Assembly (NCBI GenBank): GCA_017447805.1
Contig: JAFSMR010000037.1
Location: forward strand, 1-58,358
DNA: 58,358 nt
From: Kiritimatiellia bacterium
Lineage (GTDB): Bacteria; Verrucomicrobiota; Kiritimatiellia; RFP12; UBA1067
Direction of reading: 5' to 3'
This document shows, piece after piece, positions 1-58,358 of the stretch (its first letter is position 1; the number at the start of each line of letters is the position of its first letter). A program made the translations under genes and the position numbers. The notes under the pieces are model-generated. The model was not told where the DNA came from. It did not search any database and saw nothing but the letters and a program-made list of their open reading frames with translations.

Positions 1-2
1 GG

Positions 3-638
3 CAATTATCTTCGGTAAAGCTTATGTTTTGCGGAAAAGATTTCTTTAGGAAGGGCGGGTCTGAAATAGTCCGAGCACTAATGAGGGTTCGGAAAGATTT
101 TGATGTAGAGGCTTACTTGATAGGTGATTATGACCATGTTGACTATGCGTCATCATGGGTGGTGGATAACGCGGAAGAGATGCGGAAGTTGATTGCAGAA
201 AATAGCGACTGGCTGCATTGTTACAACTCAATGCCTAATAACGAGATGCTGGAGTTGTCCAAAACGTGCCATATAGGTCTTTTGCCCACAAGAGATGACA
301 CTTTCGGGTATTCGGTTCTAGAGTTTCAGGCATGCGGATTGCCCTGTATAACGACAGACATCTGTTCTTTGCCAGAAGTAAATAATGATGAGATTGGTTG
401 GCTTCTAAAGGTGCCCAAGAAGTCAAATGGCTCTGCCGACTTTTCGACAGTGGAGAAGATGCGGGAATTGTCGCAGGTGATAGAATGTGGCATTGAGACA
501 ATATTGAGAGAAGCATTATCTAAGCCCGAGAAAATTTTCCTGAAGGGTCTGAAGTCTCTTCAGAATATTCAATCAAATCATACGCCCGAAAAATACGGGC
601 TGCGACTTGGGATGATATACAAAGAGGCGTTGAATTAG
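3..638 (+). CDS. GT4-like glycosyltransferase, 5' end cut off by the window edge
   Basis: This is the C-terminal part of a GT-B fold glycosyltransferase (GT4-like) that would transfer a nucleotide-activated sugar in surface-polysaccharide assembly. The frame is open to the window edge with no stop, so the apparent ATG at 24 is probably internal. The Rossmann-type C-terminal domain is recognisable: a FFRKGG segment near its start, then LLPTRDDTFGYSVLEFQACG, which matches the family's E-x7-E region that contacts the donor sugar nucleotide. Its stop overlaps the GTG start of the next gene by one base (TAGTG), so the two are probably translationally coupled. Donor and acceptor cannot be read from the sequence. 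Confidence 0.8.
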   Translation, partial: QLSSVKLMFCGKDFFRKGGSEIVRALMRVRKDFDVEAYLIGDYDHVDYASSWVVDNAEEMRKLIAENSDWLHCYNSMPNNEMLELSKTCHIGLLPTRDDTFGYSVLEFQACGLPCITTDICSLPEVNNDEIGWLLKVPKKSNGSADFSTVEKMRELSQVIECGIETILREALSKPEKIFLKGLKSLQNIQSNHTPEKYGLRLGMIYKEALN

Positions 639-1651
639 TGAAAATCCTCTATATCAGCGATCGTCGTGACGGCGGCATCTTGCGTCATGTGCGATGTCTG
701 CGTGAATGCTTGTCGCCAGAGGTGGAGACATTAGAAATCGGCAAAGGCGGAGATGAGGAGTTCGCAGGGAAGAGCGGTCATGACATCAAGGAGATTTGGC
801 AGATTCGTCGGGTGATAAAGACCTTTAAGCCCGACATTGTTCACTTTCATATTCCTGCTTTAATGATGGCGATGTATGTCAGGCTCTTTACGAGGTTGCC
901 GGTTATTCGCAGTTGGCACACACCCACTACTGGTGAAGAAGGTCTTAAGGATAAGGTTATGCGATGGCTGATGGGGCGCGGTTGTTATTATCTACCGGTC
1001 AGTTCAAAAACATGGGAAGGGCTAATGAGATGGGATTCTGGAATCAAAGGAGAGGTGTTTTATAATCCAGTTCGGATTGGTAACCATGTAGAACATGTAG
1101 AGCCTGTAGAAAAGGTTGCGTTTACCTTGGGAACGGTTGGACGTTGTGATCCAGCTAAAGGCTGGTCAGATCTTGTAACGATTGCAAAAATAACAGGCTT
1201 ACATTGTTTGGGTGTTGGTGTTACAGAAGACGAGGCTATATCTAAGTTTGGGGATTCGGCTAAAGCGATAGAGTGGAAAGGGCCTCAACCCAATGGCAGA
1301 GAATGGATTGGCAAGATGGATGTCTTTGTGCTGACAAGCAAGCATGAAGAAATGCCGACTGTTGTTCTTGAATGTTTTGCGGAGAAGACTCTGATATGCG
1401 GTTTTATTCCCGAAGGTGGGATGAGCGAGATTCTGTCATTCTCCGCAGGCCCATTGAAAGAAGTTTTTATAAAAGAGCGTGACACGACGCGTCTTTCGGA
1501 GATTGTCATATCTTTGTCGAATGATGAGTCTAAGCGTAAGGCGATTGTCGAGGACGGCTGGCAAATACTAGTCAATCACTTCGATGCAGAAAAGAACTGC
1601 CGAGGCCAGTTGATGGATGTTTATAGGCGCCTACTAACCACCAACCACTAG
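638..1651 (+). CDS. GT4 family glycosyltransferase
   Basis: A 337-aa cytoplasmic GT-B glycosyltransferase. The N terminus begins MKILYISDRRDGGILRHV, the usual first strand and glycine-rich loop of GT4 enzymes. The C-terminal half has TVGRCDPAKGWSDL followed by SKHEEMPTVVLECFAEK, which carries the two acidic residues of the EX7E motif. The start is GTG, chosen because it overlaps the previous stop and gives the canonical N terminus. It sits in a same-strand run of polysaccharide genes. About 30 bases of A/C/T-rich sequence with short CTA-containing repeats (around 1636-1665) separate it from the next gene. The sugar specificity is unknown. Confidence 0.85.
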   Translation: MKILYISDRRDGGILRHVRCLRECLSPEVETLEIGKGGDEEFAGKSGHDIKEIWQIRRVIKTFKPDIVHFHIPALMMAMYVRLFTRLPVIRSWHTPTTGEEGLKDKVMRWLMGRGCYYLPVSSKTWEGLMRWDSGIKGEVFYNPVRIGNHVEHVEPVEKVAFTLGTVGRCDPAKGWSDLVTIAKITGLHCLGVGVTEDEAISKFGDSAKAIEWKGPQPNGREWIGKMDVFVLTSKHEEMPTVVLECFAEKTLICGFIPEGGMSEILSFSAGPLKEVFIKERDTTRLSEIVISLSNDESKRKAIVEDGWQILVNHFDAEKNCRGQLMDVYRRLLTTNH

Positions 1652-1680
1652 TCACTAACTACTAATCCGAAGGATTTAAT

Positions 1681-2721
1681 ATGATTTGTTTCGCTTGGTG
1701 TGGATTCCCTCAATATGCTGCACGGTGTGTAGGCGCATTCGTAAGAAAAACACCAAAAGAAGATGTTGTCGTGATAGCGACGAAGCCTGCTGTCCCTGTG
1801 CTGGGGATGGAGCGGCTTTGCGGATGTAGGGTGGTATGGGTCGACGAAAATGATACGCAAGATATTGCATACCATCTAGGTATGGTCCCCGATAGATATT
1901 TTGTAACTGGATGGGCAACACCTTGTTTTAATCGTTATAGGGATCAAGTTCGCCGAACCTGTGGCAAAACGTTTCAGCTGATAGACAATAATTTTGTCGC
2001 ATCATTCAAGGAGTTCATAAAGTCAATCCGCTTTCGGTTACTGTTTAAGTCCAAATACGATGGGTATATGGTGCCGGGTAAATCTGGCAGGCGATTGTTG
2101 AGATACTATGGAGTTCCAGATAATAGAATATTTGAAGGCCTATATTCTGCCGATGGAACATTGTTTACTGATGGAGGCCCATTAGAGGCTAGGGATAAGC
2201 GAATTGTATATGTCGGGCAGTTTTGCGAGAGAAAAAATGTGTTGGATTTATGCCAAGCTTTCGTGAATTCCGCTATTGTTGAGAAGGGATGGTCTCTTTC
2301 TATGTATGGGTGCGGTCCGCAGAAGGCGGCTCTAGTCGAGATAGCCGTCAGAAATCGTGGCATTGAAATTAATGATTTTCTCCAGCCTGAAGGGTTGTCT
2401 CATGTGTATCGTAGTGCGCGCGTTTTCGCTCTTGCGAGCAAAGAAGAACATTGGGGGCTTGTCGTCCATGAAGCAGCGCAGAGCGGATGCTATCTTCTTC
2501 TTAGTGATAGGATCGGGGCCGCGGAGGATTTGCTAGGCTTGTCCAATGGAGCCAGTTTTAATCCCTATGATATTCATTCAATGAATCGGGCATTTCGTCT
2601 TGTAGCGAAATTGGAGAAAGAGGATTGGCTAAATGCTCGATGCGAGTCCTTGAGTTTGGCAAAAAGTATATCAATCGAGAAATTCTCTACCGGTATAAAT
2701 AAGATGCTAGAGTTATGTTGA
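1681..2721 (+). CDS. GT4 family glycosyltransferase
   Basis: A 346-aa glycosyltransferase. The C-terminal donor-binding domain is clear: RIVYVGQFCERKNVLDLC (a GT4 strand-loop), then MYGCGPQK and ASKEEHWGLVVHEAAQSG with the EX7E pair. The N-terminal acceptor half is divergent. An AGGAT-like ribosome site lies just before the ATG. The last bases overlap the ATG of the next gene, a Wzy-like polymerase, by seven nucleotides, so the two are expected to be cotranscribed and coupled. It probably builds one linkage of the same repeat unit. Confidence 0.85.
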   Translation: MICFAWCGFPQYAARCVGAFVRKTPKEDVVVIATKPAVPVLGMERLCGCRVVWVDENDTQDIAYHLGMVPDRYFVTGWATPCFNRYRDQVRRTCGKTFQLIDNNFVASFKEFIKSIRFRLLFKSKYDGYMVPGKSGRRLLRYYGVPDNRIFEGLYSADGTLFTDGGPLEARDKRIVYVGQFCERKNVLDLCQAFVNSAIVEKGWSLSMYGCGPQKAALVEIAVRNRGIEINDFLQPEGLSHVYRSARVFALASKEEHWGLVVHEAAQSGCYLLLSDRIGAAEDLLGLSNGASFNPYDIHSMNRAFRLVAKLEKEDWLNARCESLSLAKSISIEKFSTGINKMLELC

Positions 2722-4211
2722 AAACTAATCCATTTATGAGACTTGTTGCCAAGGATATAGCTTATCTTGTCCTTGCAATTATCCTCTTGAGGCTATCAAA
2801 GGGGGCATTTGTTTTTTTGATAGTTCTTGCAAGCGCCGCATTTTCGCTGCACAAAAAAGGGGGCGCAGCAGTTGCCTGCTTTGTATCTCTCTTCTTCTTG
2901 CAAAATGTTAATTTTGCGATAGTCCCAGCAACAGTGATGATGAACATTGGTTGCAAGATAGGGATAGCTATAATTGGTATGAGCATGGTGGTCGCCAATG
3001 CACCAAAGTCAAGATATAGATTGCCGCTGGGGGGGCTTGCAGGCTATATGATATGGATGAGCATATCTTCAGCGCAGGGCTATTTCCCGCTTATTAGCTA
3101 TCTTAAGATTCTTAACTACTCCCTTTTCCTTTTGGCGATAGGGTTCTCTGTGCGCTATATGCAACTATCGAGAAATGATGCTATGCAAATAAGAGCTATG
3201 TTTTTGGCTATTGCTTTTATTATGGTAATTGGCTCTATTATGACGCTCCCATTTCCGTCGATTGCTTATTCAAGACAACTGGAAAAAGCTGCAAGTTATG
3301 GAATTGAAATTACAGGGGAAATGCTTCTTGCTTCTGACGAAATGTCGCTTTTCAACGGCCTTTCATGGCATAGTCAAGCTTTGGCGCCAATGGTCGCAAT
3401 AACAGCTTTGTTTGTAGGATGCGATATGTTGTTTATAGAGAAGCGATTTACTCTAATACACATTGCGATACTGGCGGTCTCTCCTGTTGAAATGTTTATG
3501 ACAAGATCTCGTACTGCTCTATCTACCGCGATGATTGGAGGGTTGGTTCTTGTATTTTACGCTGTAAAGAACGCGGCAATTCCCTTATCGTTGAAAAAGA
3601 ATGTTCGCTCTTTAACTACAATCTTTATTGTTTTAGGGTTAATCGGCTTGGTCGTTTTGCAATTGCACGATCAGGGGTTGGATAAATGGCTTAGGAAAAC
3701 GGAAGATGTACAGACTGACGACCGAACGCTTGGGGAGGCAATCACATCCACGCGTATGGCATCCATAGAGATGAACATAGATGACTTTAAGAGAAGCCCA
3801 GTGTTGGGTACTGGCTTTCAGGTTATGTTCTTTTTCCCGTATTTATACCAACATGTCCCTTTTACATCTCTATTGTCGGCGCCTTGCGAGAAAGGAGAAA
3901 CTCCATTGGTAGTATTTGCGGAAGGTGGTGTTGTCGGCGGGACGCTTTTTTATATTTTCGTAATCGCGTTTTATGCGTATTGTGTTCGCAGAAAGCTTGT
4001 TTGCCTATTAACTTTATTCACAGCCCAGATGGTTTCGAATTTTAGCGAGTCGACATTCTTTTCGCCAACTGGAGCTGGCGGGTACCTATGGATTTTTACA
4101 ATGCTTGGCGGTATGACATTGGACTATATTGTAGCAACTTTATGTGATATACATGACCCACGATATAACATCGATACAACCATACAAGACCCGTATAGAG
4201 TGGGTCGATAG
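2715..4211 (+). CDS. O-antigen polymerase/ligase-like multi-pass membrane protein
   Basis: A 498-aa inner-membrane protein with about ten to twelve hydrophobic segments and a larger periplasmic loop in its second half (roughly residues 320-400). This is the architecture of the Wzy polymerase / WaaL ligase superfamily, which joins lipid-linked polysaccharide repeat units in the periplasm. The loop holds charged and polar residues (HDQGLDKWLRKTEDVQTDDR) and then GTGFQVMFFFPYLYQHVPF and a THxxx-free PHE-like segment, so sequence alone does not separate polymerase from ligase. The location among glycosyltransferases, with overlaps at both ends, supports the role. Confidence 0.75.
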   Translation: MLKTNPFMRLVAKDIAYLVLAIILLRLSKGAFVFLIVLASAAFSLHKKGGAAVACFVSLFFLQNVNFAIVPATVMMNIGCKIGIAIIGMSMVVANAPKSRYRLPLGGLAGYMIWMSISSAQGYFPLISYLKILNYSLFLLAIGFSVRYMQLSRNDAMQIRAMFLAIAFIMVIGSIMTLPFPSIAYSRQLEKAASYGIEITGEMLLASDEMSLFNGLSWHSQALAPMVAITALFVGCDMLFIEKRFTLIHIAILAVSPVEMFMTRSRTALSTAMIGGLVLVFYAVKNAAIPLSLKKNVRSLTTIFIVLGLIGLVVLQLHDQGLDKWLRKTEDVQTDDRTLGEAITSTRMASIEMNIDDFKRSPVLGTGFQVMFFFPYLYQHVPFTSLLSAPCEKGETPLVVFAEGGVVGGTLFYIFVIAFYAYCVRRKLVCLLTLFTAQMVSNFSESTFFSPTGAGGYLWIFTMLGGMTLDYIVATLCDIHDPRYNIDTTIQDPYRVGR

Positions 4212-5259
4212 GTGGCGAGGGTTGTTGACTCTTCTTGTTGTGCTAGGCCATGTATTTGGTATGGCATCGCACATGGGTGGGGTGTCGTCTAATGATTTCT
4301 TTTCGCTATTAAGAAACTCCATATATCTTTTTCATATGCCTGCTTTTTTTGCTTTGTCTGGTTTAGTATATAGAGGGAGATGTGAGAGCTTTAAGACTTA
4401 CTTAACGAAAAAGACAAAAAGATTGTTGATCCCATATTTTTTCTTTTCTGTTTTGTCGACTGGCATTTATATAGTTATTTCCGGAGGGTTCTCTTCTGCC
4501 GTTTCAATTTCTACCGATACGTATTATAGTGAAACTCATCGGGCTATATTACCTTTGTGGAAGCAGTTGATTGCTATTCTTTTCGCTAGTGGATGGCCAT
4601 CAGGGGTAGGATTCAAGATGAATAGCGTTTTGTGGTTTCTGCCCTGTTTGTTTGTTGTAGATATGTACGCATATTTATCGGATCGATTGTTTAAGAAGAG
4701 ATATTGGAAAATTCTAAATATTTCTGCGATGGTTGCTATTGCATGTGTGTGCATTCGCTATGATAATTGGATGTTGCCATGGGGATTGATGCGAGTTCCC
4801 GAAGCATTTTGTTATTTTATAATAGGTAGGTATTGCATCGGTAGAATCGAGTTTCGTTATTCCTCCGCGTCTTTGTTGTTAGTTATAGGCGTAATTTTTT
4901 GCGCCGCTCAAGCTCCAGATTCGTGGGCAAGAAAGGTCTCTTTGCTTTGGTATGTCGCATTTACGAGTTTTGCTATATTGGGAATATATGCGAGTGCTTG
5001 GTTTTCTCAATTTGTAAAGGTTCGTTTCTTGATGACAATCGGAGGCGCGTCAATAACGATAATGATGGTTCATAAGTATTTGATAATGGGCCTATTGCTG
5101 AAGATACCAGGGGCGATAGCAATCTCGCAAAAGGGGGTCGTCGCCTTTTTCGCGTACACATTGCTCGTTTCGGTCGTGGCTGTTTTGGGTGGCCTTTGTG
5201 CAAACTTTGTATTTAGAAAATATATGCCGCTATGCATCGGAGAGAGGCGAATTAAATGA
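4153..5259 (+). CDS. Acyltransferase 3 family membrane protein (OafA/WecH-like)
   Basis: A 368-aa multi-pass membrane protein of the acyltransferase-3 family, which O-acylates sugars of surface glycans. The N terminus has RIEWVDRWRGLLTLLVVLGH, with the D/RG and H residues that mark the family, followed by about ten membrane helices. I prefer the ATG at 4153 to the in-frame GTG at 4144. Even so, the start lies 59 bases inside the preceding polymerase gene, an unusually long overlap. The stop overlaps the next glycosyltransferase start as ATGA. The acyl group is probably acetyl, but that is inferred from the family. Confidence 0.8.
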   Translation: MTHDITSIQPYKTRIEWVDRWRGLLTLLVVLGHVFGMASHMGGVSSNDFFSLLRNSIYLFHMPAFFALSGLVYRGRCESFKTYLTKKTKRLLIPYFFFSVLSTGIYIVISGGFSSAVSISTDTYYSETHRAILPLWKQLIAILFASGWPSGVGFKMNSVLWFLPCLFVVDMYAYLSDRLFKKRYWKILNISAMVAIACVCIRYDNWMLPWGLMRVPEAFCYFIIGRYCIGRIEFRYSSASLLLVIGVIFCAAQAPDSWARKVSLLWYVAFTSFAILGIYASAWFSQFVKVRFLMTIGGASITIMMVHKYLIMGLLLKIPGAIAISQKGVVAFFAYTLLVSVVAVLGGLCANFVFRKYMPLCIGERRIK

Positions 5260-6368
5260 AAATTATCCAGGTAATTAAGACATTGTCGGAGGAATATGGA
5301 GGGCCTGCAAGGACAGTGCAAGGTCTAGTTTCGGGCTTGAGTAAGTGCGGTGTAGATGCTTGGCTTGTCTCTTTGGATGAATGTGTTCACCCGTGGGTGC
5401 AGGGGGTGCAAAATTATAGAAATCTAGGTTCCCCGAAATATTTCGAGACAATTCGTCTCATGGATGATTTGATTCACGAGTTACGACCGGATATTATACA
5501 GCTCAATGACTTTTGGATGCCTAGATTGCATGCATGCGCAATTGCCGCCAGACGCAAAAAGATCCCTTATATTCTTACTCCACATGGCACGCTCGACGAG
5601 TGGAGCCTTAGGCAAAAATGGTGGAAGAAATATCCGGCTCTTTGGACATATCAAGGCTACGATATGTGTCATGCTTTGGCTATTCATTCCACAGCAGAGC
5701 ATGAGATTCGCCAAATAAAGAAGTTTTGCGGAAGGACCCCCGTATATTTCAATACGAATGGAGTGATATTCCCGCACGATTTGCCGGAGTGGAAGCTTCG
5801 TGAAGACGGGTTTAGAAGAGCCGTATTCGTTAGCAGAATCCATAAGAAAAAAGGCTTGCTGAATCTGATAAAAGCGTGGTCCAAGGTTAAACCGGCCGGT
5901 TGGAAGATGGAAATCGTCGGTACGGATGCGGATGGATATCAAAAGGTTGTTGAGGATGCCGTCAGTGAATATGGGCTACAGGACGATTTTATCTTTACCG
6001 GGCCATTATCCGACGATAAGAAGTGGGAAGCGTATAGGCGAAGCGATCTATTCGTTTTACCTACTCATACCGAGAATTTCGGGATTGTCGTTGCCGAGGC
6101 TTTGTATGCTGGAATTCCTGTTGTCACTACGAAAGGTGCTCCATGGGGCGATCTATTAGATAGGAATTGTGGGTGGTGGGTAGATATAAGCGTCGATGCT
6201 ATCGCAGAGGCTCTGAAGAGCGCAATGTCATTGACTGACGAACAAAGGCTTGAGATGGGTATAAGAGGGCGAGCGCTGGTTATAGAGAAATATTCCTGGG
6301 ATAGGATAGCGGCGGATTTATCTAAGATATATCAAAGCCTACTAGAGGCGAAAAACAATCGAGAATAG
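5256..6368 (+). CDS. GT4 family glycosyltransferase
   Basis: A 370-aa GT-B glycosyltransferase and the most canonical of the cluster. It opens with [20 protein letters not shown], the GT4 glycine loop. HGTLDEWSL and the C-terminal [18 protein letters not shown] follow, then [20 protein letters not shown] with both EX7E glutamates. The start overlaps the acyltransferase stop (ATGA), and a seven-base gap separates it from the UDP-xylose synthase gene, which points to one operon. Xylose or another pentose is a possible donor given that neighbour, but this is only inference. Confidence 0.88.
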
Positions 6369-6375
6369 GAGTATC

Positions 6376-7365
6376 ATGGAACTAAAACTACCCAAAAAAG
6401 CCTTAGTCACTGGTGCGGCTGGGTTTCTCGGAAGCCACTTGTGCAAGAGGCTTCTTGATGAAGGCTACGAGGTTACTGCATTGGATAACCTTTTTACGGG
6501 CACTAAGAACAACATAATCGAGCTATTTGATAATAAGCGTTTTTCGTTCGTTTTGCATGATGTAACGCAGCCGTTTTGGGGCCAGTTCGATGAGATTTAC
6601 AATCTGGCGTGCCCTGCAAGCCCGATACATTATCAGCATAATCCTGTCGAGACTCTCAAGTCCAGCGTTCTCGGCATGATGAATATGCTGGACTTGGCGC
6701 TGAAGACTAAGGCTAAGATTCTACATACGTCAACGAGCGAGGTTTATGGCGATCCGCTTGTTCATCCGCAGGTCGAGAGTTATTGGGGCAATGTGAATAC
6801 TATTGGCGTACGTAGCTGCTATGATGAAGGTAAGCGCTGCGCCGAGACTCTTGCGGCAGATTATCGTCGCGAGTATGGCGTCGATGTGCGTATGGTTAGG
6901 ATCTTTAACACTTACGGGCCTCACATGCACCCGAAAGATGGTCGCGTGATATCCAACTTCATTATGCAGGCGCTAAATAACGAGGATATTACGCTATTTG
7001 GAGACGGCCTTCAGACTCGAAGTTTCCAGTACTGCGACGACTTGATCGAGGCTATGCGTCGCTATATGGAACTGCCGCGTGAGACTGTCGATGCATTCTG
7101 CGAAAAGCATAAGCTCGGCACTCCTGTGATAAACACCGGTAACCCCGGTGAATATACGATAAAGCAACTGGCCGAGGAGACCTTGCGGCAGCTGCCGGAG
7201 TCCAAGTCGAGACTCGTCTATCGTCCAATTCCCTCCGACGACCCCAAGCGACGCAAGCCGGATATTACCCTCGCAAAGGAACTCCTTGGCTGGGTGCCCA
7301 CAGTCCCTCTACAGGAAGGCCTTGCCAAAACCATCGCGTATTTCAGAGGCCTTATCGGTGTGTGA
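6376..7365 (+). CDS. UDP-glucuronate decarboxylase (UDP-xylose synthase), SDR family
   Basis: A 329-aa extended short-chain dehydrogenase that should convert UDP-glucuronate to UDP-xylose with a tightly bound NAD. The NAD loop GAAGFLGSH is at residues 13-21 and the catalytic YxxxK appears as [25 protein letters not shown] and the later [16 protein letters not shown] are characteristic of the UXS subgroup and less so of dTDP-glucose dehydratases. Length is normal. An AGGAG-type site precedes the ATG. It closes the first polysaccharide block and supplies the donor sugar for it. Paired hairpins follow the stop. Confidence 0.9.
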
Positions 7366-7401
7366 GTTATCTTGATTGTTATTGTGATATTAGGTATAAG
7401 T

Positions 7402-7478
7402 GCGAACAGAGACTCGCCCTCTGTTCGCAAGTGTGGCTTTCTAGCAAATCTGTTAACCGCAAGTCGCAGATTTGCTAG
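7402..7478. terminator. Two strong hairpins between convergent genes (candidate bidirectional terminator)
   Basis: The first hairpin has a perfect 10-bp stem (GCGAACAGAG at 7402-7411 with its complement at 7419-7428, 7-base loop). The second has a perfect 12-bp stem (CTAGCAAATCTG at 7441-7452 with 7467-7478). They lie between the UDP-xylose synthase gene and the convergent Cys-rich gene, and the right arm of the second lies inside the last codons of that gene. Neither has a long T run, so intrinsic termination is plausible but not certain. Confidence 0.5.
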
Positions 7479-7743
7479 CAGGGGCGGTTAGTGTACTGTC
7501 GCACAATTCCACGGATTGTCCGCGCATATTATTGTGAGAGTAGCACATTGGAACGATGTACCAATTCCCATTATATCGATATTGCACATGCGCACCTACC
7601 TCAGCAGCCCTTGTGCACCCTTTGACTGAACAATAAGTTGGCCATCTTCTAGCACCACTGTAATTGAGCCAATGGTTCTTCCAGGAACCGCAACGACAGT
7701 TTGGAGAACAATCGCTTGAGCCGTTTATGTTATGCATCCACAT
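7453..7743 (-). CDS. Small Cys/His-rich HNH-like protein of unknown function
   Basis: A 96-aa protein with eight or more cysteines and paired Cys/His motifs: NCRCGSW near the N terminus, then CSVKGCTRAAEVGAHV, then VPMCYSHNN. The CxxxxC...GAHV...C..HN arrangement resembles a zinc-bound treble-clef or HNH fold, but no nuclease activity can be claimed. A near-perfect Shine-Dalgarno GGAGGTGA sits upstream of the ATG at 7743, which fixes the start. It lies 48 bases downstream of the 61-aa gene on the same strand, probably in one transcript. Similar small proteins are in my memory of gut-bacterial genomes, without an assigned role. Confidence 0.65.
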   Translation of the reverse strand: MWMHNINGSSDCSPNCRCGSWKNHWLNYSGARRWPTYCSVKGCTRAAEVGAHVQYRYNGNWYIVPMCYSHNNMRGQSVELCDSTLTAPASKSATCG

Positions 7744-7791
7744 TTACAAAATCACCTCCCTCCTCTTCGCTGGAGTCGAGTCAGTTTGAAG

Positions 7792-7977
7792 TCACTTCAT
7801 GGTGGTATCTTCTCTTCGTACACCCTTAAATCGAGTGCCGTCCGCTTTGCCGTCCATTATTCGCCCTGTCAGAGGGTCGCGCTTGTACCAGATATCATTC
7901 ACGGGGTTTTTGAATTGTGTTCTTGCACGGACTGCGCCGTTCCTATGATTGTCACCGCTAGGTGGATTTGTAGCCAT
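7792..7977 (-). CDS. Small basic conserved protein (61 aa), unknown function
   Basis: A 61-aa basic, glycine-rich protein: NPPSGDNHRNGAVRARTQF, then WYKRDPLTGRIMDGKADG and FKGVRRE near the end. This pattern (NxxNGAVRxR...KRDxxTGRxMDxKxDGxxFKGVRxE) looks like a widespread small bacterial family that I recognise by pattern only. No membrane segment or signal peptide is visible. AAGGA lies upstream of the ATG. It is first in a two-gene unit with the Cys-rich protein, and a -10 box with a palindrome lies immediately upstream. A nucleic-acid-binding role would fit its charge, but this is a guess. Confidence 0.65.
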   Translation of the reverse strand: MATNPPSGDNHRNGAVRARTQFKNPVNDIWYKRDPLTGRIMDGKADGTRFKGVRREDTTMK

Positions 7978-7994
7978 TATATGTTCCTTCTTAT

Positions 7995-8018
7995 ATTATA
8001 TGAATTACTACATGTAGT
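7995..8018 (-). promoter_or_regulatory. Promoter with palindromic operator candidate for the two small genes
   Basis: On the minus strand a TATAAT -10 box lies at 7995-8000, about 20 bases before the start of the 61-aa gene. A perfect 12-bp palindrome, ACTACATGTAGT (8007-8018), sits where the spacer would be. An operator between -35 and -10 would give simple repression. The -35 hexamer is weak. Confidence 0.45.
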
Positions 8019-8204
8019 GTAGCAGAGACCATGCCAATGCTAAATACTGTGCCTATATGTGTCATATTGGCGCATATGTGCGTCAACCGATAGAAGAATT
8101 GGCCAGATTGTCATATAGCAGAAATTAAGCCTTGTCGGACGGTCTTACAACGGAGATGCTCGTATGGCCGTGTCTGAATGATAAAATTGGTCACACTTAT
8201 TCCC

Positions 8205-8260
8205 TCAGTTGGAAACATCTCGCCAAATTCATCAAAAGGCGCGAATTGGTGTGCGGGTAA
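8205..8260 (+). pseudogene. Remnant: 3' end of a hexapeptide O-acetyltransferase gene (copy 1)
   Basis: A short open segment reads LAKFIKRRELVCG and a stop. It resembles the usual C terminus of left-handed beta-helix sugar acetyltransferases (GNPAKFIKKR). The GN codons are present upstream but out of phase, so an indel has occurred. The rest of the gene is missing. Confidence 0.5.
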
Positions 8261-8422
8261 CTGGTGCGGCGAAGCCGCAAGTTATGAGGTATGAGTGATG
8301 GGGGATGAGAAGGGAACGGGCACAGAACTGGGGAAACAGGCCATTTCCCCAGTTCGGAACAAGCGCCCCAGCCTATACATCCACGCCTAAAAACTTCCAC
8401 GTCCGTGAAATTTCTGCTTGAA

Positions 8423-8472
8423 GCGACTCCCCATTTGCCTGCAACCCGGCGAAGTTCATCCAAAATCGTTAA
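8423..8472 (+). pseudogene. Remnant: 3' end of a hexapeptide O-acetyltransferase gene (copy 2)
   Basis: The segment reads DSPFACNPAKFIQNR and a stop, again the C-terminal signature of hexapeptide acetyltransferases. It is a different paralogue from copies 1 and 3, judging by FIQNR against FIKKR. The first palindrome of the 8.5-8.65 kb set follows within 20 bases. Confidence 0.5.
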
Positions 8473-8488
8473 ACACCTTTCGTCCAGT

Positions 8489-8654
8489 AACACATATTAT
8501 AATAAGTGTTCCAATTCCCGAGCTTAGTAGGTTAAGCTACATATCACAGTAGATTCATAGAACACATATTATAATATGTGTTCCTGCCATATCAGACCCA
8601 GGTAGAGCAGTTCCCAGTGAAGATACCAATGACACATATTATAATATGTGTTCC
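8489..8654. repeat. Three evenly spaced 22-bp palindromes
   Basis: The core ACACATATTATAATATGTGT is its own reverse complement. Copies are at 8489-8510 (one mismatch), 8561-8582 (perfect) and 8631-8652, each followed by CC and spaced 70-72 bases apart. A fourth copy is at 12379. Each contains TATAAT on both strands, so they could be bidirectional -10 regions, operators or mini-element ends. The 47-48 base intervening sequences are unrelated to each other. Confidence 0.8.
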
Positions 8655-8670
8655 AAGTTTACTCGTTTCT

Positions 8671-8754
8671 ATGGTTTGGTACAGGCCGACTCCTGAAGAG
8701 TAGCGCAAGGAGCAGGATGCCGCCTACCGCCAGCAAGCCTATAGCAATACATGA
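8671..8754 (+). repeat. Cassette-boundary repeat, copy 1
   Basis: This block reads WYRPTPEE, a stop, then RKEQDAAYRQQAYSNT and a terminal stop. It is the first of five related blocks in the accessory region that look like the 3' end of one lost gene family. Together with the preceding palindrome it is nearly identical to 12379-12502, so a 3.7-kb segment lies between long direct repeats. Confidence 0.75.
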
Positions 8755-8787
8755 TTAGTAGTTAGTCTCTAGTCGCTGCCTCTGGAT

Positions 8788-8875
8788 CTGTCATCGCCAA
8801 GGATGTCGAATCTCGGTCGGTGTCGGCGGCAATCCTGCCAAGTTCATCAAAAAGCGCGAGCTGAAAAATAACTGA
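8788..8875 (+). pseudogene. Remnant: 3' end of a hexapeptide O-acetyltransferase gene (copy 3)
   Basis: The reading VIAKDVESRSV, a one-base shift, then GGNPAKFIKKRELKNN and a stop matches the end of a WbbJ/maltose-acetyltransferase-type enzyme. The stop overlaps the degenerate start of the glycosyltransferase remnant that follows. This suggests an original coupled acetyltransferase-glycosyltransferase pair, now eroded. Confidence 0.6.
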
Positions 8876-8932
8876 CCTTTCCGTTATCATCCTTACCAAG
8901 AACGAGCAGCTGCATATTCAGCGGCGCTTGAG
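8871..8932 (+). pseudogene. Remnant: 5' end of a WaaE-type GT2 glycosyltransferase gene
   Basis: The frame reads TDLSVIILTKNEQLHIQRRL, which aligns residue by residue with the N terminus of the GT2 gene at 10215 (TDLSVVILAKNEKLHIKRCL). It breaks off at about 8932, just before the end of the convergent ATPase gene. It appears to be a truncated paralogue. Confidence 0.7.
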
Positions 8933-8946
8933 TAATTCTAGTGATG

Positions 8947-10083
8947 TCAAATTGTGAGTGTGCGCAGGAATTCCTCTACTGGAATGCAGAGGACATCATT
9001 GCGGAGATGCCTCTCGGTTCCGCGATAGAGCAGGATGCGCCGCGCTTCGGGATAGTCCGCCGCGAATGCCCTGAGCCCCGAAAAATCCTTCGGGGAGAGC
9101 CTTGCTGCGTTTTTCACTTCAATGGCATCGAACCTGTCTTCGCCATAGATTACGAAATCGACTTCCTGCCCTGTGTGCGTTCGCCAGAAGCTCAACGTGT
9201 CACCCGTGGCGCGGTAATCTATCCACGTTCTCAGCTGCTGAAAGACAAGTCCCTCCAGCGCGGCTCCGTCGATTTCGGCGGGCAGATCGAGCGGCCCCTT
9301 TGGGCGGACTGCGCGAAAGACGCCGGCGTCGAAGAAATAGAACTTGTCGTGTCCGACGAGCCGGCGCTTTGCCCTTCGCGTGAACGGCGGCAGTCGCGCC
9401 GCAACGAGCAGATCGACGAGAATCGAGAGGTAGGCGTCCACCATCGTCCTGCTTACGCCGCAGTCGCGGGAAATGTCCGTGGCGGAGTAGAGCGAGCCGT
9501 GGGAGAAGGATATCGCTTCGAGGAAGCGTGCGAATGCAGGAAGATTCCTGACGAGACCTTCGTACTGGACTTCTTCGCGGACATAGATCGCCATGTAGGT
9601 GGCGAGCGTCTGCCTCCAGTCTTCGGAGGAGATGACGAGCGGAATCATGCCGCGCACAAGGGCGTCTTCGAGCTTAAAGTCCCCGCCCATTTCCGCCGCG
9701 AGGAGCGGATGGCAATAGTGGACGACGGCGCGTCCAGCCAGGAGATCCACACCGCTTCGCTTCAGCTTCCGGGCGCTGGAGCCGGTCAGTATGTATCGAC
9801 GGGCGCTGCCGTCGCGTTCGATGAGCCTATGCACGACGGGCAGAAGGGAGCTTACGCGCTGCACTTCGTCAATGACGATGGTGCTGGTGTCTGGGTGCGC
9901 GTCGATCATCTCGGCGAGCCGTTCGGGCTGGGCTTCGAGCCGAGTCTTGATATCCTCGCGCAGCAAATCGATATACAGGGCATCGGGGAACGTATCGTGA
10001 AGCCATGTGGACTTGCCAGTTCCTCGTGGTCCGAAAAGGAAGAAACTTCCTTTGCCGAAATTGATGAGCCTTTGGTACTTCAT
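8947..10083 (-). CDS. AAA-type ATPase with DUF4143 C-terminal domain
   Basis: A 378-aa cytoplasmic P-loop ATPase of the AAA_14/DUF4143 group. The Walker A loop FGPRGTGKST is at about residues 17-26 and Walker B TIVIDEVQR near 69-77. The sensor segment LTGSSARKL follows. The C-terminal domain ends in EVDFVIYGEDRFDAIEVK, a pattern like a PD-(D/E)XK nuclease core. I chose the ATG at 10083, which begins MKYQRLINFGKG as in relatives; the open frame continues upstream without homology. It is transcribed against its neighbours and is divergent from the GT2 gene. The function of this family is not established. Expanded sets occur in anaerobic gut bacteria. Confidence 0.85.
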   Translation of the reverse strand: MKYQRLINFGKGSFFLFGPRGTGKSTWLHDTFPDALYIDLLREDIKTRLEAQPERLAEMIDAHPDTSTIVIDEVQRVSSLLPVVHRLIERDGSARRYILTGSSARKLKRSGVDLLAGRAVVHYCHPLLAAEMGGDFKLEDALVRGMIPLVISSEDWRQTLATYMAIYVREEVQYEGLVRNLPAFARFLEAISFSHGSLYSATDISRDCGVSRTMVDAYLSILVDLLVAARLPPFTRRAKRRLVGHDKFYFFDAGVFRAVRPKGPLDLPAEIDGAALEGLVFQQLRTWIDYRATGDTLSFWRTHTGQEVDFVIYGEDRFDAIEVKNAARLSPKDFSGLRAFAADYPEARRILLYRGTERHLRNDVLCIPVEEFLRTLTI

Positions 10084-10540
10084 GGCGCATATTGTATCAA
10101 ATATCCTTGAAGAATGCAAGTGTCGCGTGCAAAATACATTGAAAATTGAAAGTTTGTCGTGCAAAATGCAATCAAGGGCTTCGATGCTATACAGTTGATG
10201 TAGGGGGCGATTCAATGACAGACCTTTCAGTTGTCATACTTGCGAAAAACGAAAAGTTGCACATCAAGCGGTGTTTGGAGAAGCTTGCGCCACTTGAAGC
10301 GCGGCAAATCTTCGTAGTTGACTGTTTTTCTACAGATGGCAACGACAAGATTGCCGCAGACATGGGCGCGGTTACCGTGTTCAACAAGTGGCCGGGACTC
10401 TATGCCAAGCAGTTCAACTGGGCGTTGGACAATCTGCCAATCAAGTCGAGTTGGATTTTGAGATTGGATGCGGACGAGTATTTGTATCCTGATGCAATTG
10501 AAGAGGTAAAGACCCTACTTCCAAAGTGGGACGGAGAAAA

Positions 10541-10574
10541 GGTCACGGCTGGCGGCTTGCCGCCGGACGTGACC
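10541..10574. repeat. Nested palindrome inside the GT2 gene
   Basis: The outer arms GGTCACG and CGTGACC (10541-10547, 10568-10574) enclose the inner arms GGCGGC-TT-GCCGCC (10551-10564). This gives a 34-base hairpin with one internal loop. It encodes residues absent from related enzymes and lies directly before the CT tract, so it may be a small inserted element. Confidence 0.7.
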
Positions 10575-10577
10575 TCC

Positions 10578-10601
10578 CTCTCTCTCTCTCTCGCGCGCGC
10601 G
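10578..10601. repeat. Microsatellite (CT)7 followed by (CG)5 in a coding region
   Basis: Seven CT units at 10578-10591 run into five CG units at 10592-10601 and then six T bases. Loss of two bases here joins the two halves of the glycosyltransferase. Dinucleotide tracts of this kind are typical slippage sites. Confidence 0.85.
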
Positions 10602-11112
10602 TTTTTTGCGGTCGCAAAATAAGGTTTGGCGGGACCGCGCATATCCCGATGGTTCGGTTCTTCAAGTATGGCATTGGCCGTTGTCAGGATCGTGCGATGG
10701 ACGAACATATCGTCACACGCGAGGGTGTGGATTACAGACTCAAAGGTGAGTTTGCTGACGATAATCTCAATACCATGGACTGGTGGCGCGAGAAGCATCG
10801 TGGTTATGCCAAGCGCGAGGCAATAGATGCGCTTGCTGGAGAGACGTTCAAGACTTCGAAGAGCCTCTACTATCGCTTCCCTCCATATCTTCGCGCCTTC
10901 ATTTACTTTTCTATCCGATATTTTCTTCTTCTCGGCTTCCTTGATGGCTATGCCGGCTGGATGTGGCACTTCTACCAAGCTCTCTGGTATCGCCTCCTCG
11001 TCGACCACGAGATTGGGAAGATGAAAAGGCAACAGGATTTACAAGAGTGAAGTAAGGTTTCGTGCACATGCTTACGATAAAATGCGTTACGAGAAATATC
11101 ATTTGTTCGCGC

Positions 11113-11142
11113 TTGACATTTCGTCGGTAATTATGTTATAAT
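11113..11142 (+). promoter_or_regulatory. Promoter of the ATPase gene at 11150
   Basis: A consensus TTGACA (11113-11118), an 18-base spacer and TATAAT (11137-11142) lie immediately upstream of the ATG at 11150. The transcript would be nearly leaderless. Confidence 0.7.
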
Positions 11143-11149
11143 TCGCGGC

Positions 11150-12271
11150 ATGAAAAATCCATTTAATTATCTGCAGTTCGCTAAAGGCGATCAATTCTAT
11201 GATCGACGCGAGATTTTAGCGGATTTGCGGTCGCGTTTTCTGAGCGGACAGACCAATGTCGTCATTTACGGTCCGCGCAGATACGGCAAGAGTTCTCTTG
11301 TCTCTGAACTTGCTGAGCGGTTGGAAAATGCAGGGATTATCTGTTTTACCTTCGATATGGTAAAAATGGCAACTGTCAGCCTTTTTGCCGAAGCTTATGC
11401 GACTCGTCTTTATCGCCGGCTTGCTCCGGTGCGCTCCGGCGTCCGGCAGATTGCAGATTTTTTCAAGCGTCTGCGCCCCAAGTTGACCATAGGGAGCGAT
11501 GGCGAGGCGGGCTTTACGTTCGACGCCGTGCCGGGCGGAATGGGACCAGAGGAGCTTTCGGAGGTTCTTGATCTGCCGCAGCGCCTTTCGGACGGTAAGC
11601 GGATCCTGATAATCATGGACGAGTTTCAGGAGGTCGAGTCTATGTTGCCGGATTGTGGATTTGAGCGTGTCATGAGGTCTGTCATTCAGGGGCATCGCAA
11701 TGTTTCCTACATCTTTCTCGGCAGCCGGTATCATTTGCTGCGGCGAATGTTTACCGATCATGCTCGCCCGTTCTATAAGTCGGCGATTACCATGATGCTT
11801 GACAAGCCGCCGCTTGAAGAGAGCGTTGCCTTCGTTTGTTCGCGCTTTGAAAGTGCGGGAAAGGTCATTGCTCCCGAGGCGGCAAGGCGGCTTGTCGGCA
11901 GGGTTGCAAATATACCGTACTATATTCAACAGCTTGGATTCGAGACTTTTCGACTTGTTGACGAGGACGGTCGTAAAGAGGCTACGGCTGAGGATGTGGA
12001 TGCCGCCTACGGCAAGCTGTCCGGATTTAACAGGGATCAGTACGAACAGGCGATGTTGTCCTTCTCCGTTGCGCAAAAGCAACTTCTGATTGCGTTGGCG
12101 CGTGAAGAGACGAAGGAATTCGATGCGGAATACCGCTCGCGGCATGGGCTTGGAGCTCCGTCAACCGTGAATTCTGCGAAGAAGAAGCTGGTTGAGGATG
12201 GGTACATAGAACATGTTGGTGGCATGTGCTGCATTTCAGATCCGCTATTCGCCGGGTATCTGCGTAGTTAA
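11150..12271 (+). CDS. AAA-type ATPase (archaeal ATPase-like family)
   Basis: A 373-aa P-loop ATPase. MKNPFNYLQFAKGDQFYDR precedes the Walker A loop IYGPRRYGKSS (about residues 39-49). Walker B is ILIIMDEFQEV (about 160-170) and the arginine-containing sensor is FLGSRYHLLRR. The C-terminal part looks like a winged helix (PSTVNSAKKKLVEDGYIE). No transmembrane segment is visible. Its own consensus promoter makes it a stand-alone unit. It differs in sequence from the DUF4143 ATPases and is closer to the archaeal ATP_bind group. The biological role of such genes is unknown; mobile-defence or regulatory roles have been suggested only by context. Confidence 0.85.
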   Translation: MKNPFNYLQFAKGDQFYDRREILADLRSRFLSGQTNVVIYGPRRYGKSSLVSELAERLENAGIICFTFDMVKMATVSLFAEAYATRLYRRLAPVRSGVRQIADFFKRLRPKLTIGSDGEAGFTFDAVPGGMGPEELSEVLDLPQRLSDGKRILIIMDEFQEVESMLPDCGFERVMRSVIQGHRNVSYIFLGSRYHLLRRMFTDHARPFYKSAITMMLDKPPLEESVAFVCSRFESAGKVIAPEAARRLVGRVANIPYYIQQLGFETFRLVDEDGRKEATAEDVDAAYGKLSGFNRDQYEQAMLSFSVAQKQLLIALAREETKEFDAEYRSRHGLGAPSTVNSAKKKLVEDGYIEHVGGMCCISDPLFAGYLRS

Positions 12272-12378
12272 TATTAGCAACAATCAGAACGGCCATCGAG
12301 AGCGTCCTTTCGCAGAAGGGATGAGGGATGTTATGGTAATCGCGAGTTAAAGGCGTATTAACTAACCGTTATTCCTGT

Positions 12379-12402
12379 AACACATATTATAATATGTGTT
12401 CC
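12379..12402. repeat. Fourth copy of the 22-bp palindrome
   Basis: The core ACACATATTATAATATGTGT recurs here in perfect form, followed by CC. It is joined to cassette-boundary repeat copy 2 in the same way as the 8631 copy is joined to copy 1, so palindrome and boundary repeat were duplicated together. Confidence 0.8.
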
Positions 12403-12418
12403 GAGTTGACTCGTTCCC

Positions 12419-12578
12419 ATGGTTTGGTACAGGCCGACTCTTGAAGAGCAGCGCAAGGAGCAGGGAGTCGCCTACCGCCAGCAGGCGTTCAGCAATTCGT
12501 AATCTGGGGCTTCGTCTTCAAAGGGCGGTAGTCGCGCAAGGGGCTGTAAAGCGGCGGCAGACGGCAAGAATGATTGCA
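12419..12578 (+). repeat. Cassette-boundary repeat, copy 2 with downstream extension
   Basis: It reads MVWYRPTLEEQRKEQGVAYR then QQAFSNS and a stop at 12500-12502; this is the only copy with an open frame from WYRP to the stop. A further ~50 bases (12529-12578) match the sequence after copy 4 (15471-15514). It lies between the ATPase at 11150 and the Fic gene. Confidence 0.75.
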
Positions 12579-12618
12579 TGGTGGATTGGTTTACAGTGCT
12601 AAAGTTGGCAAGAATCGT

Positions 12619-12708
12619 GAATCGGTCGGTTCTGATGTGAAAAATTTAGAGAATCGGCCGCACGAGCGTCCGATTTTTTGGTATAATGTGCGGCGGACCG
12701 ACCGATTC
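12619..12708 (+). promoter_or_regulatory. Fic-gene promoter between inverted operator-like repeats
   Basis: GAATCGGTCGGTTC at 12619-12632 is repeated in inverted form (13 of 14 bases) at 12695-12708, with a third half site GAATCGGCCG at 12651. TATAAT lies between them at 12682-12687, 33 bases before the ATG. This suggests a regulator that loops or covers the promoter, possibly the winged-helix N terminus of the Fic protein itself. Confidence 0.6.
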
Positions 12709-12719
12709 GGAGATTTGAA

Positions 12720-13754
12720 ATGACGGATATAGAGAAGATCATTGAGCATCTGCATTACCACCCAGGGGTGGGGCGCAAGGATTTGATGGATGCGTTGAAT
12801 CTGGGCATAAAGGATACCCAGATGAAGGCGCTGCTGTCGAAAGGTGTTGCCAATGGTGACATACGCTTTGAAGGCAAAGCGCGTGCCACAAGGTATTTCA
12901 TAACGCCCAAGGCGCAGTTGCTGCGGACCGTCAATCTTGATTCGTATTATTCAGTGGATGCGGATCATCGCGACATGCAGACCTCTTTCAATTTTGATTT
13001 GATACGAGATGTGTTGCCGCGAGTGCGGATTTTTACCGAGGACGAATCGAAGTTTCTGAGAGACAGGGAACTGGCATTTCAGAATCGAATGAAAGAATAT
13101 CCCAAGGAACTTTATGCCAAGGAAATGGAGCGCCTGGGAATCGATCTTAGCTGGAAGTCTTCGGAAATCGAAGGTAATACATATACGCTTTGGGAGACGG
13201 TAAATCTTCTGAAGGACAAGGTTGAGGCGACCGGCAAAAAACGCGAAGAGGCGATAATGCTTCTAAACCACAAGGAAGCGTTGAAGTCCATCATTGAGCA
13301 CAGCCAATATTTCATGAATCTTTCGTTGGCTCGAATGGAAGATGTTCATTCTGTTTTGATTGAAGGTTTGGGTGTGCATCGGAATCTGCGGCATATCAGA
13401 GTCGGTATTTCTGGAACGAACTATCGGCCTCTTGATGTGGAGTCGCAGATACATGAAGCGGTGGAGGATATGTGCTCGCTGGTGAATGGCAAGGAAGATC
13501 CCTACGAGAAATCGTTGTTGACCTTGCTTCTCATTGCATATATTCAGCCGTTCAATGATGGCAACAAGCGGACAAGCCGTCTTATGGCAAATTCGCTGTT
13601 GATTGCGCGTTCGCTGTGCCCTTTGTCGTTTAGGACAGTTGAAGCCAATGATTATCGTGCGGCGTTGCTGCTCTTCTACGAGCAGAACAATCTTTCCGCG
13701 TTCAAAAAGATGTTCCTTGAGCAGGTCGAGTTTGCGATGAAGGAGTATTTTTAA
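12720..13754 (+). CDS. Fic-domain protein with N-terminal winged helix; motif histidine replaced by glutamine
   Basis: A 344-aa Fic protein. Residues ~1-65 look like a winged helix (HPGVGRKDLMDALNLGIKDT). The inhibitory segment SSEIEGN is at about 147-153. The Fic motif at about 275-288 reads IQPFNDGNKRTSR, against the consensus HPFxDGNxRxxR. The catalytic histidine that deprotonates the target hydroxyl is therefore Gln, while the ATP-binding DGNKR remains. Canonical AMP transfer is doubtful: the protein may be a nucleotide sensor or regulator, or belong to a variant subgroup. It has its own promoter with inverted repeats and stands between boundary repeats 2 and 3. Confidence 0.88.
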   Translation: MTDIEKIIEHLHYHPGVGRKDLMDALNLGIKDTQMKALLSKGVANGDIRFEGKARATRYFITPKAQLLRTVNLDSYYSVDADHRDMQTSFNFDLIRDVLPRVRIFTEDESKFLRDRELAFQNRMKEYPKELYAKEMERLGIDLSWKSSEIEGNTYTLWETVNLLKDKVEATGKKREEAIMLLNHKEALKSIIEHSQYFMNLSLARMEDVHSVLIEGLGVHRNLRHIRVGISGTNYRPLDVESQIHEAVEDMCSLVNGKEDPYEKSLLTLLLIAYIQPFNDGNKRTSRLMANSLLIARSLCPLSFRTVEANDYRAALLLFYEQNNLSAFKKMFLEQVEFAMKEYF

Positions 13755-13770
13755 TTTGACTCGGCATGAG

Positions 13771-13837
13771 GTCTCCCGACGAGCAGCGCAATGAGCAGGA
13801 AGCCGCGTACAGGCAGCAGGTGTACAGCAATTCGTGA
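13771..13837 (+). repeat. Cassette-boundary repeat, copy 3
   Basis: It starts 16 bases after the Fic stop and reads SPDEQRNEQEAAYRQQVYSN then S and a stop. It lacks the WYRPT segment seen in copies 1, 2 and 4. Confidence 0.75.
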
Positions 13838-13903
13838 TTAGTGGTTAGGCGTTAGTAAGGGCCGTCCAATAATGGGAGGCAATTCTTTTTCGTAAATACC
13901 CCC

Positions 13904-13932
13904 TTGACACCACCATGGCAATATAGTAAAAT
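13904..13932 (+). promoter_or_regulatory. Promoter of the ATPase gene at 13988
   Basis: TTGACA at 13904-13909, a 17-base spacer and TAAAAT at 13927-13932. A CCCCC run precedes the -35 box, as in the rpsB promoter at 38530. Confidence 0.7.
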
Positions 13933-13987
13933 ACCGGCAACTAAACTGAGATTTACTAAAACGCGGTTTAGATTGGAGGTTTGAAAG

Positions 13988-15319
13988 ATGAAATTCTATG
14001 GCAGAGTCGATGAGATAAGGACATTGCGGGATATTCGTGTACGCGCGTCTCGCAATGCGCAGTTCACTATTGTGACAGGACGGCGTCGAATAGGAAAGAC
14101 GGAACTGATTGACCAGGCATTGAACGACGGTACGCAGGACTACATCTATCTTTTGATAACAAAGCAACTTGAAAAGCCGCTTTGTGCTACGCTTCAAGAG
14201 GAGGTGGGGCGAGTGCTTGGCGACAGGCTTAACATGATGGGCACCGCAGAACGCCTGATTGACATCGTGCGCACGGTATTTAAGGCCTCGGTTGATCGTC
14301 CTCTAACGCTTGTCATTGATGAATTTCAGGAGATAGACAAGATTGATTCCGCGTTCTTCAGCGAGTTGCAAGGTCTTTGGGACAGCTACCACAAGAAGGC
14401 GAAGATAAACTTTGTCGTGCTTGGTAGCATCTATCGGCTCATGACGAAGATACTCTTCGACAAGCATGAGCCGCTATATGGTCGAAGCACGGCGCACCTT
14501 CATCTGGAGCCGTTCCCCGTCTCTGTCTGCAAGGAAATACTGCGCGACCACAATCCAGGATATTCAAACGACGATTTGCTGACACTGTGGACCATGACAG
14601 GTGGTGTGGCGAAATATGTCGAGCTGTTCATGGACAACGACGCCTGGACGAGGCATAGCATGATTGAATCCGTGTTCGCCCCAACGAGCATACTGGTGGA
14701 CGAGGGACGGAACCTGCTTTCTGAGGAGTTCAGAAGCGAAGGCGGGACATATTTCTCAATCCTTGCGTCCATTGCGAGCGGGAAGACGAGGTTCTCCGAA
14801 ATTGAGACTGTCTCGGGCAGGGACATAGGAACGTATCTGGCCAACCTTGAAGGGCACTACCGGCTCGTATGCAGGATTGTGCCTGTCTTTGAAACCGGTA
14901 GGGTCAAGAACGCGGCCTATCGGATTGACGATTGCTTTCTCAGGTTCTGGTTCCGATTTGTGTTCAAGAACCAGCATCTCATAGAATTGAAGCGCTACGA
15001 TGCGTTGAAAGCATTGATGGAAAGGGATATTGACGCATTCAGTGGGCAGGCGTTGGAGCGCTATTTCAAGGCCAAGTTCATAGAGGAGAGGGCGTTCACC
15101 AAAATTGGAAATTGGTGGGATAGGAAGGGGGAGAACGAGATAGACCTCGTGTGCGAGAACGAACTGGAAGATGCTCTTGTGTTCTACGAGATCAAGCGTG
15201 ACGCATCACGAATCGACTTGAAGGAACTTGAGTTCAAGGCGCATGCCTTCCTGACAAAGAACCCGCAGTTGAAGTCGAGGAACATCTCCTACCAAGGGTT
15301 GTCGATGGAGGATATGTGA
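13988..15319 (+). CDS. AAA-type ATPase with nuclease-like C terminus (archaeal ATPase/DUF234 type)
   Basis: A 443-aa ATPase that begins MKFYGRVDEIRTLRDI, a standard start for this family. Walker A is VTGRRRIGKTEL (~28-39) and Walker B LVIDEFQEI (~111-119). The sensor is VLGSIYRLM. A helical middle domain resembles a winged helix. The C terminus has RIDDCFLRFWFRFVF, as in DUF234, and then ENEIDLVCEN...FYEIKRD, which fits the D-(D/E)xK pattern of a restriction-endonuclease-like fold. GGAGG precedes the ATG. It has its own promoter and stands between boundary repeats 3 and 4. The target and activity are unknown. Confidence 0.87.
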   Translation: MKFYGRVDEIRTLRDIRVRASRNAQFTIVTGRRRIGKTELIDQALNDGTQDYIYLLITKQLEKPLCATLQEEVGRVLGDRLNMMGTAERLIDIVRTVFKASVDRPLTLVIDEFQEIDKIDSAFFSELQGLWDSYHKKAKINFVVLGSIYRLMTKILFDKHEPLYGRSTAHLHLEPFPVSVCKEILRDHNPGYSNDDLLTLWTMTGGVAKYVELFMDNDAWTRHSMIESVFAPTSILVDEGRNLLSEEFRSEGGTYFSILASIASGKTRFSEIETVSGRDIGTYLANLEGHYRLVCRIVPVFETGRVKNAAYRIDDCFLRFWFRFVFKNQHLIELKRYDALKALMERDIDAFSGQALERYFKAKFIEERAFTKIGNWWDRKGENEIDLVCENELEDALVFYEIKRDASRIDLKELEFKAHAFLTKNPQLKSRNISYQGLSMEDM

Positions 15320-15514
15320 GGCGTTATCGCTCTGGCTTGCATCGCCATTGAAATAGCAAGCAGGATAACGGCCAAGCGCGAAAAGGCCCGCTGGTACAAG
15401 CCGACTCCCCGACGAGTAGCGCAAGGCGCAGGATGCGGCGTATAGGCAGCAGGCGTTCGGCTCCGGGATCTAGCCGCGCGCAAGGGCTTTTGAAGCAGCG
15501 GCAGAAATGATTGC
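15320..15514 (+). repeat. Cassette-boundary repeat, copy 4 (longest)
   Basis: This copy starts directly at the ATPase stop. Its first part reads GVIALACIAIEIASR, a hydrophobic helix, then KREKARWYKPTP and, after a one-base shift, the DE-stop-RKAQDAAYRQQAF tail. The ancestral gene therefore encoded a membrane segment followed by a charged C terminus. The last ~45 bases match the extension of copy 2. Confidence 0.7.
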
Positions 15515-15615
15515 TTACTAGCACATCCCAAGGTATGGGAGTCAAACAGCCCAATGATACATAGCAAAACAGCCCAAAAACACAAAGTAAAGTGCCGCAA
15601 AAACGCAAAACACCA

Positions 15616-15644
15616 TTGATTTCAACGCGAGAATATAGTAAAAT
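15616..15644 (+). promoter_or_regulatory. Promoter of the DUF4143 ATPase gene at 15678
   Basis: TTGATT at 15616-15621, a 17-base spacer and TAAAAT at 15639-15644. The spacer end GAATATAG is shared with the promoters at 13904 (CAATATAG) and 38530 (GAATATAG). Upstream, AACAGCCCAA occurs twice (15545 and 15569), without an obvious function. Confidence 0.6.
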
Positions 15645-15677
15645 ACTTTCTGAACCATCGGAGAAGACGCGTTGATT

Positions 15678-16964
15678 ATGAACTATATTCCAAGAGTTGT
15701 CGATTCAGAACTCGATCTTAGGCTTCGGGCTGTTGGAGCTACGGTTTTGGTCGGCCCCAAGTGGTGCGGCAAGACAACAACGGCGAAACAGAAGGCGAGG
15801 AGTGTGCTTGAAATGCAGGATCCAGACCTGCAGGAAGGGTATTTGCGACTCGCGCAGACAAAACCGTCTCTCCTGCTTGCGGGTGAAACGCCCCGTCTGA
15901 TCGATGAATGGCAGATTGCCCCGAACCTTTGGGATGCGGTTAGGGTTTCCGTGGACAGAATGGGTGGAAAAGGGTTGTATCTTCTTACCGGTTCGGTGGT
16001 GGTTGACGACAAGAAGATAAAGCATTCAGGGACAGGGAGAATCTCCCGCCTTGAGATGTCGACCATGAGCTTGTACGAAACGCAGGAGAGCTCTGGTGAA
16101 TTGTCGCTGAAGGGATTGTTCAACGATCCAAGGGCGCAAGTCGATGGTGCGAAGGGTGCGCTTTCGTTAGAGCGGCTCATTTTCAGTGTGTGCCGTGGCG
16201 GATGGCCTGCGGTTATGGATGCGAACGGGGACGATGCAAAGCTCTTTATCGCCAAGGACTATCTGCGAAACATGACGGAGGTGGACATAAGCAGGGTTGA
16301 CGATGTGGAACGAGATTCGGCGTTGGCTGCACAGATATTGAAGTCGTATGCACGCAACATTTCCACTTTGGCGACAAAGACCAGCATACGGAAGGATGTT
16401 CTTTCCGTTAGGGATGTTTCTATGGTTACGCTAGATTCCTACATTAGGGCGCTTGAGAAACTCTTTGTATTGCGCGACATCGAGGCGTGGAATCCGTCTA
16501 TCAGAAGTGCGACAGACATTCGAGCAGGGAAGAAGAGGGGTTTTGTGGATCCGTCGGTTGCTGTCGCAGCATTGGGCGTTGGGCCGGAATACTTTCTAAA
16601 GGACTTCAAGACATTTGGGTTCCTTTTCGAGAGTCTTGTTACGAGGGACCTGCGTGTCTATTCTCAAAGTATGGGCGGCCAGATTTCCTATTATCGTGAT
16701 CGATACGGGCTGGAGGCCGATGCTGTTCTCCACTTGGAGGATGGCCGCTATGCTCTGATTGAGATTAAACTTGGGTCGGCCGAGATTGAGGAGGGAGCAT
16801 CTCATCTTCTTGAGATAAAGCGTCTTGTGGCAGAGCACAACAAGACCGAGATACAATGCCCTTTGCGCGAACCGGATTTGCTGATTGTAATAACTGGGGG
16901 TGAGATGGCTTATACTAGGCATGATGGTGTGCATGTGATTCCGATTGGCTGCCTTAAGCCGTAA
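15678..16964 (+). CDS. AAA-type ATPase with DUF4143 C-terminal domain
   Basis: A 428-aa ATPase of the same broad group as the gene at 8947 but not a close copy. Walker A is VGPKWCGKTTTA (~25-36), Walker B RLIDEWQIAP (~74-83) and the sensor is LLTGSVVVDD. The DUF4143 core contains RGGWPAVMD, and the end has YGLEADAVLHL...YALIEIKLG, again nuclease-like. I use the ATG at 15678; the TTG two codons upstream has no better context. It is flanked by boundary repeats 4 and 5 and carries its own promoter. Like its neighbours it has no assigned function. Confidence 0.87.
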   Translation: MNYIPRVVDSELDLRLRAVGATVLVGPKWCGKTTTAKQKARSVLEMQDPDLQEGYLRLAQTKPSLLLAGETPRLIDEWQIAPNLWDAVRVSVDRMGGKGLYLLTGSVVVDDKKIKHSGTGRISRLEMSTMSLYETQESSGELSLKGLFNDPRAQVDGAKGALSLERLIFSVCRGGWPAVMDANGDDAKLFIAKDYLRNMTEVDISRVDDVERDSALAAQILKSYARNISTLATKTSIRKDVLSVRDVSMVTLDSYIRALEKLFVLRDIEAWNPSIRSATDIRAGKKRGFVDPSVAVAALGVGPEYFLKDFKTFGFLFESLVTRDLRVYSQSMGGQISYYRDRYGLEADAVLHLEDGRYALIEIKLGSAEIEEGASHLLEIKRLVAEHNKTEIQCPLREPDLLIVITGGEMAYTRHDGVHVIPIGCLKP

Positions 16965-16980
16965 GTGGTGCAATTTTATG

Positions 16981-17046
16981 TCTCCCGACGAGCAGCGCAA
17001 GAAACAAGAAGCCGCCTACCGCCAGCAGGCCTACTGTAATTCGTAA
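16981..17046 (+). repeat. Cassette-boundary repeat, copy 5
   Basis: It reads SPDEQRKKQEAAYRQQAYCN then S and a stop, 16 bases after the ATPase stop. The next ~110 bases stay open as a hydrophobic Cys-rich segment (FRALAVICLDLLLCAA) and may be part of an older gene. It is the last copy before the polysaccharide genes resume. Confidence 0.75.
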
Positions 17047-17161
17047 CTTCCGCGCTCTCGCGGTGATATGTCTCGACCTACTCCTGTGCGCCGCGACATG
17101 CAGGTGTTTGGCGTATCTCCCTGGGCACCGCTTTCTCGGCGTCTCCGAATGATCTTGTGCG

Positions 17162-18085
17162 ATGAAGCTCTCAATCATAGTTCCTGTCTATAATGTCGCG
17201 CCATATTTGCGTGAGTGTCTTGAATCGCTACTCGCGCAGACATTCCGCGATTGGGAATGTATATGTGTTGATGATGGCTCTACAGACGGTAGCGCGGAGA
17301 TTTTGGAAAAATATGCCGCCGCCGATTCTAGAATTAGAGTAATCCATCAGGCAAATCAGGGCGTAAGCGTAGCGAGAAATGTTGCAATAGATGTCGCGCG
17401 CGGAGAGTGGCTAGGCTTTCTTGATGCAGATGATTCGATCGAGGCGGATTGGTTTGAGAAGATGATGAGCTACGCAAAAGACGGAGTGGATATCGTCCAC
17501 GCCGATTCGCGTTATTGTTTTGAAGGCACGGGGTCTTCCGGCGAAGGTACATACAGGACTTTTCTGCGCGATGGTTGGTCGCAATTGAATATTGTGCGAC
17601 GTTCTATAGTTGGTACAACTCGCTATCCGGTCGGCATGCGTCTTAAAGAAGATGTAGTTTTCTTTGCTACATTAGCTTTGAAGGAGCCTAGTGTCGCCTG
17701 GGTCAGAGAGAGAGGGTATAACTATCGTGCACGCGAAGATAGTGCTCTTGCTGTTCATGTTTCTAGCGAGGATAGTTTGCGTTTTGCAGAAGAGATATCT
17801 AAGCTTCAGTTGCCGCGAGAGGATATAGGACGCACTCTTGGATATGATTTGATATTGTGGGTCAAGGGACGAGATAAAAGGAGCGGATACGATTCCAAGA
17901 AGTGCCGGATATTGAAGCTTTGGCGAGATGGAGTAAAGAGTGGAGAGCTGAGGTTTCGCGATCTCAGGGGCTGGTGGCGTCCAGGGCTTTGGTTTTGGCT
18001 TCATACAGGTAGACTTTGGCTATTCGACGCAACAATCTTTCTTAGGGTATGGGTAGAGGTTTTATTTAAAAAGGCGGTCGGATGA
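17162..18085 (+). CDS. GT2 family glycosyltransferase
   Basis: A 307-aa GT-A enzyme. The N terminus KLSIIVPVYNVAPYLRECLE and CICVDDGSTDGSAEIL are classic GT2 signatures. The DxD-type metal and nucleotide site appears as FLDADDSIEADW. No strong ribosome site is visible before the ATG. Its stop overlaps the GT8 gene (ATGA), and the three genes 17162-19766 are mutually overlapping, forming the second polysaccharide operon block. Acceptor and sugar are unknown. Confidence 0.88.
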   Translation: MKLSIIVPVYNVAPYLRECLESLLAQTFRDWECICVDDGSTDGSAEILEKYAAADSRIRVIHQANQGVSVARNVAIDVARGEWLGFLDADDSIEADWFEKMMSYAKDGVDIVHADSRYCFEGTGSSGEGTYRTFLRDGWSQLNIVRRSIVGTTRYPVGMRLKEDVVFFATLALKEPSVAWVRERGYNYRAREDSALAVHVSSEDSLRFAEEISKLQLPREDIGRTLGYDLILWVKGRDKRSGYDSKKCRILKLWRDGVKSGELRFRDLRGWWRPGLWFWLHTGRLWLFDATIFLRVWVEVLFKKAVG

Positions 18086-18915
18086 TGGAGCGGGATATAA
18101 TACACATAGCGATTCCTGCCGTTGGCGAATATCGCAGATGGGCGGAGGTGGCTGCGCAAAGCGCAAGACGAGTCGCGTCTTCGCCGGTGGAGGTGCATTT
18201 ACTCGATTGGTCTAATGTAGATAGGGCCAAGATGGAAGCGTTTGGCGAATGGCATGGTAGCGCAATCGCTTGGTCGAGGCTGTTCCTCGACGAATTGCTG
18301 CCATGCGATATCGATTGGGTAATTTCTTGCGATGCGGACATTCTTTATCGAGGGGATATAGCGAAACTATGGGCGCTACGCGATGAGCGGTATGTCGTAA
18401 TGATGAGCCGAGATTCCCAGCCGCCTTGGAGAAAGTTCCATCCTGTTATTGAGCAATGGCTTGGTACGCATCCCGAAGTCGATGCAGGCGATATTTTGTG
18501 CAGCGGACTTACTCTGATCAATCTCAGAAAGTGGCGAGCGGAAGGTTGGCAGAGAAGGGTGAAAGAGTTTATTGTCAAATATCCTGATGTCCCGTTTCTC
18601 GATCAAATGGCGCTCAATGTAGTCTTTAGAGATTGTAAAACTGCGTTGCCGAGAGAGTGGGGTTGCTTCAGCGGAGATAGGAACGAAGACATTGATTACA
18701 ATGGCGACTGTGCAATTCATTATGTTGGCGATACTCCTTGGAAGCGTAAAGGAACAACGCGTCTTATGAGCGACGCTGTAGTGTTATGGCGAAAAGAAGC
18801 TGGGATGCGTTGCGGCGGTTGGCGACGCTGGCTGTGGTTGGCACTGCGCGCGACTAGTCCTCTCTGGCGTTGGAACAAGTCGATGGCATGGCATTTTAGG
18901 ACGGCTATAAGGTGA
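18082..18915 (+). CDS. GT8-like glycosyltransferase
   Basis: A 277-aa retaining glycosyltransferase of the GT8 (LgtC/WaaJ-like) type. SRLFLDELLPCDIDWVISCD runs into DADILYRGDI, the DxD motif near residue 84. Later elements typical of the family are DAGDILCSGLTLINLRKWR, FLDQMALNVVF and the C-terminal AIHYVGDTPW. It would transfer galactose, glucose or a related hexose to a lipid-linked or core acceptor. It overlaps both neighbours by four bases, so expression is coupled. Confidence 0.85.
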   Translation: MMERDIIHIAIPAVGEYRRWAEVAAQSARRVASSPVEVHLLDWSNVDRAKMEAFGEWHGSAIAWSRLFLDELLPCDIDWVISCDADILYRGDIAKLWALRDERYVVMMSRDSQPPWRKFHPVIEQWLGTHPEVDAGDILCSGLTLINLRKWRAEGWQRRVKEFIVKYPDVPFLDQMALNVVFRDCKTALPREWGCFSGDRNEDIDYNGDCAIHYVGDTPWKRKGTTRLMSDAVVLWRKEAGMRCGGWRRWLWLALRATSPLWRWNKSMAWHFRTAIR

Positions 18916-19766
18916 AGATTCTGCATGTAGTCCCTGGGCTCGATGTAATCGGCAATGGTATTGCCGTCGCTGCGAAGCTGATTGCAGGCGAGCAAAAGGC
19001 CGATTTGGTCGAGGCGCGACTTTTCTCTAGAGGAAAGGGCGACATATCGCAGTATGATGAGATCTGGGTTCATTCAGCGTGGCTGCCCATGGTGTTTCGC
19101 TCTAGCAGGCGAGTTCTGAAGGCTGGCAAGCACCTCGTCCGAATGTCGCACGCGAACTACGACCCTGTGCGCCTTGCATATCACGGCTTGAAGAAACGGC
19201 TAGTTGCGCCAATCGATCGTTACTATCTTCGCAGAGCCGATAAAGTCATCGCTACCTGCGAGGCAGAAGCCGACTGGATCCGCGCATACGAACCCCGCTT
19301 CAAATCCATTGAGGTTACAGACCTCAAGCGTTTTTTCAATCTCAATACCCACTCATACCTCATCTCGCATCCCTCATCCTTTCATCTTCTCTATTTAGGC
19401 CGCCGCCATCCATTGAAAGGTGTAGAATATCTCGAAACCGCCGTTTCTCAACTCAACTCCTCCAATCCCACACTCACAACTCCTCCACTTCTAAGAATCG
19501 TCAGCAATGCCTTTGGCGATGAGCTTGAAAAAGTCTGGTCCTGGTGCGATGTCCTCATCCTTCCGACTCTCTCCGACAACTTTGGATTGGTAACCGCCGA
19601 AGCCCTTGAGCGCGGCAAACGAGTGATAACAACCGACGGCGCTCCGGCCTGGGGCGATGGCAACACCTACGGCGGCCGTCTCACCTATCTTCGCGGCTAT
19701 CGCAACGGTACATCTGACGAGAGAGTGAAATTGCTTAAAGCTGCAATTGGAAATTTAATAGGCTAG
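18912..19766 (+). CDS. GT4-like glycosyltransferase (short form)
   Basis: A 284-aa enzyme, shorter than the usual 350-380 residues. The N-terminal acceptor domain is reduced (MKILHVVPGLDVIGNGIAVA). The C-terminal donor domain is intact: LLYLGRRHPLKGVEYLE and LPTLSDNFGLVTAEALERGK with the EX7E motif. The start is GTG, overlapping the GT8 stop (GTGA). Base composition changes to C-rich codons in the middle (about 19310-19500), which may mark a recombination boundary. A Rho-independent terminator follows. Confidence 0.8.
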   Translation: MKILHVVPGLDVIGNGIAVAAKLIAGEQKADLVEARLFSRGKGDISQYDEIWVHSAWLPMVFRSSRRVLKAGKHLVRMSHANYDPVRLAYHGLKKRLVAPIDRYYLRRADKVIATCEAEADWIRAYEPRFKSIEVTDLKRFFNLNTHSYLISHPSSFHLLYLGRRHPLKGVEYLETAVSQLNSSNPTLTTPPLLRIVSNAFGDELEKVWSWCDVLILPTLSDNFGLVTAEALERGKRVITTDGAPAWGDGNTYGGRLTYLRGYRNGTSDERVKLLKAAIGNLIG

Positions 19767-19791
19767 TCGTTGGCGATTAGTCGCGAATCGG

Positions 19792-19816
19792 GCCGTTCTG
19801 CAAAGGGCGGCTTTTT
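19792..19816 (+). terminator. Rho-independent terminator of the second polysaccharide block
   Basis: An 8-bp stem GCCGTTCT/AGGGCGGC (two G-T pairs) with loop GCAA and a TTTTT tail at 19812-19816. It lies between convergent genes. Confidence 0.7.
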
Positions 19817-19818
19817 CT

Positions 19819-21543
19819 TTATGGAAGATTTGACTGCAGGAATGAAAGGATAGAGCGGCGGTAGGCGCTGCCTTTTGCCGAAGCGGCGCGGCGCTTGAAA
19901 ATTTCGGAAGGGGTATCTTGTTCGGTCAAGCAAATATTGCTTGTTCTCTGGACAGGAAGATATTCTTTCCAAGGCACGGCGACTTCATGCCAAGCCCCAT
20001 CTCCGCCGCGAACATCTTTGTAATCAACCCGGTCCTCGGCGCGATAGCCGTGCGCCGTTACGGCGACAGTGCTTTCGCCTGCTCTATTTTCCACGACTTG
20101 CGTTTTTAATATGTTGCGCGTGACGCTCTCAGGATGCTTGAACCAGCCTTCGCCGTGATAGTTCGCGATTGCTTCATGCTCCCAGAATGAAGATGGATTG
20201 CCAAGGGCATCTTTCCAAATATCCTTGTGTGTCCGGATTTGCTGGTAAAGAGGAATGGAAATTAAAGGTGCGAGCGTGAAGTAGGCATCCTTGAAATATT
20301 TCTCGTTGAATTTGATGAAGAATGATTTCGCCGCGTCATAATCCCAGTTGTGGAAATGCTCTGGGTCGGTATCGATAACAGCTTCGTTTAGATGGTGGGC
20401 AAAAATCAAATTTATTTTCTGTTGTTTGATAAATGCGAAATCATCACCGTAGCCAACGGTCGAATCTTTCATTAAATTCAAAAGTTGCGTCTGGGCGATT
20501 GGTGTAAAGAGAAGCCTGAACTCGACTTCGTGGTCTCTGTCTTTTGCGTGAAACCAAGTTTCGAATTCGTGATTGCTCATCAAGGTAAAGTTCGAATCGT
20601 CCGTCAGATTGCGCGAATATGACTTGAGGCGGCTGAGGCGCCACTTTTTCCGGATAGAACTCCAAAGCGCGCCTTCCTTCGAACTCAAGCCCGAAGGCTC
20701 GCGTGAGAATGAAAGATTTGGCGCGGCATCATTGCCATAAATTAGGAATTTTTGTTCGTTATAAACCGGGATTGGCTTGGTAACATAAGCATGAAGGGTT
20801 TCATGGCGGCGCACTCGGCGCTTTTTGCCGTCCACGCCTTCCTCCCATTCGGTCCAGGAAATTTCTTTTGTTCCTTCATAAGTCTTCTCGCCCCATTCCA
20901 TATCGAGATAATGACCGAATACGAAGGGATTCCCATTTATGAGGCCTGATTGCGCGAAGATAATCGATTTGCCATCATTGAAAGAATCGTCCCAGCCGAA
21001 CTCGTCATGCAAAGATTCAAGTCGGGCTGCGGCGAAATATGGGTCGAACTCAAGCCTCGGCACGGTTTTTTCTATCAATTTAACAGGAATATCCCAAGTG
21101 TATAATCGATTGAGCGCTTCCATTTGTTTCCAAGCGACGGCTTTCTTGGATGAGATTAGCGCATTGAGATCTGAAAGAAGCTTCGCCGCCGCCTTATATG
21201 GCGCAACCATGGCGCAGCCTAGAATTACGCCAGCTAAAATCGTAAAGATGCACCATACTTGAATTTTCGGGTTTGCCCCGCCCTTGGCAAGCGCAATGAA
21301 CAACGCGACAACCGCGCCGATGAAGCCAAGCGCTTCCAGCCAGCCGTAGCACGTCTTTTTGTTCTTTGCCGAGTTCGCTTTTTCTTGAAGAGATTTGATT
21401 TCTTTTACAAGCGCCCGGTTTGCTACGATATCGATTTTCGATTTCCGGGTCAGTTCTTCAAACTTCTCGCGCGCCAATTCCGAAAATTTGGCGCGAAATT
21501 CATCGCGATAGCGCGCGAGAGGTTCGTAGACATCTTCAATCAA
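19819..21543 (-). CDS. Large membrane-anchored protein of unknown function, partner of LemA
   Basis: A 574-aa protein with a charged N-terminal helical region (~1-60), two transmembrane segments (~68-86 and ~94-114) and a ~450-residue soluble region. I recognise no domain. The soluble part is rich in aromatic residues, with stretches such as HYLDMEWGEKTYEG and NEKYFKDAYFTLAPL. The start is TTG at 21543, overlapping the lemA stop as TTGA; no ATG is available nearby in frame. LemA genes are often followed by large membrane proteins of unknown role, and this pair fits that pattern. It could act at the cytoplasmic membrane with LemA. Confidence 0.75.
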   Translation of the reverse strand: MIEDVYEPLARYRDEFRAKFSELAREKFEELTRKSKIDIVANRALVKEIKSLQEKANSAKNKKTCYGWLEALGFIGAVVALFIALAKGGANPKIQVWCIFTILAGVILGCAMVAPYKAAAKLLSDLNALISSKKAVAWKQMEALNRLYTWDIPVKLIEKTVPRLEFDPYFAAARLESLHDEFGWDDSFNDGKSIIFAQSGLINGNPFVFGHYLDMEWGEKTYEGTKEISWTEWEEGVDGKKRRVRRHETLHAYVTKPIPVYNEQKFLIYGNDAAPNLSFSREPSGLSSKEGALWSSIRKKWRLSRLKSYSRNLTDDSNFTLMSNHEFETWFHAKDRDHEVEFRLLFTPIAQTQLLNLMKDSTVGYGDDFAFIKQQKINLIFAHHLNEAVIDTDPEHFHNWDYDAAKSFFIKFNEKYFKDAYFTLAPLISIPLYQQIRTHKDIWKDALGNPSSFWEHEAIANYHGEGWFKHPESVTRNILKTQVVENRAGESTVAVTAHGYRAEDRVDYKDVRGGDGAWHEVAVPWKEYLPVQRTSNICLTEQDTPSEIFKRRAASAKGSAYRRSILSFLQSNLP

Positions 21544-22202
21544 AAGAATGTTCCCCTAGCCTGCGCCTTGATCTCGGCAGAAGCCGTGAAAGGGATGCGG
21601 GTCGTGTAGCCTGAGCGCGCGGCGACAATTTGTTTGGTCGGCCACGCGAAGACATCGGTATTCCATTGCATTACGGAATCATTGTAAAGCTGGCGCGCGG
21701 CGGTTATTTCTTTTTGGAGGTAGCTGTTTTGCTGAATGGCCTCGGCGATTGCTGCATGCGCCTTGAGATCGGGATATGCCTCGACCTGCGGGAATAGCCT
21801 GCCGAAGCAGCCGTCGATTTGCGTAGCGACAGAATTCCGCTCCGATTCCGGAAGTCGTCCGCCACGAAACGCCGCGACGGCTTTCATTACGTCCTTATCT
21901 AAATCAACCGCCTTTTCTACCAGCTTGGCAAGATTCTTCAAAATCATTACTCGTTGTTCAAGGTAATTATCGATAGTAGAAGCGTCGGCTTGTATTTTCT
22001 GCTGAAGTTGCTGAAAATAGTTCTTCGCGCCGACTTTCATAAATAGAAAAATCACGCCCGGCAATATTCCAAGCAACCATAGCAAAATTTCGAACAAAGT
22101 CGACCCAAAACCTACACGGACCGGAATTTGCCGCTCGATTACATTGATATCGCGTCCAGCGCCATTTACCGGACCTGTCATTTCATCTAGCTCGTTCGCC
22201 AT
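21540..22202 (-). CDS. lemA: LemA family protein
   Basis: A 220-aa protein. One N-terminal membrane helix (~34-54, LFEILLWLLGILPGVIFLFM) is followed by the long helical bundle of the LemA family, including IDNYLEQRVMILKNLAKLVE (the family's NLVEQR-like segment) and AYPDLKAHAAIAEAIQQNS. AAGGA precedes the ATG. It heads a two-gene operon with the 574-aa membrane protein. The biochemical role of LemA proteins is unknown; they are small membrane-anchored helical proteins in many bacteria. Confidence 0.85.
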   Translation of the reverse strand: MANELDEMTGPVNGAGRDINVIERQIPVRVGFGSTLFEILLWLLGILPGVIFLFMKVGAKNYFQQLQQKIQADASTIDNYLEQRVMILKNLAKLVEKAVDLDKDVMKAVAAFRGGRLPESERNSVATQIDGCFGRLFPQVEAYPDLKAHAAIAEAIQQNSYLQKEITAARQLYNDSVMQWNTDVFAWPTKQIVAARSGYTTRIPFTASAEIKAQARGTFF

Positions 22203-22331
22203 CTTCGTTATTCCTTAATTGCTTACTACGCCGCAGATTATAGCATTTTTATCGACTATTTGTCAACGCCTCCGGCGGAGTTCTAGTGCTCGCTTATTCA
22301 AACCGGGCTGCATTCCATTTCCCCTTAGCCC

Positions 22332-22360
22332 TTGACCCTTTGCGCTAAATATGATATCAT
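22332..22360 (+). promoter_or_regulatory. Promoter of the amino-acid transporter operon
   Basis: TTGACC at 22332-22337, a 17-base spacer and TATCAT at 22355-22360, 25 bases before the ATG at 22385. The region 22203-22330 between the divergent operons holds nothing else I can recognise. Confidence 0.65.
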
Positions 22361-22384
22361 ATAGGCATAAAATTGCGAGAGGTC

Positions 22385-23137
22385 ATGTCTGGAACGTTGC
22401 TCAAGATAGAAAATCTCAAGAAGAACTTCGCTTCGCTCGAGGTGTTGAAAGGACTTTCGCTGGAAATCCGCAAGGGCGAGGTCGTTGTGATGATTGGTCC
22501 TTCCGGTAGCGGCAAGTCGACATTCCTCAGGTGCATGAACCTCTTGGAACAGCCGACCGAGGGGTCTATCTTCTTCAACGGAATCGATATCGTCTCGGCG
22601 AGCGAGAAGACGAAGAATCGCGTGCGCAGCGAGATGGGTATGGTCTTCCAGCATTTCAATCTTTTCCCGCACTTGACGATTCTCGATAACATTACTCTCG
22701 CGCCGAAACTCGTGCGCGGAATTGACGCTGCGGCCGCCGAGAAAAAGGCGATGGAGCTACTTGAGCGCGTTGGGCTCGAAGACAAGGCGAAGGCGTATCC
22801 TCAGCAACTCTCGGGCGGGCAGAAGCAACGCGTTGCCATCGTGCGCTCGCTCGCTATGGAGCCGAAGGTGATGCTCTTCGACGAGCCGACGAGCGCGCTC
22901 GACCCGGAGATGGTGGGCGAGGTTCTTGACGTGATGAAGGACCTCGCGAAGAATGGTATGACGATGGTGGTCGTCACTCACGAGATGCACTTTGCGCACG
23001 AGGTCGCAACGCGCATCCTATTCCTCGATGGCGGCCGCATAGCCGCCGAAGGGACGAGTGCCGAAATCTTCGGCCAACCGCACGATGGGCGCCTTGGCGA
23101 GTTTCTCGGCAAGGTGCGAGGAGAATCGGTAAAGTAG
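22385..23137 (+). CDS. Amino-acid ABC transporter ATP-binding protein (GlnQ type)
   Basis: A 250-aa ATPase subunit of a polar amino-acid uptake system. Walker A is GPSGSGKST (~39-47), the Q-loop region is [12 protein letters not shown], the signature is LSGGQKQR, Walker B is [12 protein letters not shown] and the H-loop is VVVTHEM. The ATG at 22385 is chosen over the TTG at 22373 because it gives the standard N terminus. It is first in a five-gene operon. The permease and binding-protein genes lie 3 kb further on, separated from it by a barrel-like protein and an NhaC-type carrier. Confidence 0.92.
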
Positions 23138-23188
23138 AACTTTTTCCCTAATTCAATTCACATACAACAAAAGAAGGAGTGAAAATAT

Positions 23189-24091
23189 ATGAAAAAATTG
23201 ATGGTCGCACTCGGTGCAGTGGCAGCTACGGCCGCCCTGTTCACGGCACAGGCGCAAGAGACTTCTGTCCAGGACCAGCCCGCGAAGAGCGAAGAGGTCG
23301 AGATGGAAGATTCTGAGGAAGATGATACCTCGCCATTCGAGGTCGCGCTTCAGGCCGAAGTGAATTCCGCCTATGTTTCCCACAACCGCATCTTTTCCGA
23401 TACGCCAGTCGCGCAGTATGACCTTTGGTTCCAGATGAACCTCCCGGATTCTTTCGGCTGGCTCGCGGCAGATATCTGGGCCAACCAAGAGCTCAACAAG
23501 CGCCATAGCTCGCGCAATAACGGCAACGGCGGCAGGCAACTCGGCGGAATCGGCGAGTTCGACTATGAAATCGTCTACGGCAACTCGATTGGCCCGGTGA
23601 ACTTCACGGCCTCCCACCTCTGGTATACCTACCCGCGCTGCAACTGGGGTTCTCAGAAATTCTGGACCTTCGGCGTCGAATACGATAACGAGTTCATCGT
23701 CCCGAGCGTCAAGTATTACTGGGAGCACTATTCCCACAACGATCCCAACGAGGCGTTCATGATTGACTTCGCGCTTTCGCGCGGTTTCAAAATCACCGAA
23801 GCTCTCCAGCTAAAGATCACCTCCAAAACGACTCTCTACTCCTCGGATTACGCGAAGTATATCTCCGGCGGCGAACTGAACGAAACCGTGTTTGGCGGCT
23901 GGGATAACGGCGTGGCGCTAAGCTACGCTCTTACCGGCAACTTCTCGCTCGGCGCTCACCTCAACTACCTCTACAAGCTTGATCACCGCGTGCGTCACTG
24001 CCCGGGCTGGGATTCCTATTCGGTCGGCGGCGGCCACAGTACTCACGACGGGCTAGTCTACGGCGGCGTTTCCGCCACCCTCTCATTCTGA
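23189..24091 (+). CDS. Secreted outer-membrane beta-barrel-like protein
   Basis: A 300-aa protein with a clear signal peptide (MKKLMVALGAVAATAALFTA then QAQ, cleavage near residue 22), an acidic linker (EEVEMEDSEEDD) and then alternating polar and aromatic strands ending in VYGGVSATLSF. The C-terminal Phe is the usual barrel-assembly signal. AAGGAG precedes the ATG. I cannot name the family. Its place inside an amino-acid uptake operon suggests an outer-membrane channel for the same substrate, which is inference. Confidence 0.75.
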   Translation: MKKLMVALGAVAATAALFTAQAQETSVQDQPAKSEEVEMEDSEEDDTSPFEVALQAEVNSAYVSHNRIFSDTPVAQYDLWFQMNLPDSFGWLAADIWANQELNKRHSSRNNGNGGRQLGGIGEFDYEIVYGNSIGPVNFTASHLWYTYPRCNWGSQKFWTFGVEYDNEFIVPSVKYYWEHYSHNDPNEAFMIDFALSRGFKITEALQLKITSKTTLYSSDYAKYISGGELNETVFGGWDNGVALSYALTGNFSLGAHLNYLYKLDHRVRHCPGWDSYSVGGGHSTHDGLVYGGVSATLSF

Positions 24092-24119
24092 TACGAGATT
24101 TTGAAATGGGGGGAACGAC

Positions 24120-26000
24120 ATGAAGAATATTCTGATTGCCTCTGCGGTGCTTTTCGCACATGTCGCATTTGCGCAAGGCGAGGCGCCGGCAAACGATGCA
24201 ATTGCGCCGGTCGCCGAGGCGCCGGTCGCTCAAGCGGATACACCGGCGCAAACGCCGGCGTATCCCGTATCCGTTGTTGTTGACGACGAGACTACTACAT
24301 ACGACCTTTCTGTCATCGCGGATGCCGAGAACATAAAGGGCGCGAAAGCGTACATCGATGCGTACGCAGACAACGTTCAGAAGGACGAGGCTTTCAAAGT
24401 CCACGAGGCAAAAGCGCTAGAGACGATTCGCGCTGAGAATCGCTTTTTCGGCACCTGGTGGGCGGTGTTCCCCCCGCTATTGGCCATCTTCCTCGCGCTC
24501 ATAACGAAGGAGGTCTATTCGTCACTGTTCGTTGGCATTGTCTCCGGCGCTCTACTTTATTCCGGCTTTTCCTTCGAGCTCACGCTAATGCATGTCGTGA
24601 AGGATGGCTTCATCGGCTCGATTGCCGACGCCTACAACATCGGCATTCTATTCTTCCTCGTTCTTTTAGGCGCGCTCGTGGCGATGATGAACAAGACCGG
24701 CGCATCGGCGGCGTTCGGGAAGTGGGCCCAGACGCATATCAAATCCCGCCTCGGCGCACAGGTTGCGACGATCATCCTCGGTATACTCATTTTCGTGGAT
24801 GACTATTTCAACTGCCTTACCGTCGGCAGCGTGATGCGTCCTGTGACTGACGCTAAGAAGGTTTCGCGCGCAAAGCTCGCGTACCTCATCGATGCGACGG
24901 CTGCGCCTATATGCATCATTGCGCCGATTTCCAGCTGGGCGGCGGCTGTCGCGGGCTTCGCGAAGGGCGCGGGCGCCGAAAGCGGATTCTCGCTCTTCAT
25001 TAGCGCAATCCCCTACAATTTCTACGCAATCCTGACCATCGTCACCATGTTCGCGCTTGCGCTCATGAAATTCGACTTCGGTCCGATGAAACGCCACGAG
25101 GCCGCGACCGCAGCCGGCGAGCCTGACCTTGGCGCGATAGCGGACGCTACCGAGATGCTTGCGAAGAACGATCGCGGCCGCGTCATCGATCTCATCATTC
25201 CCGTCCTGGTGTTGATTGCCTGCTGCATGGTCGGCATGATCTATTCGGGCGGGTACTTCGGCGGCGATAATGCGGGCAACTTCGTGAAAGCGTTCTCAGA
25301 CTCCGATGCCTCGGTCGGCCTCGCGCTCGGTTCGATTGTGGCAATCGTCTTCGCCGTTGCGTTCTATCTCTGCCGCCGCGTAATTTCTTTCCGCGACTGC
25401 ATGGACGCCTTCTCGGAAGGCTTCAAGGCGATGGTTCCCGCAATCATGATTCTCTGCTGCGCCTGGACTCTTAAGACGATGACCGATTCGCTCGGCGCAA
25501 AGGTGTTCATCTCCGATCTCATCAGCGGACCGGCGGCGGGGCTTTGGAACTTCCTCCCGGCGATAATCTTCGTCATCGCGATTATACTCGCGTTCTCGAC
25601 CGGAACGAGCTGGGGCACGTTCGGTATTCTTATTCCTATAGTCCTTGCGGCAATTCCAGGCTCTTCGATGACGATTGTCGCCGTTTCTGCATGCATGGCC
25701 GGCGCGGTCTGCGGCGACCACTGTTCGCCGATTTCCGATACTACGATCATGGCTTCGGCCGGCGCGCAGTGCAACCACATCGTGCATGTGAATACCCAGC
25801 TACCCTACGCCTTGGTCGTCGCGGCTGTCTCGTTCGTCGCCTACATCGTTGCTCCCTTCATCGGCACGGCGTGGATATCGCTTCCGCTGGCCATCTTGCT
25901 AATGCTCGCGACGCTGTTCTTCATTAAGCTCGTCATCAAAGGCCCGGCTTGCGGCGCGGACGATGCAATCGCACACAAGGTTAAGCAGGTCGAAAACTGA
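24120..26000 (+). CDS. NhaC-family Na+/H+ antiporter-like carrier with N-terminal secretion-signal-like extension
   Basis: A 626-aa carrier. The first ~20 residues (MKNILIASAVLFAHVAFAQG) look like a cleavable signal, followed by an Ala/Pro-rich stretch and a soluble segment to about residue 110. About eleven membrane helices follow, with IFVDDYFNCLTVGSVMRPVT and CGDHCSPISDTTIMASAG, hallmarks of the NhaC superfamily. The N-terminal extension is longer than in the short NhaC antiporters. Members of this family exchange Na+ for H+ or for organic substrates. In this operon, amino-acid or Na+-coupled exchange is possible. Confidence 0.85.
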   Translation: MKNILIASAVLFAHVAFAQGEAPANDAIAPVAEAPVAQADTPAQTPAYPVSVVVDDETTTYDLSVIADAENIKGAKAYIDAYADNVQKDEAFKVHEAKALETIRAENRFFGTWWAVFPPLLAIFLALITKEVYSSLFVGIVSGALLYSGFSFELTLMHVVKDGFIGSIADAYNIGILFFLVLLGALVAMMNKTGASAAFGKWAQTHIKSRLGAQVATIILGILIFVDDYFNCLTVGSVMRPVTDAKKVSRAKLAYLIDATAAPICIIAPISSWAAAVAGFAKGAGAESGFSLFISAIPYNFYAILTIVTMFALALMKFDFGPMKRHEAATAAGEPDLGAIADATEMLAKNDRGRVIDLIIPVLVLIACCMVGMIYSGGYFGGDNAGNFVKAFSDSDASVGLALGSIVAIVFAVAFYLCRRVISFRDCMDAFSEGFKAMVPAIMILCCAWTLKTMTDSLGAKVFISDLISGPAAGLWNFLPAIIFVIAIILAFSTGTSWGTFGILIPIVLAAIPGSSMTIVAVSACMAGAVCGDHCSPISDTTIMASAGAQCNHIVHVNTQLPYALVVAAVSFVAYIVAPFIGTAWISLPLAILLMLATLFFIKLVIKGPACGADDAIAHKVKQVEN

Positions 26001-26012
26001 AAGGATCGAAAA

Positions 26013-26786
26013 ATGAAATTGACTAAAGTATTGAAAATAGCGCTTGGGGCGCTTCTCGTGGCCGGATGCAACGAGATGGATGACGCAAATAAGTTATCCG
26101 TCGGGTTTGATGCGGATTTCCCTCCCTACGGCTACAAGGAAGGCTCTGAGTACAAGGGCTTCGACCTCGACCTTGCGCGTGAAGTTTGCACGCGCAAGGG
26201 TTGGAAGTTTGTCGCCTGCCCTATAAACTGGGATGCGAAGGATATGGAGCTCAACTCCGGCGCGATCGACTGCATCTGGAACGGCTTCACGATGCAGGGA
26301 CGCGAAAGCGTTTACGAGTGGACTGTGCCGTATGTCGACAATTCGCAGGTAATCCTCGTGAAATCTGGCTCGCAGATTAAGACTCTCGCGGACCTCGCGG
26401 GGATGGTCGTCGGCGTCCAGACCGATACGCCCGTCCAAAAGGCGCTTTCGAGAGGCGGCGAGAAGGAGTCGCTCGGCGCGACGTTCAAGGAGCTAGTCGT
26501 GATGCCGAACTACAACCAGGCGGTGAACGAACTGAACATGGGCGGCGTTGACGCCGTGGCGATGGATGTGGGAGTAGCCAAGAAGAAGATGGCGGATCTC
26601 CCCGGCAAATTCGAGATGCTATCAGAAATCGTGATGACCGAAACCTACGGCATAGGTTTCAAGAAGGGCAATACCGCGCTCAAGGACGAGGTCGAGGCAA
26701 CCCTCAAAGAAATCTTCGCCGATGGCACGGGCGCCGCGATCGCCGAGAAGTACGGCATAGAACAGGCTTCGCTTTTGCTCAAGTAG
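26013..26786 (+). CDS. Amino-acid ABC transporter substrate-binding lipoprotein
   Basis: A 257-aa periplasmic binding protein of the SBP_bac_3 family. It has a lipoprotein signal with lipobox LLVAGC (Cys at about residue 19). GFDADFPPYGYKEG and YKGFDLDLAREVC are the family's first two binding-site segments, and NGFTMQGRESVYEWTVPYVD is the third. The segment GVQTDTPVQKAL covers the hinge. AAAGGA lies before the ATG. It would bind a polar or charged amino acid and deliver it to the permease encoded next. Confidence 0.92.
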   Translation: MKLTKVLKIALGALLVAGCNEMDDANKLSVGFDADFPPYGYKEGSEYKGFDLDLAREVCTRKGWKFVACPINWDAKDMELNSGAIDCIWNGFTMQGRESVYEWTVPYVDNSQVILVKSGSQIKTLADLAGMVVGVQTDTPVQKALSRGGEKESLGATFKELVVMPNYNQAVNELNMGGVDAVAMDVGVAKKKMADLPGKFEMLSEIVMTETYGIGFKKGNTALKDEVEATLKEIFADGTGAAIAEKYGIEQASLLLK

Positions 26787-26795
26787 GCGAGCGAC

Positions 26796-27446
26796 ATGAC
26801 ATTCTCGTCGATGATTGTAGATCTTCTCGGAGGCCTTTTTGTCTCCGTGGAGATCTTTGTCTGGACTCTTGTTCTGGCGTTGCCGTTCGGATTCTTTGTG
26901 GCGCTTGGGCGAATGTCCTCCAATCTGTTCGTTGCGGCGTTCTTTCGCATCTTTATTTCCATCGTGCGCGGAACGCCGCTTATGTTGCAGATTATGTTCG
27001 TTTACTTCGCGCCGTATTTCTTCTTCGAGATGCCGCTGTCGAAGTATCCGCGAATCTTGGCAACCGTAATCGCATTCGCGATCAACTATTCGGCCTACTT
27101 TGCCGAAATCTACCGCGGCGGCATTCTTTCGATTGATGGCGGCCAGCGCGAAGCTGCCAAGGCGCTTGGAATGAGCCGCGCGCAGACTTTCTTGCGCATC
27201 ATCCTGCCCCAGACGATAAAGCGCGTCATTCCGGCTGTCGGCAACGAGGTAATAACGCTTGTCAAGGATACCTCCCTCGCGTTCACGATCGCCGTCATGG
27301 AAATGTTTGCGATTGCAAAGCAACTCTCGAGCGCGAATACTTCGATGACGCCGCTTGTTGCTGCAGGCGTTTTCTACTATTTGTTCAATTACGCCGTCGC
27401 CTGGACGATGGAGAGAATCGAAAAGCACTTCGCTTACTACGACTGA
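26796..27446 (+). CDS. Amino-acid ABC transporter permease (HisM/GlnP type)
   Basis: A 216-aa inner-membrane permease with about five helices. IVRGTPLMLQIMFVYF and EIYRGGILSIDGGQREAAKALGMSRAQ hold the EAA loop that contacts the ATPase, and ILPQTIKRVIPAVGNE is family-typical. It ends the operon. A single permease would act as a homodimer. The operon order ATPase - barrel protein - NhaC carrier - binding protein - permease is unusual. Confidence 0.92.
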   Translation: MTFSSMIVDLLGGLFVSVEIFVWTLVLALPFGFFVALGRMSSNLFVAAFFRIFISIVRGTPLMLQIMFVYFAPYFFFEMPLSKYPRILATVIAFAINYSAYFAEIYRGGILSIDGGQREAAKALGMSRAQTFLRIILPQTIKRVIPAVGNEVITLVKDTSLAFTIAVMEMFAIAKQLSSANTSMTPLVAAGVFYYLFNYAVAWTMERIEKHFAYYD

Positions 27447-27479
27447 GCGCTCCTCGCAATGTCGAATGTCGAATGGTAG

Positions 27480-27692
27480 GACGCAAGTACCGTTTATTTT
27501 TTTGACGCTACTTTCGTCCACGGTCGCAAGTACCGTCAAAATTCTGACGCTACCTTCGTCCACGGTCGCAAGTACCGTCAAAATTTTGACGCTACCTTCG
27601 CCCAGGGCGCAAACAGGTTCAAAATTTTGACGCTACCTTCGCCCACGGTCGCAACCACCGTCAAAATTCTGACGCTACTTGCAACCAGGGTC
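27480..27692. repeat. Five-copy 42-bp tandem repeat
   Basis: Units start at 27481, 27523, 27565, about 27605 and 27648. Each holds the palindrome CGTCAAAATTTTGACG or a one-base variant, so single strands could form a row of hairpins. Because 42 is a multiple of three, both strands stay open; the minus strand reads a 14-residue repeat of the VKILTVLATVDEGS type. No start or partner domain supports expression. The stretch 27693-27930 after it shows nothing else I recognise. Confidence 0.85.
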
Positions 27693-27933
27693 GTATCGTT
27701 GAAGGTTGCAGGTTTTGAATGTTGAAGGTTGTAGAAGCTTTTAATGTGAAAATGTTGCCAATTAGGGAAACGGGCAAGACCCGTTTCCCAAAAATTGAAA
27801 TACCGAAAAACTGCCGAAAAGCCCGCAATTTGCTCAAATCTTTTGTCTAAAACACAATTCCCAACTGATAATACAAGACCTAAATTCTCACTTAAGATAT
27901 TACGGCGCCACCATAACATGATGGGCTAAACAG

Positions 27934-27962
27934 TTGAGATTTTTGCCGGAATATTGTATAAT
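27934..27962 (+). promoter_or_regulatory. Promoter upstream of the UvrA-type remnant
   Basis: TTGAGA at 27934-27939, a 17-base spacer and TATAAT at 27957-27962, followed by ATGCGCCGTT as after the rpsB promoter. It may now drive the acetyltransferase gene at 28206. Confidence 0.65.
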
Positions 27963-27992
27963 ATGCGCCGTTAGACATAAGAGAAACCATCA

Positions 27993-28180
27993 ATGACCAA
28001 CTCTGACGAGATACGCATTGCCGAAGCTTGCGAGAACAACTTGAAGCATGTAAGCCTGACGATCCCCAAGGGGAAGCTCGTCGTGTTAGCGGGCGTGTCG
28101 GGGCGCGGCAAGTTGTCCTCACCGGAACGCCGCGCGATCTCATTGTTTGCCCGACCTCAAAATGGATGGCAGGCATGTAA
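27993..28180 (+). pseudogene. UvrA-type ABC ATPase reduced to its two ends by internal deletion
   Basis: The 5' part reads [20 protein letters not shown] and then [11 protein letters not shown], the N terminus and a damaged Walker A (SGRGKLSS against SGSGKSSL) of a UvrA homologue. At about 28108 it switches frame to [20 protein letters not shown], the usual C-terminal end of UvrA-like proteins, and stops at 28178-28180. Several hundred codons are missing between the two. The pieces are out of frame with each other, so no function is possible. The class (true UvrA or a UvrA-like paralogue) cannot be told. Confidence 0.75.
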
Positions 28181-28205
28181 ACATGACAAGAAAGGAACTT
28201 GAATA

Positions 28206-28760
28206 ATGACTAATAAAGAGCTACGTGATATTGGCGAATTGTACGACGCCAACTACGATCCGGAGCTGACGAGGCTTTTGGACGAGTGCAAGGATAAATG
28301 CTGGGAATATAACCAAATAAAGCCCAGTGATTGGGCGGCGAAGGATGCGAAGCTGCGCGAAATAATCGGCAGCGTCGGCCAAGGCGTTCGTGTTCAAGCG
28401 CCTTTCTGGTGCGACTATGGCAGTAACATCACCTTCGGCGAGAATTTCTACGCGAATCACGGCCTCGTCATTCTCGATGGTGCGAAGGTCGTTTTCGGCA
28501 AGAATGTGTTCGTTGCCCCCAACTGCGGCTTCCATACTGCTGGGCATCCCCTCGATGCCGAGCGCCGCAACAAAGGTTTAGAGTACGCGCGGCCCATCAC
28601 TGTCGGCGACAACGTATGGTTTGGTGCGGGCGTTCAGGTTCTTCCCGGCGTGACGATTGGTGAAGGCGTGGTCGTGGCCGCAGGGGCCGTGGTAAATAAG
28701 GATGTTCCGCCCCACACGCTCGTCGCTGGCGTTCCGGCGAAGGTCGTAAAAGAGATTTGA
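28206..28760 (+). CDS. Sugar O-acetyltransferase, maltose/galactoside acetyltransferase family
   Basis: A 184-aa hexapeptide acetyltransferase. The N-terminal helical part (ELRDIGELYDANYDPELTRL) is the Mac domain. The left-handed beta-helix follows with hexad repeats, the catalytic histidine region NCGFHTAGHPLDAERRNKG and the acetyl-CoA end PGVTIGEGVVVAAGAVVNKD...VAGVPAKVVKEI. AAAGGAAC precedes the ATG. Length is normal for the family. It is close in type to the enzymes whose 3' ends survive as remnants at 8.2-8.9 kb. The substrate sugar is unknown. Confidence 0.9.
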   Translation: MTNKELRDIGELYDANYDPELTRLLDECKDKCWEYNQIKPSDWAAKDAKLREIIGSVGQGVRVQAPFWCDYGSNITFGENFYANHGLVILDGAKVVFGKNVFVAPNCGFHTAGHPLDAERRNKGLEYARPITVGDNVWFGAGVQVLPGVTIGEGVVVAAGAVVNKDVPPHTLVAGVPAKVVKEI

Positions 28761-28773
28761 AAGGAATCCTACC

Positions 28774-28869
28774 GTGCATTGGTCGGGCGCATTTGCCGCA
28801 TACATGCTCGGCAGTGTCGGCCTTGGTCTCGCGGCGGTTGCAATGGGTTACTTAATCGCCAGACCATGA
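28774..28869 (+). CDS. Tiny single-helix membrane peptide (candidate)
   Basis: A 31-codon frame from GTG reads HWSGAFAAYMLGSVGLGLAA then VAMGYLIARP and a stop. It holds one hydrophobic helix with small-residue packing and a positive end. AAAGGAAT lies upstream. It follows the acetyltransferase by 13 bases. It is too short to judge homology; the helix and the ribosome site are the only support. Confidence 0.35.
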   Translation: MHWSGAFAAYMLGSVGLGLAAVAMGYLIARP

Positions 28870-29053
28870 AGGACAAAAAGGATTTGTTGCACTCCGTTGC
28901 ATAAACAGATGTTGGCGGGTTTGGGAAAATGGGGAATGAGTTAGCAGTCAGTAGCTTTTATTTAATTTAGTATGTAGGTCATGTAGAATATGTAGTTGGA
29001 GTTACGCGTTAAAATTTTAATTTGCCGAGCACAAAATTTTTCGGGTGGGGTGC

Positions 29054-29082
29054 TAGACTTTGACCACAGAATTTGCTATAAT
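29054..29082 (+). promoter_or_regulatory. Promoter of secDF
   Basis: TAGACT at 29054-29059 (four of six consensus bases), a 17-base spacer and TATAAT at 29077-29082. The rest of the 28870-29118 gap is A/T-rich with no other feature I can support. Confidence 0.55.
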
Positions 29083-29118
29083 GTTCGCCAAATTGCTTAT
29101 AATAAGGATGAAAAAGTG

Positions 29119-31761
29119 ATGTTAAAGGACTCGATTGCCCGCAATAACTTGTGGAAATGGCTGGTTTTAGGCCTATTAGCTGTAATTTCAGTGAAAGTGG
29201 CGTATCCGCCGGCAGAAAAAATCAGGCGAGGTCTCGACCTCGCGGGCGGTACAAGCTTCACGCTAGGAATAGATAAGGAGGCGTTGGCCGAGACTATCGT
29301 TGCAGCCGATTTGAGCCTTACTAATAATGCCCCGGCGGTGGAAGCGAAGATTAACGAGACGCTTAAAGATTGCGATGAGTGTATCATTTCGGTCATTCGC
29401 CGCCGTGTTGACGCGATGGGTCAGAATGAACCTGTAATCCAGACTCTTTCTACCGACCATCGTCTGCTAGTGCAGTTGCCTGGCGCCGATGAGAAGGAAC
29501 GCGATGCTGCTCGTGAGCGTCTTCTTAGCGCCGCGTATCTCGAATTTCGTCTCACTCACCCGAATGACGAAGATGAAGTTGCGAAGGTGCTCTCGAAAGA
29601 TATCGCACCAGAAGGTTACAGGAAAAAAGGCCGCGGGTATGAAAGAACCGAGGATTGGGCTACGCTTTCCAAGGTTCCTGGCTATGAAGCAAGGCTTGCA
29701 GCATTCCAGACGAAGGATGATCGCTATCGCTTTATGCTGGAAAAGCGCCGCGAAGGGACTGAGCCCGGCAGCCCGGTAATCTATGTTCCTCACTTTGTTT
29801 CTCGCAAGGTGAACCTCACGGGCGATGATCTCGAAAGAGCTTCTTGGCAGCGCGATTCGGTAAAGGGTAGCTATGAAGTGAACTTCCGTCTAACAGCAAA
29901 GGGTGGCGAAAAGTTCTCGAAGCTCACGCGCGAATATAAGGCCGGTGGATCGAAGAATCCTAAAGCAAAGGGTCGCGCGCTTGCCATTATTCTCGATAAT
30001 GAATTGATTTCTGCGCCTACGATTAATGATGTAATCGATACGGAAGGACGTATTACCGGCAACTTCACGCGTGAAGAGGCGCGCCGTCTAGCGGATGATT
30101 TGAACGCCGGTGCTTTGCCTGCTCCGCTCAAGATCCTTTCTGAAACCACGGTAAGCCCGACAGTTGGACAAGATGCCATTAGTTCGGGCATTACGGCTTC
30201 CATCATCGGCTTTATGCTGGTTGCGATTTTCATGTTCATTTACTACTGGTATGCAGGTCTCGTTGCGGATGTCGCGCTCTTTCTTAATATAGCGCTTCTT
30301 CCTACGGCCCTCGTTCTTGTAGCAAATATCCTCGGCGTTTTTGCTAAAGATGCGTCGATGGGCGGCGGCTCGCTGCAGCTTCCCGTGTTGACGATGCCTG
30401 GTATCGCAGGTCTCGTTCTTACTCTCGGCATGGCGGTTGATGCGAATGTGCTTATCTTCGAGAGAATCCGTGAAGAATTCCAGAAGGGGTCAAATGCCGG
30501 AACTGCGGTTAAAAATGGCTATGGCCGCGCATTTACCGCAATTTTCGACTCTAACTTGACTACTATCATTACGGGCATCATTCTCTTCATCGTCGGCACA
30601 GGCCCAGTGCGTGGTTTTGCGATTATGCTTACCGCAGGCGTAGTGCTTTCGATGTTCACCGCGCTCGTCGTAACGCGTCTAGTGTTTGACCGACTAGTCA
30701 AGCCTGAAAGCACCAAGCCTTTCAAGATGCTTCAGTTTTTCAAGGCTCCAAAATTCGACTTCCTCCGGTTTGGCAAGTGGACGACTATTGGTTCGTGGGC
30801 GCTCATTGCGCTTACGCTAATCATCTTCGGCATTAGGCTTTGCATTAACCGTGCATCGGTTCTCGCCGTAGATTTGACGGGCGGAACTTCGATTGTTTTC
30901 AATGTCGACAAGGATAACAAGCCGACTGTCGCTGAAATCCGCGATACGCTCAAGCCTTTCGATAATGCTATCGTAATCCAGTATCAGGATAATTCCACTA
31001 AGGAATTCGAGGTAGTCGGTGAAAATGGCGAAAAGAAAGTCGAGAAGAAGGATGTCGCAACATTGCTCGTAAAGACCGGCGAAACTGGTGAAACCAAGAA
31101 AGGCAAGTCTATCGCGAAGGGCGATGTAGGCGTCTATATTAAGGGCGTTCTTGCCGAGCGCTTCCCGCAGGCAGGCTTTGGCGACGATAATTCGATTGAT
31201 TCGAAGGATGAAGTCGGTTCGGTCGTTGGTGAAGATTTGAAGAGTTCAGGAACGAAGGCGGTAATCTTCTCGCTTATCGCGATTCTGATTTATGTCGGCT
31301 TCCGCTTTGAATTCGGATTCGGCCTCGGCGGTCTCGTTGCTCTCGCGCACGACGCGTTGATTTCGCTTGGTCTCTTCTCGCTTTGCGGCCGTCAAGTTTC
31401 GCTTATTGTTATTACCGCGCTATTGACGATTATCGGTTACTCGATTAACGATACGATTGTAGTGTTCGACCGCATCCGTGAAGCTTGCCGTCATGATAAG
31501 CGCTCTAGCTTCTACGATATTTGCAACACTGCTATCAACAGTTGCTTGTCGCGTACGGTAATTACTTCGGTAACGACACTCTTCGCGGTTCTCGCGCTCT
31601 TCCTGTTCAGCAACGGCTCGATCTTCGATTTCGCGCTTACGATGCTGATTGGTATCTTCGCCGGAACATATTCTTCGGTCTTTATCGCGACCCCGATTAT
31701 GTATTGGTGGTATCGTGGTAAGAAGCCCAGCTTCGAAGAAGAGGAGAAGAAGGCCGAATGA
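29119..31761 (+). CDS. secDF: Protein translocase SecDF, fused form
   Basis: An 880-aa fusion of SecD and SecF, which use the proton-motive force to pull proteins through the Sec channel. The SecD half has RRGLDLAGGTSFTLGID, QLPGADEKERDAARERL and the membrane block with VGQDAISSG and MAVDANVLIFERIREE. The SecF half begins about residue 535 with VDLTGGTSIVFNV and ends with SINDTIVVFDRIREA and MLIGIFAGTYSSVFIATPI. I chose the ATG at 29119: AAGGA lies ten bases upstream and the first helix follows directly. The open frame upstream (from 28996) has no similarity. It overlaps plsY by four bases. Confidence 0.95.
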   Translation: MLKDSIARNNLWKWLVLGLLAVISVKVAYPPAEKIRRGLDLAGGTSFTLGIDKEALAETIVAADLSLTNNAPAVEAKINETLKDCDECIISVIRRRVDAMGQNEPVIQTLSTDHRLLVQLPGADEKERDAARERLLSAAYLEFRLTHPNDEDEVAKVLSKDIAPEGYRKKGRGYERTEDWATLSKVPGYEARLAAFQTKDDRYRFMLEKRREGTEPGSPVIYVPHFVSRKVNLTGDDLERASWQRDSVKGSYEVNFRLTAKGGEKFSKLTREYKAGGSKNPKAKGRALAIILDNELISAPTINDVIDTEGRITGNFTREEARRLADDLNAGALPAPLKILSETTVSPTVGQDAISSGITASIIGFMLVAIFMFIYYWYAGLVADVALFLNIALLPTALVLVANILGVFAKDASMGGGSLQLPVLTMPGIAGLVLTLGMAVDANVLIFERIREEFQKGSNAGTAVKNGYGRAFTAIFDSNLTTIITGIILFIVGTGPVRGFAIMLTAGVVLSMFTALVVTRLVFDRLVKPESTKPFKMLQFFKAPKFDFLRFGKWTTIGSWALIALTLIIFGIRLCINRASVLAVDLTGGTSIVFNVDKDNKPTVAEIRDTLKPFDNAIVIQYQDNSTKEFEVVGENGEKKVEKKDVATLLVKTGETGETKKGKSIAKGDVGVYIKGVLAERFPQAGFGDDNSIDSKDEVGSVVGEDLKSSGTKAVIFSLIAILIYVGFRFEFGFGLGGLVALAHDALISLGLFSLCGRQVSLIVITALLTIIGYSINDTIVVFDRIREACRHDKRSSFYDICNTAINSCLSRTVITSVTTLFAVLALFLFSNGSIFDFALTMLIGIFAGTYSSVFIATPIMYWWYRGKKPSFEEEEKKAE

Positions 31762-32396
31762 CGGCTTTAACGGTCATAATAGCCGCGTATCTTATCGGCG
31801 GAATTCCATTCGGGTTCCTGATTGGCAAGATGCGCGGCATAGATATTCGCACGGTTGGCTCCAAAAATATTGGAGCCACCAATGTTTTCCGCTCGGTCGG
31901 CAAGAGCTGGGGACTTCTCGCTTTCGCGCTTGATTTTCTCAAAGGGTTTCTGCCGTGCCTTGCAGTGAAAATTCTCGTCTCGCGCGGAGTAATTTGCGAG
32001 TCTTGGCTTCCCCTCGTTGTCGGCATCTTATGCGTGGTCGGCCACATGCTTACGCCTTATATGAAATTCAAGGGCGGCAAGGGGGTCGCGACTGCATTTG
32101 GTATGCTAGTCGCGCTTGTGCCGTCGCTAGTCGGTGTTGCGTTTGCCGTGTTTATCGTATTCTTTGCGCTCTCGAACTATATATCGCTAGGCTCTTGCAT
32201 GGCTGCGGCGTTTCTCGCTATCGGCGTTTGGTTCCCGTGGCTTGGTACTAGGGGCTGGCATGATTTGCCGCAGGCGATTCTCGTTACGCTGATTAGTATT
32301 TTCGTTATTTGGAAACATCGCTCTAACATAAAGAGATTGGTTTCCGGAACGGAAAATAAGATTTATATCTTCAGTAAAGCCCCTAAAAGCGCTTGA
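31758..32396 (+). CDS. plsY: Acyl-phosphate:glycerol-3-phosphate acyltransferase
   Basis: A 212-aa multi-pass membrane enzyme that makes lysophosphatidate from acyl phosphate and glycerol-3-phosphate, the first step of phospholipid synthesis. Motifs: GGIPFGFLIGK, then SKNIGATNVFRSVGK, then FKGGKGVATAFG, all PlsY signatures. The C-terminal WKHRSNIKRL is also typical. It overlaps the end of secDF (ATGA), so it is cotranscribed with it. Confidence 0.95.
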   Translation: MTALTVIIAAYLIGGIPFGFLIGKMRGIDIRTVGSKNIGATNVFRSVGKSWGLLAFALDFLKGFLPCLAVKILVSRGVICESWLPLVVGILCVVGHMLTPYMKFKGGKGVATAFGMLVALVPSLVGVAFAVFIVFFALSNYISLGSCMAAAFLAIGVWFPWLGTRGWHDLPQAILVTLISIFVIWKHRSNIKRLVSGTENKIYIFSKAPKSA

Positions 32397-32400
32397 AGAA

Positions 32401-33138
32401 GTGAAATACACTTACCTATATCAGACGAAGCAGAACGAAAACAAGAGCGGCGAAATAAAGGCGCCGAATCGTGCCGAGGCGTATGCCGCTTTGCGAAAGC
32501 AAGGAATCCGCCCGTATCGTCTTATAGGGGATGATCCAAAGAATTGGCGACCATGGATAATTGGCGGCGTTATTGCGTCTCTTGTAGTCGTAATCGCGGC
32601 CTTGCTATTTTCGCTTTATTCCAAGAATGGCGGCGGGAACACGGATTTGTTTGCGCCTGCGAAAAGAGCTCAGATTTCCGGTGATATTCATGAAATCGCC
32701 AGAATGGCCGAGAATAATTGGGCAGATGTCCTTTCGACCAATCTCGATCGATTGCTTTCCGCCTACGCTCAACCGGGTTGGAATCTCGGCGCCGTCAACA
32801 TGGAAGAAGTGGATCTCGATGTTTTGGAAGCAGAATTGGCAACACCTTTAGAGAGGCGTGAAGATGAACGGCAAGAAGTGCGCGAACTTAAAAATATAAT
32901 AAGTGCGATGCGCGCAGATTTGAAGGCTCATATTGTCAACGGCGGCACGATTCGCGATTATCTCGAATTTCTCGAAGAGCGCCAACAGCGCGAATGCGAT
33001 ATTCGCGCAAAAGCGCTGGAGACGCTCGAAAAAGCGCCGGACGATATGAAACGTCGCGCTTGGGCAAATCTGAATACTCGCCTTGCGGATATGGGGCTTG
33101 CTCCTCTCCCGGAACCGGGGAGAGAAATCGGAAATTAG
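32401..33138 (+). CDS. Single-helix membrane protein with GspF-like N terminus, unknown function
   Basis: A 245-aa protein starting at GTG four bases after plsY. Residues 1-40 (YTYLYQTKQNENKSGEIKAP then NRAEAYAALRKQGIRPYRL) resemble the small N-terminal element found at the start of type II secretion GspF proteins. One membrane helix (~51-70, IIGGVIASLVVVIAALLFSL) follows, then a helical, charged region with possible coiled coil to the end (LERREDERQEVRELKN). No catalytic motif is seen. It is probably part of the secDF-plsY operon. Heptad repeats follow the stop. Confidence 0.7.
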   Translation: MKYTYLYQTKQNENKSGEIKAPNRAEAYAALRKQGIRPYRLIGDDPKNWRPWIIGGVIASLVVVIAALLFSLYSKNGGGNTDLFAPAKRAQISGDIHEIARMAENNWADVLSTNLDRLLSAYAQPGWNLGAVNMEEVDLDVLEAELATPLERREDERQEVRELKNIISAMRADLKAHIVNGGTIRDYLEFLEERQQRECDIRAKALETLEKAPDDMKRRAWANLNTRLADMGLAPLPEPGREIGN

Positions 33139-33168
33139 TAATTAGAAGTTAGAAATTAGGAATTAGTG

Positions 33169-34305
33169 ATGAAAAAACTTTTTTTGATTCTTGTCGTCCT
33201 TTCTTCTTCCTTGTGCGCCAAAGGCGTCGCATCCAATGCGTATAAGGCCTGGCAACGCTTTCATTACGAGGCTGAATGTCAAGAAGGGAACCATCTTGTC
33301 AAGGTCTTGCTCGGTAGCGACGAGAGCGATACGAAATATTGGATTAAGGCAGAATCTCGCCGCCTCATGAGCCAAAAAATTGAACTCGCGAGAGGCGAGA
33401 AGCTGGAATATACCTTCACTGTAAATACTAGAACACCAAAACTTCCAAATGGTTCAAGCGTGAAACTCAGCGGAGCGGAATCTTCTGGCCACGAACGTTG
33501 GGATTCAAGACTTACCATTGATATTTTTTGGCGTGGAGCGGCGCCAACAGGCCTCCAAGTCGAGCCTGCCCATGCTGATACCGTGACGATTTTCCTCGCA
33601 GGCGATTCTACGGTTTGCTGCTATAACACCGAGCCTTATGCTACATGGGGACAGATGTTAAGCGCGTTTTTTACAGATAAAGTAGCTATCGCCAACCATG
33701 CCGAATGCGGAAGGGCGCTTTCTTCATTCAAGAGTGAGCTAAGAGAGGATAAGGTTTTATCTCTCGCAAAACCCGGCGATTGGCTCTTTATTCAATTTGG
33801 TCATAACGACCAGAAAGAAAAATGCGAATTCGAAGAGCGCATGCGCCGCTATGAAGAGCGTTTAAACGCTTTGATCGATGCTTTTGAAGCCAAGGGTGGC
33901 AGGGTCGCGCTTGTTTCACCAATGGAAAGGCGCAGATTTGACAAGGACGGCAAGCCTTTTAAGACTCTTCAAGAATATGAAGATACTATGGCAAAAGTCG
34001 CTAAAGAAAGGAATCTCCCTTTTATCAATCTTCACGATCTGAGCTTCAAGTTCTATTCCACTCTCGGCGAAGAGAAATCGAAATCGCTATTTGGCTTTAG
34101 GAAAGAACTTGATAATACCCACCATTCTGTTCACGGCGGTTGGGAACTGGCTCTCGCAGTTGCAAATGAGATTAAAAAAGAAATTCCGTCTCTTGCGCGA
34201 TATCTGCGCGAAGATTTGCCCAGCTGGTCGCCAGATTCTCCTTCCGGGAACCCGAATATTCCTCGTAGCGGCAAAATGGCAACCGCTAAGCCGGAAGAAA
34301 AGTGA
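33169..34305 (+). CDS. Secreted SGNH esterase, rhamnogalacturonan acetylesterase-like (CE12)
   Basis: A 378-aa secreted enzyme. The signal peptide is KKLFLILVVLSSSLCA (cleavage near residue 18). An N-terminal beta-rich region (~25-130) precedes the SGNH core: FLAGDSTV (block I with the Ser nucleophile), WGQML, the Gly in HAECGRALSS, FGHNDQK (block III) and DNTHHS (block V, DxxH). This combination matches CE12 rhamnogalacturonan acetylesterases, which remove acetyl groups from pectin. The ATG at 33169 is preferred over the adjacent GTG. The C terminus is Pro/Ser-rich. It suggests use of plant polysaccharide. Confidence 0.85.
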   Translation: MKKLFLILVVLSSSLCAKGVASNAYKAWQRFHYEAECQEGNHLVKVLLGSDESDTKYWIKAESRRLMSQKIELARGEKLEYTFTVNTRTPKLPNGSSVKLSGAESSGHERWDSRLTIDIFWRGAAPTGLQVEPAHADTVTIFLAGDSTVCCYNTEPYATWGQMLSAFFTDKVAIANHAECGRALSSFKSELREDKVLSLAKPGDWLFIQFGHNDQKEKCEFEERMRRYEERLNALIDAFEAKGGRVALVSPMERRRFDKDGKPFKTLQEYEDTMAKVAKERNLPFINLHDLSFKFYSTLGEEKSKSLFGFRKELDNTHHSVHGGWELALAVANEIKKEIPSLARYLREDLPSWSPDSPSGNPNIPRSGKMATAKPEEK

Positions 34306-34325
34306 TTTTGTGGCTTTAAGAAGAA

Positions 34326-34823
34326 ATGAAGCCTACAAATATACCTAAAACGAATGCACTAAGAGCTCTGGACGCTGCTTTGGTCCCGTACGAAGTTCGC
34401 GCTTACGATTATGTCGAGCATGGCGGAACTATCCAAGCCGCAAGAGAGCTCGGACTAGATCATCATGCCACGATAAAGACGCTTATTTTAGAGGATGAAA
34501 CGAAAAAGCCTTTCGTTTGCTTGATGCACGGTGATTGCGAAGTATCGTTAAAGAATTTGGCTAGGGCGAGGGGCTGTAAGAGCGTCTCGATGTGCGAAAG
34601 CGCTACTGCCGATAGACACTCTGGCTTTCATGTCGGCGGGACTTCCCCATTCGGCACAAAACGCCGTATGAACGTATATGTTCAAAAGACGATTTATGAT
34701 ATTGACGAAATATACATCAATGCCGGCCACAAGGGTATACTCGTTGCTATGAAAAGCAAAGATATCGATAGGGTGCTTGCCGGGCTAACTATCCCCGTTG
34801 ATGTAACAGTCAAAAACTGCTGA
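34326..34823 (+). CDS. ybaK: YbaK/EbsC-type aminoacyl-tRNA deacylase
   Basis: A 165-aa protein of the YbaK family, which hydrolyses mischarged Cys-tRNA(Pro). NALRALDAALVPYEVRAYDY starts the fold. IKTLILEDE carries the conserved Lys region, and GGTSPFGTKRRMNVYVQ and INAGHKGILVAM are the last two motifs (consensus GGISPLG and GxRG). The start codon ATG follows AAGAAG. It is 20 bases after the esterase gene. Confidence 0.88.
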   Translation: MKPTNIPKTNALRALDAALVPYEVRAYDYVEHGGTIQAARELGLDHHATIKTLILEDETKKPFVCLMHGDCEVSLKNLARARGCKSVSMCESATADRHSGFHVGGTSPFGTKRRMNVYVQKTIYDIDEIYINAGHKGILVAMKSKDIDRVLAGLTIPVDVTVKNC

Positions 34824-34881
34824 AGATTTTTTCGCGAAAACCGACAATGCGGCCAAGGTAAACTCCAGAAGGCAAGGGGGC

Positions 34882-34910
34882 TTGAAAATTCTAAAAGATT
34901 ATGCTATAAT
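34882..34910 (+). promoter_or_regulatory. Promoter of topA
   Basis: TTGAAA at 34882-34887, a 17-base spacer and TATAAT at 34905-34910, 33 bases before the ATG. Confidence 0.7.
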
Positions 34911-34943
34911 AACGCCCGAATAGGATAACTGGAAATGTGAATC

Positions 34944-37511
34944 ATGGGCAAAAAGAAGCTTTTAATTGTAGAATCGCCGGCAAAGGCCAAGACTATCGGC
35001 AAGTATCTTGGCGGCGAATTTGTTGTAAAGAGTTCGGTTGGTCACGTGCGTGATTTGCCGAAGGTGAGCGGCGCTATACGCATAACGCCCGTCGCTGAAG
35101 GCGAATGGAAGTTTCAGCCTACATATATAGTAAGCGAAGGCAAGGAAAAGGTCGTAAGCGAACTGAAGGCGGCGGCAAAGAGTGCCGATGAAATTTATCT
35201 CGCGAGCGATCCTGACCGGGAAGGAGAAGCAATTGCATGGCATTTGAAGGAAATCCTTTCGCCTACCGCGAAGGGCAAGCCGTTCCATAGGGTTTCGTAT
35301 AACGAAATTACGAAGACTGCTGTTTTGAAGGCTATATCGGCGCCAGGCGAAATCAATATGCCGCGAGTCGATGCGCAGCAGGCAAGACGAATTCTGGATA
35401 GACTCGTAGGGTATAAAGTCTCTCCTCTGTTGTGGTCTAATATCAATTGCGCAAACAGCCGAACTCTCAGCGCAGGGCGAGTGCAATCGGTTGCGTTGAG
35501 GCTTCTGGTCGAGCGCCAAAGAGAGATTGATGCTTTTCAGAGCGAGGTGTATTTCGTGATGGGCGTGGAGGCCGCGAAGAAGACTTCTTCCGAGAAATTC
35601 TTTGCGAAACTCGCGAAATTCGATGGAGAAAAGCCGGAAATCAAGGATAAGCAGACGGCGAACAATGTCCTTCTTGATCTCGCGGGCGCGGAGCTTCGCG
35701 TGAAAGACCTCAAGGAGCAGCCGAAAAAGCGAAATCCTCTTGCTCCATTTACTACATCTACATTGCAACAGGCCGCTTCGAGCGTGCTTGGTTTTTCGCC
35801 AGGCAAGACGATGAAGATTGCCCAAAGCTTGTACGAGCGCGGTATCATTACATACATGCGAACAGACTCCGTTAATGTTTCCGCGCAGGCTAGAGCGGCG
35901 GCAAAAGATTATATCATCTCGAATTTTGGTGGCGATTTTTATCCCGCAAAGCCTAATATATACAAATCGAAGGGCGACGCGCAGGAAGCCCACGAAGCAA
36001 TTAGACCTACTAATATCGGCCTAATGCCGGCAGATTCCGATTTGACGGCGGCCGACTTGAAGCTTTACGATCTTATTTGGCGCAGGTTCATCGCGAGCCA
36101 AATGAGCGAGGCGAGAACGACCGTGAAAACGGCGTATCTTGAAGCTGTGAAACAAGGGCTTACACATTCTTATCTCTTTACCGCAAGTTGCACTGTAATC
36201 GATTTCGAGGGTTTCTTGAAGGTTATGAATCTCTCGTTGAAGCGCAAGAAGGACGATGACGAGGAAGATGGGGATAGCGATGAGGTAGCGACGATTCCTC
36301 CGCTAAACAAAGGCGAGCTCTTAAACGCCGCTAGGTGGCTTGCTGAAGAAAAACAAACCAAAGGGCCGCCCCATTATTCCGAAGCTTCGCTGATCAAGGC
36401 GCTAGAGGAAAATGGCGTTGGCAGACCCTCGACTTACGCGCAAACGATCGAGACCTTGAAAGCGCGCGAGTATGCCGTATCGGAAAAGAGAAAACTTATT
36501 CCTCTTGAGAGGGGTATTCTCGTATGCGATTGGCTTGTCAAAAAACTAGAATCGCTCTTCAATGTCGGCTACACGGCGAAAATGGAAGCGGAGCTCGATA
36601 AAATCGAGGATGGCCAGGAGCCGATGAATAAGATGCTTTCCGGTTTCTATTCTCGTTTCACAAAAGCGATTGCAGAAGCGAATCCTGCGCCCGATAGCGA
36701 AAAATTCAAATTCGTATTCTCGCTGCTCGATGAGGTGAAGGAGTGGAAAAAGTCCAAGAAAATCGGCAATCGCATATACGATGATAAAGCATTTGTCGAA
36801 AGTGTCAAGAAGCAGATGCAAGCCAACACCCGCCCCTTGACGACGAAGCAGCTTGAATTTCTAATTCGCATGGCGATAGCCTATTCTGCGCAGATTCCCG
36901 ATGTAGAGCAGCGCCTCAAAGAAGCCGGGCTTGGGGCCGGCGCAACAATTCAGCCGGAGCGTGCCGATGAGGAACTCGTGAAATTCTGCTTCGAAATGCA
37001 GGAAAAAATAGGTGGCGGCCTTATGCAACATCAATTCCTCAAGAGCTTGCGCGAACAGTGGGAAAGAGGAAAATTGCTTTCTATCAAGCAGTTCGCGATT
37101 CTCGCAAAAGCAATCGGCGAAAATTGTTCGGCTCTCGAAAATTGTCGAGAAATACGCGAGAAATTGCGCGATTATGCCCCGCCTGGCGGGTTTGGTCCGG
37201 CTGACTATGATCCTACGATTCCCAAGATTCTGGCAATGTTGAGGATGGTTAAAGAATGGCGGCCTCACATGCGAAAAGCCAAGAAAGTCTATGACGATAA
37301 ATCGTTTGTGGATAGTCTTGCCGATCAATATACACGCCGCCGCACTCTTTCTACTCGCCAGCTTCTCGCGCTAAAGAGAGTTGCCGTTTCTTACAAAGAC
37401 CAAATTCCGAACTATGAGAAATTGGCGCCGGAGCTAGGACTGTTGAATATTCCATCGAGCTTTGATAAAGAGGCGCAGGTTCTCGAAGGAGTCGATGATC
37501 AAGAAAGCTAG
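34944..37511 (+). CDS. topA: DNA topoisomerase I with a lineage-specific triple-repeat C terminus
   Basis: An 855-aa type IA topoisomerase that relaxes negative supercoils. The Toprim start KKLLIVESPAKAKTIGKYLG and DPDREGEAIAWHLKE are standard. NCANSRTLSAGRVQSVALRL and GIITYMRTDSVN (active-site Tyr) complete the core. The zinc fingers of many TopA proteins are absent. Instead residues ~585-850 hold three similar ~75-residue helical units, marked by PLTTKQLEFLIRMAIAYSAQ, LLSIKQFAILAKAIGEN and TLSTRQLLALKRVAVSYKDQ. This tail is probably DNA-binding and specific to the lineage. It overlaps the recombinase gene by 17 bases. Confidence 0.93.
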   Translation: MGKKKLLIVESPAKAKTIGKYLGGEFVVKSSVGHVRDLPKVSGAIRITPVAEGEWKFQPTYIVSEGKEKVVSELKAAAKSADEIYLASDPDREGEAIAWHLKEILSPTAKGKPFHRVSYNEITKTAVLKAISAPGEINMPRVDAQQARRILDRLVGYKVSPLLWSNINCANSRTLSAGRVQSVALRLLVERQREIDAFQSEVYFVMGVEAAKKTSSEKFFAKLAKFDGEKPEIKDKQTANNVLLDLAGAELRVKDLKEQPKKRNPLAPFTTSTLQQAASSVLGFSPGKTMKIAQSLYERGIITYMRTDSVNVSAQARAAAKDYIISNFGGDFYPAKPNIYKSKGDAQEAHEAIRPTNIGLMPADSDLTAADLKLYDLIWRRFIASQMSEARTTVKTAYLEAVKQGLTHSYLFTASCTVIDFEGFLKVMNLSLKRKKDDDEEDGDSDEVATIPPLNKGELLNAARWLAEEKQTKGPPHYSEASLIKALEENGVGRPSTYAQTIETLKAREYAVSEKRKLIPLERGILVCDWLVKKLESLFNVGYTAKMEAELDKIEDGQEPMNKMLSGFYSRFTKAIAEANPAPDSEKFKFVFSLLDEVKEWKKSKKIGNRIYDDKAFVESVKKQMQANTRPLTTKQLEFLIRMAIAYSAQIPDVEQRLKEAGLGAGATIQPERADEELVKFCFEMQEKIGGGLMQHQFLKSLREQWERGKLLSIKQFAILAKAIGENCSALENCREIREKLRDYAPPGGFGPADYDPTIPKILAMLRMVKEWRPHMRKAKKVYDDKSFVDSLADQYTRRRTLSTRQLLALKRVAVSYKDQIPNYEKLAPELGLLNIPSSFDKEAQVLEGVDDQES

Positions 37512-38493
37512 ATCGGCGAAGACGGCGCGACCTGAACTCAACAGGTTCGCGCCGAACGATGTGTTTTTGAAAAAATTCGTCTCGTATTTGATCGCGGAAA
37601 GAGATGTCTCGAACTATACTCTTGAGAGCTATCTTACGGATTTGGCGCAATTCGTTTTTTCAAAATGGGGCGAAGGAAAAGAGCCGCCATACGATTGGTG
37701 GCTGGTGACGGAAACCGATGCCCGGAATTATCTAAGGCTGCTTGGCGATTTCAAGGCAAGCGCCAAAACAGTTCGCCGGAAGCTGGCCGCGGCAAGGACC
37801 TTTTTCCGTTTTCTCCAGCGAGATTCCGTAGTCAAACAAAATCCATTTTCGCAACTGCGCGGGCCTAGGGAAGCAAAGACTTTGCCGAAAATAATGTCTG
37901 TCGAAGAAGCGAAGCGTTTCCTCGCGCAGCCATTGAAAGATCTCGAAGCGAAATTGCTTGGCGACTATCCGGCGCGGCGCGATAGCGCAATATTCGAGTT
38001 TTTGTATTCCACAGGTTGCCGAATAAGCGAAGCGCTTTGCGTGAAGTGGGGCGATATCGATTTCGGCCGCGGAGGGGTTGTCGTTAACGGAAAGGGCGGC
38101 AAGGAGCGGCTTGTGATATTGGGCGCGCCTTGCATCAAGGCGCTGATCAATTTGAAAAACGCTATTTCGCTGAGGAACAATGCTCTTGCCGCCCCGCACG
38201 AAAATGTATTCCTGAGCGATAAGCTAAATAAACTATCTGCTCGTTTTGTCGAAAGACGCATGAAAAAATATCTCGCCGAGACGGGTATCTCAGGCGAGCT
38301 TTCGCCTCATAAGCTAAGGCATAGCTTCGCCACCCATCTCTTGGATGCAGGGGCGGATTTGCGCAGCGTTCAAGAAATGCTCGGCCACGCCTCGCTTTCT
38401 ACAACGCAAATCTATACGCATGTATCCGTTGAGCGCTTGAAAGACGAATTTGCCTCGTTCCACCCTCGCGCAAAGCTGACGCCAAGCAACTAG
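37495..38493 (+). CDS. Tyrosine recombinase, XerC/XerD type
   Basis: A 332-aa site-specific recombinase that would resolve chromosome dimers at dif. The N-terminal SAM-like core-binding domain contains DVSNYTLESYLTDLAQF. The catalytic residues are complete: Arg in TGCRISEAL, Lys in GKGGKER, HxxR in HKLRHSFATH, His in LGHASLSTTQIYTH and the Tyr in IYTH. The ATG at 37495, with GAAGGAG just upstream, is preferred to a TTG at 37462. It overlaps topA; a topA-xer pairing fits a housekeeping role better than a mobile integrase. Confidence 0.88.
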   Translation: MIKKARSAKTARPELNRFAPNDVFLKKFVSYLIAERDVSNYTLESYLTDLAQFVFSKWGEGKEPPYDWWLVTETDARNYLRLLGDFKASAKTVRRKLAAARTFFRFLQRDSVVKQNPFSQLRGPREAKTLPKIMSVEEAKRFLAQPLKDLEAKLLGDYPARRDSAIFEFLYSTGCRISEALCVKWGDIDFGRGGVVVNGKGGKERLVILGAPCIKALINLKNAISLRNNALAAPHENVFLSDKLNKLSARFVERRMKKYLAETGISGELSPHKLRHSFATHLLDAGADLRSVQEMLGHASLSTTQIYTHVSVERLKDEFASFHPRAKLTPSN

Positions 38494-38529
38494 ATATTCT
38501 CAAAAATACATATTTTAAAAAATACCCCC

Positions 38530-38559
38530 TTGACCGGATACGGTGGAATATAGTATAAT
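38530..38559 (+). promoter_or_regulatory. Promoter of rpsB-tsf with structured leader
   Basis: TTGACC at 38530-38535, an 18-base spacer and TATAAT at 38554-38559. The ~110-base leader before rpsB holds AGGATG (38587) and CATCCT (38614) as possible stem arms and may be an S2 autoregulation site. The latter is inference. Confidence 0.65.
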
Positions 38560-38675
38560 ATGCGCCGTTTTACCCTAGGTGGGGTAGGATGAAGCGAATG
38601 ATTGCGGGGTAGTCCATCCTCGCGACAAAGCGGATTAATCTTGTAAATCAAATAGGATTGAAAGGAGAAAACAAA

Positions 38676-39719
38676 ATGGAAATGCCAAAGTCTGCCCTTA
38701 CGGGTATTTCGTTGAAGGATATGTTTGATGCCGGTCTTCATTTCGGCCATCAGACGAAGCGCTGGAACCCGAAGATGAAAGGATATATCTTCGACAAGCG
38801 CAATGGGATTCACATCATCGACCTTACGCAGTCTGTGCAGCTTCTCGATGAAGCGGCGGAATTTGTCCGCAAGCAGATTCTCGATGGCAAGAAGCTTCTC
38901 TTTGTCGCAACCAAGAAGCAGGTTTCCGAGATGGTCAAGGACCTCGCGACCGAGCTTGGCCAGTTCTACATCACCGAGCGTTGGCTTGGCGGCACTCTGA
39001 CTAACGCAAAGACGATCCGCTCTTCCGTCAAGCGCATGCGCGCGCTCCAGGCTACCAGCAAGGCCAATGGTGGAGAGCTTTCCGAGCACAAGCAGGAAGC
39101 CTCGATGCTTCGCCGCGAGTTGAACAAGCTCGAGAAGAACTTGACTGGTATTGCCGATATGGCCGAGCAGCCTAGCGCGGTAATCGTTGTCGATGTCGTT
39201 AAAGAAGCAAATGCCGTTAAAGAAGCTGTTCGCCTCGGTATTCCCGTAATCGCAATCGTCGATACGAACGCCGACCCTGAGCCGATCGATTTCGTAATCC
39301 CCGGCAACGATGATTCTGTTCGCGGCGTCGAGCTCATCTTGAGAGGTTTTGCGAATGTAATCAAGAATGCCGAGCAGGAATACAGCGCGAAGGCGGCAGA
39401 AGAAAACCGCAAGCGCGAGGCCGATCGCAAGAGCCGTGAAGAGGCTGAGAAGGCCGCTCGTGCGGAACGTCGCGCGAAGGGCACGAAGGAAAGCGCACCT
39501 CGCAAGAGCGGCGGCGCAGGCAAGAAGTCGCAGGTAGCGGCAACTGTAAAGGCCGCGGCAAGGGCGGCGAAGGAAGCGGCGGAAATCAAGGCCAAGGCAG
39601 ACCTCGCGGCAAAGCGTCAGGCTGCCGTCCAAGCAGCTGAAGCAGCTGTCAAGGCTGAAAACGAAGCTCCGGCAGAAGCTCCGGCAGAAGCCCCCGTCGA
39701 AACACCTGCGGCGGAATAA
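38676..39719 (+). CDS. rpsB: 30S ribosomal protein S2 with long Ala/Lys/Glu-rich C-terminal tail
   Basis: A 347-aa S2 protein of the small ribosomal subunit. LKDMFDAGLHFGHQTKRWNP and RWLGGTLTNAKTI are diagnostic, with IPVIAIVDTNADPEPIDFVI closing the globular domain near residue 230. The remaining ~110 residues are a charged, alanine-rich tail ending in repeated EAPAEAP units, absent from E. coli S2. AAAGGAG lies eight bases before the ATG at 38676; the open frame upstream (from a TTG at 38658) is ignored. It is followed by tsf. Confidence 0.95.
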   Translation: MEMPKSALTGISLKDMFDAGLHFGHQTKRWNPKMKGYIFDKRNGIHIIDLTQSVQLLDEAAEFVRKQILDGKKLLFVATKKQVSEMVKDLATELGQFYITERWLGGTLTNAKTIRSSVKRMRALQATSKANGGELSEHKQEASMLRRELNKLEKNLTGIADMAEQPSAVIVVDVVKEANAVKEAVRLGIPVIAIVDTNADPEPIDFVIPGNDDSVRGVELILRGFANVIKNAEQEYSAKAAEENRKREADRKSREEAEKAARAERRAKGTKESAPRKSGGAGKKSQVAATVKAAARAAKEAAEIKAKADLAAKRQAAVQAAEAAVKAENEAPAEAPAEAPVETPAAE

Positions 39720-39730
39720 TTAAAAAGCTA

Positions 39731-39765
39731 GCCGCCGGCCGGCTGTGAAAGCCGGCCATGGCGGC
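39731..39765 (+). promoter_or_regulatory. Long GC-rich hairpin between rpsB and tsf
   Basis: Arms 39731-39744 (GCCGCCGGCCGGCT) and 39750-39765 pair with a 5-base loop and one small bulge. The following tract is A-rich, not T-rich, so it is not an intrinsic terminator for rpsB. It may set the S2:EF-Ts ratio by protecting or processing the mRNA. Confidence 0.5.
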
Positions 39766-39794
39766 AAAAAAAAAAGAGCGAAAGGAACATGACA

Positions 39795-40643
39795 ATGGCA
39801 ATTTCAATTCAACAGATCAAAGAGCTGCGCGAAGCGACGGCGGCTGGCATGGGCGCTTGCAAGGAAGCGCTTACAGCGACAAACGGCAATATGGAAGAGG
39901 CTGTGAAGTATCTTCGCGAGAAAGGCCTCGCAGTTGCGGCCAAGCGTGTAGATAAGGAATCCAAGCAGGGTATCGTTGCTTTGGCAGAGAGCGCCGATAA
40001 GAAGACTATGGCGCTTGCGGAAGTCAATTGCGAAACCGACTTCGTCGCGAAGACAGAAGCTTTCATAAAGTTTGTCGATGATGCCGCACGCGTCGCGCTG
40101 GAAGGCAAGAACATCGAAGAAGCGCTCGGCGACGACTATAAGATGCTTCTTACCAAGACTGGCGAGAACGTAAAGATCCGCAGGTCCGCCCGTTATACTC
40201 TCGAAGGGACCGGCGTCCTTTCCGGCTATATCCACATGGGTGGCAAGATCGGCGTTTTGGTCGAGCTCGAAACACCTTGCGAAAAGTGCGCCGCGAGCCA
40301 GGAACTCGCAGATGCTGCTCACATGATTTGCTTGCATATCGCAGCAAACGCGCCTAGATATGTCAACCCCGGGGATGTCCCTCAGGCGGAAATCGATGCA
40401 GAGCTCGAAATCAAACTCAATGCACTCAAGGAGCAGAAGGGCCGTCTTCCTCCGGAACAGGCTCTCGTCGGTATCAAGAAGGGCATGGCCGCCAAGTTCT
40501 GCTCGCAGATTTGCCTCACCAAGCAGGATTTTGTCGCCGATAGCGAAAAGACCGTTGAGCAGTATCTCAATGATATCTCCAAGGCATGCGGAAATGCGCC
40601 TATCAAGGTAAAGCGCTTTGAACGCATGCAGCTTGGCGCCTAA
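39795..40643 (+). CDS. tsf: Translation elongation factor Ts
   Basis: A 282-aa nucleotide-exchange factor for EF-Tu. ISIQQIKELREATAAGMGAC and KEAL form the UBA-like N domain. EVNCETDFVAKTEAF is the EF-Tu-contacting TDFV motif. A dimerisation-type insert and the C-terminal module follow. I chose the ATG at 39795 because AAAGGA is eight bases away and the product begins MAIS; the ATG at 39789 is too close. It contains an unusual pair of Cys (CEKCAAS) in the core. Confidence 0.95.
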   Translation: MAISIQQIKELREATAAGMGACKEALTATNGNMEEAVKYLREKGLAVAAKRVDKESKQGIVALAESADKKTMALAEVNCETDFVAKTEAFIKFVDDAARVALEGKNIEEALGDDYKMLLTKTGENVKIRRSARYTLEGTGVLSGYIHMGGKIGVLVELETPCEKCAASQELADAAHMICLHIAANAPRYVNPGDVPQAEIDAELEIKLNALKEQKGRLPPEQALVGIKKGMAAKFCSQICLTKQDFVADSEKTVEQYLNDISKACGNAPIKVKRFERMQLGA

Positions 40644-40665
40644 TTTCACTTGACTCGGCTGATTC

Positions 40666-41424
40666 ATGAGAATCGTAGTCAAGGTAGGTACACATGCAAT
40701 AGCAACCAAGTCGGGACGGGCCGATAGAAAGGCCCTGCACCGCTTGGTTGCTCAGTTGGCGACAATCGCAAAGGCCGGCAATGAAGTTTTGTTCGTTTCA
40801 TCCGGCGCTGTAGCCGCTGGCGTCGAGGCGCTTGGGCTTGGCTCGCGGCCGACTAATATAAATGATATCCAGATGTGCGCGGCGGTAGGGCAGGCGAGCT
40901 TCATTTATGAATACGAGCGCCTCTTCGCTTCGCACGGCATGAAAATCGGTCAGGTTCTTCTTACTCACTATGATTTTGAGGCGCATCATCGCGCCCAAAA
41001 TGTCAAGAAATCGCTTACGCACCTCGTTAAAGCAGGTATAATACCGGTCATAAACGAAAACGATGTGGTCGCCGATGAAGAAATAAAGGGCAGAAGTTTC
41101 GGCGATAACGATTGGCTGTCGTTCCTCATCGCAAAGCTCGTCAGGGCCGATTTGTTGATTCTTCTGACTACTGTCGATGGGTTGTTGGATAATGAGGGAA
41201 AACGTATTCCCAAAGTCGAATCGTTTAGGAATGTGATGCGGCTTGTGAAGGCTGGCGAAAAGGGCAATCTTTCCAAGGGCGGTATGGATTCTAAACTCAA
41301 GGCAGTCAAAGCCGCTGTCGCTAGCGGTATTGATGTTTATATCGCGAATGGACGCAAAAAATCGCTTGCCGCGATAATGTCCGGCAAGCAAACGGGAACT
41401 TTTTTCCCGGCTTCTACGTTATGA
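40666..41424 (+). CDS. proB: Glutamate 5-kinase, short form without PUA domain
   Basis: A 252-aa amino-acid kinase for the first step of proline synthesis (L-glutamate to L-glutamyl 5-phosphate). MRIVVKVGTHAI is the nucleotide site. VLFVSSGAVAAGVEALG, INENDVVADEE and FGDNDWLSFLIA carry the substrate-binding residues, and KGGMDSKLKAVKAA is the ATP-binding loop. The C-terminal PUA domain of the E. coli enzyme is missing, as in many bacteria. It overlaps the Mur-ligase gene by four bases. Confidence 0.93.
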   Translation: MRIVVKVGTHAIATKSGRADRKALHRLVAQLATIAKAGNEVLFVSSGAVAAGVEALGLGSRPTNINDIQMCAAVGQASFIYEYERLFASHGMKIGQVLLTHYDFEAHHRAQNVKKSLTHLVKAGIIPVINENDVVADEEIKGRSFGDNDWLSFLIAKLVRADLLILLTTVDGLLDNEGKRIPKVESFRNVMRLVKAGEKGNLSKGGMDSKLKAVKAAVASGIDVYIANGRKKSLAAIMSGKQTGTFFPASTL

Positions 41425-42614
41425 AGAGACATTTAATCGGTATAGGCGGGGTCGGAATGTGCGCGCTGGCGGAAGCGCTCGCCAATCTTGGCGATGAAAT
41501 CACCGGCGCAGATAGAACTCTTCGCACAAAAAACATCCGATATCTCGAATCGCTTGGTATTCCGTGTTATCCGGATGATGGAACAGGCGTTGATGGCACT
41601 GTCGATGAAATTATCGTATCAAGCGCAATCGAACCGGATAATCCAGGGCTAAAGGCGGCGAAGGAATTCGGAATTCCCGTAATTCATCGTGCCGCTGCGC
41701 TCGCTAGAGCTTTGCAGCATAAGAAGCTGGTGGCAGTCGCCGGCACATGCGGCAAATCTACAGTTACTGCGATGCTTTCTCATATTCTCGCCGAATGCGG
41801 CAAGGATCCTTTTTGCGTTAACGGCGCGAATGTGATCGATTGGGGTTGCTCGGTTAGATTTGGACGCGGCGAATATGCCGTTGCGGAAGTCGACGAGAGC
41901 GATAAATCTCTCGTTGCGTTTCATCCGTACGCCGCAATAATTACAAACTCTTCTGCCGACCACTATTCGAAAGAAGAGATGGATTCTGTTTTCGATTCGT
42001 TTGTTGCGGATGTGGAAGGGCCAGTAATAGACGCTCGAAATACACATTTTGAACCAGTCGCCAATTCGCAGCTAGGCGAGCATAACGGTGTAAATGCGGC
42101 AATCGCGCTTGCCATGGCCAAAGCCCTCGGGTGCGATGAAGATGCCGCAAAGGCCGCATTGTTATCTTTCAAAGGCGTTGAACGCAGACTCCAGAAAATC
42201 GGCGAAAGGGTATATGATGATTATGCCCACAACCCAGAGAAGCTCAAGGCAATGTGGAAAAGCGTCGCATCCGCTCATCCCAAAGGTGGCATTTGCGTAG
42301 TTTGGCGTCCGCACGGTTATGGCCCGCTCAAGAAGATGTTGCATGATTTGGCGGATATGTTCAATTCGACTATTCGCGAATGTGATAAACTTCTTCTTTT
42401 GCCGGTATACGATGCCGGCGGCACGGCTGATAGAACGATTTCTTCAGAAGATTTATCTCAAATGCTCAAGCCGGGGCTTGTCCTCGATATTCCGTCGCTA
42501 GATGCCGCATACGCTTGGATTATGCCTAGAATCAATAATTTCTCGGCATTTGTCACTTGCGGTGCAAGAGATCCTGGCCTAAGCGAGCTCGCGCAACGAA
42601 TAGCGAAGCTATAA
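41421..42614 (+). CDS. Short MurC-like Mur ligase
   Basis: A 397-aa ATP-dependent ligase of the MurC/Mpl group, shorter than MurC (~450-490). It has KRHLIGIGGVGMCALAEAL (N-terminal Rossmann), the ATP loop AGTCGKSTVTAM (MurC has GTHGKTT), VAEVDESDKSL and DDYAHNPEKLKAM, which aligns with the DDYGHHP motif. It lacks about 60-80 residues overall. It may be the true MurC of a divergent lineage or an Mpl-like recycling enzyme. It is coupled to proB by an ATGA overlap, which is not a usual peptidoglycan neighbourhood. Confidence 0.75.
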   Translation: MKRHLIGIGGVGMCALAEALANLGDEITGADRTLRTKNIRYLESLGIPCYPDDGTGVDGTVDEIIVSSAIEPDNPGLKAAKEFGIPVIHRAAALARALQHKKLVAVAGTCGKSTVTAMLSHILAECGKDPFCVNGANVIDWGCSVRFGRGEYAVAEVDESDKSLVAFHPYAAIITNSSADHYSKEEMDSVFDSFVADVEGPVIDARNTHFEPVANSQLGEHNGVNAAIALAMAKALGCDEDAAKAALLSFKGVERRLQKIGERVYDDYAHNPEKLKAMWKSVASAHPKGGICVVWRPHGYGPLKKMLHDLADMFNSTIRECDKLLLLPVYDAGGTADRTISSEDLSQMLKPGLVLDIPSLDAAYAWIMPRINNFSAFVTCGARDPGLSELAQRIAKL

Positions 42615-42621
42615 ACAAAAC

Positions 42622-42697
42622 ATCTGAACTATCTGAACTATCTGAACTATCTGAACTATCTGAACGCGCCGCAGGCGCCCTGAACGCGGCGAAGCCA
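42622..42697. repeat. CTGAACTAT repeat element A
   Basis: Four perfect CTGAACTAT units (42624-42659) run into CTGAACGCGCCGCAGGCG and two small hairpin-forming segments. The same GC-rich end recurs at 48150-48190. The element lies between the convergent Mur ligase and ybeY and codes for the last ~11 residues of YbeY. Confidence 0.85.
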
Positions 42698-43132
42698 CCT
42701 GAGTTCTCTTGTGCGCATGCGCCGATATTCTTCTTCGGTAAAATCATCTGCGCCCGAAAGATGGTCCATGCCGTGGGCGACATAGAGCAGAAATTCCTTC
42801 TTTGCCGACCAGCCTTTGCGTTTCGGGTATGCTGTAATCGCGCGCTCGGCGTTTACATAAAGTTCGCCGACTATTCCCTCTTCTTCGCCGGGCATTGGGT
42901 CGTAACGCTGTGTAATTACATCTGTCGCCCCCGCTTGGTTCATAATCGCCATATGGACTTCATCGCTTTCAAGATCATTTTGCACGATAATCGAAACGGA
43001 CGAAAAATTTTCTTTTATTCTCGAGGAAGATCTTGTCGCGAAGAAAAGGGCAGCATCCTTTAGTTCGGCTTTCGTTAGCGCCAAAGCTTTCGGTAAAGTG
43101 CCGTCGATAGTGATTTTCGTAGTGCTTTTCAT
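42656..43132 (-). CDS. ybeY: Endoribonuclease YbeY
   Basis: A 158-aa metal-dependent rRNA-processing RNase. The zinc motif reads HGMDHLSGADD, with Asp in place of the third His (consensus HGxxHLxGxDH). An Asp at this place is known to me in other phyla and can still bind metal. VSIIVQNDLESDEVHMAIMN and GELYVN are family segments. I chose the ATG at 43132, which overlaps the 55-aa gene (ATGA). The C-terminal RRVQGACGAFR is encoded by the repeat element and has no family match. It is the last gene of the minus-strand operon. Confidence 0.88.
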   Translation of the reverse strand: MKSTTKITIDGTLPKALALTKAELKDAALFFATRSSSRIKENFSSVSIIVQNDLESDEVHMAIMNQAGATDVITQRYDPMPGEEEGIVGELYVNAERAITAYPKRKGWSAKKEFLLYVAHGMDHLSGADDFTEEEYRRMRTRELRWLRRVQGACGAFR

Positions 43133-43296
43133 GACTCGGCTTTCTTTTTGTCTTCCAGTTTGGCAAGAGTCGCTTTTGCCTTGATAATCGCGCGAGTATA
43201 TATTTCGCCAAGAGCCGAAAGAGACTTGCGCTCGCCCCGCCAATATGGAATCGGCCCGAGGCGCTCTAGAATTTCTACTTGTTCCCTTTTGATCAT
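43129..43296 (-). CDS. 55-aa conserved-looking small protein between SWIM protein and YbeY
   Basis: A small frame reads IKREQVEILERLGPIPYWRG, then ERKSLSALGEIYTRAIIKAK and a Lys-rich end. Its ATG at 43296 overlaps the stop of the SWIM gene and its stop overlaps the ybeY start, both as ATGA. These precise overlaps at each end are strong evidence that it is translated. It is amphipathic-helical and basic, and I recognise no family. Confidence 0.65.
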   Translation of the reverse strand: MIKREQVEILERLGPIPYWRGERKSLSALGEIYTRAIIKAKATLAKLEDKKKAES

Positions 43297-43871
43297 ATTG
43301 TAAGTTTCTCCAAGTCAAAGCCTCTTAGCGTTAAAAGCAAAGAGGGGTCTCTTGCGATTTGTTCTGCGAGTATATACAGCACGGCAAATGAATGCTTGCA
43401 CGGGTTTCGATAATCCGGGCAGCTGCAATTTGTCCGCATATCATATAGACCCTCGCCAAGTTTTCCGCCGGGAAAAAGATCGAGATTGTGCGAAGAAAAA
43501 ACCGATTCGATTTCCGTCGGCATGTCGCCTGCGAGAAGGCGTGATAATAGCATTGGCTCACGCCTGATTTGCGTGGCTATTTCTTCATGGGTTTTAGCGT
43601 CCCCGGTGCGAAAATCTATCGTTACATTATAGCCTTGCGATCTTGTTCCTATTACAATCGCTTCTACATGGTTGCGATTGATCGAAAGTTTGGTGACCTG
43701 CCCGGATATCGCGTAATGCTTGCCTCTTGCAAGGCGTCCCAAGAAGTCTTTTGATGTAATAGAATCAAGGAATTTTCTAAGCCACCAAACTCGCGCGCAA
43801 AGCCTGGGGTCGTCTAGCTTTATGCCGGGCGCGAACAGAGCTTTTCGAGGGGGGTATTTAAAATTTTTCAT
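43293..43871 (-). CDS. SWIM zinc-finger protein
   Basis: A 192-aa protein with a SWIM motif (CSCPDYRNPCKHSFAVLY, pattern CxCx6-7CxH) at about residues 142-159. The N-terminal part (~25-110) resembles the SWIM-associated domain that accompanies bacterial Snf2 helicases. I use the ATG at 43871, four bases after the helicase stop. It probably forms a DNA-bound complex with the Snf2 protein encoded upstream. Confidence 0.85.
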   Translation of the reverse strand: MKNFKYPPRKALFAPGIKLDDPRLCARVWWLRKFLDSITSKDFLGRLARGKHYAISGQVTKLSINRNHVEAIVIGTRSQGYNVTIDFRTGDAKTHEEIATQIRREPMLLSRLLAGDMPTEIESVFSSHNLDLFPGGKLGEGLYDMRTNCSCPDYRNPCKHSFAVLYILAEQIARDPSLLLTLRGFDLEKLTI

Positions 43872-43875
43872 TTCT

Positions 43876-46296
43876 TCATCTCTCCCCGGCAAGCCTGATG
43901 GTGTTTTCGAATTCCTCGCTCGACATTGACGCGAGGAAGCTTTCGCCGCTCTTTACTAGGCTGTCGGCTTCGGTGAGCTTATGCTCGAGGATGTCGTCGA
44001 CTCTTTCTTCGAGAGTGCCGGTCGTGATAAAGAGATGCACGAATACGACATCGGCCTTTTGCCCGATTCTATGCGCCCGGTCGGTCGCTTGCGCTTCTAC
44101 TGCCGGATTCCACCATCTGTCGAAATGGATTACATGATTCGCTTTGACGAGGTTGAGGCCGAATCCGCCGGCTTTAAGCGAAAGTATAAATGCGCTGGCG
44201 CCGCTTTGATTGAATTTCTCGATTTGTTCTTCTCTCGCCTTGGCGCTGAGAGCGCCGTGAAGATAGGGGAAGGCGCGCGCGAATTTTTCTTCTAGCGCCT
44301 TTTGCAACGCAAAGCCTACTTTTGCATATTGCGTGAATATGAGAGCGCTTTCGCCAGCGGCGAAAATCGATTCTAGCAAATCGAAAAGCCTCAACAGTTT
44401 GCCGCCTTCAATTTGCGTCCCGTCGAGAAATCCATCGGTGACTAATTTCAATCGTGTAAGCAAGGCGAAAATATCGCCGCGCGTCCTTTCGCCATGCCGC
44501 CAATCCTCCAGCGCCCGTTCGTACTCTGCTCTCTGCATCGGGCTCAACTCGCAATACTGGCGAATATATTTCTTTTCGCCTAGCTCCGATGCTACATCTT
44601 TATCGCTTTTAAGTCGCCTTAGCACGAATGGCTCCAGCGCGTGTTGCAACCGTTTGGCGGTTTTCCCTAGAGGGTCGTGGGCAATCGGACGGGCAAAGCG
44701 CTCTATAAAATCCTTCTTTGCCGGCAATAGGGATGGATTGAGAAAATCTTCGATACTCCAGACATCCAGTGCGGAATTTTCGATTGGTGTGCCGGTGAGC
44801 GCAAGCCGCCTCGGCGCGCCCAGCGCTTTCACGGCGTGCGCTGCTCGTGTATCGGAATTTTTAATCGCCTGCGCCTCGTCGATCGTCATTGAAGCCCACT
44901 CGATTCTGCTGAAATACGAATATTCCTGAACGAGCAGATGATAGCTTGTCAAGACGACATCCGATTCCAGCGCTTTATCATTGAAGAGCCTCTCGCTTAG
45001 AATACGCTTTTCGCCGTGATGTAAATATACTTTGAACGAAGGAGCGAATGAAGCAATTTCATGTTTCCAGTTCGCTAGCAGCGTCAGCGGCGCGATAATC
45101 AGGTTCGGAACGGTTTTTCCCCCTCGCTTTTCTTTTTCGCGGCAAAGCCATGCAATTGTCTGAATCGTTTTCCCAAGCCCCATATCATCGGCGAGCAACG
45201 CGCCAAAATGGTGGTCTAGCAAAAACGAAATCCAGCCTACTCCGCGAGATTGATATTTTCTCAAGATTCCATTGAAATATCGCGAGCCTTTTTGTATGCT
45301 GGCAATTAGATTTCTAAAATCGCCGGATGTAAATTCACCCTTCGCGCGAAGTTCGTTCAATAGTCCCCTTAACCATCCGTGCGCACGAATTTCATTTAGC
45401 TCGAGTCTCCCCATTGCGCCTACTCCAAGCGCGAAAGAAAACGCCAAAGATGGTTTCACTCTCGTACCATTGACTTTTTCGAGAACTCTAAGCGCTTCCT
45501 TGAGAATATTTATGTCTACTTCGATCCAGCGGTTTCTGAAAAACACTGTCGTCGAATGCTGTTCGAGGAGAAATCTGATTTCTTCGGCGCTTACTGCTTC
45601 GCCGGCGACGCGAATTTGCAGTTTGACCTTTTCGCCTTTTTCATTTGTCTCTTCTTTTGATTCGTCTTCTTCGCCGATATCCATATCTGCCGAGATATCG
45701 GCTTGAATTGCGCACCCCTCGACTTTCCAGCCGCCCTTTACTAGATTTCTCGCGCTCGTGCGAAGAAAAACCTGGGCGTTTTGCATATCCAATTCAACTG
45801 AAAGCCTCTCGCCATCTCTTCGCAAATATTTTAACGGACTAAATATCTGCGTAGCTTCGCCTAGTGCCCTGTATTGCGCAATCCCTTTGGGGAGCGAAGT
45901 TGAAATAGCAAACGAGCCATCCTCTTTCGATTGAAATTCAAATACTGTTGCCCCCCTCGCCGTATAATCGATTTTCGCTGCCGCGGACCAATTTTTCAGA
46001 ATCTGCGCAAATTCGGCGCATTCGCCATGCTCCCAATTCACTTTGCCCGATTCGCTGGAAAGCGCCGCCAGCCACGCATCGTGCAAACTCGCGTAGAGCT
46101 CGCGTTCGGCGTTCTTGGTGGAAGGGGTCGTTGCGACTTCTCGCATTACTTTATCTATCCAGGGATTTTCTTCTCCTTCAGGTTCGACCTCGCGCCATCT
46201 GGCGAACCATTCGCCGGGCGCTTCCTCGATTAAGGTAGGAAGAACCTTGCCTTGCACTATCAGCCGCAGGGCTTCAATCTGCTTGGATTTCGCCAA
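43876..46296 (-). CDS. Snf2-family DEAD/H helicase-like ATPase
   Basis: An 806-aa SF2 ATPase. A N-terminal region of ~350 residues (bacterial SNF2-associated) precedes the helicase core: motif I ADDMGLGKTIQ, motif II DEAQ, motif III LTGTPIENS, motif V SLKAGGFGLNL and motif VI RAHRIGQ. It should translocate on double-stranded DNA. The start lies 23 bases inside the preceding gene, and the SWIM gene follows. Bacterial Snf2-SWIM pairs are common, and their DNA substrates are mostly unknown. Confidence 0.9.
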   Translation of the reverse strand: MAKSKQIEALRLIVQGKVLPTLIEEAPGEWFARWREVEPEGEENPWIDKVMREVATTPSTKNAERELYASLHDAWLAALSSESGKVNWEHGECAEFAQILKNWSAAAKIDYTARGATVFEFQSKEDGSFAISTSLPKGIAQYRALGEATQIFSPLKYLRRDGERLSVELDMQNAQVFLRTSARNLVKGGWKVEGCAIQADISADMDIGEEDESKEETNEKGEKVKLQIRVAGEAVSAEEIRFLLEQHSTTVFFRNRWIEVDINILKEALRVLEKVNGTRVKPSLAFSFALGVGAMGRLELNEIRAHGWLRGLLNELRAKGEFTSGDFRNLIASIQKGSRYFNGILRKYQSRGVGWISFLLDHHFGALLADDMGLGKTIQTIAWLCREKEKRGGKTVPNLIIAPLTLLANWKHEIASFAPSFKVYLHHGEKRILSERLFNDKALESDVVLTSYHLLVQEYSYFSRIEWASMTIDEAQAIKNSDTRAAHAVKALGAPRRLALTGTPIENSALDVWSIEDFLNPSLLPAKKDFIERFARPIAHDPLGKTAKRLQHALEPFVLRRLKSDKDVASELGEKKYIRQYCELSPMQRAEYERALEDWRHGERTRGDIFALLTRLKLVTDGFLDGTQIEGGKLLRLFDLLESIFAAGESALIFTQYAKVGFALQKALEEKFARAFPYLHGALSAKAREEQIEKFNQSGASAFILSLKAGGFGLNLVKANHVIHFDRWWNPAVEAQATDRAHRIGQKADVVFVHLFITTGTLEERVDDILEHKLTEADSLVKSGESFLASMSSEEFENTIRLAGER

Positions 46297-46879
46297 GTTC
46301 TTGCGTTCCCTCTTGCGATTCCTCTTGCGTTCCCTGCTCTTCGTTCGCCTGCTCTTCGTTCGCTACTTCGCCGAAGCTCTTCGTGCCGGATAGAAGCGCA
46401 ACGACCTGCTGCTGGACTTCCGCGAGATTTTCCAACCTTATGCGCGGGTCGAGAATAATGAAAGTATCGCCGTTTTTCTTATCTTCGTATATTCGGCGTA
46501 TTGTTCCGTCTTCCAGGCTCTTAGAATCGCGTTCCACAAGAATTTTCGAGCGCTCGAGCATTACCGCCAGAACATATACGACATTTTTCATCGCCGGGTC
46601 GTCTAGCGTAATCAATTTCCTGAGAATCTCGCCGGCATCTTCTTTTTTCAACGCCTCTTTGCGCTCTTCTTTGACAGGTGCAAGATAAACGCCATCCCAT
46701 AGCGAGAAAGGTTCCCAATCGCGATTTTGCGATTTCCAACATTCCGGGTGGCAATCGAAACGCTCATACCCTTGCGGAGTTTCGCGCAAAGCGCTTATTA
46801 CTGGCGCACGATCGAGAAGCGGCTTCTCGCATACCGAACATACATGCGCGCGACTCTTTATATTCCATTCCTGTGACAT
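46274..46879 (-). CDS. Zn-ribbon-like protein of unknown function, first gene of the helicase operon
   Basis: A 201-aa protein. The N terminus has paired motifs HVCSVCEKPLLDRAPVI and FDCHPECW, a four-ligand zinc site like that of a ribbon. The middle is helical (LRKLITLDDPAMKNVVYVLA), and the end is a glutamine/glutamate-rich tail with repeated NEEQ and TQEE units. The tail overlaps the Snf2 start by 23 bases. The role is not known; position suggests an accessory of the Snf2-SWIM complex. Confidence 0.7.
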   Translation of the reverse strand: MSQEWNIKSRAHVCSVCEKPLLDRAPVISALRETPQGYERFDCHPECWKSQNRDWEPFSLWDGVYLAPVKEERKEALKKEDAGEILRKLITLDDPAMKNVVYVLAVMLERSKILVERDSKSLEDGTIRRIYEDKKNGDTFIILDPRIRLENLAEVQQQVVALLSGTKSFGEVANEEQANEEQGTQEESQEGTQELGEIQAD

Positions 46880-46958
46880 CGCTGTATATTATACCATTTT
46901 CCTTTGTCCTAGCCAAGGGGAGGGGAGAGATTTGTTTCGTATACTAGCCCATGGTATA

Positions 46959-46987
46959 TTGCGCCATCGTGAAAAATTTGTTACAAT
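46959..46987 (+). promoter_or_regulatory. Promoter of the mannonate oxidoreductase gene
   Basis: TTGCGC at 46959-46964, a 17-base spacer and TACAAT at 46982-46987. The -10 box ends one base before an upstream ATG at 46988, which argues for the start at 47012. Confidence 0.6.
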
Positions 46988-47011
46988 ATGAGCCAAAAAT
47001 GGGAGATATCC

Positions 47012-47860
47012 ATGAAAATTATCAAAGATAAAGGTGTTGAAGGCAAGGTGATGGTTATCACCGGCGCTGCAGGGGTTCTTTGCTCCTCGCTTACGGAAGA
47101 TATGCTCGCGCATGGCGCGAAAGTGGCAGTCCTCGACCTTCGTAAAGAAGTCGCTGAAGATTTCGTCAAGAAGCTTCAGAAGAAGGGCTATAAGGAAGTA
47201 ATCGCCGTCGAAGCGAATGTTCTGGATCGCGCCAGCCTCGAAGCGGCGCGCAAAGTAGTGCTCAAGCGCTTCCGCAAGATTGATGTCTTGATCAATGGCG
47301 CGGGCGGAAACCATCCTAAAGGAACTTGCACTGCCGAGCAGGTCACAAAGGATACTCCCCTCGAAGAAACTTTCTTCGGAATGGACCAAAGCGGATTTGA
47401 ATTCGTCAACAAGCTCAACTTCATCGGAACGCTTCTCCCTTGCCAGGTATTCTGCAAAGATATGCTCAAGAAGGGCGGCGCAGTCCTTAACTTCTCCTCG
47501 ATGGCGGCAATGTGCTGCCAGCCGATGACGAAAGTTCCAGCCTACGCCGCGGCAAAGGCCGGCATCAGCAACTGGACCGCATGGCTCGCGACCCACCTCG
47601 CGCCTATGGGTATTCGTGTCAATGCTCTTGCGCCTGGCTTCTTCATCACAAACCAGAATCGCTTCCTCTTGCTCGAGAAGGATGAAAAGACCCTCACTGC
47701 GCGCGGCAACAAGGTAATCAACAAGACCCCGATGCGCAAGTTTGGCGAACCTAGCGACCTCCATGGCGCGGCGAGATTCTTGCTCTCCGATGACGCTAGC
47801 TTCATTACCGGCGTCGTGTTGCCGGTCGATGGCGGATTTTCAAGCTATTCTGGCGTCTGA
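47012..47860 (+). CDS. uxuB: D-mannonate oxidoreductase (SDR type)
   Basis: A 282-aa classical short-chain dehydrogenase. The cofactor loop is TGAAGVLCSS (~15-24), LINGAGGNHPK is the NNAG-equivalent, the catalytic Ser is in FSSMAAM and the YxxxK is YAAAK. The GGNHPK signature is typical of SDR-type mannonate/fructuronate oxidoreductases in hexuronate breakdown. The ATG at 47012 with GGGAG six bases upstream is chosen over 46988. Together with the CE12 esterase it points to pectin or glucuronate use. A terminator follows. Confidence 0.85.
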   Translation: MKIIKDKGVEGKVMVITGAAGVLCSSLTEDMLAHGAKVAVLDLRKEVAEDFVKKLQKKGYKEVIAVEANVLDRASLEAARKVVLKRFRKIDVLINGAGGNHPKGTCTAEQVTKDTPLEETFFGMDQSGFEFVNKLNFIGTLLPCQVFCKDMLKKGGAVLNFSSMAAMCCQPMTKVPAYAAAKAGISNWTAWLATHLAPMGIRVNALAPGFFITNQNRFLLLEKDEKTLTARGNKVINKTPMRKFGEPSDLHGAARFLLSDDASFITGVVLPVDGGFSSYSGV

Positions 47861-47891
47861 TATTTTTACAATCTAGAAAATCAGAGTTTTC

Positions 47892-47921
47892 CGCCCCGGG
47901 TCGCTTAGCCCCGGGGCGTTT
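47892..47921 (+). terminator. Rho-independent terminator after the mannonate oxidoreductase gene
   Basis: A perfect 9-bp GC stem (CGCCCCGGG, 47892-47900; CCCGGGGCG, 47910-47918) with a 9-base loop and TTT after it. Confidence 0.75.
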
Positions 47922-47930
47922 CATAGGAAT

Positions 47931-48022
47931 TAGAAATTAGGAATTAGGAGTTAGGAGTTATGAGTTAGGAATTAGGAGTTAGGAGTTAGGAATTAGGAGT
48001 TAGGAATTAGAAATTAGGAATT
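47931..48022. repeat. Heptanucleotide repeat tract (GAATTAG type)
   Basis: About thirteen degenerate heptads of the GAATTAG/GAGTTAG type in a row. Similar tracts occur at 33135-33168, 58141-58170, 58224-58262 and to the window end. No coding sense. Confidence 0.85.
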
Positions 48023-48111
48023 ATGATTAAACAACCTCTGCGCACTCAGCGTTAAACAAAAACTCCAACTCTTTCCTCCAACTACCTGTTCTCCTGTCCT
48101 CCATGCTAAAA

Positions 48112-48190
48112 TGAACATCTGAACATTCTGAATTTTCTGAACATCTGAACTTTCTGAACGCGCCGCAGGCGCCCTAAACGCGGCGAAGCC
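48112..48190. repeat. CTGAAC repeat element B
   Basis: Degenerate CTGAACATT-like units followed by the same GC-rich end as element A (42622-42697), about 35 bases nearly identical. It abuts the stop of the LysR gene. Confidence 0.85.
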
Positions 48191-48191
48191 G

Positions 48192-49121
48192 CTAAAGGCT
48201 GGCATCATCATAGCTTCGCTCTACGCAGCGATTGCGGATGGCGCTAAAGAATACCTTGCCGGCAGCCGAAAGCGAAATGCCAGAGCGTGTGACAAGCCCG
48301 ACTCGGATGTAATCGTCAACCTTCAGCGGAACGGCGACGATGTCCGGTCCGTTCAGCTCGCGCGAGAGTGCGCCTGATGCCACTGTGTAACCATTGAGTC
48401 CGAGGATGAGATTGGTCATCGTTGCGCGATCTCTTACGCGGATATTCTTCTTGCGGTCGATTGCTGGCATAACCTCCTCGGCGAAGTAGAGCGCGTTCTC
48501 AACGCCCTGTTCGAAAGAAATGAAGGGATATTCGTCGAGTTCTTTCGGCGAGATGCCGTCTTTCTTCTTTGCGAGCGGATGCAGCGAGCCGAGGAAGACA
48601 TGCGGACGCGATACGAAAAGCTCCTCGAAGGAAAGCTCTTCTTTCTTCAGTATCTTGGTAAGCGCGCGCTCGTTGCGCCGCGAGAGATACAGGATGCCGA
48701 TTTCGCTCCTCAAGCGCGCCACATCGTCTATGATCTCGCTCGTCACCGTCTCGCGCAGGGTGAAGTCGTAGCTTTCGGCATCGCACGCCTTCACTACCTC
48801 CATGAACGCCTCGACCGCGAATGCGTAATGCTGGCACGATACTGCGAACTGCGGACGCCGCACCGTCTTGCCGGTGTACTTCTCTTGGATTCGCGCCGCA
48901 TCGTCAAGTATCTGCCGCACCGAGGCGAGGAACTCCTCGCCCTCGCGCGTCACACTTACGCCTTTCGCGGACCGGTTGAATATCGCTACGCGAAGCTCTT
49001 CCTCAAGAGTTCGCACCGCCTCGGTGAGCGTCGGCTGCGAGACAAAGAGCTTTCGCGCCGCCTCGCTTATCGACCCGGTTGCCGCCACCTGGTCCACATA
49101 TTTTAGTTGTTGCAGTGTCAT
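48192..49121 (-). CDS. LysR-family regulator, divergent from metY
   Basis: A 309-aa transcription factor. The N-terminal helix-turn-helix is MTLQQLKYVDQVAATGSISE then AARKLFVSQPTLTEAVRTLE. The effector domain (~90-300) follows, with YDFTLRETVTSEIIDDVARL and DEYPFISFEQGVENALYFAE. I use the ATG at 49121, the family start; the open frame extends 20 codons further without similarity. It is divergent from metY, so control of methionine/cysteine synthesis is likely. O-acetylserine-type ligands are usual for such regulators. Confidence 0.85.
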   Translation of the reverse strand: MTLQQLKYVDQVAATGSISEAARKLFVSQPTLTEAVRTLEEELRVAIFNRSAKGVSVTREGEEFLASVRQILDDAARIQEKYTGKTVRRPQFAVSCQHYAFAVEAFMEVVKACDAESYDFTLRETVTSEIIDDVARLRSEIGILYLSRRNERALTKILKKEELSFEELFVSRPHVFLGSLHPLAKKKDGISPKELDEYPFISFEQGVENALYFAEEVMPAIDRKKNIRVRDRATMTNLILGLNGYTVASGALSRELNGPDIVAVPLKVDDYIRVGLVTRSGISLSAAGKVFFSAIRNRCVERSYDDASL

Positions 49122-49150
49122 GGCGGATATTATACCATAATTTTCATCAT

Positions 49151-49217
49151 ATAGGAAGAGCCTATGGCAATTGCAAATCATTTCCTATTATGCAATGGCC
49201 AAAAAATATGCGATAAT
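49151..49217. promoter_or_regulatory. Divergent lysR-metY control region
   Basis: ATAGGAAGAGCCTAT (49151-49165) and TTGCA...TGCAA (49171-49195) are inverted repeats, candidates for LysR-type sites. GATAAT (49212-49217) is a possible metY -10 box. AAAGGAAGGAG lies just before the metY start. No SAM riboswitch is visible. Confidence 0.5.
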
Positions 49218-49252
49218 ATCCGCGTACCAAACGAAAGGAAGGAGAATTCGAC

Positions 49253-50548
49253 ATGAGCGATAGACAATACCACATAGAGACGCTGGCGGTGCACGCAGGG
49301 CAGGACGTATTCGGCGATCCATCAACACATTCGCGTGCGGTGCCATTATACCGCACAACGGCATACAATTTCCGCGATTCCAAACATGGTGCGGACCTCT
49401 TCGCCCTCAAGGAGCTGGGCAACATCTACGCCAGGCTCATGAACCCTACGAACGATGTACTTTCGCGCCGCATTGCCGCGCTCGAAGGCGGGGCGGCGGC
49501 GCAGACCCTCGCTTCCGGCACGGCGGCGATCTACTTCACCATAACGAATATCGCCCGCGCCGGAGACGAAATCGTCGCGCCGTCCAATCTCTACGGCGGG
49601 ACGTTCGCGCAGTTCAACGCAATTTTGCCGAATGTCGGCATCAAAGTGAACTTCACAGGAGTGAACGATTTTGATGCCGTCGAAGCCGCGATTAACGAGA
49701 AGACTAGGCTTCTCTTTATCGAGACGGTCGGCAACCCTGCTCTTGACATCGCCGATATCGAGAAGTACGCCGATATTGCGCACCGCCACCACCTGCCGCT
49801 CGTCGTGGATTCGACATTCACTCCGCCGCCGCTAATCCGTGCGTTCGACCATGGCGCGGATTTCGTAATCCACTCCCTCTCGAAGTGGATTGGCGGCCAC
49901 GGAACCGGCATCGGCGGTATCGTTGTGGAAAAAGGCGGCTTCGACTGGAGCGATCCCAAGTTCGCGCTCTACAACGGACCGGATGCCGGCTACCACGGGC
50001 TAAGGTTCGCGCACGATCTGCCGGACCCCTTGAAGAGCGTAGCGTTTTCGATTCGCCTTCTTACGGTCGGCATTCGCAACCAGGGCCCGACGCTCGCGCC
50101 AGACGCGGCATGGCTTTTCTTGCAGGGCGCGGAGTCGTTGCCGCTGCGCATTGCGCGCCATAGTGAAAACGCGCTCGCCGTGGCGAAATACCTCCAGAAC
50201 CACCCGAAGGTGGCGTGGGTGAAGTATCCCTCTCTCTCCCAGCCGGAGCTGGCCGCGAAATACCTGCCCAACGGCGCGGGTGGCGTGGTCGTCTTTGGCG
50301 TCAAGGGTGGCTCGGCGGAGGCGCGAAAGGTTACGGATGCCGCGAACGGCGAAATATTCTCGATTCTCGCCAATGTGGGCGATGCGAAATCGCTTATCAT
50401 CCATCCGGCCTCTACAACCCATTCGCAGCTTTCCGACGAAGATCTAAGGAAGGGCGGCGTCCTGCCGGAGTTGATACGCCTTTCCATTGGACTGGAGCAC
50501 ATCGACGATATCATCGCCGAACTCGACCGGGCGCTGGAGGCAATCTAA
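49253..50548 (+). CDS. metY: O-acetylhomoserine sulfhydrylase
   Basis: A 431-aa PLP enzyme of the Cys/Met metabolism family that makes homocysteine from O-acetylhomoserine and sulfide. RQYHIETLAVHAGQ starts it. YARLMNPTNDVLSRRIAALE, ASGTAAIYFTI and the PLP lysine in HSLSKWIGGHG (about residue 208) are diagnostic of the MetY subgroup, as is the length. Strong AAAGGAAGGAG upstream. It is divergent from the LysR gene and heads a probable sulfur operon. Confidence 0.93.
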   Translation: MSDRQYHIETLAVHAGQDVFGDPSTHSRAVPLYRTTAYNFRDSKHGADLFALKELGNIYARLMNPTNDVLSRRIAALEGGAAAQTLASGTAAIYFTITNIARAGDEIVAPSNLYGGTFAQFNAILPNVGIKVNFTGVNDFDAVEAAINEKTRLLFIETVGNPALDIADIEKYADIAHRHHLPLVVDSTFTPPPLIRAFDHGADFVIHSLSKWIGGHGTGIGGIVVEKGGFDWSDPKFALYNGPDAGYHGLRFAHDLPDPLKSVAFSIRLLTVGIRNQGPTLAPDAAWLFLQGAESLPLRIARHSENALAVAKYLQNHPKVAWVKYPSLSQPELAAKYLPNGAGGVVVFGVKGGSAEARKVTDAANGEIFSILANVGDAKSLIIHPASTTHSQLSDEDLRKGGVLPELIRLSIGLEHIDDIIAELDRALEAI

Positions 50549-50670
50549 AACATTTGGCGGCTGAAGTGGCGGATGAAGGCAATTCCTCCCCCGCTGATGT
50601 CTGCCGCATCGCCGCCGCTACTTGACAATCAAATCACAATCAACAAATAAAACATGAAGGAGATCATACA

Positions 50671-51540
50671 ATGAGCATCGACAAAATCAAAATTGCACTA
50701 GTCGCAACGATCGCAGCATCCGGCTCGCTTTTCGCGGGCGTGCCGCTCAACAACTTGCAGGGCACGGGAGGTATAGCCTTCAACCCGTTAGCTTATACGG
50801 CTGGCCTGCCGTGGGAAGGTGAAGAGGCGAGCGATTTAAGTCAGCTCGTATCTAAGCCGCAGGTCGGCGCATGGTACGTAAACCTCCACGATGCGGATAT
50901 AAATTGGTACGCCGGTTCTGCCGCGCTTACATTCTTCAACAGACTCGAGGTCTCGTATGGCTACGGCTACATAAATGCCCGCAAGTATGGTGATAAGTCG
51001 ATAGAAACCCACAATATCGGCGCGAAGCTCCGCTTCCTCGATGAAAATGCGTTCGATACCTCCTGGGTGCCGGCGCTCGCGGTCGGCGGCGTATGGAAAT
51101 ATACAGACTCCAAGACGGTCGACGCCCTCGGGCTTGACGACAACGGATTCGACGCATACTTGGTCGCGACGAAACTCATTACGGAGCTTCCCGTTCCGGT
51201 ATTGATTTCCGGCGGTGTTCTATACACCGATGAGGTCGTCAACGGTGTCGTCGGCCACCAAAACAACCACTACGATACCGTCCTCTTCGGCAACATCGAC
51301 ATATTGCCCGCTGAAAATATCGCTATCGGCGTAGAGTATAAGCAGGGCGCGCGCGTCGGTGATGGCATTCGCAATCACGACTATTACGATGGCCATGTCG
51401 CGTGGTTCGTTACTGATAAACTCACTCTCGTCGCCGCGTATGTCGATACAGGCGATAAAGATAAGTTCTATCGTCGCGGCAGCGCAAAAAATCTCGGCGT
51501 CGGCAACGGATTGGTTTTCAGCGTCCAGTATCAGTTCTAA
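50671..51540 (+). CDS. Secreted outer-membrane barrel-like protein (DUF3034-like)
   Basis: A 289-aa protein with a signal peptide (IKIALVATIAASGSLFAG, cleavage near 23). GVPLNNLQGTGGIAFNPLAY follows, a segment I associate with DUF3034 outer-membrane proteins, and then strands with FFNRLEVSYGYGYINARKYG. It ends in VFSVQYQF, the C-terminal Phe of barrel proteins. AAGGAGA precedes the ATG. The location between metY and cysK suggests a link with sulfur-compound uptake, but no substrate is known. Confidence 0.75.
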   Translation: MSIDKIKIALVATIAASGSLFAGVPLNNLQGTGGIAFNPLAYTAGLPWEGEEASDLSQLVSKPQVGAWYVNLHDADINWYAGSAALTFFNRLEVSYGYGYINARKYGDKSIETHNIGAKLRFLDENAFDTSWVPALAVGGVWKYTDSKTVDALGLDDNGFDAYLVATKLITELPVPVLISGGVLYTDEVVNGVVGHQNNHYDTVLFGNIDILPAENIAIGVEYKQGARVGDGIRNHDYYDGHVAWFVTDKLTLVAAYVDTGDKDKFYRRGSAKNLGVGNGLVFSVQYQF

Positions 51541-51574
51541 TTAAAAGTTCAAAGTTGAAGAAAGGTATAAAGCA

Positions 51575-52498
51575 ATGAGCAATATCGCAACTAACATTTT
51601 ATCGAAGGTAGGCGGAACTCCGCTCGTAGAAATCTCTTCGAAACTGAACAAGGGCTCGGCGAGAGTCCTCGCGAAGGTGGAGTTCTTCAACCCCGGCGGC
51701 AGCGTGAAGGACCGTATCGCGCTCGCCATGGTCGAAGCCGCGCAAAAGGATGGCACGCTCAAACCCGGCGCTACGATTATCGAGCCCACGAGCGGCAACA
51801 CTGGCGTCGGCCTCGCGCTCATCAGCGCAGTCAAAGGCTATCACCTCATCCTCACCATGCCCGAGACGATGAGTATCGAGCGCCGCAAGCTTGCCGCCGC
51901 ATACGGCGCTGAGATTGTCCTTACGCCCGGCGCCGCCGGCATGAAGGGCGCAATCGCCAAGGCGAACGAGCTCAAAGAATCTACTCCCGGCGCGGTGATT
52001 CTGCAGCAATTCGAGAACCCGGCGAACCCCGATTTCCACTACCGCACGACGGGACCTGAGGTCTGGGCCGATACGAAAGGTGAAATCGCGGCGTTCGTGG
52101 CGGGCGTCGGCACAGGCGGAACGATTACGGGCACCGGCAAGTTCCTCAAGGAGAAAAACCCCGAGGTGAAACTCTTCGCGGTCGAGCCCGATACTTCGCC
52201 AGTCCTTTCCGGCGGCCAGCCCGGTCCCCATAAGATTCAGGGTATCGGCGCAGGATTCGTCCCGAAAGTTCTCGATACGTCGCTTCTCTCTGAAGTAATC
52301 CAAGCTTCAGCCGAAAATGCCGGCGCAACGGCCCGCGCCGCCGCCGCGAACGAAGGACTTCTCATCGGCATTTCCTCCGGCGCCGCGCTCTGGGCCGCCT
52401 TGGAACTTTCGAAGCGTCCGGAATTCGCCGGCAAGACGATTGTCGCGCTCCTTCCAGATACAGGCGAGCGTTATCTTTCGACTTGGCTATTCGAATAA
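51575..52498 (+). CDS. cysK: Cysteine synthase A
   Basis: A 307-aa PLP enzyme that forms cysteine from O-acetylserine and sulfide. VGGTPLVEIS, NPGGSVKDRIAL (PLP lysine at about residue 45), EPTSGNTGVGLALI, GTGGTITGTGKFL and ISSGAALWAAL are all present, and the length is standard. GAAAGG lies upstream of the ATG. It is followed after two bases by hydE. Confidence 0.95.
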   Translation: MSNIATNILSKVGGTPLVEISSKLNKGSARVLAKVEFFNPGGSVKDRIALAMVEAAQKDGTLKPGATIIEPTSGNTGVGLALISAVKGYHLILTMPETMSIERRKLAAAYGAEIVLTPGAAGMKGAIAKANELKESTPGAVILQQFENPANPDFHYRTTGPEVWADTKGEIAAFVAGVGTGGTITGTGKFLKEKNPEVKLFAVEPDTSPVLSGGQPGPHKIQGIGAGFVPKVLDTSLLSEVIQASAENAGATARAAAANEGLLIGISSGAALWAALELSKRPEFAGKTIVALLPDTGERYLSTWLFE

Positions 52499-52500
52499 AA

Positions 52501-53589
52501 ATGGAGCCGCTCCTCTCAAAGGCGGCATCAAAACCGCGCGCACTTACGCATCGGGAGTTGGTCGAGTTGCTGACCTTCCCCGATGCGGGCGCGCTTTTCG
52601 CCGCGGCGTACGAGGTAAAGGTGCGCGAGATTGGGCGCCGGGTGTCTCTGCGCGGGCTCATCGAGTTCGCGAATGTCTGCGAGAAGGATTGCTTTTATTG
52701 CGGTATACGCAACGCTAACGGCAAGGTCGATCGCTACATGATGTCAGCCGACGAAATCGTATCTGCGGCCAAGTGGTCATATAAGGCGCACTACGGCAGC
52801 ATAGTCCTTCAATCCGGGGAAATCAGCAGCAAGTCGCATATCGCGCTTGTGGAAAACGTGCTTCGGCGCATCCGCGACATTGCAGGCGACGGATTTGGCA
52901 TAACGCTCAGTCTCGGCGAACAAAGCGAGGAAACATATCGATGTTGGCGTGAAGCTGGCGCGCATCGCTACCTTCTGCGAATCGAGACATCCAATCCTGC
53001 GCTCTATGCTACGCTTCATCCATCCGATCATTCGTGGGAGCGGCGCCTAGAATGCCTGCGTTCGCTAAGGCGGTGCGGCTATCAGGTCGGGAGCGGAATA
53101 ATGGCTGGGCTTCCGGGGCAGACCGTGGACGATCTTGCCTCAGATATCGAGTTCTTCGCATCTGAAGATTTGGATATGATAGGCATGGGGCCTTACATCC
53201 CCCACGCAGATACTCCGCTTGGCCACGGCGTTCGATGGAATACGGAGGATAAGACCCGAAGACTTGAACTAGGCCTACATATGATTGCCGCCACGCGCCT
53301 ATACATGCACGACGTGAACATAGCGGCGGCGACAGCCTTGCAAGCGCTCGATCCGGAAGGCCGGGAAAAGGGACTCCTCGCCGGCGCGAATGTAGTCATG
53401 CCGAATGCGACGCCGCTCGTATACCGTAGAAACTATCGGCTTTATCCGGATAAGCCTTGCCTCGGGGAAGATCCCGGAGCGTGTCGAGGATGCCTCGAGC
53501 GCCGCATCAACGGCGTCGGCGAGCAAATCCTTTGGAACGAGCGCGGCGATTCGCCACATTGGAGAAAGAAAAAAGATGGAATGCATTGA
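52501..53589 (+). CDS. hydE: [FeFe]-hydrogenase maturase HydE (radical SAM)
   Basis: A 362-aa radical SAM enzyme. VSLRGLIEFANVCEKDCFYC holds the CxxxCxxC cluster motif (C-E-K-D-C-F-Y-C) at about residues 60-67. LQSGEIS, LSLGEQSEETYRCWREAGAH and RYLLRIETSNPALYATLHPS are typical of HydE, as are GLPGQTVDDLASDIEF and MGPYIPHADTPLG. The C-terminal Cys set (CLGEDPGACRGC) may hold a second cluster. HydE builds part of the H-cluster. I chose the ATG at 52501 over a TTG at 52483. It overlaps bioB by 14 bases. No hydrogenase gene is in the window. Confidence 0.88.
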   Translation: MEPLLSKAASKPRALTHRELVELLTFPDAGALFAAAYEVKVREIGRRVSLRGLIEFANVCEKDCFYCGIRNANGKVDRYMMSADEIVSAAKWSYKAHYGSIVLQSGEISSKSHIALVENVLRRIRDIAGDGFGITLSLGEQSEETYRCWREAGAHRYLLRIETSNPALYATLHPSDHSWERRLECLRSLRRCGYQVGSGIMAGLPGQTVDDLASDIEFFASEDLDMIGMGPYIPHADTPLGHGVRWNTEDKTRRLELGLHMIAATRLYMHDVNIAAATALQALDPEGREKGLLAGANVVMPNATPLVYRRNYRLYPDKPCLGEDPGACRGCLERRINGVGEQILWNERGDSPHWRKKKDGMH

Positions 53590-54523
53590 AGAAATCGGCC
53601 GGAATGAAGCGCTTAGGCTGCTCAAGCCGGAACACAGGGAAGAACTCCGTTCCCGCGCGCACGAGTTTACGGAACGCTACGTAGAGAAGAAATTCGACTT
53701 TTGCTCGATCATAAACGCAAAATCCGGGCGCTGCACGGAAAACTGCAAGTGGTGCGCGCAGTCAGCGCACTGGAAAACCGGCTGTGAGAACTACGGATGG
53801 GTCGGTGCCGAATCTTGCGTCAAGGCCGCGAAGGATGCCGAAGCGAACGGCGCGGATAGAATTGGTATCGTGACTTCTGGGCGGAATCTCTCTCACGAGG
53901 ATGTTGATAACGTTTGTCAGGCGCTCTATGAAATGCGCAAGGTCTCCCGCATAGGACTCTGCGCGTCGCTCGGATTGTTGTCTGAGGCCGATCTCATAAA
54001 GCTCAAGGCGGCGGGGCTTCAACGGGTTCACTGCAATCTCGAAACCGCGCCATCGCTTTTCCCGAAGCTTTGCACTACGCATACTATCGAGGATAAGTTG
54101 CAGACTCTTCGTGCAGCCAAACGCTTTGGTCTTGAAATCTGCTGCGGAGGGATCATCGGTATGGGCGAGAGTGACGAGCAACTTGTGGAGTTCGCTTTCG
54201 CGCTGAAGGAAATCGCGCCAGATTCCATACCTGTCAATGTCTTGCATCCGATAGAGGGAACTCCGCTCGGCTCAAGGAAAATTCTAGATCCGGAGCGCGT
54301 CGTAGATTCGGTAGCGCTGCTCAGGCTCGTGAATCCTTCTACGCCGCTGCGCTTCGCGGGTGGACGAGGCGACATGTCGGATGAGATGGCTGCCAAGTGC
54401 ATCTATGTCGGAATGTCGGCCGGTATCGCGGGGCCGCTCCTCACTACGCCCGGCGCGGATTTCGACGATGATCGCGAACTTGCCGTTCGCGCAGGTTATA
54501 CCGTAAGTGGGAGATTACAATGA
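53576..54523 (+). CDS. bioB: Biotin synthase BioB
   Basis: A 315-aa radical SAM enzyme that inserts sulfur into dethiobiotin. The cluster motif is CTENCKWC in FCSIINAKSGRCTENCKWCA. VHCNLETAPSLFPKLCTTHT and ICCGGIIGMGESDEQ are family segments. The C terminus PLRFAGGRGDMS...GIAGPLLTTPG matches BioB. The ATG at 53576, after GGAGAAAG, is inside the end of hydE. The stop overlaps mnmA (ATGA). A hydE-bioB pairing is seen in anaerobes. Confidence 0.9.
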   Translation: MECIEEIGRNEALRLLKPEHREELRSRAHEFTERYVEKKFDFCSIINAKSGRCTENCKWCAQSAHWKTGCENYGWVGAESCVKAAKDAEANGADRIGIVTSGRNLSHEDVDNVCQALYEMRKVSRIGLCASLGLLSEADLIKLKAAGLQRVHCNLETAPSLFPKLCTTHTIEDKLQTLRAAKRFGLEICCGGIIGMGESDEQLVEFAFALKEIAPDSIPVNVLHPIEGTPLGSRKILDPERVVDSVALLRLVNPSTPLRFAGGRGDMSDEMAAKCIYVGMSAGIAGPLLTTPGADFDDDRELAVRAGYTVSGRLQ

Positions 54524-55572
54524 AAATCGCAGTTGCACTTTCTGGCGGGGTCGATTCCGCGCTCGCCGCGCTTCTTGCCAAGCGCGCGGGGCACGAGGTC
54601 GTCGGCGTGACGATGAAACTTTGGCACGACGGCCGTTACAAGGGAGGCGAGCGAGATGCTTGCTTCGGTCCAGGCGAAGCGCAAGATATTGCATCTGCCG
54701 AGAAACTCGCCGCTATGCTGGGAATCGATTTCAAGGTATTCGACCTCGCGGACGAGTATGAGCGCATTGTGCTCGACTATTTTCGCCGCGAGCGCTCCGC
54801 AGGGCGCACGCCTAACCCATGCGTCGTATGCAACCATTCTCTTAAATTCGCCCTATTGCCCCAGGCCGCTGCACGCTGCTTCGGATTCGAGCGTTTCGCT
54901 ACCGGCCACTACGCGCGCATCGTCTCGTCCGGAAAAAGACGTCTCGCGGTTGCGAGAGCCGCCGACGAGCACAAGGACCAAAGTTATTTCCTTTGGAATC
55001 TTTCGCAAGAGCAGCTTGGCCGCATAGAGTTCCCATTGGGCGAGTTGACAAAAACCGAGGTGCGGCGAATCGCACGCGAGGCGGGTCTGCCTATGGCGGA
55101 AAAGAAGGATTCGCAAGATTTCTACTCGGGCGACACCTGCGAGCTAATCGGCGCGAACGATCGCGAAGGCGACATCGTTTCGACAAATGGCAAAGTCCTT
55201 GGACATCACAAAGGCTACTGGCATTATACTCTTGGACAACGGCAAGGCCTCGGCATCGGCGGCGGAACGCCTTATTATGTCATCGATATTCGCCCGCACG
55301 AGAATCAAGTCGTTGTCGGCCGCCGCGAAGAAGCCATCGCAACCGCGTTCAAAATCGGCGATATAAATTGGCAGAATATAGAGCCGACTTCAAGTGTGAT
55401 TAACGCTTTTGTAAAGATTCGCTCGAGCGGCAATCCTATCGGCCCTGTGGAATTCAAGGATGGCGTTGTTTCGGCGCCTTGCGGACTTTTTGGCGTCGCC
55501 CCCGGACAATCGGCGGTCCTATATTCCGCAGATGGCGCTATCATTCTAGGCGGCACGATTGAGCGATTGTGA
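54520..55572 (+). CDS. mnmA: tRNA 2-thiouridylase MnmA-like, second catalytic Cys not at its usual place
   Basis: A 350-aa PP-loop ATPase. ALSGGVDSALAALLAKRAGH is the ATP loop. TPNPCVVCNHSLKF contains the first catalytic Cys, and GHYARIV and DQSYFLWNLSQEQL are standard. The usual ICF segment with the second Cys is replaced by SQDFYSGDTCELIGAN; the nearest Cys is six residues further on. The C-terminal barrel (GLGIGGGTPYYVIDIRPHEN) is normal. It should thiolate U34 of some tRNAs, but the changed Cys and the thi/bio neighbours leave room for another sulfur-transfer role. Confidence 0.85.
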   Translation: MKIAVALSGGVDSALAALLAKRAGHEVVGVTMKLWHDGRYKGGERDACFGPGEAQDIASAEKLAAMLGIDFKVFDLADEYERIVLDYFRRERSAGRTPNPCVVCNHSLKFALLPQAAARCFGFERFATGHYARIVSSGKRRLAVARAADEHKDQSYFLWNLSQEQLGRIEFPLGELTKTEVRRIAREAGLPMAEKKDSQDFYSGDTCELIGANDREGDIVSTNGKVLGHHKGYWHYTLGQRQGLGIGGGTPYYVIDIRPHENQVVVGRREEAIATAFKIGDINWQNIEPTSSVINAFVKIRSSGNPIGPVEFKDGVVSAPCGLFGVAPGQSAVLYSADGAIILGGTIERL

Positions 55573-55587
55573 AAGGATAGATCAAAT

Positions 55588-55785
55588 ATGCAAATAATAT
55601 ATCAAGGCAAATCGCTCGAAACTTCCGCCGCGTTTCTCGCCGCGTTTCTCGCCGAAAAAGGCATCTCGCCGGCGAATGCCGTGGTGGAATATCGCGGCGA
55701 AATTCTGGATCCTGGCGCGCTTGAGGCTGCTCGGCTCGAGGAAGGAGCCGAGCTGAATGTTTACCGCATCGTATCGGGAGGCTGA
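55588..55785 (+). CDS. thiS: Sulfur-carrier protein ThiS
   Basis: A 65-aa beta-grasp protein ending in IVSGG; the C-terminal Gly-Gly is the site of thiocarboxylation. It starts MQIIYQGKSLET. AAAGGA precedes the ATG. The gene lies between mnmA and thiF, and its product is the expected substrate of ThiF. With thiG/thiH broken downstream, the carrier may serve another sulfur transfer. Confidence 0.9.
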   Translation: MQIIYQGKSLETSAAFLAAFLAEKGISPANAVVEYRGEILDPGALEAARLEEGAELNVYRIVSGG

Positions 55786-55788
55786 GCG

Positions 55789-56388
55789 ATGGGCGCCAAT
55801 ACATATCTTACAGAACGCGAACGGCGCATTCTCGAAAACGCGAAGGTGGGAATCGCCGGGGCGGGCGGCCTTGGCTCGAATTGCGCAATGCACCTCGTTC
55901 GCGCAGGCGTCAAAAAGCTGGTCATCGCCGACTTTGATGTCGTGAGCGAATCGAATCTCAACCGCCAGTTTTTCTTTCGCGATCAACTGGGACGCAAAAA
56001 GGTCGATGCGCTTGCCGAAAACCTGCGCCGAATCGAGCCGGGACTCGAACTCGATATCAGTGATGTGCGCCTCGCGCCGGATAACATCGATTGGACCTTT
56101 TCGGGCTGCTCCGTAATCGTCGAAGCGTTCGATTCGGCGGAAGCGAAATCGATGCTGCTCAAGGCAGTTCTGCCGCTCGGCAAGCCGGTCGTGGCCGCGA
56201 GCGGACTTGCCGGCTGGGGACGTTCGGCCGCCATTCGCCAGCGCCGCATCGGAAAGAACCTGATTTTGATTGGCGATACCGAAAGCGACATCCATAATGG
56301 CCTCGCCCCAGTGAGTCCGCGCGTCGGCATCGCCGCCGCGATGGAGGCTAACGCCGTCGTCGCGCTTCTCATAGGCGAAGAGATATAA
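55789..56388 (+). CDS. thiF: ThiF-type adenylyltransferase, short form
   Basis: A 199-aa E1-like enzyme. VGIAGAGGLGSNCAMHLVRA is the ATP-binding glycine loop, and IADFDVVSESNLNRQFFF contains the acidic and Arg residues of the adenylation site. The C-terminal zinc Cys motifs of long ThiF/MoeB proteins are absent, as usual in this ~200-aa group. It would adenylate the ThiS C terminus. It starts four bases after thiS. Confidence 0.9.
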   Translation: MGANTYLTERERRILENAKVGIAGAGGLGSNCAMHLVRAGVKKLVIADFDVVSESNLNRQFFFRDQLGRKKVDALAENLRRIEPGLELDISDVRLAPDNIDWTFSGCSVIVEAFDSAEAKSMLLKAVLPLGKPVVAASGLAGWGRSAAIRQRRIGKNLILIGDTESDIHNGLAPVSPRVGIAAAMEANAVVALLIGEEI

Positions 56389-56408
56389 AACAGCGAAAAG
56401 GAGTAATC

Positions 56409-57281
56409 ATGAAATCACTTATAATCGGAGGACGAAGATTTTCAAACCGCTTCTTTCTCGGTACAGGGAAGTTCGCGAGCCGCGAACAAACGAAAGCGGC
56501 GCTCGCGGCGAGCGAGACGGAACTCGTCACAGTCGCGCTTACGCGCGTACGTGAAACCGAAGCTGCGAGTGATAGCCACCTCGCCGAAGTAGGGCGTCTT
56601 TTAAAGCCGATGTTCTCAAACCTTTCCCTCGAAGTCGCTCCGCAAACCGAAGAAGGCTACCGCGAACTCTTCGCCGCAGGATACGAAGGGCTTACATGTT
56701 TCCAGGAAACATACGACCGAGAGCTCTACCGCGAGATGCACCCCGCAGGACCCAAGGCGAACTACGACTTTCGTCTTGGCACACAGGAGCGCGCAGGGCG
56801 AGCGGGATTCCGCATCTTAGGCTGCGCGTTTTTGCTGGGGCTAGGGCCGTGGCATCGCGAGGCCGCGAGTCTCGCCGCTCATGCCTTTTATTTGATGCGC
56901 GAATGCTACGAAGCGAAAGTGCAATTCGCGTTTCCGCGCATCTGCCGCGTGGAAGGGGGATTTGTTCCTCCTTGCGAGGTCGACGAGCGCGACCTCGAGC
57001 TGATGATGCTCGCATTCCGCATCGTTTTCCCGCAATGTTGCATGACCGTTTCGACGCGCGAAGAGCCAGAGTTTCGCGATAGAATCGTTCTTACGGCTGC
57101 CGATAACATGAGCGCAGGTTCGCGCACTACCCCCGGCGGCTATGCAGTGTTGGCAGACGAACGACGAAATGATGTCGCGCAGTTCACGCTTTCCGATAGC
57201 CGCGCGCCTAATGAAGTCTACGCGGCAATTCGCGCTAACGACCAGGAGGTCGTATTCAAGAATTGGGATAACAGAATATGA
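56409..57281 (+). pseudogene. In-frame thiG::thiH chimera left by a deletion
   Basis: The first ~47 residues (KSLIIGGRRFSNRFFLGTGK...ELVTVALTRV) are the N terminus of thiazole synthase ThiG. From about residue 48 the protein is the C-terminal two thirds of 2-iminoacetate synthase ThiH: SNLSLEVAPQTEEGYREL, FQETYDRELYREMHPAGPK, CMTVSTREEPEFRDR and SAGSRTTPGGYAV. The ThiG active-site lysine and most of its barrel are missing, and so is the ThiH CxxxCxxC cluster site. Neither activity can remain. The frame is intact over 290 codons, so a protein may still be made. AAAGGAG lies before the ATG. Confidence 0.88.
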
Positions 57282-57310
57282 AAAACGAAAAATCTAATGG
57301 AGGACAACAA

Positions 57311-57825
57311 ATGCAGAACAATAGACAAGAACTCAACAGAAACCTCGCACAGATGCTCAAGGGCGGCGTTATAATGGATGTGACAACGCCCGAGCAGGCG
57401 AAGATTGCCGAGGCTGCAGGCGCGTGCGCAGTGATGGCGCTCGAGCGCATCCCGGCCGATATCCGCGCGGCCGGTGGCGTCTCGCGAATGAGCGACCCCG
57501 CAGATGATACGCGGCATATCGACAAGACCAAATTCGCCGCGTCGCGTCGCTTCGCGAGGATGAACTTTACGAGGCGGCAAAGGAACTCGCTTCACCGCTG
57601 GATCTCGTTGAATTCGTCCACGATAACGGCAAGCTGCCCGTCGTGAATTTCGCCGCGGGCGGCGTCGCCACGCCCGCAGATGCCGCGCTTATGATGGAGC
57701 TTGGCGCCGAGGGCGTCTTTGTGGGCAGCGGCATCTTCAAGTCGGGCGACCCGGAAAAGTGCGCCGCGGCAATTGTCCAGGCCGTTGCAAATTGGCAGGA
57801 TTCAAAGCTCCTCGCAAAACCTCGT
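57311..57825 (+). pseudogene. pdxS: PdxS (PLP synthase) pseudogene with two internal deletions
   Basis: It begins like Pdx[21 protein letters not shown] and [20 protein letters not shown]. At about 57499 ([15 protein letters not shown]) ~40 residues are missing in frame, including the Lys of PVMAKxRIGH that binds the substrate. At about 57536 a second deletion of ~75 residues removes the other catalytic Lys (RTKGEPGTGN) and shifts the frame. The end then reads [12 protein letters not shown] and [20 protein letters not shown]. The C-terminal tail is replaced by 42-bp repeats. The start is set by GGAGG seven bases before 57311. Confidence 0.88.
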
Positions 57826-57826
57826 T

Positions 57827-58078
57827 GCGAGCGGCTCGCAAGGGGCAGTTGGAAGTCGATTACCGCTTGCGAGCGGCTCGCGAGGGACATTCGAAAGTCG
57901 ATTACCGCTTGCGAGCGGCTCGCAAGGGGGAGTTGGAAGTCGATTATCGCTTGCGAGCGGCTCGCAAGGGGCAGTTGGAAGTCGATTGCCGCCTGCGAGC
58001 GGCTCGCGAGGGGGAGTTGAAAGTCGATTATCGCTTGCGAGCGGCTCGCGAGGGGGAGTTGCTTTTTAATTGCTGCTT
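57827..58078. repeat. Six-copy 42-bp tandem repeat
   Basis: Units start at 57827, 57869, 57911, 57953, 57995 and 58037, with a partial unit at 58079. The core is GCGAGCGGCTCGC(A/G)AGGG. The plus strand continues the pdxS frame as a 14-residue repeat ([14 protein letters not shown]) to a stop at 58018. The unit length equals that of the unrelated array at 27480. Confidence 0.9.
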
Positions 58079-58141
58079 GCGAGCCCTTGGCGCCGAAAAA
58101 ATTTTTTGATAAAATTTCGATAGCTCAAAAAAGCTGGACAG

Positions 58142-58330
58142 AATTAGGAATTAGAAATTAGAAATTAGTAGTTGGCAGTTATTATTTAACCCGAGAGGCG
58201 CTGAGGCGCTGAGTACCAGATATGAATTAGGAATTAGGAATTAGAAATTAGAAATTAGTAGTTGGCAGTTATTATTTAATCCGAGAGGCGCTGAGGCGCT
58301 AAGTACCAGATAGGAATTATGAATTATGAA
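58142..58330. repeat. 90-bp tandem duplication with heptad tracts
   Basis: The sequence from a GAATTAG heptad tract through GTTGGCAGTTATTATTTAA and GAGAGGCGCTGAGGCGCTGA occurs twice, 90 bases apart (58171 and 58261). A shorter, similar motif is at 48038. No gene is seen from 58079 to the window end. Confidence 0.85.
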
Positions 58331-58358
58331 TTAGGAATTAGGAATTAGAAATTAGAAA

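What the first reader, a model, noticed from the sequence alone, without database searches (positions are those of the whole stretch)
10578..10601. Dinucleotide tract joins two halves of a WaaE-like glycosyltransferase: phase-variation candidate
N- and C-terminal halves of one GT2 enzyme lie in different frames that meet in (CT)7(CG)5. Deleting exactly one two-base unit restores a continuous protein with the family sequence RVFCGRKIRFGG. Slippage here would switch a surface sugar on and off.
Basis: partly seen in the sequence, partly recalled or inferred. Interest (0 to 1): 0.75.

Follow-up and report, generated by a model that had tools for sequence, protein, structure and literature searches.

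The report
Repeat-tract switch in sugar-transferase gene
A rumen bacterium's gene for attaching a cell-surface sugar is split out of frame by one extra two-letter unit inside a CT/CG repeat, and the same repeat sits at the same spot, in frame, in related genes from three bacterial phyla, which suggests a mutation-prone on/off switch, although no switching has yet been seen.

Summary
A GT2 glycosyltransferase gene starts at 10215 and leaves its frame in (CT)7(CG)5 (10578-10601); its second half continues in another frame to 11050 with no further lesion. Relatives show it is more than a broken gene. Same-genus G031 and G017, and two other Kiritimatiellae, carry the same tract at the same codons with the gene intact. 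So do an Akkermansiaceae genome and seven Bacteroidales genomes, among them a Bacteroides bouchesdurhonensis isolate. The tract is the only (CT)6+ run in the window's 2.25-Mb genome. In carriers its codons are about 1e-5 to 1e-9 likely given the amino acids. Every other carrier has one fixed strand length and is in frame; the window gene is one dinucleotide unit longer, so it reads as an OFF allele. The gene ends a Wzy/glycosyltransferase polysaccharide cluster. Best reading: an SSR contingency (phase-variable) glycosyltransferase, currently OFF. This is a known kind of mechanism in a gene lineage and phyla where my searches found no report of it. Not shown: variation within a species, actual switching, the sugar made. 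'WaaE-like' was not verified, and the extra unit is probably CG rather than CT. An assembly indel in this one genome remains possible.

The parts
10215..10622 (+). N-terminal half of the GT2 glycosyltransferase (GT-A nucleotide-sugar domain with DADE motif), ending at TAA by frame loss in the tract
   Evidence: PF00535 E=2.9e-9; PF13704 E=3e-6
10541..10574 (+). Stem-loop GGTCACG...CGTGACC directly 5' of the repeat; a coding insert relative to tract-less family members
   Evidence: RNA fold -27.8 kcal/mol, z -5.2; also in G031, G017 and L098 (z -4.5 to -6.5); absent from Bacteroidales/Akkermansiaceae carriers
10578..10601 (+). Composite dinucleotide tract (CT)7(CG)5, encoding the core beta strand after the DADE helix; one unit longer than the in-frame length
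   Evidence: (strand E133-144 in the G031 model)
10602..10607 (+). T6 run next to the tract (alternative but less likely slippage site; the same T6 is in G009)
10601..11050 (+). C-terminal half of the same enzyme in the shifted frame, intact and conserved
   Evidence: (87% identity to G009, dN 0.088, dS 1.27)
24..7365 (+). Polysaccharide biosynthesis cluster upstream: GT4-type glycosyltransferases, Wzy_C O-antigen ligase/polymerase-type protein, acyltransferase, sugar epimerase/dehydratase
8868..8930 (+). Remnant of a second copy of the start of the same GT2 gene

Best explanation
It is a simple-sequence-repeat contingency gene: a GT2 glycosyltransferase of a surface-polysaccharide locus whose core beta strand ([S/T]-x-L-S-L-S-[L/R]-A-R) is encoded by a (CT)n(CG)m microsatellite. 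Polymerase slippage adds or removes a dinucleotide unit. One unit count gives full-length enzyme (ON); one more or one less shifts the frame and truncates the protein just after the nucleotide-sugar-binding half (OFF). The assembled genome carries the +1-unit OFF allele. Shown: the tract, the frame break, the intact second half, the in-frame relatives with the same tract, the codon bias toward the repeat, the polysaccharide context. Inferred: that units are gained and lost at high rate, that switching is reversible, and that it changes a surface sugar.
For: Frame break exactly in the tract with both halves otherwise intact. Only (CT)6+ run in the genome. In 61 genus genomes only four carry (CT)7+, three of them in this gene; the fourth (G077) lies outside it. 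In-frame same-genus orthologues with (CT)11(CG)1 (G031) and (CT)9(CG)3 (G017). Tract of 5 or more CT units at the same codons in 12 of 79 family loci: four Kiritimatiellae/Verrucomicrobia MAGs, one Akkermansiaceae, seven Bacteroidales. In the phylum scan (388 genomes) the only two hits to (CT)6CGCG besides the window were in this gene. In at least five carriers it is the only (CT)5+ run in the genome. Codon probability given the amino acids 1e-4.8 to 1e-9.0; CTC is 4.8% of Leu codons at the Bacteroides locus yet all three tract leucines use it. Tree needs at least 4 changes of the trait on well-supported branches. Constant strand length in all in-frame members, one unit more in the window. Purifying selection on the out-of-frame half, dN/dS about 0.07 against G009. 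Polysaccharide loci in the window, G031, B. bouchesdurhonensis and Akkermansiaceae.
Against: No within-species length variation was seen, because only one genome per species is held and no reads. All other complete carriers are in frame, and the homology search ranked full-length matches first, so the OFF fraction is not estimated. Dinucleotide tracts of 5-9 units are modest; in Neisseria, authors excluded dinucleotide tracts because evidence for phase variation was insufficient (PMC5953494). A few unrelated genes also hold (CT)6 tracts.
Confidence: 0.68

Rival explanations
1. The frame break is an assembly or PCR-stutter error of one unit in a low-complexity tract; the real gene is in frame.
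For: The window is from a MAG in 74 contigs. Three contigs of relative G009 end exactly at this point, so the region is hard to assemble. The OFF state is seen in one genome only.
Against: At least 12 other assemblies resolve the same kind of tract in frame. It would not explain the conserved tract itself.
Confidence: 0.16
2. A fixed frameshift: the gene is a recent pseudogene in this species and the tract is merely where it broke.
For: A remnant of another copy of the gene lies at 8868-8930, so copies do decay in this locus. Several genus members lack the gene.
Against: No second lesion in 830 bp and low dN/dS in the out-of-frame half. The tract is retained in distant relatives.
Confidence: 0.1
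3. The tract is kept for another DNA- or protein-level reason (beta-strand sequence, unusual DNA structure), with no role in switching.
For: The strand is structurally central and its length is constant in in-frame members. CT/CG repeats can adopt non-B DNA (general knowledge).
Against: Codon choice far exceeds the amino-acid need. Members such as L110, L111 and L099 keep a similar strand with mixed codons.
Confidence: 0.1
4. Programmed recoding: RNA-polymerase or ribosome slippage on T6, with the stem-loop, yields full-length protein from the shifted gene.
For: A strong stem-loop lies just upstream and a T6 run follows the tract.
Against: Orthologues G031, G017 and L098 have the stem-loop but are in frame without recoding. 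T6 +1 gives a strand one residue too long. The stem-loop is absent from other carriers.
Confidence: 0.04

Closest known systems
Helicobacter pylori oipA and other CT-repeat outer-membrane protein genes
   Same: CT dinucleotide repeat inside the coding frame; unit changes cause frameshifts and phase variation by slipped-strand mispairing (PMC10564699); that such CT tracts read as alternating Leu-Ser is from general knowledge
   Different: There the tract is in a signal peptide at the 5' end of an outer-membrane protein gene. Here it is mid-gene, encodes a core beta strand of a GT-A enzyme, and is a CT/CG composite
Phase-variable LOS/pilin glycosyltransferases of Neisseria (lgt, pgl genes)
   Same: SSR-mediated frameshift switching of a surface-sugar transferase (PMC5953494)
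   Different: The lgt tracts are mostly poly-G; different phylum and a different enzyme lineage (the last point from general knowledge)
Bacteroides capsule/outer-surface phase variation by DNA inversion
   Same: Switching of surface polysaccharide or surface proteins in gut Bacteroidota (PMC11868660)
   Different: Works by invertible segments and an invertase, not by microsatellite slippage inside an enzyme gene
SunS/ThuS glycosin S-glycosyltransferases and GmaR (GT2 solved structures)
   Same: Nearest solved relatives of the family by fold (SunS, E 1.5e-11) and by sequence (GmaR, E 4.5e-14)
   Different: TM-score only about 0.5 and 15-16% identity; gives the fold, not the function

Membership tests
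SSR contingency (phase-variable) locus | Repeat tract longer than the genome's background | tested here: met
   Only (CT)6+ in 2.25 Mb; only dinucleotide run of 6+ units in the window; same in several carriers
SSR contingency (phase-variable) locus | Unit gain or loss changes reading frame of the gene | tested here: met
   Dinucleotide unit inside the ORF; window allele out of frame, relatives in frame
SSR contingency (phase-variable) locus | Tract conserved in orthologues beyond amino-acid need | tested here: met
SSR contingency (phase-variable) locus | Length polymorphism within one species or population | not testable with these tools
   One genome per species; no reads held
SSR contingency (phase-variable) locus | Reversible high-frequency switching of phenotype | not testable with these tools
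   Needs culture or reporter
SSR contingency (phase-variable) locus | Gene affects a surface structure | tested here: inconclusive
   Polysaccharide cluster context; product sugar unknown
Glycosyltransferase family 2 (PF00535) | Profile match over the GT-A domain | tested here: met
   E=2.9e-9 for the window half; E=1.2e-16 for L126
WaaE (LPS core beta-glucosyltransferase) | Match to a curated WaaE model or known WaaE substrate and role | tested here: inconclusive
   No NCBIfam model reaches its cut-off; no direct comparison with a WaaE sequence was made; activity untested

The most novel reading that the evidence does not exclude
One GT2 glycosyltransferase lineage carries a composite (CT)n(CG)m contingency tract at its core beta strand across Kiritimatiellota, Verrucomicrobiota and Bacteroidota, so that microsatellite phase variation of surface sugar exists in phyla known mainly for invertase-based switching, with a conserved stem-loop beside the tract in the rumen clade that may raise the slippage rate.
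Probability: 0.4. Interest if true: 0.72.

Novelty: new member of a known kind. Interest (0 to 1): 0.57.

Why it matters
If true, gut and rumen commensals of three phyla share a microsatellite switch in a surface-sugar gene, a mechanism studied mainly in pathogens such as Neisseria, Haemophilus and Helicobacter. [quoted passage not shown] This locus gives a cheap test: tract length can be read directly from existing metagenome reads, and B. bouchesdurhonensis, a cultured commensal, carries an in-frame (CT)7(CG)4 copy.

Tried and rejected
1) Hairpin plus CT tract as a dispersed mobile element: the hairpin pattern occurs elsewhere in the genus, but mostly as an unrelated 21-bp palindrome, and none of the listed copies outside this gene has the window's hairpin sequence; other CT tracts in carriers are unrelated genes or non-coding. 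2) The tract as a recombination junction between N and C modules: percent identities of the halves looked discordant, but trees of the two halves do not conflict (AU p 0.44 on the N half for the C-half clade); dropped. 3) One-T insertion in T6: gives a strand one residue too long and T6 is shared with G009. 4) Finding OFF alleles in Bacteroidaceae by protein search (399 genomes), and more tract carriers by DNA pattern in Bacteroidales and Muribaculaceae (393 and 397 genomes): no carriers beyond those already known. 5) Phage copies: none. 6) Literature on SSR phase variation in Bacteroides, Prevotella, Kiritimatiellae or Verrucomicrobia glycosyltransferases: no report found in the open-access library; subscription papers were not searched.

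Full report
The observation. A GT2 glycosyltransferase gene begins at ATG 10215 and stays open to TAA 10620-10622 (135 aa). Its second half is open in another frame to 11050 and begins ...RVFCGRKIRFGG.... The frames meet in (CT)7(CG)5 followed by T6. The window is a whole contig (C27) of a 2.25-Mb metagenome-assembled genome, 93% complete. The first half matches PF00535 and PF13704. No curated NCBIfam model, WaaE included, reaches its cut-off for the family, so 'WaaE-like' is a lead and not a test.

More than chance. The tract is the only dinucleotide run of six or more units in the 58-kb window and the only (CT)6+ run on either strand of the genome. Among 61 genomes of the genus, four have a (CT)7+ run; in three (G000, G017, G031) it is in this gene, while the fourth (G077) has it in an unrelated place.

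In-frame relatives. G031 (63% identity) and G017 (58%) have the whole gene open in one frame, with (CT)11(CG)1 and (CT)9(CG)3 at the same codons. G009, the closest relative in the C-terminal half, cannot be read across the tract, because its contigs end exactly there. A search of 84,980 species genomes with the family alignment gave 79 loci with organism names. G031 is rumen isolate RUG11810 and G017 is Verrucomicrobia UBA3783, so the window comes from that group of rumen Kiritimatiellae-like bacteria. Of the 79 loci, 12 carry five or more CT units at the homologous strand: four Kiritimatiellae/Verrucomicrobia, one Akkermansiaceae, and seven Bacteroidales including the isolate Bacteroides bouchesdurhonensis P2653T. 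A Phocaeicola massiliensis record has a shorter form, (CT)4(CG)5.

Specificity. In a scan of 388 genomes of the phylum, (CT)6CGCG was found in three: the window, G017 and an Akkermansiaceae genome, all in this gene. In 393 Bacteroidales and 397 Muribaculaceae the only hits were the genomes used as search centres, again in this gene; those two scans show rarity, not independent recurrence. Within at least five carriers it is the only (CT)5+ run in the genome. Tracts of six units do occur in unrelated genes of the order, so the enrichment is for the longer, CG-flanked form.

Not explained by the protein. The encoded peptide ([S/T]-x-L-S-L-S-[L/R]-A-R) forms the core strand after the DADE helix in the G031 model (strand 133-144; mean pLDDT 84). 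Given the amino acids, and the codon usage of each carrier's own locus, the observed codons have probabilities of 1e-4.8 to 1e-9.0. In B. bouchesdurhonensis CTC is 4.8% of leucine codons, yet all three tract leucines are CTC. Family members without the tract encode a similar strand with mixed codons (L110, L111, L099).

Evolution. A tree built without the tract columns puts carriers in three places: the rumen Kiritimatiellota clade, Akkermansiaceae, and a Bacteroidales clade (7 of 9). At least four changes of the trait are forced by well-supported branches. In all in-frame members the strand has one length, while CT and CG counts vary (CT 4-11, CG 1-5), as expected if total length is held by function while the boundary moves by compensating unit changes or point mutations. 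The window gene is one unit longer. Against L102, its nearest relative with a readable tract, the surplus is a CG unit. The out-of-frame half keeps dN/dS near 0.07 against G009 and has no second lesion, so the break is recent, reversible or an artefact.

Context. In the window the gene follows GT4-type transferases, a Wzy_C protein, an acyltransferase and an epimerase. In G031 it lies next to a Wzy_C gene with GT4, GT25 and GT11 genes. In B. bouchesdurhonensis it sits between glycosyltransferases and GDP-mannose dehydratase and epimerase genes. Surface polysaccharide synthesis is therefore likely; the sugar is unknown.

Mechanism. The best reading is slipped-strand phase variation: one unit count gives the full enzyme; the window's +1 allele ends after the nucleotide-sugar half. 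Shown are the tract, the frame break, the in-frame relatives and the codon bias. Inferred are a high slip rate, reversibility and a surface effect. A stem-loop directly upstream (z -4.5 to -6.5 in four species) is unique to the rumen clade. It may raise slippage or hinder assembly, but it is absent from the other carriers and so is not essential.

Novelty. CT-repeat frameshift switching is known (H. pylori oipA, PMC10564699), as are SSR-switched glycosyltransferases in Neisseria (PMC5953494). Bacteroides switching is known by inversion (PMC11868660). I found no report of a microsatellite-switched glycosyltransferase in these phyla, in an open-access library only. I class it as a new member of a known kind, with an unusual conserved, composite, mid-gene tract.

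Limits. No reads, no second genome of any carrier species and no experiment. The homology search favours full-length matches, so the ON/OFF ratio is not estimated. An assembly indel in this one MAG is the main rival for the OFF state, though not for the tract itself.

Noticed in passing
window 8868-8930: 63-bp remnant of the N-terminus of the same GT2 gene, separated from the real gene by a minus-strand DUF4143/AAA_14 ATPase gene (8947-10215). In G031 a DUF4143 ATPase gene lies directly downstream of the GT2 gene.
   Followed up: partly
window 8485-8655: Three copies of a palindrome close to ACACATATTATAATATGTGTTCC in a 170-bp non-coding stretch between the polysaccharide genes and the GT2 gene.
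   Followed up: no
window 10541-10574; L003, L005, L098: Strong stem-loop GGTCACG...CGTGACC just 5' of the CT tract in four Kiritimatiellae species. At one stem position G017 has G-C and L098 has T-A, which suggests a compensatory change.
   Followed up: partly
many genus genomes, e.g. G060:C88, G007, G027: Dispersed 21-bp palindrome GGTCACGCGTCCCGCGTGACC recurring across the genus, at least five copies within 700 bp in G060.
   Followed up: no
G009 contigs C251, C165, C281 (L051, L052, L033): All three contigs end at the repeat position of this gene; C165 duplicates 16.3 kb of C251 at 99.98% identity with a different end, an assembly branch at the tract.
   Followed up: partly
L102 3116-4666: The GT2 reading frame of RGIG5050 holds a foreign-looking in-frame stretch of roughly 190 aa between the first beta strands and the WPG motif.
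   Followed up: no
window 47924-48023, 57825-58061, 58141-58355: Heptanucleotide (TAGGAAT/GAATTAG) and 42-bp tandem arrays in the contig, among them one at its right end.
   Followed up: no
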